The notes under the pieces are model-generated. The model saw only the letters and a list, made by a program, of their open reading frames with translations. It was not told the origin of the DNA and made no database searches. Made by a program: the position numbers and the translations under genes. A DNA stretch of 35,194 nucleotides from Flavobacteriales bacterium (lineage in GTDB: Bacteria > Bacteroidota > Bacteroidia > Flavobacteriales > Flavobacteriaceae): NCBI GenBank assembly GCA_027065715.1, contig JAMONO010000084.1:1-35194 (forward strand), in the 5' to 3' direction. Below are positions 1 through 35,194 of the stretch, in pieces; position 1 is the stretch's first letter, and the number at the start of each line of letters is the position of its first letter.

Positions 1-560
1 TCGGCATCGATATTTCGGAGGTTACACCCGAACACCGTTCACATGCCAAAAGTGTCAATTACGGCATCATATACGGTTTATCGGCACACGGTCTCAGTCA
101 ACAAACCGGATTGAGTCGTTCCGAATCAAAACAACTGATTGATACTTATTTTGAAACTTACCCCACTTTAAAAAATTATATCAAAAAACAAGTGGACTTT
201 GCACGCGAACACAACTACGTCGAAACCATCTTGGGACGTCGCAGATATTTAAAAGACATACATTCGCGCAATGCCATAGTACGTGCCGCCGCAGAACGCA
301 ACGCCGTTAATGCACCTTTGCAAGGAAGTGCCGCCGACATCATCAAAAAAGCCATGATCGAAATTCAACAAGAATTAAAACAAAATTACCAAACCAAAAT
401 GTTACTGCAAGTACATGACGAATTGGTCTTCGAAGCACCCGAAAATGAAGTGGATAAAGTAATAAAACTCATAAAAGAAAAAATGGAAAACGTCGTAAAA
501 CTCGACGTTCCATTAACGGTCGATATCGGAGTTGGAAACAATTGGTATGAAGCACATTAA
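1..560 (+). CDS. polA: DNA polymerase I, C-terminal part (5' end outside window)
   Basis: This is the last roughly 185 residues of a family A DNA polymerase, which fills gaps and replaces RNA primers during replication and repair. The open frame runs in from the window edge (first full codon at base 3). It contains polymerase motif B, RSHAKSVNYGIIYG, with the fingers-helix Arg and Lys and the final Tyr-Gly. The LGRRRYL and RNAVNAPLQGSAADIIK segments follow, then motif C, QVHDELVFE, with the catalytic His-Asp-Glu. The protein ends normally about 45 residues after motif C. A TTG at 111 lies inside the coding sequence and is not a start. The exonuclease domains lie upstream and cannot be judged. 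The identification is firm. Confidence 0.97.
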   Translation, partial: GIDISEVTPEHRSHAKSVNYGIIYGLSAHGLSQQTGLSRSESKQLIDTYFETYPTLKNYIKKQVDFAREHNYVETILGRRRYLKDIHSRNAIVRAAAERNAVNAPLQGSAADIIKKAMIEIQQELKQNYQTKMLLQVHDELVFEAPENEVDKVIKLIKEKMENVVKLDVPLTVDIGVGNNWYEAH

Positions 561-684
561 ATACTTATACCAATTTGAAATATTACGCTGATTACTAAAT
601 AATCGTGCAATAATAATGGTTTACTCAATAAAACACCAAACGAACATCAAGCAAGTTTAGAAACAACCTAACCGCAAAACAATA

Positions 685-1209
685 TTAATTACCCAATATC
701 TTGGCATTAATTTCAAAATCAAAAACCGCCGTAGCCGGTATATTGTGGTCGGTGGCTTGCTCGGTCTCGACATCGATAAATACTTTTATACTTTCTTTTT
801 TAAAGTATGCCAAAATATTATCCTGCAAAGTATCCAGTTCCAAACTGTTTCCTTCACCGTCGGGAATACTGTTTTTCCAAGCGATGCGAACCTTGGGCAA
901 ATCGTCGGCAGCTATGTATATTGCCAAATTTTTGATAAAATCGAAATTTTCATTTGCATCGTCCAAATTGACAGTGATTTTTTTTAGAATAACCTCCTCC
1001 AATAAATCTTTCGAAGTATTGTTGTCTTGAAAATCGTCGGGCAAAATGGACAAAGTCGTTTCTTGCAAGTGCACTAATGTATCTTCGGGAATATTGTCGG
1101 GTATGATAAAATTTGTTTCGTATTGCAATTGAAACTTTGTCAAATCGTCAATCTTTTCACACGAAAGAACAATTAAAAATAAAAATGTTAAAATCAGTAT
1201 TTTTTTCAT
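685..1209 (-). CDS. Small predicted lipoprotein of unknown function
   Basis: This 174-residue protein starts at the ATG at 1209. A longer reading to 1251 would need an alternative start and would spoil the signal peptide. The N-terminus MKKILILTFLFLIVLSC is a type II signal peptide with the lipid-modified Cys at residue 17. It is followed by Glu-Lys-Ile-Asp-Asp, an acidic run of the kind sometimes linked to surface export of lipoproteins in this phylum. The rest is acidic, with alternating hydrophobic patches suggesting a beta-rich fold. I recognise no family. It is divergent from the DUF2851 gene and convergent with polA, so it is probably transcribed alone. Confidence 0.75.
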   Translation of the reverse strand: MKKILILTFLFLIVLSCEKIDDLTKFQLQYETNFIIPDNIPEDTLVHLQETTLSILPDDFQDNNTSKDLLEEVILKKITVNLDDANENFDFIKNLAIYIAADDLPKVRIAWKNSIPDGEGNSLELDTLQDNILAYFKKESIKVFIDVETEQATDHNIPATAVFDFEINAKILGN

Positions 1210-1238
1210 ATTTTTGTTTGTTGCTGTTAATTGAAAAA

Positions 1239-1246
1239 CAAAATTA
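1239..1246 (-). promoter_or_regulatory. -7 promoter element for the small lipoprotein gene
   Basis: On the minus strand this reads TAATTTTG, matching the Bacteroidota -7 consensus TAnnTTTG. It lies 30 bases before the start at 1209. No clear -33 element is visible. Confidence 0.45.
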
Positions 1247-1311
1247 AGCAATTAATTGATTTTTCTAAAAAAACAGAGAAATTTTATTGCCAACACAAAT
1301 AAAACCCAATC

Positions 1312-2607
1312 ATGAAAGAAGAATTTCTTCATTACATCTGGAAGAACGGCTTTTTTAAACACGACGCTTTAACCACGACACGTCAAGAACGTGTTAAGGT
1401 TATTTCCAAAGGTATATACAACCCCGATGCCGGTCCCGATTTTTTAGATGCCAAAATCATGATTGACGATATTTTGTGGGTAGGCAATATCGAAATACAC
1501 AAAAACGCTTCCGATTGGTATGCACACGGACACGAAAAAGATCCGGCTTATGACAATGTCATATTACATATCGTTTTTGAAGACAATATGCCGGTTTACA
1601 ATTCAAACAATGTGCCTATTCCAACCCTTGAACTATCTAAATTTGTATCCAAAAAACTCTTGCGCGAATACAACAAACTTATCAAAAGCAAATCGATACT
1701 ACGCTGTCAAAACGAACTAAAATATGTCGATAAATACACCATTATACATTACAAATACAAATTGTTTTTTGAACGTTTGGAACACAAATTTGACATTGTA
1801 AAAAATTTATTGCAACGAACCCGCAACAATTGGGATCAAGTGTTATACGAAACTTTGCTCAAATATTTTGGCGGTATCGTAAATAAAGATGCTTTTGAAC
1901 TTTTGGCTAAATTTTTGCCTTATGATGTTTTTATCAAATACAAAAACGATCCTTTTCAGCTCGAAGCCTTGCTTTTTGGTGTCAGCGGTTTTTTGAAGGA
2001 AACAAAAAACGACCCTTATTACCGCTCTTTGCAAAACGAATTTGATTTTTTGCGCGAAAAACACCAATTGGAAATTTTGCCCGACAAAATGATCAAATTT
2101 CACCGCTTACGACCGCTTAACTTTCCTACCATTCGTTTGGCTCAATTTGCCCGATTGTTTCATCAAAACGATTTTTTGTTTGAAAAACTGGTAAAAATCA
2201 ATCGTCCCGAAGAAGCCTATCGGTTTTTTCAAATATCGACCGGCTCTTACTGGGAAAACCACTACAATTTTGACAAGATAACAAAACCACGCAAAAAAAC
2301 CGTAGGACAAAGTTTTATCGACGTCATTCTTATCAATGTAATTGTGCCGTTAAAGTTTGCTTATCAAAAATACAAAGGCATATACGACGAAGAAGAAATT
2401 ATACAATTAATAGAGAGTATAAAGCCCGAAAAAAACAGAATAATCACTACCTTTGCCAAAGTCAATTTGGTTGCCCGAAACGCTTTGGATACACAAGCCA
2501 TAATACAACTCAACGAACATTATTGTCAAAAAAACAGATGCTTGCAATGTGATATTGCCCATTTTATACTCAAAAACGGATTAAAAAATGAACATAGAGC
2601 AAATTAA
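1312..2607 (+). CDS. DUF2851 family protein
   Basis: This 431-residue soluble protein has no signal peptide. It matches the DUF2851 family, which is widespread in Bacteroidota and has no assigned function. Family features visible are the N-terminal LHYIWKNGFF, the segment GIYNPDAGPDFLDAKI followed by WVGNIEIHKNASDWYAHGH, the central LLFGVSGFL, RLRPLNFPTIRLAQFARLF, and a C-terminal cysteine cluster HYCQKNRCLQC (C-x5-C-x2-C) that could bind a metal. The conserved Glu/His residues in the N-terminal part resemble nuclease-type sites, but that is inference. It is the first gene of a tight operon: the next start lies 20 bases before its stop. Confidence 0.9.
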   Translation: MKEEFLHYIWKNGFFKHDALTTTRQERVKVISKGIYNPDAGPDFLDAKIMIDDILWVGNIEIHKNASDWYAHGHEKDPAYDNVILHIVFEDNMPVYNSNNVPIPTLELSKFVSKKLLREYNKLIKSKSILRCQNELKYVDKYTIIHYKYKLFFERLEHKFDIVKNLLQRTRNNWDQVLYETLLKYFGGIVNKDAFELLAKFLPYDVFIKYKNDPFQLEALLFGVSGFLKETKNDPYYRSLQNEFDFLREKHQLEILPDKMIKFHRLRPLNFPTIRLAQFARLFHQNDFLFEKLVKINRPEEAYRFFQISTGSYWENHYNFDKITKPRKKTVGQSFIDVILINVIVPLKFAYQKYKGIYDEEEIIQLIESIKPEKNRIITTFAKVNLVARNALDTQAIIQLNEHYCQKNRCLQCDIAHFILKNGLKNEHRAN

Positions 2608-2812
2608 ATATTTTTTTGCCAAACACGGATTTAACGTTTCAACTCGTGTTGCCGACAAATTCGGCATGCAAGTAAGCAATGTCAGATTATTCTTTATTTA
2701 TGCTTCATTTGCCACATTAGGCATTTCGTTTATCGCCTATTTAATAATGGCTTTTGCACTGCGTATCAAAGATTTTTTTTATCAAAAACGCCCTTCGGTA
2801 TTTGACTTATGA
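2588..2812 (+). CDS. PspC-domain small membrane protein
   Basis: A 74-residue protein resembling a stand-alone PspC domain. An N-terminal amphipathic part carries the typical VSTRVADKFGMQVSNVRLFFI segment broken here as VSTRVADKFGM and NVRLFFI. One hydrophobic membrane segment follows (about residues 36-58), then a short basic tail. PspC domains take part in envelope stress sensing in enterobacteria; in Bacteroidota short versions are often found beside DUF2851. It overlaps the DUF2851 gene by 20 bases and the potassium channel gene by 4 bases (ATGA), so the three are very likely translationally coupled. The role here is not known. Confidence 0.8.
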   Translation: MNIEQIKYFFAKHGFNVSTRVADKFGMQVSNVRLFFIYASFATLGISFIAYLIMAFALRIKDFFYQKRPSVFDL

Positions 2813-3825
2813 TAAAACATTTCAGAAACGAACTTTTATTGGCGGCTTTCTTGTTCTTGTTGTTATTGACAACCGGAACTTTGAGTTTCCATTATTCGCA
2901 AAATTACCCGTGGATCGACGCTTTATATATGACGGTTATAACCGTAACCACAGTAGGTTTTGGCGAAGTGCACCCGCTCAACGACACCGGCAAACTACTA
3001 ACGATATTTTTAATACTGACAAGTATTGTCATATATGCATACACCATAACGGTAATAACCGAATATGTTGTCGGTGAAAATATATTTAAAAAATTGGTTG
3101 AAAAACGTATGGAAAACAAAATCAAAAAACTGCACAATCACGTAGTAATAACAGGATACGGCAGAACCGGTAAACAAGCCGTAAAAAAACTCAAAAACTA
3201 CAATCGAAAAGTAGTGGTTATTGATCAAATTAAACCCGAAAACGACCCGTTGCTCGATTTTGAAAAGGTTTATTTTTTGGAAGGTGATGCAACCAAAGAC
3301 GAAATTTTGCTAAAAGCCGGTATCCACCACGCATCAAGCTTGATAACCACTCTGCCGACCGATGCCGACAATTTGTTTGTGGTTTTGTCGGGCAGACAAC
3401 TTAATCCACAACTCAAAATTGTTACCCGAGCCACCAATGACAAAACCGCCGACAAAATGAAACTTGCCGGTGCCAATCGGGTTATCATGCCCGAAGTTAT
3501 CGGTGGTGAATTTATGGCTTCATTGGTGGTAACCCCCGACTTGGTCGAATTTTTAAACGCACTTTCAATGGAAGATGTCGGTTACAAAACCAACTTGGAA
3601 GAAATTCATTTCAACGATTTACCGCCCCAATATCAAGGCAAGAGCATCGCTGCTTTGGATTTGCGACGCAAAACGGGGTGCACCGTAATCGGTTATAAAA
3701 CACCCGAAAACAAATACATTATTAATCCGCCGGCAGATACCAAGCTCGAAAAGGGTTCGGCAATTATTGTCTTGGGACAACCCGAACAAATAGAAAAACT
3801 CAACAGTTTGTTTCATCTGGTATAA
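2809..3825 (+). CDS. Two-helix potassium channel with RCK (TrkA-N/TrkA-C) domains
   Basis: A 338-residue ion channel of the MthK/Kch type. There is one membrane helix near residues 8-27, then the pore loop with the selectivity filter T48-V-G-F-G52 followed by Glu53, and a second helix near 63-85. A cytoplasmic RCK-N (Rossmann) domain begins at about residue 112 with VVITGYGRTGKQAVKKL, a GxGxxG-like nucleotide motif. Its second strand ends in VVVIDQ. An RCK-C (TrkA-C) domain lies at about residues 250-338. Such channels pass potassium under control of ligands bound by the RCK ring. Phe in TVGFG instead of Tyr is a common variant. The gene starts inside the stop of the PspC-like gene, so it is the last gene of that operon. 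Confidence 0.92.
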   Translation: MIKHFRNELLLAAFLFLLLLTTGTLSFHYSQNYPWIDALYMTVITVTTVGFGEVHPLNDTGKLLTIFLILTSIVIYAYTITVITEYVVGENIFKKLVEKRMENKIKKLHNHVVITGYGRTGKQAVKKLKNYNRKVVVIDQIKPENDPLLDFEKVYFLEGDATKDEILLKAGIHHASSLITTLPTDADNLFVVLSGRQLNPQLKIVTRATNDKTADKMKLAGANRVIMPEVIGGEFMASLVVTPDLVEFLNALSMEDVGYKTNLEEIHFNDLPPQYQGKSIAALDLRRKTGCTVIGYKTPENKYIINPPADTKLEKGSAIIVLGQPEQIEKLNSLFHLV

Positions 3826-3833
3826 ATATTTCT

Positions 3834-3841
3834 TAAATTTG
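3834..3841 (+). promoter_or_regulatory. -7 promoter element for asnS
   Basis: TAAATTTG matches the TAnnTTTG consensus and lies 51 bases before the asnS start. A TTTG at 3807-3810 is a possible -33 element with slightly long spacing (23 bases). Confidence 0.55.
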
Positions 3842-3892
3842 CCGTCTTATATCGCATATCTCGATTTTTATCGATTAAACAATAAATAAAAT

Positions 3893-5314
3893 ATGAACAT
3901 CAAACAAATCATACAATCGGAAAAAATAAATCACCCCGTCGAAATAAAAGCATGGGTAAAGACTTTTAGAAATGACCGTTTTATAGCCGTCAACGACGGT
4001 TCAACCATACAAAATTTGCAGTTGGTTATCGACCCCGAAAAATTTGACGAAAACATTCGTAAAAAAATCAATACCGGTGCCTCCGTTTTTGCCAAAGGCA
4101 AACTGGTCGAAAGTATGGGCAAAGGTCAAAAGCTTGAAGTTTTGGTCGATGAACTACTGATAACGGGCGAATCCGACCCCGAAAAATTTCCTATTCAACC
4201 CAAAAGACACAGTTTGGAATTTTTGCGAGAAAAAGCCCATTTACGTCCACGCACCACACTATTTGGTGCCATTATGCGCGTACGCAACGCTTTGGCTTTT
4301 GCCGTGCATAAATATTTTCAAGAAAACGGTTTTTTATATGTCAATACTCCCATTATTACCGGTGCCGATGCCGAAGGTGCCGGTGAAATGTTTCAAGTAA
4401 CCACACTCGATTTGGAAAATCCACCCAAAGACGAAGCCGGAAACATCGATTACAAAAAAGATTTTTTCGGTCGTAAAACCAATTTGACCGTATCCGGACA
4501 ACTCGAAGCCGAAACTTATGCCATGGCCTTGGGAAAAGTCTATACATTCGGACCTACTTTTAGAGCCGAAAATTCAAATACAACCCGTCATTTGGCAGAG
4601 TTTTGGATGATTGAACCCGAAGTTGCTTTTATGGACTTACACGGCGACATGGACTTGGCCGAAAGCTTCGTCAAATATATCATCAAATATGTAATGGACC
4701 ACAATAAAGAAGATTTGCAGTTTTTAGAAGTGCGACTAAAAAACGAAGAAAAACAAAAACCGCAAAATCAACGCAGCGAATTGAGCCTGACAGAAAAATT
4801 ACAATTTGTTTTGGACAACAATTTTATCCGTTTAAGTTATACCGAAGCTATCGAAATATTGCGCAACTCAAAACCCTTTAAAAAGAAAAAATTTAAATAT
4901 CCGGTAGAATGGGGCGTCGATTTGCAAAGCGAACACGAACGGTATTTGGTCGAAAAACATTTTAAAAGTCCGGTAATCATTTACGATTATCCTGCCAAAA
5001 TAAAAGCTTTTTACATGCGATTAAACGATGATAACAAAACCGTTCGCGCCATGGATGTTTTATTTCCGGGCATAGGTGAAATAGTGGGAGGTTCACAACG
5101 TGAAGAACGCTTGGAGGTTTTACTTCAAAAAATGGAAGCCTTGGGTATTGACAAAGACGAATTGTATTGGTATATAGATACGCGTCGGTTTGGAACGGCA
5201 ATTCACAGCGGCTTCGGTTTGGGATTTGAACGAATGGTTCAATTTGTTACCGGAATGGGTAATATCCGCGATGTTATACCCTATCCTCGCTATCCGGGAA
5301 ATGCCGCTTTTTAA
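3893..5314 (+). CDS. asnS: Asparagine--tRNA ligase
   Basis: A 473-residue class II aminoacyl-tRNA synthetase that charges tRNA-Asn. The N-terminal third is the OB-fold anticodon domain ([20 protein letters not shown]). The catalytic domain follows with [15 protein letters not shown], class II motif 2 ([22 protein letters not shown] split as FRAENSN and [12 protein letters not shown]) and motif 3 near the C-terminus ([12 protein letters not shown]). The ending [12 protein letters not shown] is typical of AsnRS rather than AspRS, as is the absence of a GAD insertion. Length is normal for bacterial AsnRS. It has its own candidate promoter and a 67-base gap from the channel gene. Confidence 0.97.
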
Positions 5315-5419
5315 ACGACTTTTTAGTCAAATTTGATTTGAAAAACAGGATAATTTCCAAAATATATTATACTGTATTTTTAGCTTCCAAAAACAATAAA
5401 TTAATTTACCGTAACAACA

Positions 5420-5481
5420 AAAACAAATCTCCTTTGCAGAAAAACACTTTTGCAAATGTTTGAAAAATATACAAAGGAGAT
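5420..5481 (-). terminator. Possible terminator downstream of the cytochrome c gene
   Basis: A perfect 10-base inverted repeat, ATCTCCTTTG at 5427-5436 and CAAAGGAGAT at 5472-5481, encloses 35 bases. On the minus strand the stem is followed by a T-rich run (TTGTTTTTGTTG), so it would terminate the cytochrome gene that ends at 5507. The loop is long, and a competing inner stem exists, so this is tentative. Confidence 0.4.
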
Positions 5482-5506
5482 ATAGGGGGGTATATATTAC
5501 AAATCA

Positions 5507-5908
5507 CTATAATTTGGGGCTGTTGTAAATATATTCGGCTACCGATTTTAGTTGGGTTTCTTTGAAAGGCATTTTCGGCATGTCCATAAAATTATCAATC
5601 CCGTCTTTGTAAATGGCTCCTTTTTTGTCGGGATTTTTTACAAATTTAACAACGGCATCGATAAAAGCTTCTTTGGTTTTGAACTTTTCGAGGTATTTGG
5701 CTTTTATTTTATTCATATCCGGCGCTATAAGTTCTTCCGAAGTATGACAAAATCCACATTGTTTTTTGTAGAATTCCGCAGCAGTCTGCTCGTATTTCAG
5801 ATATGAATGAGCTTCCTGCATATCTTCTTTAATGTTTATCTTATTGCTAATTACAGCTACAATAAGTAAAAATAAAATACCGGTAGTTAGGTTAACAATA
5901 TATTTCAT
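5507..5908 (-). CDS. Small monohaem cytochrome c
   Basis: A 133-residue exported class I cytochrome c. An N-terminal hydrophobic segment (about residues 7-20) is a signal peptide or membrane anchor without a lipobox Cys. The haem-binding motif is C51-G-F-C54-H55. The candidate distal Met ligand is M113 in MPKMPF, about 58 residues after the haem motif, with M110 as the alternative. The C-terminal helix KSVAEYIYNS is typical. The fold suggests an electron carrier in the periplasm, but the partner is not visible: no oxidase or reductase gene is nearby, and the gene stands alone, convergent with asnS. Confidence 0.85.
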   Translation of the reverse strand: MKYIVNLTTGILFLLIVAVISNKINIKEDMQEAHSYLKYEQTAAEFYKKQCGFCHTSEELIAPDMNKIKAKYLEKFKTKEAFIDAVVKFVKNPDKKGAIYKDGIDNFMDMPKMPFKETQLKSVAEYIYNSPKL

Positions 5909-5947
5909 AATTCAAATTTGTTGTGTGTATAAACATGTTTGTATATG

Positions 5948-5955
5948 CAAATATA
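5948..5955 (-). promoter_or_regulatory. -7 promoter element for cytochrome c
   Basis: On the minus strand this reads TATATTTG, a full match to TAnnTTTG, 40 bases before the start at 5908. No good -33 element is seen. Confidence 0.5.
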
Positions 5956-6154
5956 TAAAAAAATATTTAAAATATCAGATATGTAATAATTTTAACATTT
6001 ATATGCTAATAGAGTATTTTATTAAATAGAAATATACCTAAGTTCCAAAAACAAACTAAAAATACATTTAATTGAGAAAGAAATATTATTGAATTGATAA
6101 TAATAATATGGTTCTACTGTTATTATAAATGGATGATAAACTGATAATGTGATG

Positions 6155-6170
6155 TCCCGAAACTTCGGGA
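6155..6170. repeat. Perfect palindromic element
   Basis: TCCCGAAACTTCGGGA has two 7-base arms around a central AC. It is GC-richer than its surroundings. Short palindromes of this kind are often scattered between genes in Bacteroidota genomes. There is only one copy in this window. Confidence 0.5.
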
Positions 6171-6240
6171 GATAAACCGATGTTTTGGTAAAAGTTTTGT
6201 GAAACACCCATTGCAACAATATCCAATACTATTGAAGTGT

Positions 6241-6340
6241 ATTATTCAAAACGAAGCGACAGCGAGGTGAATAATCTAATTCACCGACACAAAAACAAAG
6301 ATTGCCACGCCGCTCGTGTCACGCACCTCGCAATAACAAC
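6241..6340. repeat. REP-like intergenic repeat, copy 1
   Basis: A GC-richer block with a first arm ACGAAGCGACAGCGAGGTGA and, about 30 bases on, a second arm starting AAAGATTGCCACGCCGCTCG and ending in CGCACCTCGCAATAAC. The second arm, read on the other strand, has the form GTTATTGCGAGG...GGCAATCT, a pattern common in intergenic repeats of Flavobacteria. A diverged second copy of the whole block lies at 10321-10411. Confidence 0.55.
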
Positions 6341-6373
6341 ATGTTGTTAATCAAATCGTTACGTAATGAACAG

Positions 6374-6400
6374 TGTCATTTCGAACGCAGTGAGAAATCT
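6374..6400. repeat. Short REP-like unit
   Basis: A segment around CATTTCGAACGCAGTGAGA followed by AATCT. Its ends GTCATTTC and GAAATCT are partly complementary (ATTTC/GAAAT). It resembles the CATTTCGA...GAGAAATC intergenic repeats familiar from Flavobacterium genomes. The family assignment is from memory. Confidence 0.4.
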
Positions 6401-6560
6401 TTTTTTATTCGGCAAACATAGGATGAACCGTATTAAAACCCAAATCTTTTTGCCCGTTTTACAAAAAATTGCTTTCATTCAAGTCGCAAATTATACTATT
6501 TTATGTAAATTAGCGTTTTAGTTTATTAAAACCGGAGAACTCACGGCAAAATATTGTATA

Positions 6561-9077
6561 ATGAAAATACTTCAAAAATATCTTTCTTTTTTGGTTTTTC
6601 TCATCGGAATATTGTTTTTTATTCAATGTTCAACACAGCGTAACAATTTGGTAAACAGAAACTTACATCAACTTTCAACCAAATATAACGTTTTGTTTAA
6701 CGGCGAAGAAGCCCTCAACAAAGAACTGCAACAAATACACGAAAATTTTCATGACAATTTTTTTGAAATTCTTCCCGTTGAACAATTCAACGCCAAATAT
6801 GAAATATTGATGCCCGGACAGCGCAGCACAACCGCCAATTTGGAACGTGCCGAAGAAAAAGCCGTAAAAGCCATTCAAAAACATTCGATGGAAATACGCG
6901 GTGTACAAGAAAACAATCAAATAGACAATGCTTATTTGCTCTTGGGCAAAAGCCGTTACTATCAAAAAAGATTTTTGGCGGCACTGGATGCTTTTAATTA
7001 CGAATTAGACAACGATTTTAAGTCTAATTTGCGTCCTTTATTCAAATTTTGGCGCGAAAAAACCAATATTCGAATGGACAACAACGAACAAGCCATTCGC
7101 AACTTGCAATTTCTTGCCCGTCAAGACGATACTCCGCAGAACATCAAATCCGAAGCTTATGCTTATGCCGGTCAGGCACTTATCAAAATAGACAGTTTAT
7201 CCAAAGCCGCTCTTAGTTTGCAACAAGCTGCCCGTTTGGCAAAAGACAGAGAAAAAAAAGCGCGTTATTTGTTCATAACCGCACAACTGCTTGACCACTT
7301 AAACCTCAACGATTCGGCAGTCTCGTTTCTGCAACAAATCGAAGCTATGAAACGCCCCCGCAAATACAGTTTGCAAGCAGAGTTATACAGATACCACCTT
7401 TCATTAAACAATACCGAACAACATCCCGAGATGCTCGAAGCTTTATATACCAAACTCAAACGATACGAATATCATAAATTTTATCCGTATATCAATTACC
7501 AAATAGGCGAAATATTTCACAGTGAAGACAGTTTAAATACAGCCGTCAATTATTATACCTCGGCTGCTCGTTCGCAAGACAAACAACTCAAAGAAAAAGC
7601 TTACGAACAAATGAGTAAAATCGGATTTCAAAAAAAAGATTACCTCATGGCAGGTGCTTACCTCGACAGCTTGTTGCAAGTAATGCCTCAAGAAACACTT
7701 AAATACCTAAAAACCAAACACAAAAGACAAAATATAGACGACATTATCGTGCTCGAAAAGAAAATAAAACGCAATGACAGTATCATGAAACTTGTCAATG
7801 CCGATAGCTTACAAAGGGTCAAAATGATACAAGATTACATAAATCGTCTTCGCGAAAATGAAGCGGCTCAAATGAACAAATCAGAAGAAAATTTTATGGA
7901 AGTTAAACCCAAATATGCCACTTTTTATTTTTATAACCAAGATTTGGTAAACAACGGAAAAAAATATTTTAAAGATACTTGGGGTACTTTTTCGCTGGCA
8001 GATATGTGGCGTCTCAAAAACAAAATGAGCATGGAAGACCTGCCCGACGAAGAAGAAACAACCGACGAAGAACAAACAAACGAAACAGATACAAACAATG
8101 AAAAAAACCTGCCCGACAAATACAAAGTAAGTTACTATTACCAACAAATACCGGTTGAACCTCAAAAAATAGACAGTATTGCAGGCGACCTAAATTATGC
8201 ACACTATCAAGTGGGAATGATTTACTACGAAAAATTTAAAGAATTGGAAAAAGCTCGTCAACATTTGGAAACCATGTTGCAATCCAATCCGAAAACCGAA
8301 CTTATTCCTCCGGCAAAATACAATTTATACAAAGTTTATAAAGACTTGGGCAACAATTTAATGGCAGAACATTTGGCTGCCGAAATCGTTCAAAAATACC
8401 CCGAAAGCATCTATGCCGATTTGATAAAAAATCCCGACAAAATTTCGGAGCGTTCCAATAAAGAATTTCAAGCGGCTTATCATAAACTCTATCGTTTATA
8501 TCAACAGCAAAAATACGATTCGTTGCTGCAAATGTCCGATCCCTTGTTAATCAAATTTGGATTTCACCCCGAACTGGGCAAAGTCGAATTGCTTAGAGCC
8601 ACCGCAATAGCCCGTGCCGAAGGCTTAGATGCCTACGAAAAAGCCTTGAAAAATATCATGCTCAAATACCCCAAAAGCCCGTATGAAACAGAAGCCGAAA
8701 AACGCATGAAATTGGTCGAAAAATATAAAAAAGCCACCTATACAACCGCCAAAACCGATTCATACAAATTGGTAATCCCCTACAATATTTTCGATACTTC
8801 GGTCGATAATTTCGTGGCATGTATAAACAAAGTTTTGGAAGAAAACAAAAGCACCCATTTGCATATCTCAAAAGACCCGTTTACACGCCATCAATCTTTT
8901 GTGGTCATACACAATTTTTTGAGTAACCAATCTGCCGAATATTTAGCCGATTTGTTGCAAAAAACCGCTTGTGCACCCAAAAATTATTTTGTAATTTCGT
9001 CGGACAATTACAAAACACTTCAATTGACCAAACGGTTGAAGCAGTATTTGACATTTATTCACAAACAAACAAAATAA
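6561..9077 (+). CDS. sprE: PorW/SprE-type gliding and type IX secretion lipoprotein (TPR)
   Basis: An 838-residue lipoprotein. The signal peptide ends in GILFFIQC with the acylated Cys at residue 23. Immediately after comes the family signature: NRNLHQLSTKYNVLFNGEEA and then DNFFEILPVEQF, as in SprE of Flavobacterium and PorW of Porphyromonas. The remainder is a long array of degenerate TPR helices (for example YLLLGKSRYYQKRFLAALDA), an acidic Glu/Asp/Thr-rich linker at about 495-520, more TPRs, and a small C-terminal domain. The family is needed for type IX protein secretion and gliding and links outer-membrane translocon parts to the ring complex. Bactofilin starts 6 bases after its stop, so they are one operon. 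Confidence 0.9.
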   Translation: MKILQKYLSFLVFLIGILFFIQCSTQRNNLVNRNLHQLSTKYNVLFNGEEALNKELQQIHENFHDNFFEILPVEQFNAKYEILMPGQRSTTANLERAEEKAVKAIQKHSMEIRGVQENNQIDNAYLLLGKSRYYQKRFLAALDAFNYELDNDFKSNLRPLFKFWREKTNIRMDNNEQAIRNLQFLARQDDTPQNIKSEAYAYAGQALIKIDSLSKAALSLQQAARLAKDREKKARYLFITAQLLDHLNLNDSAVSFLQQIEAMKRPRKYSLQAELYRYHLSLNNTEQHPEMLEALYTKLKRYEYHKFYPYINYQIGEIFHSEDSLNTAVNYYTSAARSQDKQLKEKAYEQMSKIGFQKKDYLMAGAYLDSLLQVMPQETLKYLKTKHKRQNIDDIIVLEKKIKRNDSIMKLVNADSLQRVKMIQDYINRLRENEAAQMNKSEENFMEVKPKYATFYFYNQDLVNNGKKYFKDTWGTFSLADMWRLKNKMSMEDLPDEEETTDEEQTNETDTNNEKNLPDKYKVSYYYQQIPVEPQKIDSIAGDLNYAHYQVGMIYYEKFKELEKARQHLETMLQSNPKTELIPPAKYNLYKVYKDLGNNLMAEHLAAEIVQKYPESIYADLIKNPDKISERSNKEFQAAYHKLYRLYQQQKYDSLLQMSDPLLIKFGFHPELGKVELLRATAIARAEGLDAYEKALKNIMLKYPKSPYETEAEKRMKLVEKYKKATYTTAKTDSYKLVIPYNIFDTSVDNFVACINKVLEENKSTHLHISKDPFTRHQSFVVIHNFLSNQSAEYLADLLQKTACAPKNYFVISSDNYKTLQLTKRLKQYLTFIHKQTK

Positions 9078-9083
9078 CAAACC

Positions 9084-9473
9084 ATGTTTGCAGAAAAGAA
9101 AAAAAACAGCAACGAGTTTTCAAAACTTCCTAATCATATAGGAGCCACTACCAAAATAAAAGGTGATATCAGTTCGGAAGAAGATTTTAGAATTGACGGT
9201 TATTTTGAAGGCAACCTTACCACCACTTCCAAAATTGTATTGGGAGAAAAAGGACAATTGCACGGCAATATTAAATGTGCCAATGCCGAAATTTTAGGCA
9301 AAGTTACCGGCGATTTGGTTGTCGATAACCTACTGAGTATCAAGTCATCGGCTAGCATAGACGGAACGGTAAGTATCGGCAAACTGGCTATTGAACCCGG
9401 TGCGGTATTTAATGCAACATGCACCATGAAAGGCGCTTCAAATCAATCGCATGCCGAAAAAAAAGCCAAATAA
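9084..9473 (+). CDS. Bactofilin (polymer-forming cytoskeletal protein)
   Basis: A 129-residue bactofilin. The DUF583 core (about residues 19-110) is a right-handed beta-helix made of repeated short strands, visible in KIKGDISSEEDFRIDGYFEG, IVLGEKGQLHGNIKC, AEILGKVTGDLVVDN and LSIKSSASIDGTVSIGKL. Flexible charged tails lie at both ends, as usual. Bactofilins form nucleotide-free cytoplasmic or membrane-associated filaments that scaffold cell-wall enzymes and polar structures. It lies between porW and atpZ and overlaps atpZ by 23 bases. The position next to a gliding/secretion gene is conserved in many Flavobacteria, but a functional link is not proven. Confidence 0.92.
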   Translation: MFAEKKKNSNEFSKLPNHIGATTKIKGDISSEEDFRIDGYFEGNLTTTSKIVLGEKGQLHGNIKCANAEILGKVTGDLVVDNLLSIKSSASIDGTVSIGKLAIEPGAVFNATCTMKGASNQSHAEKKAK

Positions 9474-9669
9474 TTTCAGACAATTTATACAATTTACCTC
9501 CATACCCTTCGAGATGTTCATTATTATTTTTGCAGGGTATAAAATCGGGGCATGGTTGGATATAAAATACCCCAACGTGCACAATTATTATACCTTGGGA
9601 TTTACTTTGTTGTCGGTATTGACGGCATTGATATACATCATTAGACGCATACAGAAAATATCGTCATGA
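9451..9669 (+). CDS. atpZ: AtpZ/AtpI-family membrane protein
   Basis: A 72-residue protein with two membrane helices (about residues 17-33 and 43-62). The family signature glycine pattern AGYKIGAWLD sits at the end of helix 1. AtpZ/AtpI proteins assist F-type ATP synthase assembly or magnesium/calcium handling and usually lie just before atpB. The ATG at 9451 is inside the bactofilin gene (23-base overlap), and the stop overlaps the next start (ATGA), so translation is probably coupled on both sides. No ATP synthase gene follows in this window. Confidence 0.85.
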   Translation: MPKKKPNNFRQFIQFTSIPFEMFIIIFAGYKIGAWLDIKYPNVHNYYTLGFTLLSVLTALIYIIRRIQKISS

Positions 9670-10070
9670 AAAAACAAATATTGTTGGTGAGCTCCATTCC
9701 GCTTTTTCCGGGTGCAATATATCTTTTACATCCGATATTTATGCGATTATACAAGGTTAATCAACCTGATTTTGTGCAAAATTTCTATGTTTTTTTAACA
9801 ACAGTCAGCTTAGCTATGTTGCTCAACATTATATTGGTTTATAACCTAAAACCCAAATTTACGGGTTATACCTTTTTGGTATGGTCCATGCTAAAAATTA
9901 TGTTGGTAATGGGTTATTTTATTGTTTTTGTGCTACGGCCTCAATTGCAACTCTCTCACTCCGATATATTTGACATCATGACTTTATATTTCTTATACCT
10001 TATTTATGAAGTGATTTTCGGAATAGTTTTATTACAAAAAAATACTCCAAATCCATCAAGCACCGTATAG
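9666..10070 (+). CDS. Four-helix membrane protein, DUF6168-like
   Basis: A 134-residue integral membrane protein. Four hydrophobic segments lie at about residues 6-23, 41-61, 71-90 and 103-123. It resembles the small protein found between atpZ and atpB in many Flavobacteria (annotated DUF6168, from memory), which is itself comparable to the AtpI position in other phyla. It starts inside the atpZ stop codon. In this genome it is the last gene of the cluster: a 387-base non-coding gap and a BlaI-type operon follow in place of atpB. Confidence 0.7.
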   Translation: MKKQILLVSSIPLFPGAIYLLHPIFMRLYKVNQPDFVQNFYVFLTTVSLAMLLNIILVYNLKPKFTGYTFLVWSMLKIMLVMGYFIVFVLRPQLQLSHSDIFDIMTLYFLYLIYEVIFGIVLLQKNTPNPSSTV

Positions 10071-10257
10071 TTCTTTGACTTAAATTATCTTTCAAACAGT
10101 GCTTTCAAAACCAAATTACCGCTTATTTTACATCAAAAAATTCAAAAAATCTACCCCCTTTTTTAACATAACAAACAGAATAAGCTTTCAGACAAGCAAT
10201 TTTTTTTTATATAAATCACTGATAAACAGATATATCTTAACCAAAACAATTTTTTTT

Positions 10258-10288
10258 ACTAAAAAATTAGTTAAACTAAAAAATTAGT
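10258..10288. promoter_or_regulatory. Tandem palindromic operator of the blaI operon
   Basis: Two exact copies of ACTAAAAAATTAGT (10258-10271 and 10275-10288) are separated by 3 bases, giving 17 bases centre to centre. Each is a dyad, ACTAA / TTAGT around four A. They abut and cover the expected -33 region of the promoter whose -7 element begins 2 bases after the second copy. This fits binding by two BlaI/MecI-type dimers that shut off their own operon. Confidence 0.7.
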
Positions 10289-10290
10289 TT

Positions 10291-10298
10291 TATATTTG
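10291..10298 (+). promoter_or_regulatory. -7 element of the blaI operon promoter
   Basis: TATATTTG is an exact match to TAnnTTTG, followed by the common C. Transcription would begin near 10304, giving a long leader of about 150 bases that contains the repeat at 10321-10411. Confidence 0.6.
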
Positions 10299-10320
10299 CA
10301 TCATATTTAAAATAATATTT

Positions 10321-10411
10321 CATTAAGAACGGAGCAGCAACGAGGCGATTAAGCCATAAATTGATTTTGAAAAGATTACCGTTTTGCTTGTAGCACGTGT
10401 TAAAATAACAA
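10321..10411. repeat. REP-like intergenic repeat, copy 2 (in blaI leader)
   Basis: It starts CATTAAGAACGGAGCAGCAA, continues CGAGGCGATTAAG, and after a short AT-rich loop has AAAGATTACC...GCACGTG...AATAACA. The order and spacing match copy 1 at 6241-6340 (aacgAAGcga/GCGAGGtGA, then AAAGATTgCC, CACG, AATAAC), though many positions differ. Confidence 0.4.
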
Positions 10412-10457
10412 TTTTTATAAACAAAAAAGATAAAAAAAATATCAAAAACAATAAAAT

Positions 10458-10817
10458 ATGAAACAATTAACCAAAGCCGAAGAACAAATTATTCAAATAA
10501 TGTGGCAGCTTGGCAAAACAACCGTCAAAGAAATAAGAGCCCAAATGTCCGACCCCAAACCGGCTGTCAATACCGTATCCACCATTGTTAGAATTTTGGA
10601 AAGCAAAGGCTTTGTCGCTCATGAAAAAAAAGGACGCGGTTATTTGTATTATCCGGTGGTTCAAAAAGAAGACTATACCCGACATAGTTTACGTCAAATA
10701 ATCAACAACTATTTTGACGGTTCATTTAAAAATTTGGTTTCTTTTTTTGCCAAAAAAGAATCCGTTGATGTGCGAGAATTAGAAGATATTTTAAAAGAAT
10801 TAAATAAAAACAAATAA
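10458..10817 (+). CDS. blaI: BlaI/MecI/CopY family repressor
   Basis: A 119-residue winged-helix repressor. The N-terminal DNA-binding domain shows LTKAEEQIIQIMWQLGKTTV, the recognition-helix region PAVNTVSTIVRILESKGFV and the wing HEKKGRGYLYYPVV. A C-terminal helical dimerisation part follows. In the model systems BlaI or MecI represses its operon until cleaved by, or because of, the BlaR1/MecR1 metalloprotease. That partner is encoded 3 bases downstream. The tandem palindromes upstream are the likely binding sites, so autoregulation is expected. In Bacteroidota such pairs often control functions other than beta-lactam resistance; no beta-lactamase gene is present here. Confidence 0.92.
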   Translation: MKQLTKAEEQIIQIMWQLGKTTVKEIRAQMSDPKPAVNTVSTIVRILESKGFVAHEKKGRGYLYYPVVQKEDYTRHSLRQIINNYFDGSFKNLVSFFAKKESVDVRELEDILKELNKNK

Positions 10818-10820
10818 GTC

Positions 10821-12248
10821 ATGTTGTTTTATTTTTTACAAGTATTTCTTTTGCAATTTGTTTTTTTGCTGTTTTATTATTGGTTTTTACGCAAAGAAAC
10901 TTTTTTTCAGTGGAACAGAATTTATTTGCTTGTTACCGGCATATTGTCTTTTGTCATTCCGTTGTTTCGTTTGAGATGGCTGACTCACAATCAAGCATTA
11001 ACGCAACACTTGGAACCGGTTATTATCGGCAGCAATAATTTGAAAACAAACCTGTATCAACAAGTGGAAATGAACTACAATCAGCCGCTTTTATGGTTTT
11101 ATTTTGTCGGATTGGTATCTTTTGCGATGCTGTTTTTTATCAAATTATACAAAATATTTTTATTGATACAAAAACACAAAATCATTAAAAAATCCGGATA
11201 TACAATAATTTTATTAACCGAAAAACACGAAGTGTTTTCTTTTTTAAACTATATTTTTATCGACGAACATTTGTTGCAAAACAATAACCTGCCTGTTATC
11301 ACACATGAGTTGGTGCACTTAAAAGAAAAACATTGGTTGGATTTGTTGATTTTCGAATTGCTTAAAATCTTTTATTGGTTCAATCCGTTTTTGTGGTTAT
11401 ATCAAAAAGAATTGGAACTGGTGCACGAATTTATTGCCGATAAAACCGTATTGCAAAATCATCCTTTGACCAATTATTTCAATCAAATTTTGCAAGAAAC
11501 TTTTCATGTGCGAAAAATTTCTTTTGTCAATCAATTTTATCAACCCAAATTATTAAAAAAACGTATTATGATGCAAAAAAGACCTCCCTCAAAACATTGG
11601 ACAAAAATAAAATATGCAGCTTTCGTTTTTGTCTTGTTAGCTCTGATAAGCATAGTAGATGCTTGTAAAAACGAGACTTTGTCCGAGAATGAAAATATCA
11701 TTACAGCCGAAGCCTTGAAAAAAATAGACGCTAATGATGTTGCTTCCATCAAAGTAACCAAAAATCCGGATAAGATCACCATAAAGACTAACAACGGTGA
11801 AGAAAAAGTGTACTATCCTGCCGAAAATGATCCGTTTATTCTCCAATTGAATAATAACAAAAATATTGATAATGACGACGACGACATCGAAAAATCTTTT
11901 CTCTTTGTTGAGGTACCTCCGGTATATAAAGGTTGTGAAGGTTTAATTGGACAGGAAGCCAAAGATTGCTTTTCTGAAAAAATACGTGAATTTGTCGCCA
12001 AAAATTTTCGAACCGATTTGGCTGACAGTTTAAACCTAAAAGGGCAAAGGATAAAAATACTTACCATGTTTACCTTTGATACAAAAGGAAAAGTAACACG
12101 TATCAAAGCTCGTTCCAAATACAAAATTTTTGAAAAAGAAGCCAAACGTGTGATTGCTCTATTGCCAAAAGTAACTCCCGGTAAACAAAACGGCAAACCT
12201 ATAAAAGTTACTTACACTTTACCGATTATTTTTAAAATTGATAAATAG
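10821..12248 (+). CDS. blaR1: BlaR1-like M56 membrane metalloprotease with TonB C-terminal domain
   Basis: A 475-residue membrane protein. Three or four helices in the first 260 residues surround an M56 zinc site: H162-E-L-V-H166, with the downstream LVHEFIADK segment (His202/Glu203) supplying the third ligand. A further helix lies at about 263-282. The outside part is not a penicillin-binding sensor. It has an acidic linker and, at about 385-475, a TonB-C-like domain (VPPVYKGCEG..., MFTFDTKGKVTRIKARSK, YTLPIIFKID). Proteases of this type sense an envelope signal and inactivate the BlaI repressor. The TonB-C module suggests the signal may be a periplasmic protein contact, which is inference. 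It sits 3 bases after blaI. Confidence 0.88.
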   Translation: MLFYFLQVFLLQFVFLLFYYWFLRKETFFQWNRIYLLVTGILSFVIPLFRLRWLTHNQALTQHLEPVIIGSNNLKTNLYQQVEMNYNQPLLWFYFVGLVSFAMLFFIKLYKIFLLIQKHKIIKKSGYTIILLTEKHEVFSFLNYIFIDEHLLQNNNLPVITHELVHLKEKHWLDLLIFELLKIFYWFNPFLWLYQKELELVHEFIADKTVLQNHPLTNYFNQILQETFHVRKISFVNQFYQPKLLKKRIMMQKRPPSKHWTKIKYAAFVFVLLALISIVDACKNETLSENENIITAEALKKIDANDVASIKVTKNPDKITIKTNNGEEKVYYPAENDPFILQLNNNKNIDNDDDDIEKSFLFVEVPPVYKGCEGLIGQEAKDCFSEKIREFVAKNFRTDLADSLNLKGQRIKILTMFTFDTKGKVTRIKARSKYKIFEKEAKRVIALLPKVTPGKQNGKPIKVTYTLPIIFKIDK

Positions 12249-12249
12249 A

Positions 12250-13005
12250 ATGAAATTGAAAAAAATTTGGGTATTATCTTTATTTTTGGGGCTTTTGGTT
12301 CATTGCAGCAGTAGTCAATCCATTGTTCCGCATACATATTTTAAAGCCGAAACCGATGCTTATCTTTCAAAAGGCAAAACCAAATATTATATTAAAACCG
12401 ATTTGCAAAATATCAATGACAGTATAGGAAGATTTATTTCAAATCACCCGCGCCGTTTTCAATATTTTGTCAAACAATGTGTTAATATTTTTCATTTAAA
12501 ATCGTATGCTCCCGATAGCTTATCGGTTCAAACCGAATTTAAAAAAATATTGGATGCAACACCTTGTACCGGTATTTTTTCTCGATTAATTTTATCCGTT
12601 CCCGACAAGGATACGATTCCCATAAAAAAAGTGATGCAAGTTGCTTCAAAGTTTTTTTATTTAAACAAACAGCCGAACAATAAAGCGGTTGCCGTACATG
12701 TATGCAAAACACTAAACGACTATCACAACGCATATAATACCGATGATTTGTTATTGCAGTCATTGATGTATGAAGCAATTTTTGAAGGAATATCACAAGA
12801 AGAACGACCCGATTTTTTGAAAGAACTAAATAGAAAAACACCCGAAATCGTAAAAAAATACCAACAAGAAACAAATACCGACAGCTTGGTTCACTTGGCA
12901 CGTATCGAAATTTTTAATACCATGAAACACTCAAAATCATTAAAAAGATATTTAATAAAATGGTTTAATGAACACAAAAACAATTTACCAATCGTTCTCC
13001 AATGA
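12250..13005 (+). CDS. Predicted lipoprotein of the BlaI/BlaR1 operon
   Basis: This is a 251-residue protein starting at the ATG at 12250, just after the blaR1 stop (a reading from 12238 would need an alternative start). The N-terminus MKLKKIWVLSLFLGLLVHCSSS is a lipoprotein signal with the Cys at about residue 19. The mature part is mostly helical, with Lys/Asn-rich segments and two or three Cys (QCVNIF, ATPCTG). I recognise no domain. It overlaps the following TPR gene by 4 bases (ATGA), so it belongs to the same operon and is presumably induced with it. It may be an envelope target or a co-sensor of the regulator. Confidence 0.75.
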   Translation: MKLKKIWVLSLFLGLLVHCSSSQSIVPHTYFKAETDAYLSKGKTKYYIKTDLQNINDSIGRFISNHPRRFQYFVKQCVNIFHLKSYAPDSLSVQTEFKKILDATPCTGIFSRLILSVPDKDTIPIKKVMQVASKFFYLNKQPNNKAVAVHVCKTLNDYHNAYNTDDLLLQSLMYEAIFEGISQEERPDFLKELNRKTPEIVKKYQQETNTDSLVHLARIEIFNTMKHSKSLKRYLIKWFNEHKNNLPIVLQ

Positions 13006-14186
13006 AAAAATTTATTCTTGTTTTTTTCACCATTGTTCAAATTTATGCCCAAAATTATCGACGACAAATAACCGAACTTAACCGACAACCCGAATCTGTT
13101 CAAAAATATGAAGAACTGGGCAAAATTTATGATGAAATTGAAAATTATCCGAAAGCGATAGAATATTATGTCAAGGCACTAAAATTACGCCCCGAACACA
13201 CTCCTTTAATGTCCAAATTGTCAAGAGTATATCAACGCTATGGACAAATAAAAAAGGCAGTTCAAATAAGTGAAAAAATCATACAAAAAGACAGTTCAAA
13301 TTATCTGGAACAATACCGCTTGTCAAAACTTTATGCCCAAGTCGGAAATCGAAGCAAAGCCTTAAATATTTTGTATCGATTGGTTCAATCGGACCCTACC
13401 AATGCCAATTATCACTACAAAATCGGTTTATACGAATCGGATATAAATCGTCGTCTCGATGCTTTTTTGCGGGCTTATCACCGCGATTCAATGCACAAAA
13501 AAAATTTGTATATGCTTATTGCAAGTTACAAATCCATTCATTTTATCGATTCGGCAACATATTATACCGACAAAGCTCTTTCGGTTTACCCTTATGATAC
13601 CAAATTTCTGCGTCAAAAAGTAATTGCCGATTACAGACAACGAGATTATAAAGGTATGCTTCGTTATTTGAAACGTTTGGACAGTTTAAGATATGATTCA
13701 CTGTTTGTTTATAAAAATACGGGATTGGCATATTTGAAGTTGGCACAATCAAACAAAGCGGAATATTTTTTACAAAAAGCCATTCAACAGGATAGACAAG
13801 ATCCGGTTAATTACTATTATATGGGATTGATTTACAAGCAAAGAAATAAATGGAAAAAAGCCGAAAAATACTTTCATAAAGCCATTCAATTAAAAAAACC
13901 ACAGATCGATAAAGAATATTTTGAGCTGGGTATGATTGCCAAATTACAAAAACAGTACCGCAAAGCGCTCAATTTGTTTCAAAAATCATTCAATAATAAT
14001 CCGAAAAATAAAGAAGCTTTGTTACAGTTGGCTTTTGTGTCGGAAGCCTATTATCGTTCACCCGAACAGGCTATTAAGTATTACGAAAAATATTTGTCTC
14101 TTTTTAAGCATAAAGATGCGTCGTTAAGTCTTTTTGTTCAAAAAGAACTAAAAAAATTAAAAGAAAAGTCCTTTATAAAACAATAA
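13002..14186 (+). CDS. Exported TPR-repeat protein
   Basis: A 394-residue protein with a short signal peptide (MKKFILVFFTIVQIYAQ, no lipobox) followed by about nine TPR units that fill the mature chain. Clear ones include YEELGKIYDEIENYPKAIEY, YRLSKLYAQVGNRSKALNIL, YYYMGLIYKQRNKWKKAEKY and FELGMIAKLQKQYRKALNLF. TPR arrays act as protein-binding scaffolds; here it should be periplasmic. It starts within the stop of the lipoprotein gene and ends the BlaI/BlaR1 operon. No enzymatic domain is present. The partner cannot be read from the sequence. Confidence 0.85.
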   Translation: MKKFILVFFTIVQIYAQNYRRQITELNRQPESVQKYEELGKIYDEIENYPKAIEYYVKALKLRPEHTPLMSKLSRVYQRYGQIKKAVQISEKIIQKDSSNYLEQYRLSKLYAQVGNRSKALNILYRLVQSDPTNANYHYKIGLYESDINRRLDAFLRAYHRDSMHKKNLYMLIASYKSIHFIDSATYYTDKALSVYPYDTKFLRQKVIADYRQRDYKGMLRYLKRLDSLRYDSLFVYKNTGLAYLKLAQSNKAEYFLQKAIQQDRQDPVNYYYMGLIYKQRNKWKKAEKYFHKAIQLKKPQIDKEYFELGMIAKLQKQYRKALNLFQKSFNNNPKNKEALLQLAFVSEAYYRSPEQAIKYYEKYLSLFKHKDASLSLFVQKELKKLKEKSFIKQ

Positions 14187-14249
14187 CTAAATGATTGTTA
14201 ATCGCTTATAAACAATTTAAAAAGAAATATCAGATTAAATTCAGATCTG

Positions 14250-15161
14250 TTATTTTCGATTTTTGTTTAATGATTGTTTAATCAGGCTCAAAATATATTC
14301 CAAGTTTTCGTCCGATTGTATTTTAATTTCATAGTCGCCGTTTCCCCAATGTCCTTTGTAAGAAACGTCTTCGGCTATACCTTTGGGGTCGTCCAGTTCG
14401 CCTTTGTTTAAATTCAGCCACATTTTAAGGGCTTTTTTTTGAGGTAAAACATCTACTATATTACGTCCCGACACAAAGGCTATATACAATTTTTTGGGTT
14501 TGACTTCGATATTGTCCAAATTTAATACGGCTGTTTTAAATTTTTCGTAGAGTTCTTTTATTTCGTCCGAAACATTTTGCAAGTGTTCTTCTTCGGTATA
14601 AACTTTTATTTCTTTGGCAATGGTATCCAAACTTTTGTTTTTTTTCGAAAGGGTTTTTATACTTTCGACCGCTTGATGTTTTTGAATTTGTTGATAAGAA
14701 ACCGTTTTGTTTTCATAGCGTCTTATTTCCCACAGTTCAATGGGAAGGTCTTTAAAGTTTATGGCTTGTTTTTGATAGGTTGTAAAAGCCGGTGAAACAA
14801 ACAGTACTCTTGACTGAGACCAATCCACGTCGTTTCTTTTTAAAGATTTTTGGTTGTTCTCGTTGTATTCCAAAATAAAATCGGCTTTGTTGTTAAGCAT
14901 CAATGCCAAGTAGGCATAGCCTTGATCCACTACGCTAAAATTTTTATCCCGTTTGTATTCAATTATGACAAAAGATTTATTTTCGGGGTCAAAAGCCAAT
15001 GTATCTATTCTGAAATTGTTAATGGCAAATTCCGATTTGATTAAATTCAATCCGAAAACAACAGACAAATTGTTTTCGGTCAAAGTTTGAATTTCCTTTT
15101 CCAAACGGAAGGGTTTTTCTTTGATATATTCCAATTTGTCGTTTAGCTTGTAAATTGCCAT
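14250..15161 (-). CDS. DUF5655 protein with NucS/DUF91-like PD-(D/E)xK domain
   Basis: A 303-residue cytoplasmic protein. The N-terminal half resembles the restriction-like nuclease fold of the DUF91/NucS group: R51-I-D53-TLAFD, then FVIIE68-Y-K70, followed by VVDQGYAY with Gln80. These are the Asp, Glu-x-Lys and Gln positions of a PD-(D/E)xK site. The C-terminal ~110 residues match DUF5655 (KPKKLYIAFVSGRNIVDVLP, LKMWLNLNKGELDDPKG, WGNGDYEIKI). Proteins of this kind have been annotated as predicted transport proteins, which the sequence does not support because there are no membrane helices. It begins 12 bases after the GH73 gene stop, so it is probably cotranscribed. Nuclease activity is inferred from motifs only. 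Confidence 0.82.
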   Translation of the reverse strand: MAIYKLNDKLEYIKEKPFRLEKEIQTLTENNLSVVFGLNLIKSEFAINNFRIDTLAFDPENKSFVIIEYKRDKNFSVVDQGYAYLALMLNNKADFILEYNENNQKSLKRNDVDWSQSRVLFVSPAFTTYQKQAINFKDLPIELWEIRRYENKTVSYQQIQKHQAVESIKTLSKKNKSLDTIAKEIKVYTEEEHLQNVSDEIKELYEKFKTAVLNLDNIEVKPKKLYIAFVSGRNIVDVLPQKKALKMWLNLNKGELDDPKGIAEDVSYKGHWGNGDYEIKIQSDENLEYILSLIKQSLNKNRK

Positions 15162-15173
15162 AAATAAAAAGTC

Positions 15174-16466
15174 TTATTTTATTCGTAGTTTTTGTCCTAC
15201 TTTGATATAATTTCCTTTCAAATGATTGAGTTTTCGCAGTTGGCTGACAGGCACTTTGTAATTAACGTGAATTCGGTAAAGGGTTTCGCCGGGTTGCACA
15301 ATATGATAAACCGCTTCGTCTTGTGGCGGGTTTTCTTTTTGGGTTGTTTCGGTGCTTAGAGTTGCTGTTTTTTGCACTCTGTCCACCGGTATTTTAAGCA
15401 CATCGCCTACTTTTATTTCGTTGTCGGACAAATTGTTTACTTCACGTAAATCTTTCATGCTTATATGCAGTTTTTTGGAAATGGAAAACAAGGTTTCGCC
15501 TTGCTTAACGGTGTGCAGAGTAAAGTTTTCTTTGGGTATTTGAGGTTTTTCGGTTGCCGGTTTGTCATTGTTTTCCGTCAAGGTTTGAACGGTTTCAACC
15601 GGAGTATTTTCGACAGGCTTATTATCGATATTTTCGGTTGATGTTTCGGCGGTTTGGTCACTTTCGGTCAGCACCAATATTTGTCCTTGATAGATATCAA
15701 AATCATTCAAATTGTTGATGCGTTGAATATCTTTAACCGGTATGTTAAATTTACGGGCAATGGTAAATAAGGTTTCTCCTTCTTTGACTTCATATATAAA
15801 TTTTTTCTTTTTACCGATTTCATCTTCATGTTCGTCTTCATTTACTTTAACGCTCATTTCTTGCAATACTTCTTTGTCAAGTTTTGCCAAATTGTATTTG
15901 TCTATAATATAGATCAGTTTATCGGGATAGCTTGGGTCGGTAGCATAACCGGCTTTTTTTAAGCCGCGTGCCCATGCTTCGTAGTCGGTTTTGGGTAGTC
16001 TGAACAAAAAAGCATATCGTTTGCGTTCTGCCAAAAATCGAGAGTGGTCTTTGAATGATTCTTCGGGGTTTAGATATTTTCTAAAACATTCTTGTGCTTC
16101 GTTATCATCGTGCAAAATGGTTTTGCCTTGCCAACCTTTATGACATTTTATACCGAAATGGTTATTGCCTTCGCGCGCCAAACGGCTTTTGCCGGCTTGC
16201 GATTCCAATACGCCTTGTGCCAGTGTAATACTGGCGGGTATTCCGTATTCTTTCATTTCTTTTTTGGCAATATTTTTATACTTGGCAAGATATCGCAATA
16301 CATCAAAATCCAAGTTGGCATTGTCCGTTTTGACCGGTTGCTCGTTGCGAACATTCCGATCTGATTTGGTCGTTGTTTCATTCTTTGAAGCAACTGTTTT
16401 TTTGGTTCCCCCGCAACTTGACATTACCAATAAGACTATAAAAGGAACAATGAATATTTTTTTCAT
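15174..16466 (-). CDS. GH73 N-acetylglucosaminidase lipoprotein with three LysM domains
   Basis: A 430-residue peptidoglycan hydrolase. The signal peptide ends VLLVMSSC with the lipid-modified Cys at residue 18. The glucosaminidase (Flg_J/GH73) domain covers about 55-195, with the proposed catalytic Glu88 in TLAQGVLESQAGKSRLA, then GNNHFGIKCH, YLNPEESFKDHSRFL and AWARGLKKAGYATDPSYPDK, all typical. Three LysM peptidoglycan-binding modules follow at about 223-266, 316-360 and 386-430, separated by Thr/Glu/Asn/Pro-rich linkers. It probably cleaves glycan strands from the outer-membrane or inner-membrane face of the periplasm. Its own promoter is likely at 16496-16503, and the DUF5655 gene follows at 12 bases. 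Confidence 0.93.
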   Translation of the reverse strand: MKKIFIVPFIVLLVMSSCGGTKKTVASKNETTTKSDRNVRNEQPVKTDNANLDFDVLRYLAKYKNIAKKEMKEYGIPASITLAQGVLESQAGKSRLAREGNNHFGIKCHKGWQGKTILHDDNEAQECFRKYLNPEESFKDHSRFLAERKRYAFLFRLPKTDYEAWARGLKKAGYATDPSYPDKLIYIIDKYNLAKLDKEVLQEMSVKVNEDEHEDEIGKKKKFIYEVKEGETLFTIARKFNIPVKDIQRINNLNDFDIYQGQILVLTESDQTAETSTENIDNKPVENTPVETVQTLTENNDKPATEKPQIPKENFTLHTVKQGETLFSISKKLHISMKDLREVNNLSDNEIKVGDVLKIPVDRVQKTATLSTETTQKENPPQDEAVYHIVQPGETLYRIHVNYKVPVSQLRKLNHLKGNYIKVGQKLRIK

Positions 16467-16495
16467 TCGGACTTGTTTTTTTATTTATAATAACA

Positions 16496-16503
16496 CAAAG
16501 TTA
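16496..16503 (-). promoter_or_regulatory. -7 promoter element for the GH73 gene
   Basis: On the minus strand this reads TAACTTTG, matching TAnnTTTG, 30 bases before the start at 16466. Confidence 0.5.
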
Positions 16504-16552
16504 AGCAAATTTCGTTAATTTTTAAAAAAACAAAATCAACGGTTTTTAAATA

Positions 16553-17485
16553 TCAAATTTTTAACAAAGGTAATTGTTTTTTGTGAAGTTTGATATTCAT
16601 ACCTTGTTTACCTTGCAAACCTCCTGTATGAACGGCAAGTATTTTGCTACCTTTGGGAAAATAATCTTTTTTGATTAAATCGATTATTCCGTAGAGCATT
16701 TTTCCGGTATAAACAGGATCGAGCGGAAGTTGGTGCAATGTATAAACCATGTTGATAAATTCGACCAATTTTCGGTCAATTTTGGCAAAACCGCCAAAGT
16801 TATAATCACGTATGAGTTGCCAATTGGTTTTATGCACGTATTTTTGAATATTTTGATGCAAAAAGTTTTCTTTAAGTGCAGGAAATCCCAATATTTTTTG
16901 ATGCAAAAACGAACTGTTGATAATACCGGCTATGGTGCCGCCTGTTCCTATGGCACTGCATACATAGTCAAATTCGGCATCTTCGGGTTGTAATATTTCT
17001 TCGGTTCCTTTAACGGCTAATTCGTTGGTGCCGCCTTCGGGTACTAAATAGAAGTGCCCGAACAGTTTAAATAAATTTTGAATAAAATCGGGGTTTGTTT
17101 TATTGCGATAAGCTGTTCTGCTTACAAAATATAAGTGCATGCCTTGTTGTGCGGCAAAACGCAGCGTGGGATTTTCGTCAAGGGTTTTTTGCAAATTTTT
17201 TCCCAATTCGTCACCGCGTATTACACCTATGGTTTTTAGTCCGTATTCATTGCCTGCGGCTGCGGTTGCGGCTATGTGGTTTGAATAAGCACCACCAAAA
17301 GTCAATAGGGTGTCATAACCTTTTTGTTTGGCGGCTATGATATTGTAATATAGTTTTCTAAACTTGTTGCCCGATATGTGTTCATGCAACAAATCTTCGC
17401 GTTTTACGGCCAGTATTATTTCTTTTTTTTTGAGTAAACAATCGTTCAAAAACTGATTGTAAGGTTGTTGTTGGGCTTTGAGCAT
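16553..17485 (-). CDS. PLP-dependent ACC deaminase / D-cysteine desulfhydrase family enzyme
   Basis: A 310-residue fold type II PLP enzyme. The Schiff-base lysine is K41 in HISGNKFRKL. The next segment, TFGGAYSNHIAATAAAG, carries the Ser68-Asn69-His70 loop of this family. GTGGTIAGI is the phosphate-binding loop, and PEGGTNELAVKGTEEI and AVHTGGLQG are further family marks. Members deaminate 1-aminocyclopropane-1-carboxylate or desulfhydrate D-cysteine; the sequence alone does not separate the two, and D-cysteine desulfhydrase is the more common activity outside plant-associated bacteria. It starts 7 bases after the glyS stop, so the two genes form an operon. The functional reason for that pairing is unclear. 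Confidence 0.9.
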   Translation of the reverse strand: MLKAQQQPYNQFLNDCLLKKKEIILAVKREDLLHEHISGNKFRKLYYNIIAAKQKGYDTLLTFGGAYSNHIAATAAAGNEYGLKTIGVIRGDELGKNLQKTLDENPTLRFAAQQGMHLYFVSRTAYRNKTNPDFIQNLFKLFGHFYLVPEGGTNELAVKGTEEILQPEDAEFDYVCSAIGTGGTIAGIINSSFLHQKILGFPALKENFLHQNIQKYVHKTNWQLIRDYNFGGFAKIDRKLVEFINMVYTLHQLPLDPVYTGKMLYGIIDLIKKDYFPKGSKILAVHTGGLQGKQGMNIKLHKKQLPLLKI

Positions 17486-17492
17486 TTTAGCA

Positions 17493-19022
17493 TTATTTTA
17501 ACCAGTTACGCAAATCGAATTGATCTTGTATATGTTGCCGCAGGGCAGTTATGTGAATTCGGATTTGTTTCATGCTGTCTCTTTCGCGAAGCGTTACGGT
17601 TTGGTCGTCTTTGGTTTGATGATCGACGGTTACGCAATAGGGTGTTCCAACGGCATCTTGACGGCGGTAACGACGACCAATGGCATCTTTTTCGTCATAA
17701 GTTACTTTAAAGTCCCATTGCAAGTCATTTACTATACTTTGTGCTATTTCGGGTAGTCCGTCTTTTTTGAGCAAAGGTAAAACGGCTACTTTGGTGGGCG
17801 CCAATATGGCGGGTATTTTCATTACTGTTCGGCTTGTGCCGTCCGACAAGATTTCGTCTTGCAACGATGCCGAAAAAACAGCCAAAAACATCCTATCAAG
17901 ACCAATGGAGGTTTCAATTACATACGGAGTATAACGTTGGTTTATTTCGGGGTCGAAATATTGCATCTTTTTGCCCGAATATTTTTCGTGTTGCGACAAA
18001 TCGAAGTCGGTGCGCGAGTGTATGCCTTCGAGTTCTTTAAAACCGAAGGGAAATTTAAATTCGATATCGGCTGCCGCATTGGCATAGTGAGCTAATTTTT
18101 CGTGGTCGTGAAAACGATAGTATGCATCGCCAAAGCCCAGTGATTTGTGCCATTTGAGTCGTTCTTCTTTCCAGTATTCATACCATTTGATTTCGTCGCC
18201 CGGTCGTACAAAAAATTGCATTTCCATTTGTTCAAATTCGCGCATGCGAAAAATAAATTGCCGGGCAACTATTTCGTTGCGAAAAGCTTTGCCGGTTTGA
18301 GCAATACCAAAAGGGATTTTCATTCGCATGGTTTTTTGCACGTTTAAAAAATTGACAAAAATACCTTGTGCGGTTTCGGGTCGCAGGTATAAATCCATGG
18401 CACTGCCGGCATCGGCACCGAGTTTGGTTCCGAACATCAGGTTAAATTGTTTGACGTCCGTCCAATTTTTGCTGCCCGATACGGGGTCGGCTATACCGAG
18501 TTCTTCAATCAGTGCTTTTACATCAGCCAAATCGTTTTTTTCTAACGATTGAGCCATGCGTTGTAAAATATTTTTTTGTTGTTCGCGGTATTTCATTACT
18601 CGCGGGTGTGTTGCGGTAAATTGTGCTTCGTCAAAGTTATCGCCAAAGCGTTTGCGGGCTTTTTTAATTTCTTTTTGCACTTTGTTTTCGAGTTTTTCGA
18701 CGTAATCTTCAATTAAAACATCGGCTCGATAACGTTTTTTGCTGTCTTTATTGTCAATAAGCGGGTCGTTAAAGGCATCGACGTGTCCCGAAGCTTTCCA
18801 AGTGGTAGGGTGCATAAAAATGGCAGCATCCAATCCAACAATGTTTTGGTGTAATTGCACCATGGATTTCCACCAATAGTCGCGTATGTTTTTTTTGAGT
18901 TCGACCCCGTTGGGACCGTAGTCGTAAACTGCACTTAATCCGTCGTATATTTCACTCGATTGAAATACAAAGCCGTATTCTTTGGCATGTGATAAAACTT
19001 TTTTGAATAAATCGTCACTCAT
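17493..19022 (-). CDS. glyS: Glycine--tRNA ligase (single-chain, dimeric type)
   Basis: A 509-residue class II synthetase of the homodimeric type, unlike the two-subunit GlyQ/GlyS form of many bacteria. The N-terminus KVLSHAKEYGFVFQSSEIYD and YDYGPNGVELKKNI are the motif 1 region. RPETAQGIFVNF, TGKAFRNEIVARQFIFRMRE (motif 2), EGIHSRTDFDLSQHEKYSGK and YVIETSIGLDRMFLAV (motif 3) follow in order. The C-terminal ~110 residues are the anticodon-binding domain (LAPTKVAVLPL, DEKDAIGRRYRRQD, GTPYCVTVD). Length is normal. The likely promoter element overlaps the terminator of the upstream coiled-coil gene. Confidence 0.97.
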   Translation of the reverse strand: MSDDLFKKVLSHAKEYGFVFQSSEIYDGLSAVYDYGPNGVELKKNIRDYWWKSMVQLHQNIVGLDAAIFMHPTTWKASGHVDAFNDPLIDNKDSKKRYRADVLIEDYVEKLENKVQKEIKKARKRFGDNFDEAQFTATHPRVMKYREQQKNILQRMAQSLEKNDLADVKALIEELGIADPVSGSKNWTDVKQFNLMFGTKLGADAGSAMDLYLRPETAQGIFVNFLNVQKTMRMKIPFGIAQTGKAFRNEIVARQFIFRMREFEQMEMQFFVRPGDEIKWYEYWKEERLKWHKSLGFGDAYYRFHDHEKLAHYANAAADIEFKFPFGFKELEGIHSRTDFDLSQHEKYSGKKMQYFDPEINQRYTPYVIETSIGLDRMFLAVFSASLQDEILSDGTSRTVMKIPAILAPTKVAVLPLLKKDGLPEIAQSIVNDLQWDFKVTYDEKDAIGRRYRRQDAVGTPYCVTVDHQTKDDQTVTLRERDSMKQIRIHITALRQHIQDQFDLRNWLK

Positions 19023-19053
19023 TATAATTCGTTTTGGTTAAAAAAAACTCCGG

Positions 19054-19092
19054 TATAAAAAAAGCTACCTTTGAACCGACAAAGATAGCTTT
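19054..19092 (-). terminator. Rho-independent terminator of the coiled-coil gene
   Basis: On the minus strand AAAGCTATCTTTG (19092-19080) pairs with CAAAGGTAGCTTT (19073-19061) across a 6-base loop. The stem is 13 base pairs with one U-G wobble that only works on this strand, and a run of seven T at its 3' side follows (19063-19057). It lies 25 bases after the stop at 19117. Confidence 0.85.
19080..19087 (-). promoter_or_regulatory. -7 element for glyS inside the terminator stem
   Basis: On the minus strand this reads TATCTTTG, matching TAnnTTTG, 58 bases before the glyS start. It is the rising arm of the terminator just upstream, so transcripts starting here would carry only the falling arm. 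Confidence 0.45.
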
Positions 19093-19116
19093 ATTGCTCG
19101 AATTTTACAATTTATT

Positions 19117-20019
19117 TTATTTTAACAGCAAATTGGTAGTGCCTACTTTGTTGCCGTTGTGATATACTTCAATTAGATATTCGCCTTTGACGATTTCTTT
19201 GTCTTTGTCTTGTGGTTTGACAAAAATACAAACATCGAGGGCTTTGTTTTCGTAAACAATGTCTTCTTTGGCACTGATCATCAATTGGTTGTCTCCAACA
19301 CTTACTACATCGTTGCTACCTATGACATCGCCGTTCGGATTAACCACTTTGACATAAAAGGTTTGATTACCGTAGTCCAAAATATCATTTTGAGGAATGG
19401 TAAAACAAACTCTGATTTGTTGTGCTCTTCGACGACGTGAAGTTTCTATGATTTTGCCCGAATTTCTGATTTTGACACCGGTTGCTTTCAAATTGGTCGG
19501 ATACAAAATTTTGGCTTTGTTGAGTGTTTGAGCCAATTGTTCGTTTTTGTTGAGCAAAGTATCGTTAAACTGTTTTTGTTTTTCCAGATCGGAAGATAAA
19601 CTGTCTTTTTCGACAATTAAATTCATATTGGCGGCACGCAACGAATCGGCTATTTTGTATAATTCGTCTCGTTGGGCTTTGAGCATGGCAATTTCTTTTT
19701 TGTATCTGCGAATGATACTCGCATTGATTTTTTTGGTTTTTTTAACTTCTTCAATCAACGATTCGATGCGGGTTTTGGCTTCTTCCAATTTTTCGGATAC
19801 TTCGGTTTTTTCTTGAATGGCTTGATCGTAATTAACTTTTAAATCTTCCAATTCGTTAATTACTTGTTCTTTTTCGGCTTGCAAGATTTGTTGTGTCTCT
19901 TGCGATTCGTTATACATATCATAGGTGTAATAACCTAAACCCAAAATACCTACGCCCAATAAAGCAACTACTACTTTTAATATGCCTGAGCTGTTTCCTG
20001 ATGTTCTTTTTGTTTCCAT
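19117..20019 (-). CDS. Single-pass membrane protein with long coiled coil
   Basis: A 300-residue protein. The start is the ATG at 20019 (METKRTSG); a longer reading to 20043 would use TTG and add only Gln/Thr/Asn residues. After a short cytoplasmic tail comes one membrane helix (about residues 13-31, ILKVVVALLGVGILGLGYY). A long coiled coil follows, about 36-160, rich in Glu, Lys, Gln and Leu heptads (ELEDLKVNYDQAIQEKTEVS). A compact beta-rich C-terminal domain (about 175-300) contains LKATGVKIRNSGKIIETSRR, VCFTIPQND and GEYLIEVYHNG. Proteins of this build are common and unnamed in Flavobacteria. It may act as an envelope spacer or organiser, but nothing here shows its partner. Confidence 0.82.
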   Translation of the reverse strand: METKRTSGNSSGILKVVVALLGVGILGLGYYTYDMYNESQETQQILQAEKEQVINELEDLKVNYDQAIQEKTEVSEKLEEAKTRIESLIEEVKKTKKINASIIRRYKKEIAMLKAQRDELYKIADSLRAANMNLIVEKDSLSSDLEKQKQFNDTLLNKNEQLAQTLNKAKILYPTNLKATGVKIRNSGKIIETSRRRRAQQIRVCFTIPQNDILDYGNQTFYVKVVNPNGDVIGSNDVVSVGDNQLMISAKEDIVYENKALDVCIFVKPQDKDKEIVKGEYLIEVYHNGNKVGTTNLLLK

Positions 20020-20040
20020 ATTTGTGTTTGTGTTTGTTTG

Positions 20041-20048
20041 CAAATTTA
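20041..20048 (-). promoter_or_regulatory. -7 promoter element for the coiled-coil gene
   Basis: On the minus strand this reads TAAATTTG, an exact TAnnTTTG match, 22 bases before the ATG at 20019. This also argues against the longer start, which would lie inside it. Confidence 0.55.
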
Positions 20049-20139
20049 CTACTTAATTTTTATAAAAAAAATTTTAAAGTTCCAGTTATAAACGGTTTAA
20101 AGTATCATTTATTGCATTGAAAATCAAAATGATATAAAT

Positions 20140-20814
20140 TTAACGTTTTTTCTTGGTTACAATAAAGTCTTTTAAATAGTATGGTTCGAAATATGCAATA
20201 TCTTCAAAATAACCGGATTTAAATTTTTGATATGCCAAAATATGCATGTATTCAGCCGACGGATATTGAACGGAACTAAAAACGGCATTGGGGTGTTGAA
20301 TAATTTTTTGGGTTTTGGCAACGGCATCGCCGACAAAAATAACTTTGTTTCGATTTAAATAAGGAGCAAAAGGGCAATTGTCCAGAATATCGGCGGCAAC
20401 TTGTCGTATCAAATGATGATTTTGGTCGTAAACAGCGCTGTAAACTTCCATGCGACGTGCGTCAATCAAAGGTATGATATATGCTTTTTCATCGGTTTTA
20501 ATTTGTTGTGCCAACGAAGCAAGCGTCGAAACCGATATAAGCGGAATGTTTAGAGCATACGCCATTCCTTTGGCTGCCGATACTCCGATACGAAGTCCCG
20601 TATATGAACCGGGGCCTTTGCTGACGGCAATTGCCGAAAGTTCGTTTAATGATACTTTGTTTTTGTGCAAAATTTCGCGTATAAATACATGCAATTTTTC
20701 GGCATGCGAATACGATTCGCCGGCATATTCGACCGTATCGATTACTTGTTCATTGTAACCGACTGATACCGAACAGTTTTTGGTAGCGGTTTCTATGTTA
20801 AGAATGTATGCCAT
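20140..20814 (-). CDS. tsaB: tRNA N6-threonylcarbamoyladenosine biosynthesis protein TsaB
   Basis: A 224-residue ASKHA-fold protein. The N-terminus MAYILNIETATKNCSVSVG and the hallmark segment SKGPGSYTGLRIGVSAAKG, followed by ALNIPLISVSTLASLA, are diagnostic of TsaB. YIIPLIDARRMEVYSAVYD is the next conserved block. TsaB has lost the catalytic metal site and acts as the dimer partner of TsaD in making t6A at position 37 of ANN-decoding tRNAs. Length is normal for the family. It lies between the OmpH-like gene (176 bases upstream) and the coiled-coil gene on the same strand, but the gaps argue against a tight operon. No tsaD, tsaC or tsaE is in this window. Confidence 0.95.
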   Translation of the reverse strand: MAYILNIETATKNCSVSVGYNEQVIDTVEYAGESYSHAEKLHVFIREILHKNKVSLNELSAIAVSKGPGSYTGLRIGVSAAKGMAYALNIPLISVSTLASLAQQIKTDEKAYIIPLIDARRMEVYSAVYDQNHHLIRQVAADILDNCPFAPYLNRNKVIFVGDAVAKTQKIIQHPNAVFSSVQYPSAEYMHILAYQKFKSGYFEDIAYFEPYYLKDFIVTKKKR

Positions 20815-20990
20815 ATCGGGAACGAAAACTTATGAAAATCGATTTTTGAATCCGAAAAATAATACATGCCGGATACACGACAAAGGAATCCAAATACCGT
20901 TATTGTCGTTATAAATTTCCGAATTTGATTTGTTTTAACTTTCTACCTAAAAAAAAACAGAAAAAAACGATTGGTTAATATGATAGCCGA

Positions 20991-21512
20991 TTATTTTTTT
21001 TCGGCATCGTATGCGGCATCCAATTCTTTTAATACATCGTCGGTAATGTCATATTGGGCATCGCCATACATAAGAGCTCCGCTGTTGTTTTTGCCGTAAA
21101 TAAATTTGTATCCGTTTTTTTTGCCGTATTGGTCAAAAAAATCATATACTTTTTTGATAATTGAATCGGTTTTCTTTTGCATTTCGGCAGTGAGTTGTGC
21201 ACTTTCTTGTTGTTGCATTTGTTGAATAATTTGTTGTTTTTGATACAACTCCTGATCTTTTTTTTGTGCTTGTTTGGGAGGCATCTTTTGCACTTTTTGT
21301 TGAAAATCCATCACTTCGGCTTGCCATTGTTTTACTATGGAGTCGTATTTTTTTGAAAAAGCTTCCTGTTGTTTTTTAAAAACGGCTTCTTGCTCTTTTA
21401 TGCCTTTGTATTCCTTAAAAATGGTTTCGGTTTTGACAAAAGCAACTTTGGCTTCTTTTTGACAAGAACTAAACAGTGCCATACCGGCTACTAATAAGAT
21501 GATTTTTTTCAT
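20991..21512 (-). CDS. OmpH/Skp-like periplasmic chaperone, predicted lipoprotein
   Basis: A 173-residue protein of the OmpH/Skp family. The start KVAFVKTETIFKEYKG is the first strand and helix of the fold. A long charged helical hairpin (Glu/Lys/Gln-rich, about 40-125) forms the tentacle. The C-terminal part has YGKKNGYKFIYGKNNSGALM and DITDDVLKELDAAY, typical of the family body. Skp binds unfolded outer-membrane proteins in the periplasm. Unlike Skp, the signal peptide ends MALFSSC with a Cys at residue 17, so the protein is probably lipid-anchored. It has its own candidate promoter 30 bases upstream, divergent from gpsA. Confidence 0.88.
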   Translation of the reverse strand: MKKIILLVAGMALFSSCQKEAKVAFVKTETIFKEYKGIKEQEAVFKKQQEAFSKKYDSIVKQWQAEVMDFQQKVQKMPPKQAQKKDQELYQKQQIIQQMQQQESAQLTAEMQKKTDSIIKKVYDFFDQYGKKNGYKFIYGKNNSGALMYGDAQYDITDDVLKELDAAYDAEKK

Positions 21513-21541
21513 ATCAATCGTATTTATATTTAAATTGATTG

Positions 21542-21549
21542 CAAAGTTA
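21542..21549 (-). promoter_or_regulatory. -7 promoter element for the OmpH-like gene
   Basis: On the minus strand this reads TAACTTTG, matching TAnnTTTG, 30 bases before the start at 21512. Confidence 0.5.
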
Positions 21550-21599
21550 CATCATTTTTTTGATTGATTAATGAGATAAATCTTCAAAGCCGAAGAGGT

Positions 21600-21627
21600 G
21601 TTGACAAAAACAAAATTTGTATTTTTG
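21600..21627 (+). promoter_or_regulatory. Promoter of gpsA-tadA
   Basis: TATTTTTG at 21620-21627 matches the -7 consensus. GTTG at 21600-21603 is a reasonable -33 element; the spacing to the TA is 16 bases, slightly short. The leader to the ATG at 21646 would be about 14 bases. It is back-to-back with the OmpH-like promoter. Confidence 0.5.
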
Positions 21628-21645
21628 GAAAAAATAATTATTAAC

Positions 21646-22656
21646 ATGAAAAAATCAAATCATAAGATAGCCGTATTGGGTAGTGGCAGCTGGGCTACCG
21701 CCATTGTGAAGATGCTGACCGAAAATATCGATGAAGTTGTCTGGTATGTCCGTAGCTCATATACATTGGAACATTTAAAACTGCACAGGCATAATCCCAA
21801 ATACTTGCAACAGGTTTTGTTTGATTTGAACAAAATAAAATTGACTACCGATATAAATCAAGCCGTGCAATATGCCGATACGTTGATTATAGCCATTCCG
21901 TCTGCTTTTGTAAAATCGGAATTGGATAAAATTGACGTCGATTTGAAACAAAAAAATATCTTTTCGGCGGTTAAAGGTATTGTTCCCGAAACGCTTTTGA
22001 TATTGGGAGCACACTTGCAACAGTATCATCGTGTGCCTGAAAAGAATTTAGGTGTAATTGCCGGACCTTGTCATGCCGAAGAAGTGGCCATGGAACGCTT
22101 GTCATACTTGACTATTGCCGCCAAACGAAAATCTTTGGCAAAACAAATGTCTGCCGACTTGCACAGTTGGTATATCAAAACTTCTTATTCAAAAGATGTT
22201 TTTGGTATTGAATGGGCGGCTGTACTCAAAAATGTCTATGCCATAGCTTCGGGTATAGCTCACGGATTGGGGTATGGTGATAATTTTCAAGCGGTTTTGA
22301 TTTCCAATTCGATACGCGAAATGAAAAAATTCATCAAAAAAAATGTCGATAAACGCAAACGAAATATTGACAATTCGGCATACTTGGGCGATTTGTTGGT
22401 TACTTCATATTCTATTTTTAGTCGCAACCGAACCTTTGGAAGCATGATTGGTAAGGGTTACACCGTTCGTTCGGCAATGGCAGAGATGCGTATGGTTGCC
22501 GAAGGTTATTATGCGGTGCAATCTGCCTACAAAATCAACCGAAACAAAGGCGACAAAAAAGCTTATACGCCTATCATTGATGCCGTTTACGAAATTTTGT
22601 ATAAAGGTGCGCAAGCCAAATCCGAATTTATCAAACTAACCGAAAAACTCGATTGA
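21646..22656 (+). CDS. gpsA: Glycerol-3-phosphate dehydrogenase, NAD(P)-dependent
   Basis: A 336-residue enzyme that reduces dihydroxyacetone phosphate to sn-glycerol 3-phosphate for phospholipid synthesis. The ATG at 21646 is chosen because it places the Rossmann motif IAVLGSGSWATAIVKML near the N-terminus; a reading from 21598 would use GTG and cover the promoter. Conserved blocks are ADTLIIAIPSAFV, FSAVKGIVPE, GVIAGPCHAEEVA, WAAVLKNVYAIASGIAHGLG with the catalytic Lys195, and GDLLVTSYSIFSRNRTFG, all in the usual order. The start GSGSW replaces the common GGGSW, a mild change. tadA begins 5 bases after its stop. Confidence 0.95.
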   Translation: MKKSNHKIAVLGSGSWATAIVKMLTENIDEVVWYVRSSYTLEHLKLHRHNPKYLQQVLFDLNKIKLTTDINQAVQYADTLIIAIPSAFVKSELDKIDVDLKQKNIFSAVKGIVPETLLILGAHLQQYHRVPEKNLGVIAGPCHAEEVAMERLSYLTIAAKRKSLAKQMSADLHSWYIKTSYSKDVFGIEWAAVLKNVYAIASGIAHGLGYGDNFQAVLISNSIREMKKFIKKNVDKRKRNIDNSAYLGDLLVTSYSIFSRNRTFGSMIGKGYTVRSAMAEMRMVAEGYYAVQSAYKINRNKGDKKAYTPIIDAVYEILYKGAQAKSEFIKLTEKLD

Positions 22657-22661
22657 TACAC

Positions 22662-23105
22662 ATGATAAATCCCTTTGACGATACATATTTTATGAAAAAA
22701 GCTTTGCAAGAAGCCGAATTGGCTTTGGCTGCCGGCGAGGTACCTGTTGGTGCCGTTATAGTTTGCAATAATCAGATTATAGCCAAAGGTCATAATCAAG
22801 TTGAAACTTTGAACGATGCGACGGCACATGCCGAAATGTTGGCTTTTACGGCGGCTACCAATTTTTTAGGTAGCAAATATTTAAAAGATTGCACTTTGTA
22901 TGTAACCTTGGAACCTTGTCAAATGTGTGCCGGAGCCGCCTATTGGTCGCAAGTGGGACGAATTGTTTTCGGAGCTTCCGACGAAAAAAGAGGTTACCGC
23001 CATTGGCAATGTCAAGTGCACCCCAAAACCGAAGTAAAAGGAGGTGTTTTGGCAGACGAAAGCGAAGCTTTACTCAAAACTTTTTTTGAAAATATGCGTC
23101 GTTGA
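22662..23105 (+). CDS. tadA: tRNA-specific adenosine deaminase
   Basis: A 147-residue zinc deaminase that converts A34 to inosine in tRNA-Arg(ACG). The ATG at 22662 is preferred over a TTG at 22653 that overlaps gpsA. The zinc and proton-relay site is H56-A-E58 in TAHAEMLAF, with the two other zinc ligands C86 and C89 in EPCQMCAGA. EVPVGAVIV is the first family strand. The segment KDCTLYVTLEP and VGRIVFGA are typical of TadA rather than cytidine or guanine deaminases. It is cotranscribed with gpsA, an arrangement without an obvious functional link. Confidence 0.93.
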   Translation: MINPFDDTYFMKKALQEAELALAAGEVPVGAVIVCNNQIIAKGHNQVETLNDATAHAEMLAFTAATNFLGSKYLKDCTLYVTLEPCQMCAGAAYWSQVGRIVFGASDEKRGYRHWQCQVHPKTEVKGGVLADESEALLKTFFENMRR

Positions 23106-23114
23106 TTCGGTTGT

Positions 23115-24374
23115 TTAAAAACAAATACATGTTTGTCCGTGCCCGTCGCTACTGTCAAAACGCGGATTGACAATAGAATTGTAAATAGAACCGAACGAAT
23201 AGCTTAATCCGATGCTGAAATAGTATTCAAAACCCGATTGCAATTCTTTTTGTGTAAGTAATATTTCTTCCAAAGATCTGTCGCCGGCGGCAATATTGAT
23301 TTGGTCGTGACTGATACCGTAGTAGGCATTGGTGTTAAAGTTTAAGCCTTTGGCAATACGCAGGTTTGTACCCAGATTAAAACCCATGGCGTTGAGTTTA
23401 AAATCGTGCATATAAGCTCCGTAATCAAAACCGGCATACAAACTACCCCACTTTTTTACAATGTTTCCGTTGAGAAAAAATTTGACACGCCACAATTGTT
23501 CATCGAATTTGTTATAAACGGTCTTTTCAAAATATTTGTTGTATAAACCGCCTATCTTGGTGGCAATGATCAAACTTTTTTTTGAAGATTCTTTGTAAGG
23601 AAAAATATTATATTCGAGCCCGCCATACAATTCGACAGCCGACTTGTAATTGCTGAATTTGGAACGGTTAAAACGCGTAAACAATCCGTATGACCAATGT
23701 TGATTGATACCCCAAATCTGAGACAAACCGATATAAAAAAATTCTTTTTCCGATTCAATTTCGGTAGCTCCGAATTGATAAGTGTTCTTGCCCAAATTGT
23801 ATCGAAGGCTGAACATAAATTTATTTTTTTCTTTGATTTGTTTGGCGGAAATATATCCGTTTAAATTTTGATAACTACTGTTACTGTCGCCGTTAAACCA
23901 ACCGTTTGCACCTATCTTAAACACCCAATTGTTCCATTTGTCAATTTCTTTTTCGGGTTGGTTTTTTTCGGTTTGTATTTGAAGGGTTATTTTGTCGGCT
24001 AATCCGTTTTTGATCCAAAATTTCATCAAACCCAATTGCAAATATTTTAACAGTTTGTTACGTAATTGTTCTTGTGTTGTATCCGAACCGGTCGAAAAAC
24101 TCAATTTTTCTTGAATGTTTTTAAAATCATGTTGCCCCAAAAAATCAATTTGATAGGTTTGACCTCCGCTTCCGTTGGCTTCCGATACCATTAGTATGTG
24201 CACGTCTGCAAAGTTTCGGTCGCGCACAAATTCAACTTCGGGCAAGTTTTGTTTGATAAAAGTATTGTTGCATGACCAAGCATGACAGTCATAAAAAATT
24301 TTGAGTTTTTGACTATTTTGTCCATAAAAAGACAGACTTAAAAAAATACCGAATAATAAAAAGATTTTTTTCAT
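23115..24374 (-). CDS. Unnamed exported protein: N-terminal domain plus beta-barrel
   Basis: A 419-residue protein with a signal peptide (MKKIFLLFGIFLSLSFYGQ). The N-terminal domain (about 20-145) has KIFYDCHAWSCNNTFIKQNL, then EVEFVRDRNFADVHILMVSE and NGSGGQTYQIDFLGQHDF. I have seen the pattern Cys pair, VRDR.ADVHIL and a Gly-rich strand in proteins of Bacteroidota and Acidobacteria that have no assigned function. From about residue 170 on, alternating aromatic strands (FMFSLRYNLGKNTYQFGA, YYFSIGLSYSFGSIYNSIV) indicate an outer-membrane beta-barrel. The last residues are DGHGQTCICF. It is convergent with tadA and has no cotranscribed neighbour. The function is unknown. Confidence 0.78.
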   Translation of the reverse strand: MKKIFLLFGIFLSLSFYGQNSQKLKIFYDCHAWSCNNTFIKQNLPEVEFVRDRNFADVHILMVSEANGSGGQTYQIDFLGQHDFKNIQEKLSFSTGSDTTQEQLRNKLLKYLQLGLMKFWIKNGLADKITLQIQTEKNQPEKEIDKWNNWVFKIGANGWFNGDSNSSYQNLNGYISAKQIKEKNKFMFSLRYNLGKNTYQFGATEIESEKEFFYIGLSQIWGINQHWSYGLFTRFNRSKFSNYKSAVELYGGLEYNIFPYKESSKKSLIIATKIGGLYNKYFEKTVYNKFDEQLWRVKFFLNGNIVKKWGSLYAGFDYGAYMHDFKLNAMGFNLGTNLRIAKGLNFNTNAYYGISHDQINIAAGDRSLEEILLTQKELQSGFEYYFSIGLSYSFGSIYNSIVNPRFDSSDGHGQTCICF

Positions 24375-24634
24375 GTGAATTATTTTTTATCAAAAGATGC
24401 TTTTCCAATTAAAATGTTACAATTTACTAACAAAAAACATCAATATTTTATTTAATGATTCTCTTTTTACTTACCAACAATAATGTGTAAACGTTAAAAA
24501 ATATATTTTATTTCAACTATCCGTTTTAAAATTTTTTTTTAAATATGCTTAAAAACAACCGTTATATTTAACATTTGTATTATTTTTTGCTTAACTTAAC
24601 AAAGTTAATCGCTTTTTTCTTATTAAAATTAATG

Positions 24635-24642
24635 TAACTTTG
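24635..24642 (+). promoter_or_regulatory. -7 promoter element for rmuC
   Basis: TAACTTTG matches TAnnTTTG, 28 bases before the rmuC start. An oppositely directed match (TAACTTTG on the minus strand, 24600-24607) lies nearby. Confidence 0.5.
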
Positions 24643-24662
24643 AATATTCAAAAAAAATCGTC

Positions 24663-26060
24663 ATGAAAAACCCCGATACTATTTTTTATATAATCTCATT
24701 GTTTTTGTTTTTTGCCGGTGCCATTGCCGGATATTTTTGGTATAGAATGAAACAACAAACCCGCATGGCTCTTTTTGAAAAAAAAATTACGGAAGAAAAA
24801 GCTCTTTTGGAACAAAAATATTTTGAATTGCAAAAACAATTCGATCAATACAAATTAAGCGTCGAAAAACAACAAAATGAGATAAAAAAGACCTTTTCGG
24901 ATGAAAAATACCGGCTCGAAAAAGAATTTTTGAACCGTCAAACCGAATTGGAAAAAATCATAACCCGTCAAAATTCACAACTTCAAAATTGGGAAGAAAA
25001 ATGGAAAATATCGCAAGAAGATTTTAAACAAAAAGAAAATCTTATGCGTAAAGAATTCGAGTTGTTGGCACAACAAATTTTGGAAGAGAAATCCAAAAAA
25101 TTTACCGAACTCAATCAAAACAACATGAAACAAATACTAACTCCTTTTCAAGAAGCAATGAAAGCTTTTAAAGAAAAAGTCGAACAAAACGAAAAGGAAA
25201 GTCACGGACGACACACTGCTTTGCAACAACAATTGCAAGAATTACAACAACTAAACCAACGTCTCAGTCAAGAGGCTTTAAACTTAACCAAAGCCCTCAA
25301 AGGCGAAAGCAAAACACAAGGTATTTGGGGCGAAACCATACTCAATCGTTTACTCGAGAAATCGGGTTTGGAAAAAGGACGCGAATATTTTGTGCAACAA
25401 AGTTATCAAGCCGCAGAAGGCACTCGACACCAACGCCTGCAACCCGATGTCGTTATACAACTTCCCGACAACAAAAAACTTATTATCGATGCCAAAGTAT
25501 CTTTGACCGCTTACGAACGATACATCAATGAAGATGACGATAAACAACGCGAAAATCACATAAAGCAACATTTAATTTCATTAAAAAATCACATCAACGG
25601 TTTGGCAAAAAAATCTTATGACGAACTACTCGAAGGCGAAACCCCCGATTTTATTCTGATGTTTATCCCCGTAGAACCGGCTTTCAGTTTGGCACTCAAA
25701 GAAGATGCCGAATTATACAACTACGCTTTTGAACGAAATATTGTTATGGTAACCCCTTCTACCCTTTTGGCAACTCTTAAAATTGTCGATAATATGTGGC
25801 GTAACGAAAAACAACGTCAAAATGCTTTCGAAATAGCCAAACAAGCGGGAGCTTTGTACGACAAATTTTACGGTTTGATAACCGATTTGGAACAAGTAGG
25901 CAACAAAATTTCGGCAGCACAACAAAGTTTCGGCAACGCCATGAACAAATTACACACCGGAAAAGGCAACCTGATTTCACGAGTGCAAAAATTGAAAGAT
26001 TTGGGTGCCAAAACCAAAAAACAACTACCTCAATCCGGCGAAAATTTTTCTCAAAAATAA
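24663..26060 (+). CDS. rmuC: DNA recombination protein RmuC
   Basis: A 465-residue RmuC homologue. One N-terminal membrane helix (about residues 7-26) is followed by a long coiled coil (about 30-215, rich in Glu, Lys and Gln). The conserved RmuC nuclease-like domain comes next: KTQGIWGETILNRLLEKSGL, LQPDVVIQLPDNKKLIIDAK, ANETPDFI-equivalent GETPDFILMFIPVEPAF, and RNIVMVTPSTLLATLKIV. RmuC restricts DNA rearrangements at inverted repeats in E. coli; its domain is related to PD-(D/E)xK nucleases, and Asp443-Val/Asp-Ala-Lys elements are visible in QPDVV and IIDAK. Length is usual. It has its own promoter and stands alone. Confidence 0.93.
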   Translation: MKNPDTIFYIISLFLFFAGAIAGYFWYRMKQQTRMALFEKKITEEKALLEQKYFELQKQFDQYKLSVEKQQNEIKKTFSDEKYRLEKEFLNRQTELEKIITRQNSQLQNWEEKWKISQEDFKQKENLMRKEFELLAQQILEEKSKKFTELNQNNMKQILTPFQEAMKAFKEKVEQNEKESHGRHTALQQQLQELQQLNQRLSQEALNLTKALKGESKTQGIWGETILNRLLEKSGLEKGREYFVQQSYQAAEGTRHQRLQPDVVIQLPDNKKLIIDAKVSLTAYERYINEDDDKQRENHIKQHLISLKNHINGLAKKSYDELLEGETPDFILMFIPVEPAFSLALKEDAELYNYAFERNIVMVTPSTLLATLKIVDNMWRNEKQRQNAFEIAKQAGALYDKFYGLITDLEQVGNKISAAQQSFGNAMNKLHTGKGNLISRVQKLKDLGAKTKKQLPQSGENFSQK

Positions 26061-26285
26061 AATATTTTTCACTTATTAAAACACAATAAATTTTAAACAA
26101 CATATATTTTTTTAAGCCTGCTACCATAAAATAAGGTATGAAAAGTTAGTTTTTTCATTCTCAATATTTTAACACTTGATTTTGTTTTTGACAATACATA
26201 AGGTCTTATTTTTCAGTATTTTAAAATATTTAATAAAATGTTGATAACTTTTAAACGAAAATGTCGTTACAAAACATCATTCCGT

Positions 26286-26293
26286 TAAATTTG
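26286..26293 (+). promoter_or_regulatory. -7 promoter element for nrdA
   Basis: TAAATTTG matches TAnnTTTG, 48 bases before the nrdA start. I see no clear pair of NrdR boxes upstream. Confidence 0.45.
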
Positions 26294-26340
26294 CTATTTG
26301 TAATCTTTTATTTTTTTAAACAACATAAACAGGGATACTT

Positions 26341-28662
26341 ATGCAAACGATTCAGGTAATAAAACGGGACGGCACTTCGGCACCCTTGGATCTTAAAATG
26401 ATACACGATATGGTTGAATGGGCGTGTAACGGCTATCAAAACGTATCGGTATCGGATATTGAAATCAACTCCAAAATTCAGTTTTACGACGGTATTACCA
26501 CTTCCGAGATACAAAAAATCATGATTAAATCGGCAGCCGATTTAATTTCGGAAGAAAATCCCGATTATCAGTATGTAGCCGCCCGTTTGTTGCTAAGCGA
26601 TTTGTATAAAAAAGTATTTAAACAAGACAAACCCATTCCTTTTGAATTTTTTGTTCGCAACAATGTGTATCGCGGGGTGTATGACAAGTCTATTTTAGAT
26701 GCTTATTCGCAAAGCGAATTGGTTTATTTCGGCAAAAAATTGCGTCACGACCGCGACAATCTGTTTACCTATGCCGGTTTGCGACAAATGGTCGATAAAT
26801 ATTTGTTGCAAGACCGCAACACTTTTGAGTTGTATGAAACACCGCAAGAAGCTTTTATGCTTATAGCCATGTTTATGTTTAAAAACTACAAAGGTCAAAA
26901 ACGCAAAAAATACGTTTTGGATTTATACGAAGCGGTTTCGACTTTTAAAATAAGTTTACCTACTCCCATTATGTCGGGTGTTCGCACTCCTTTGCGTCAG
27001 TTTAGTTCCTGTTGTTTGATTGATGTAGGCGATTCGTTGGAGTCAATTTTACAATCCAATACAGCCGTAGGATACTATATAGCCAGTCGTGCCGGTATCG
27101 GATTAAATTTCGGTCGTATTAGAGGTTTGGGTGCCAATATTCGAAACGGTGAAGTAATACATACCGGTTTGGTTCCTTTTTTAAAAATGTATGAAGCTAC
27201 CACCAAAGGCTTTACTCAAAATGCCATTCGAGGCGGAAGTTCAACCTCTACCTTACCTTTTTTTCATTGGGAAGCCGAAACTTTTATCCAATTGAAAAAC
27301 AACAAAGGAAACGACGAAAACAGAGTGCGACGTATGGACTATTCCATAGCCTTGAACCGTTTGTTTAGAGAACGAGTGCGTCAAAACAAAGACATAACCC
27401 TGTTTTCGATGGAAGAAGTGCGTGATTTATACGATGCTTTTTACGGAAGTGATTACGAAAAATTTCGCATGCTGTATGAAATGTACGAGAAAAGCGACAA
27501 AATTAGAAAAAAACGCATAAATGCCCGTCAGTTCTATCTCGATATGTTAAAAGAACGTTACGAAACAGGGCGTATATACATACTTAATGCCGACCGCGTC
27601 AATGAACATAGTTCGTTCAAAGACCATATTTACATGTCCAACTTGTGTCAAGAAATAACATTGCCCACCGAACCCATAACCGATGTCAATAAAACAGACG
27701 GCGAAATAGCCATGTGTATTTTGAGTAATATTAATTTAGGCAAAATTGAAAGCATAGACGAATTGGACAAACTGACCGAACTTTTGGTTCGGTTCTTAGA
27801 CGAATTGATTGATTATCAAGATTATCCGGTAGTTGCTGCTGCCAAATCAACCAAAGCTCGTCGCAGTTTGGGGATCGGGGTGTCCGATGTATTTCATTTT
27901 CTCGCCAAAAACAATTTGCGTTACGACAGTGATGAAGGACGTCGTGTGATGCATCGTTATATGGAACGTTTTCAATACGGTTTGATAAAAGCCTCCAATA
28001 TGCTGGCTAAGGAAAAAGGTGCCTGCGAACTTTTTGAACGTACCAAATATGCCGACGGTATTATGCCCATAGATACGTATGCCGAAGCCGTGGATGAAAT
28101 AGTTGAAAACAGGTTGGAAATGGACTGGGAAACACTTCGCAACGATGTTAAAAAATACGGTTTACGCAATTCGGCACTAAGTGCCATTCCGCCGGCAGCC
28201 AGTAGCAGTGTGGTATCAAATTCTACTCCGGGCGTAGATCCAGTTCGCAAACTTTTGATAGCCAAAATGAGCAAATACGGTGCCTTGAAACAACTGGTAC
28301 CGGGTTTTGGTCAATATGAAGAAAATTATACTTTGGCTTGGGAAATAGATAATGAAGAATATTTGAAATTTATAGCCATTTTTCAAAAATTTATCGATCA
28401 AAGCATCAGCACCAATCAATATTACGATATCTCAAAATACAAAAACAACAAAGTGCCTGTAAAAGACCTCATACGTCACGACGGCATAGCTTATAAATAC
28501 GGTTTAAAAACCTTGTATTATATGAATATCAACGACAATTCGGGTAATGAATTGGCAAAAATCAAAGTGGAAAACGAACAAGCCCCGATGTTTAATTTTG
28601 CGCAACTTGAATTGGACATAGACGATTACGATTCGTGCGAAGGTGGCGGTTGTTCGGTGTAA
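26341..28662 (+). CDS. nrdA: Class Ia ribonucleotide reductase, large subunit
   Basis: A 773-residue ribonucleoside-diphosphate reductase alpha chain that makes deoxyribonucleotides. An ATP-cone regulatory domain occupies about residues 1-90 (TIQVIKRDGTSAPLDLKMIH). Active-site residues are all in place: C224 in FSSCCLID and C459 in MCILSNINLG (the redox pair), N434-x-C436-x-E438 in SNLCQEI (thiyl radical site), and Y726-Y727 in KTLYYMN (radical transfer). The C-terminal shuttle cysteines C766 and C771 are in DSCEGGGCSV. The layout is the same as E. coli NrdA. It needs an NrdB radical subunit, but none is adjacent: the next gene is convergent, 7 bases away. Confidence 0.95.
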   Translation: MQTIQVIKRDGTSAPLDLKMIHDMVEWACNGYQNVSVSDIEINSKIQFYDGITTSEIQKIMIKSAADLISEENPDYQYVAARLLLSDLYKKVFKQDKPIPFEFFVRNNVYRGVYDKSILDAYSQSELVYFGKKLRHDRDNLFTYAGLRQMVDKYLLQDRNTFELYETPQEAFMLIAMFMFKNYKGQKRKKYVLDLYEAVSTFKISLPTPIMSGVRTPLRQFSSCCLIDVGDSLESILQSNTAVGYYIASRAGIGLNFGRIRGLGANIRNGEVIHTGLVPFLKMYEATTKGFTQNAIRGGSSTSTLPFFHWEAETFIQLKNNKGNDENRVRRMDYSIALNRLFRERVRQNKDITLFSMEEVRDLYDAFYGSDYEKFRMLYEMYEKSDKIRKKRINARQFYLDMLKERYETGRIYILNADRVNEHSSFKDHIYMSNLCQEITLPTEPITDVNKTDGEIAMCILSNINLGKIESIDELDKLTELLVRFLDELIDYQDYPVVAAAKSTKARRSLGIGVSDVFHFLAKNNLRYDSDEGRRVMHRYMERFQYGLIKASNMLAKEKGACELFERTKYADGIMPIDTYAEAVDEIVENRLEMDWETLRNDVKKYGLRNSALSAIPPAASSSVVSNSTPGVDPVRKLLIAKMSKYGALKQLVPGFGQYEENYTLAWEIDNEEYLKFIAIFQKFIDQSISTNQYYDISKYKNNKVPVKDLIRHDGIAYKYGLKTLYYMNINDNSGNELAKIKVENEQAPMFNFAQLELDIDDYDSCEGGGCSV

Positions 28663-28669
28663 TATCAAA

Positions 28670-31600
28670 TTATTCGATATTTACATGAGTTCCTTTGCTG
28701 TGACTGCTAAATTCGGGTGCATACATACATTGTAATGTCGTAATACCGTTTGAAAAGCTTCCGGCGTTGTTGGCGCGTAAATCATATTCAAATACATAAA
28801 CACCTTTGTGCAAACGGCTGATAAAAAAATTGGTTGAAGCATCACGAGTGCTTTCATAGTAGCCCAAACCGTCTTGCCAACGATAACCTGACAATACGTT
28901 TACAGGTTCAAATCCGGCGGCACGCATATCTTTCAGATGAACATATTCCATATCTCTGTCTACTTTTATAGTTATGCGTACCCGAATCAGATCGCCTTTT
29001 TTGATAATGGTGCCGGGGATAATTTCATTCATTTTTTCGCCGGTATCGGTAAATTGTCTTATAAATAAATTTTTGGTAATGGCAACCGGAGTTTGTGCAC
29101 GAGATATTTTATCCAAGTCTTCAAAATATTGCCAATACAATCCGCCCCAAGCAATACCTTTGTCTTTTTTGGTGATGGTAACTTTTGCCATTTCGGATTT
29201 TATTTCATTTGCCGTCCACGATTTTTTAAAATACCCTGTTCCGGCTTCGGTTTTAATTTCGGGTATTTGATCAGGCTCTATTTTTATGTTTCCTATTTGA
29301 ACCGAAAGACTGTTGTCGATAGACAGCCAATCGGTTCCACGAAGCAGCAAGGCATATATGGCTTCGGTGGTTTGTTTGGTGGTTTTCCATGCATTGGTTT
29401 GTTTGTTTTTGAGCAACCAAATACGCATTTCATCTGTCTTTTTCGGGTCTTTTTCTATTTCATCAAAAGCTTCAATCAACAAAGCTTGGGTTTCGATGGG
29501 TGCTTCATACCAATACAAACCCGGAGTATTGTTTTTCCAATACATACCGAGTTCGTCGTTTTTAATACTGTTTTCGTCTAACGAGCGAATGATGTCATTT
29601 GCAATTTGTTTGTTGCCGTTGCGATACGAAACCAGTGCCAATAATCCTTTGGTATATAAACGATAGTTTAACCAATATTTTTGAGCTTGTTTTAAATAAT
29701 AATCAGCTGCTTCGCGAGTTTGTGGGGTCATTTTTTCCGAAAAGAAGCTACGGGCATATAAATAATGAATTTGAAATTCGCCGGTGTGGTATGAATTCAA
29801 ATATTGCTTCGGGTCTTTGTGATGTTTGGCATATTTTTGAAGTTTTTGATAGTCTTCTACAATTTTTTGGTCAATATATCGAATGGCTTTTCTCAACATT
29901 GAAGCGCTTTGTTGTTGATTTACAGACACTTGCAAGTGTTTGAGATGTCCCATTCCGGCAACGATGTGTTGGGTAATATACCGACTGCTGTAATGTCCTC
30001 CTTTAAACCACGTAAAACCGCCGTCGGACAGTTGCATTTGTTTGAGTTTTTGCAAAGCAAGATTTTGTTCGTACGACATTTTGTTGAGGTCAAATAGCAG
30101 GGCAATTCGTTTTTTTTGTTCACTTTCGTTTTGAGCATCGCGCAACCAAGGGGTTTCTTCAATTATCAAAGATTTAAGTTCTTGATTTTTTTGCAAAGCC
30201 GACAACAATTCATTGCTGTCAAGCTTTTTCCAAGTATCGAATACTCTTTTTATTTTCGGATTTTGATTGGCAATATGCGAAGCCAGACTATTGGCATAAA
30301 AACGCGCAAAGGTTTGTTCGCTACATTCATAAGGATATTCCATCAAGTAAGGTAAAGCTTGTACTGCATACCAAGCCGGATTGCTTGTTATTTCCAAGGT
30401 TAAACGGTGATTTTTGAGTGTTTGGCTTTTATTGTGTAACAGTTTATCCAACACAAAGGTTTTGCTTTGGTTACCGCGCACCCACATGGGTAAGGTTTCG
30501 GTTACCAACATGCGATTGGACAATACGGGCATAAGGTTTTGTTCGGCATCGGTTTGATTGCCTGCTTTTGCCATTACTTTATATTGCAAAGCTTCGATAT
30601 TTTCGGGTATATTGATAGTCCAGCCAACTTGGGTATTTCCGTTGGCATCGATATTAAAGCTTTGTTGTAGTTTGTTTGGTATCAATTGACGGCTGATGTC
30701 TTTTTGAGATACGGCATCGACCAGTTCCAACCGGACTGTTCCATGTAGGTTTTTGTCGGTTAAATTGGTTATTTTGGTGCTCAATATCAGTTTATCGCCT
30801 TCGCGAACAAAACGGGGCGCATTGGGAAACAGCATAAGGTCTTTTTGCGTTACGGCGAAAAGTTCGCGGTAAGCATAATCCAAATTTCGGGTATGAGCAA
30901 GCAATTGCAGTTTCCAACGGGTTAAAGTTTCGGGTATGGTAAAACCAAAAGTGATGTTTCCGTTTTTGTCCGTATAAAGTTTGGGAAAGAAAAAGGCGGT
31001 TTCTTGCAGGTTTTTGCGGGCATTGATTTGAAGTTTTTCGGTGGTTTGCAATCCTGCCAAACCTTTTCCTTCGGGTGTAGTGATAATGATAACCCCGTTG
31101 CGGGCTTTGGCACCGTACAAAGCGGTTGCCTGTGCACCGGTTAATACTTTTATTTTTAAATTCTTGGTGTTCAACTTGTCAATATCTATTGAACCGTCTT
31201 CAATAAGCACTCCATCTACTACATATAAGGCTTTGTCGGAGGAAGCCGATTGAGCTCCTCTTATAACAATTCCTCCGTTTTCAACTTCGTCGGCAGCCAT
31301 TTGCACACCGACAACTTTTCCGTGTAGCGCTTCTTCACTAACTTTTTTGACTTCCAACCCCATGCTATATAAAATATGCTCTCTCATATCCAAATCGAAC
31401 CATTTTAAATGTTCAAATGATAGCGTAACGGGATAATAGGCATGCGGTTTAATATTTTGGACGGCAAATGATTTATTGCCATAACTGTTTACGGTTTTTA
31501 TTACTGTGTTGGAGCGGTAATACAGGTATCGAACGGGATTAAAGTGCCAGGTATTGGTTACAAATTCATCTAACGAGGCATCATACATTGAAGCCAAAAC

Positions 31601-34600
31601 TTCGGCGGCTATTTTTTGGCCTTGTTGACCTTTTATTTTAAATTGCCATTCTTCCTTTTGTCCGGGGTGTAATTTGTCTCTAAAAGTCAAGGTTTCAATT
31701 TGAAGTTCTTTGGAAGGATACGGGACTTGCACGGTTTTTTGACCGACAACATAATCGTTATAAGCTTCATATAGGTAATGAATAATGAATCCGCCGCGAT
31801 CTTTTTCGGTTACGGGGACATGAATTTGATGGTATTTTCCATTGGTTTTGATAAGTCGTTGTGATACAATACGATGATTTTTTTCTATCCACAGTCTAAT
31901 GTAGGTATTTTGTGCAGCCGAACCGATGTAAATCAGTACGTTTTCGCCCGGTTGATAAGAATCTTTATCGGTAAAAATATCGAAATATTTTTGGTCGGGT
32001 ACTTGTTTGGGTTGGGATTTTTTGACGTCAAAATAAGTTTTGTCGGTAACGGGTTTTCCGTCTTTGTCGTGTGTGGTCAATTCGGCTACATATTTTCCTT
32101 CTTGCCAATTATTGTCGGGGTTAAATTCCAAACGGGTTTGTTTTGAGGTGTCAAAATCAATGTGTAATATTTCATTGCCTTTTTTCCAAAACCGATAATC
32201 ATTTTCGGTTTGGTCGTATGGCAGATGGGGAAAAAGGCGAATGAACTCCGATTTGGGTATATTTTGTATTTCGGGCGATTTCCAAGGTCGTTGGCGTAAC
32301 ACTCTGTCGGGAGCTTGCAATTTGTATATTTTGATTTGTCCTTGTGCGGGTATATCCACACCGTTGAGGTTGGTGGTTTGCACTTGTATCGATTCTTTTT
32401 TTCCTTTAATAACAATTTCGGGTATATCGATACGAGCCAACATAGCGTGATAAGCTACATTGACTGTTGTGGTAGCCGTGTGTGTTTCGCCGTTTAAGTC
32501 GGTAACTTCGGCAAAAATTTCGTAATGAAATACGGGACGTTGTTCGGGACTGACCGACAAATCGGGTAAGGCTTTAAATTTGATGATAAATTCGCCTTTT
32601 TTATCGGAGGTTAATTGTCCATGTGCTATTTCTTGGGCTTCACTGCTAATAGAAGGGCGAGACCAATACCACCAACGGGGCGTTTGCACTTTGCGTTTTA
32701 CCCGATAACTAACCTTGGCACCGGTTATCAGCGAACCGGCAAAACTTTTGGCAAAACCGGTTACGGCTACCGTATCATTTATTTTATAGGTTTGGTCGGT
32801 CTTTTTAAAATCCACCGCAAATTTGGGACGTTTATATGCTTCGACTTTGATGTTTTTATTTGCATATATATTTTTGGTTTTATTAACGACCGACAAGCTA
32901 AAGTTTCCGGTTAGGGTTTGGGCGGGAAGTTCAAACTCACCGCTTACCGAACCATAGTGATTGGTAACTAAGTCCAATTCTTTGATTTTTTGTCGGTTGG
33001 TATCATACAAAGTAATTTGAAGGTATGTGTCAGCCAAAACTTCCGAACGATTGTTGTGTTTGGTAAGAGCAATGGCTTTGAAATAAACCGTTTGCCCGGG
33101 TCGATAGATGCTTCGGTCGGTAAAAACAAAGACCGTTTGATATGATTTGGGGTTTTTATACGGGTGTATATTGAGCACATAATCACTAAAATATGCTTTT
33201 TTGTTTTGGTCATAAGTAATTTCAAACAAATACGAATTGTAATTTTTATGGGGTATCGACAGATTAAAGTCGCCGTTTTTGTCGGTTATTTTTTTGGTTT
33301 TTAGTGCCCAATCTTCATTTATGTTATTCTTATAAATTTTGATTTGTGCACCGGCTATGGATTTGCCGTTGTTCCGATTGGTTACACGATATATATTTTG
33401 GTTGTCGGCTTGACTTACCGCTTGCAAAGACACATCGGTTACTTGCCAAAAGGTATAGCCCCATTGGTCGTCGTTCAGGCTTTTGACCAGCACTACATAA
33501 TAACCGTTGGGTAGGGCTTCTACAATTTTTTCGGTGCTGTGCGGTTGGTAATCGTTGGGGTTGGTCAGTTCAAAAGTGTATTTTTTGACCAGGTCTTGTT
33601 GTTCTATTAAGTAACGTTTAGATAAACGGTCGTATGTATTTTGAATTTTTTCTTTTTGTTTCCAATCAATCCGGTAAACAAACATTCTTATCTTGTTGAG
33701 GTTTTTGTAAGAAACATATAACGGAACAGGCTGGTTTTCGGGAGTATGTTCTTCCATTTTCAAAGATAAACTGTTTGATTTTATTTGCTCGATTAAATTT
33801 TTGCATTTTAAAGCGCCCGGCGTATCAGGATATTTTTTAACGGCAAGTTGAGCTGTTTGTAGCGCTTCTTTCTTTTTCCAACGCACATTTTCATTGTGGT
33901 TTTCGGGGTATTGGTCTCCTTGTTTTGTCAAATATTTTGCCAAGTGGTAATAAGCCAGTGCCGCAACATCCGATTCTTCGTAATCATGAATAAAACGCGA
34001 TAAAGTTTGGATATATGCTTTGTCTTTGTCGGCAAATACAGCATGTCGATAAACAAAAGAGAGGCGTTCCAAATCAACCATAGCCAAAGCATCAAGTTGT
34101 TTGTATTGTAATCTGAATTGTAATAAATCTTGATACAATTGAATCGCTTTGACCTGCGGTGAAAGACTGTCTTGCGGGTGAATATTGATTGTTATAAATT
34201 TTCGGGCATCGGAAAGAAAAGCCGGATTATCGATTTCAAACTTATATGCCGGTGCCGGCAAACCGTTTTCGTCAGATTGATAAAATCGCAGGGCTTCGTG
34301 TGCCAGTAAATCATACAAGGTAGGTCGGTATTTTCGGGTTTCTTTGTGTATTTGTAAGATAGGTTCCCATTTATCGACCGAAAGTTTTTGCAACAGGGTT
34401 TTGTTTTGTAAAGAACGGTCAAAATGTCGATTTATTTCTTTAAAAATTGTCTTTAAATCCCAAGTTCTGAAATCGGTTGTGTCAATTTGAACGCCGGTTT
34501 CGGTGCGACGGGCAAATCGCCAACGGTTGTTTTGATAGTATTGCCAATAGAGTTGTGCCAGATAATTTTCCAAAATATTGGAAGTAGGCGGAGTGCTTTC

Positions 34601-34939
34601 ATTAATTTCTTTTTTAAAATTTCGAACAATTTTTAAACGACTATTTTCTTCCAACACCATCATATATCGGGATTGATACAACAAACTTTTGATGATTTGC
34701 GGGCTGTTATTTTCTTTTTTGGCTTTTTGATAAATTTTTTGTGTTAGTTCGTAAGCGGATCGGGTCATACCTTTTTTGTCAAGTTTATCGACCTGTTGCC
34801 ACATTTCGGTATAAGTATCGAATTTCATATTTTGTAAACGTTGTATGTTTTTTTCTTGTTGAACGGGTAAAGAATTGTTGGTTTTGCTGCTCGAACAAGA
34901 CAATAATATTATAAAAGGAAGCAGAAAAATTTTATACAT
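28670..34939 (-). CDS. Giant alpha-2-macroglobulin-like lipoprotein with embedded SusC-type plug
   Basis: A 2,089-residue lipoprotein; the start is the ATG at 34939 (a TTG lies 2 codons earlier). The signal peptide FLLPFIILLSC puts the acylated Cys at residue 15. The first ~400 residues are helical. Macroglobulin domains follow, with the MG2 mark DRSIYRPGQTVYFKAIAL at about 605. At about 1197-1290 is a TonB-receptor plug-like segment: LHGKVVGVQ, IRGAQSASS, LYVVDGV (D1242) and YGAKARNGVIIITTPEG (G1282). The thioester motif is C1539-S-E-Q1542 in PYECSEQTF, followed by the helical thioester domain (GGFTWFKGGHYSSRYITQHI). It ends with the MG10 domain (MYAPEFSSHSKGTHVNIE). Such proteins trap proteases in the envelope. 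No pbpC is beside it. Confidence 0.9.
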   Translation of the reverse strand: MYKIFLLPFIILLSCSSSKTNNSLPVQQEKNIQRLQNMKFDTYTEMWQQVDKLDKKGMTRSAYELTQKIYQKAKKENNSPQIIKSLLYQSRYMMVLEENSRLKIVRNFKKEINESTPPTSNILENYLAQLYWQYYQNNRWRFARRTETGVQIDTTDFRTWDLKTIFKEINRHFDRSLQNKTLLQKLSVDKWEPILQIHKETRKYRPTLYDLLAHEALRFYQSDENGLPAPAYKFEIDNPAFLSDARKFITINIHPQDSLSPQVKAIQLYQDLLQFRLQYKQLDALAMVDLERLSFVYRHAVFADKDKAYIQTLSRFIHDYEESDVAALAYYHLAKYLTKQGDQYPENHNENVRWKKKEALQTAQLAVKKYPDTPGALKCKNLIEQIKSNSLSLKMEEHTPENQPVPLYVSYKNLNKIRMFVYRIDWKQKEKIQNTYDRLSKRYLIEQQDLVKKYTFELTNPNDYQPHSTEKIVEALPNGYYVVLVKSLNDDQWGYTFWQVTDVSLQAVSQADNQNIYRVTNRNNGKSIAGAQIKIYKNNINEDWALKTKKITDKNGDFNLSIPHKNYNSYLFEITYDQNKKAYFSDYVLNIHPYKNPKSYQTVFVFTDRSIYRPGQTVYFKAIALTKHNNRSEVLADTYLQITLYDTNRQKIKELDLVTNHYGSVSGEFELPAQTLTGNFSLSVVNKTKNIYANKNIKVEAYKRPKFAVDFKKTDQTYKINDTVAVTGFAKSFAGSLITGAKVSYRVKRKVQTPRWWYWSRPSISSEAQEIAHGQLTSDKKGEFIIKFKALPDLSVSPEQRPVFHYEIFAEVTDLNGETHTATTTVNVAYHAMLARIDIPEIVIKGKKESIQVQTTNLNGVDIPAQGQIKIYKLQAPDRVLRQRPWKSPEIQNIPKSEFIRLFPHLPYDQTENDYRFWKKGNEILHIDFDTSKQTRLEFNPDNNWQEGKYVAELTTHDKDGKPVTDKTYFDVKKSQPKQVPDQKYFDIFTDKDSYQPGENVLIYIGSAAQNTYIRLWIEKNHRIVSQRLIKTNGKYHQIHVPVTEKDRGGFIIHYLYEAYNDYVVGQKTVQVPYPSKELQIETLTFRDKLHPGQKEEWQFKIKGQQGQKIAAEVLASMYDASLDEFVTNTWHFNPVRYLYYRSNTVIKTVNSYGNKSFAVQNIKPHAYYPVTLSFEHLKWFDLDMREHILYSMGLEVKKVSEEALHGKVVGVQMAADEVENGGIVIRGAQSASSDKALYVVDGVLIEDGSIDIDKLNTKNLKIKVLTGAQATALYGAKARNGVIIITTPEGKGLAGLQTTEKLQINARKNLQETAFFFPKLYTDKNGNITFGFTIPETLTRWKLQLLAHTRNLDYAYRELFAVTQKDLMLFPNAPRFVREGDKLILSTKITNLTDKNLHGTVRLELVDAVSQKDISRQLIPNKLQQSFNIDANGNTQVGWTINIPENIEALQYKVMAKAGNQTDAEQNLMPVLSNRMLVTETLPMWVRGNQSKTFVLDKLLHNKSQTLKNHRLTLEITSNPAWYAVQALPYLMEYPYECSEQTFARFYANSLASHIANQNPKIKRVFDTWKKLDSNELLSALQKNQELKSLIIEETPWLRDAQNESEQKKRIALLFDLNKMSYEQNLALQKLKQMQLSDGGFTWFKGGHYSSRYITQHIVAGMGHLKHLQVSVNQQQSASMLRKAIRYIDQKIVEDYQKLQKYAKHHKDPKQYLNSYHTGEFQIHYLYARSFFSEKMTPQTREAADYYLKQAQKYWLNYRLYTKGLLALVSYRNGNKQIANDIIRSLDENSIKNDELGMYWKNNTPGLYWYEAPIETQALLIEAFDEIEKDPKKTDEMRIWLLKNKQTNAWKTTKQTTEAIYALLLRGTDWLSIDNSLSVQIGNIKIEPDQIPEIKTEAGTGYFKKSWTANEIKSEMAKVTITKKDKGIAWGGLYWQYFEDLDKISRAQTPVAITKNLFIRQFTDTGEKMNEIIPGTIIKKGDLIRVRITIKVDRDMEYVHLKDMRAAGFEPVNVLSGYRWQDGLGYYESTRDASTNFFISRLHKGVYVFEYDLRANNAGSFSNGITTLQCMYAPEFSSHSKGTHVNIE

Positions 34940-35045
34940 ACTCAAAGTTTTATATTTTACGGGACAATTTACTAAAAAATACGGTAATTTTTTCGTGATA
35001 TTTTATCAACTTACAAAAACTTTGCCGAAATTTTTATAAATATAA

Positions 35046-35194
35046 ACCTATTTTTTGTTTTGCTGCATCCCGTTAAGCATATACGAAAAAACGTATGATA
35101 ACAACGAATTGTTTGAATTTAAAATCAAAGAACAAAACATATACGGCAGCAAACGATTGGGCGCCTTGCAAACCGATGCCGATATAGTAGAAAT
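35046..35194 (+). pseudogene. RHS/YD-repeat-like fragment, no start codon, runs off window end
   Basis: Between a TAA at 35043-35045 and the window end one frame stays open. From about 35079 it reads IYEKTYDNNELFEFKIKEQ followed by NIYGSKRLGALQTDADIVE. The pattern KEQ-x-IYGS-x-RLG is the mark that precedes the RHS-associated core domain in Bacteroidota RHS/YD-repeat proteins. That mark belongs to the end of a long protein, yet here it appears within 50 codons of a stop and without an ATG in frame. It is therefore probably a decayed, 5'-truncated remnant, unless an unusual start such as the TTG at 35055 is used. Its 3' extent is outside the window. Confidence 0.5.

Follow-up and report, generated by a model that had tools for sequence, protein, structure and literature searches.

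We find that the alpha-2-macroglobulin (A2M) encoded in the window, by which we mean the whole stretch of 35,194 nucleotides of Flavobacteriales DNA analysed here, carries a SusC/RagA-type TonB plug in what, by alignment of the flanks and by predicted structure, is its bait position. The feature is real, and the protein belongs to a known family with an unusual bait. We hypothesize that it is a periplasmic protease trap whose bait mimics SusC, that is, a putative integrated decoy that copies a receptor of the cell itself, and we give this reading a probability of roughly 45%.

By its domain profiles, CxEQ motif and bait position, the protein classifies as a bacterial A2M, with protease trapping as the predicted activity (Table 1). 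All of its Pfam matches (MG2, A2M_BRD, Plug, A2M, bMG10) exceed the curated cut-offs. The start as listed is a TTG, with the first in-frame ATG two codons downstream. Because the lipobox comes without an acidic surface-export signal, the product is a predicted lipoprotein of probably periplasmic location. Most Flavobacteriaceae A2Ms seem to have an ordinary signal peptide that ends in A-Q, and a lipobox cysteine was seen in the window protein and in L032; judging from these leader sequences, anchoring seems to have changed in the window's genus. The profile of the C-terminal half of the protein matched no solved structure. The arrangement of MG domains, bait, thioester and bMG10, as well as the CxEQ motif, is common to E. 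coli ECAM/YfhM and Salmonella SaA2M, and the bait-bearing MG domain superposes on that of ECAM. There are two differences. Firstly, the ECAM bait is short and disordered (residues 923-942; PMC4498604), whereas the slot in the window protein measures about 175 amino acids and holds the plug. Secondly, the E. coli gene adjoins pbpC and the window gene does not.

Table 1. Features of the A2M gene of the window and the evidence for each.
Feature	Position	Strand	Evidence
Alpha-2-macroglobulin (A2M) gene	28670..34945	-	2091 aa, single open frame; Pfam MG2, A2M_BRD, A2M, bMG10
Lipobox LLSC/SSSK	34883..34906	-	LLSC at residues 14-17; sequence
MG2 domain	32843..33133	-	Residues 605-701; PF01835, E 2.4e-21
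A2M_BRD domain	31574..31978	-	Residues 990-1124; PF07703, 39.5 bits; VIA-align counterpart in ECAM, Z 11.9; its end is the N-terminal side of the bait
Bait-region position	31001..31531	-	About residues 1139-1315; flank alignment to human A2M and ECAM; hypervariable among relatives
SusC/RagA-type TonB plug in bait position	31091..31336	-	Residues 1204-1285; PF07715, TIGR04056, PDB SusC matches, AlphaFold core
A2M domain	30728..31000	-	Residues 1316-1406; PF00207, 61.8 bits; RKNLQETAFFFP onward, C-terminal side of the bait
Thioester motif CSEQ (CxEQ)	30314..30325	-	Residues 1541-1544; sequence; intact
bMG10 C-terminal domain	28712..29080	-	Residues 1956-2078; PF17973, 118 bits

Elsewhere in the window, on the plus strand, positions 6561-9077 encode the T9SS periplasmic lipoprotein PorW/SprE (NF052312, 593 bits; no Pfam match at default threshold), and positions 10458-12248 a BlaI-type repressor and, downstream of it, an M56 (BlaR1-like) peptidase whose C-terminal domain is TonB_C. 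The same-genus genomes G060, G065, G069 and G071 also encode a second A2M, distantly related (22-30% identity) and about 1850-1880 amino acids long, and one Flavobacteriaceae genome contains three consecutive A2M genes (G033:C1:488223-508409).

The original prediction had recognized a SusC-like plug from four strings, and these are present in the order given: LHGKVVGVQ at residues 1207-1215, IRGAQSASS at 1228-1236, LYVVDGV at 1240-1246 and LYGAKARNGVIIITT at 1276-1290, together window positions 31076-31327 on the minus strand. Profile searches bear the identification out. PF07715 matches significantly (28.9 bits, cut-off 23.9; E 1.7e-6), and so does the NCBIfam SusC/RagA model TIGR04056 over residues 1204-1313 (72.1 bits, E 3.3e-20); the latter score and that of the SusC signature TIGR04057 (38 bits) lie under the curated cut-offs, which suit whole receptors or the full signature. 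In phmmer searches, PDB chains of SusC and RagA match the same stretch (E 2e-8 to 1e-5). Near-invariant plug columns were defined as those with one residue in at least 90% of SusC plugs; 13 of these 15 residues are present in the window plug. In the AlphaFold model the segment does not take the form of an ordinary MG domain: a beta-alpha-beta plug core is predicted, with moderate confidence, at residues 1232-1291 (pLDDT 61-85), the N-terminal half of the plug has pLDDT below 50, and the low-confidence stretches 1158-1235 and 1298-1316, probably disordered linkers, flank the core, with MG strands on either side.

The absence of a receptor barrel was likewise rightly anticipated. A2M domains follow the plug, TIGR04056 reaches 72 bits against a cut-off of 368, and the 22-stranded barrel of a SusC/RagA transporter is not found in the window protein. 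Neither sequence inspection nor profiles reveal in the bait of the window protein the SusC NTE domain (PF13715) and TonB box that would precede the plug. The window A2M thus shares the plug with transporters such as Bt1763 and RagA, and A2Ms of relatives also share NTE and TonB box in SusC order; without a barrel and with its plug inside a protease trap, the window protein could not perform transport alone.

We place the plug at the bait because its flanks align to both sides of the baits of human A2M and ECAM. The stretch of human A2M directly after its bait, RKYFPETWIWDL...VTVPDTITEWK, aligns in phmmer to RKNLQETAFFFPKL...FTIPETLTRWK of the window protein, with RKYFPETWIWDL opposite RKNLQETAFFFP. 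In Foldseek, ECAM and Salmonella A2M are among the highest-ranked matches for the window model, and VIA-align superposes model residues 125-509 (protein residues 986-1370) on ECAM 756-1021 (Z 11.9, rmsd 4.3 over 224 residues), a range within which the ECAM bait falls. Before the bait, ECAM VLVSAVDSGVLNI...PDPWQAFF resembles window VLASMYDASLDEF...HFNPVRYLYY, and after it ECAM LNEQGEGSVTLPIGDFNGELRVMA resembles window TDKNGNITFGFTIPETLTRWKLQLLA, both read by eye. Since hhalign to ECAM aligned only a short NAPRF stretch downstream of the bait, the correspondence to the ECAM bait rests on structure and these flank motifs. The earlier placement of the segment, after the macroglobulin domains and ahead of the thioester domain, needs refinement: it lies at the bait region, within an MG domain flanked by PF07703 and PF00207. 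The suggestion of a bait-like segment gains from the same alignments. In complement C3 and C5, the corresponding site of the MG6 domain houses a folded domain, the anaphylatoxin, which is released on cleavage. The plug is similarly lodged, but its fold and origin are unrelated and no release is known in the window A2M.

Relatives were collected by a search of 60 same-family genomes and a scan of genome contigs, which yielded about 100 Flavobacteriaceae A2Ms with a readable bait. Their bait slot is hypervariable in sequence, 114-310 amino acids long, and contains varying mixtures of NTE, plug and TonB box (LDEVVVxGYG); a barrel never occurs there. By simple patterns, in a set of 102 baits that has at least one organism twice (L006, L062), a plug is recognised in 15, an NTE in 23 and a TonB-box motif in 45; 50 show none of these. 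The motif is expected 0.07 times in shuffled baits, and 25 of the 45 baits that bear it have neither plug nor NTE. A profile search of a slightly different bait set gave 17 distinct plugs, and TIGR04056 matched 21 of 38 sequences in an alignment assembled so as to contain the plug bearers (E down to 6.5e-73). NTE and TonB box stand ahead of the plug in relatives such as L100 and L051. In the AlphaFold model of Polaribacter glomeratus A2M, NTE and plug are folded and the TonB box between them is disordered. The architecture of the window A2M is found in isolate genomes, among them those of P. glomeratus, Lutibacter citreus and Wocania arenilitoris. Within the window's genus, none of the other readable A2M baits has a plug, and the contig of the nearest relative (G071) ends inside the bait. 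In other families of the class the motif occurs in 3 of 38 baits. One of these families supplies a bait with NTE and TonB box, LNEVVVVGYGTQAKKEVTGAV (L251, genome G151), from its sequence possibly a further capture. A literature search on A2Ms with plug or TonB returned nothing relevant.

Some baits hold eroded SusC scraps. In nine (L004, L012, L021, L039, L069, L070, L084, L097, L109) the SusC order is reversed, with ALSGRVAGVQ (the ALxGRVAGV piece) before LDEVVVxGYG, which we read from the sequences as a sign of rearrangement inside the bait.

How did the pieces get there? A plug-only tree (97 columns) scatters A2M plugs among SusC plugs with low resolution and long branches, and a single A2M clade narrowly escapes rejection (AU p 0.057). 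The longer alignment of NTE, TonB box and plug (220 columns) yields three sets of A2M modules: one is L030 by itself, next to a SusC from its own genome (support 100/100); one has four modules (100/96); and one unites seven NTE-plug modules from different genera in one A2M clade (96/96). This alignment rejects a single origin (AU p 0.032); the well-supported branches force two changes and the best fit is three. The L030 module is 57% identical to its own-genome SusC over 201 gap-free residues from NTE to plug end. On these trees, the periplasmic SusC unit of NTE, TonB box and plug appears to have been captured at least twice, probably three times. Four or more captures, hinted at by the plug-only tree, are not upheld by the longer one. 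A recent copy from an own-genome SusC is supported for G010; for the window plug the idea was discarded, as its best own-genome match scores 33 bits against 57 bits for a SusC of another genus. The A2M tree requires at least 12 changes for the plug, 17 for the NTE and 23 for the TonB box. Phylogeny thus indicates that captures were succeeded by long descent and many losses, long persistence following from the single clade that unites seven modules of different genera.

Several measures bear on constraint. The 17 A2M plugs retain on average 91% of the near-invariant residues, versus 23% matches in variable columns. In L050/L052, the sole unsaturated usable pair, dN/dS is about 0.22-0.27 in the plug and about 0.07 downstream, mild support for constraint on the plug. 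Among 21 A2Ms that lack both plug and NTE, a clade picked by tree and not by motif, two islands of the bait are conserved, ALSGRVAGVQ and LDEVVVVGYG, and the bait around the TonB box is otherwise randomised. Across 12 motif-bearing pairs, pN/pS is 0.23 in the box, 0.81-0.94 in adjoining codons and 0.13-0.20 in MG domains, a contrast inflated by selecting pairs on the motif itself. Comparative evidence of this kind suggests that the captured SusC pieces are partly kept by selection.

In our model, the N-terminal, periplasm-facing portion of a SusC/RagA receptor would have invaded the bait or taken its place, and the plug alone would remain of it in the window genome. Any protease that enters the periplasm and attacks the N-termini of SusC would also cut this mimic or the disordered linkers around it, whereupon the trap would close and the thioester bind the protease. 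The module would be useful as a likeness of that part of SusC which a periplasmic protease meets. In A2Ms, bait cleavage triggers a conformational change that exposes the thioester (PMC4498604). Protease traffic near TonB-dependent receptors is plausible because flavobacteria export proteases (note PorW/SprE in the window) and because in Myxococcus, according to PMC6434023, export of the protease PopC needs a TonB-dependent transporter. Several facts weigh against a decoy. A folded plug is odd as bait, and cuts would have to fall in linkers; half of the A2Ms in Flavobacteriaceae and almost all of those in other families lack the module; same-genus relatives with readable bait do without it; and the window copy lacks NTE and TonB box. 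The broader proposition, that captured SusC N-termini form a functional self-mimicking bait for proteases that attack or cross via TonB-dependent receptors, with the TonB box as selected core, is one we put forward with more hesitation. Plant NLRs offer an analogy: in their integrated decoys, a copy of the attacked host protein is built into the sensor, as a copy of the own receptor may be built into the A2M bait.

Alternatively, the segment might recruit TonB or a SusC barrel and keep the A2M at receptors that are energised and might admit proteases, or the pull of TonB might alter bait exposure. We regard such coupling as unlikely. It accounts better for the conserved TonB box, which is frequent also in baits without plug and NTE, forms an island in a clade chosen irrespective of motif, and has a low pN/pS relative to its neighbours, a figure biased by the choice of pairs. 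The same motif is required by SusC Bt1763 for growth on levan, its TonB box being 82-DEVVVTG-88, downstream of the NTE (PMC7782687), and the signal peptides of the A2Ms point to the periplasm. It does not account for the window copy, which has no box, and in rearranged forms the box is not adjacent to the plug. The original prediction had offered docking onto a partner receptor or TonB-linked complex; we judge this less likely for the window protein itself, which has no TonB-box motif, than for the many relatives that keep LDEVVVxGYG in the bait, and in general a TonB docking site is less likely than a SusC-mimicking decoy bait.

It is similarly improbable, in our opinion, that the pieces are neutral filler, supplied to an insertion-tolerant bait by the common, repeated SusC genes through illegitimate recombination and then eroded. 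Such a process accounts for the turnover, to which the frequent gains and losses on the A2M tree, reversed piece order, eroded scraps and variable bait lengths testify, but not for the retained core plug residues, the long-lived clade of seven modules or the TonB box that stands out from randomised neighbours; moreover, the captured piece is always the periplasmic part. An assembly or gene-fusion artefact, to which the 175 contigs of the window genome and the lack of a plug in same-genus A2Ms with readable bait might point, is very hard to believe given a frame open throughout all 2091 amino acids, the recurrence of the architecture in many independent genomes, isolates among them, and a plug that was not copied from an own-genome SusC.

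Taken together, a decoy bait derived from SusC would touch on two poorly known matters, namely how bait regions gain new protease specificity and what bacterial A2Ms protect against. A bait borrowed from a nutrient receptor of the same cell, more than once and partly kept by selection, gives a testable answer: such a trap may be directed at proteases that attack TonB-dependent receptors or make use of them. A receptor N-terminus kept without its barrel may also give a way into the still unexplained NTE domain of SusC.
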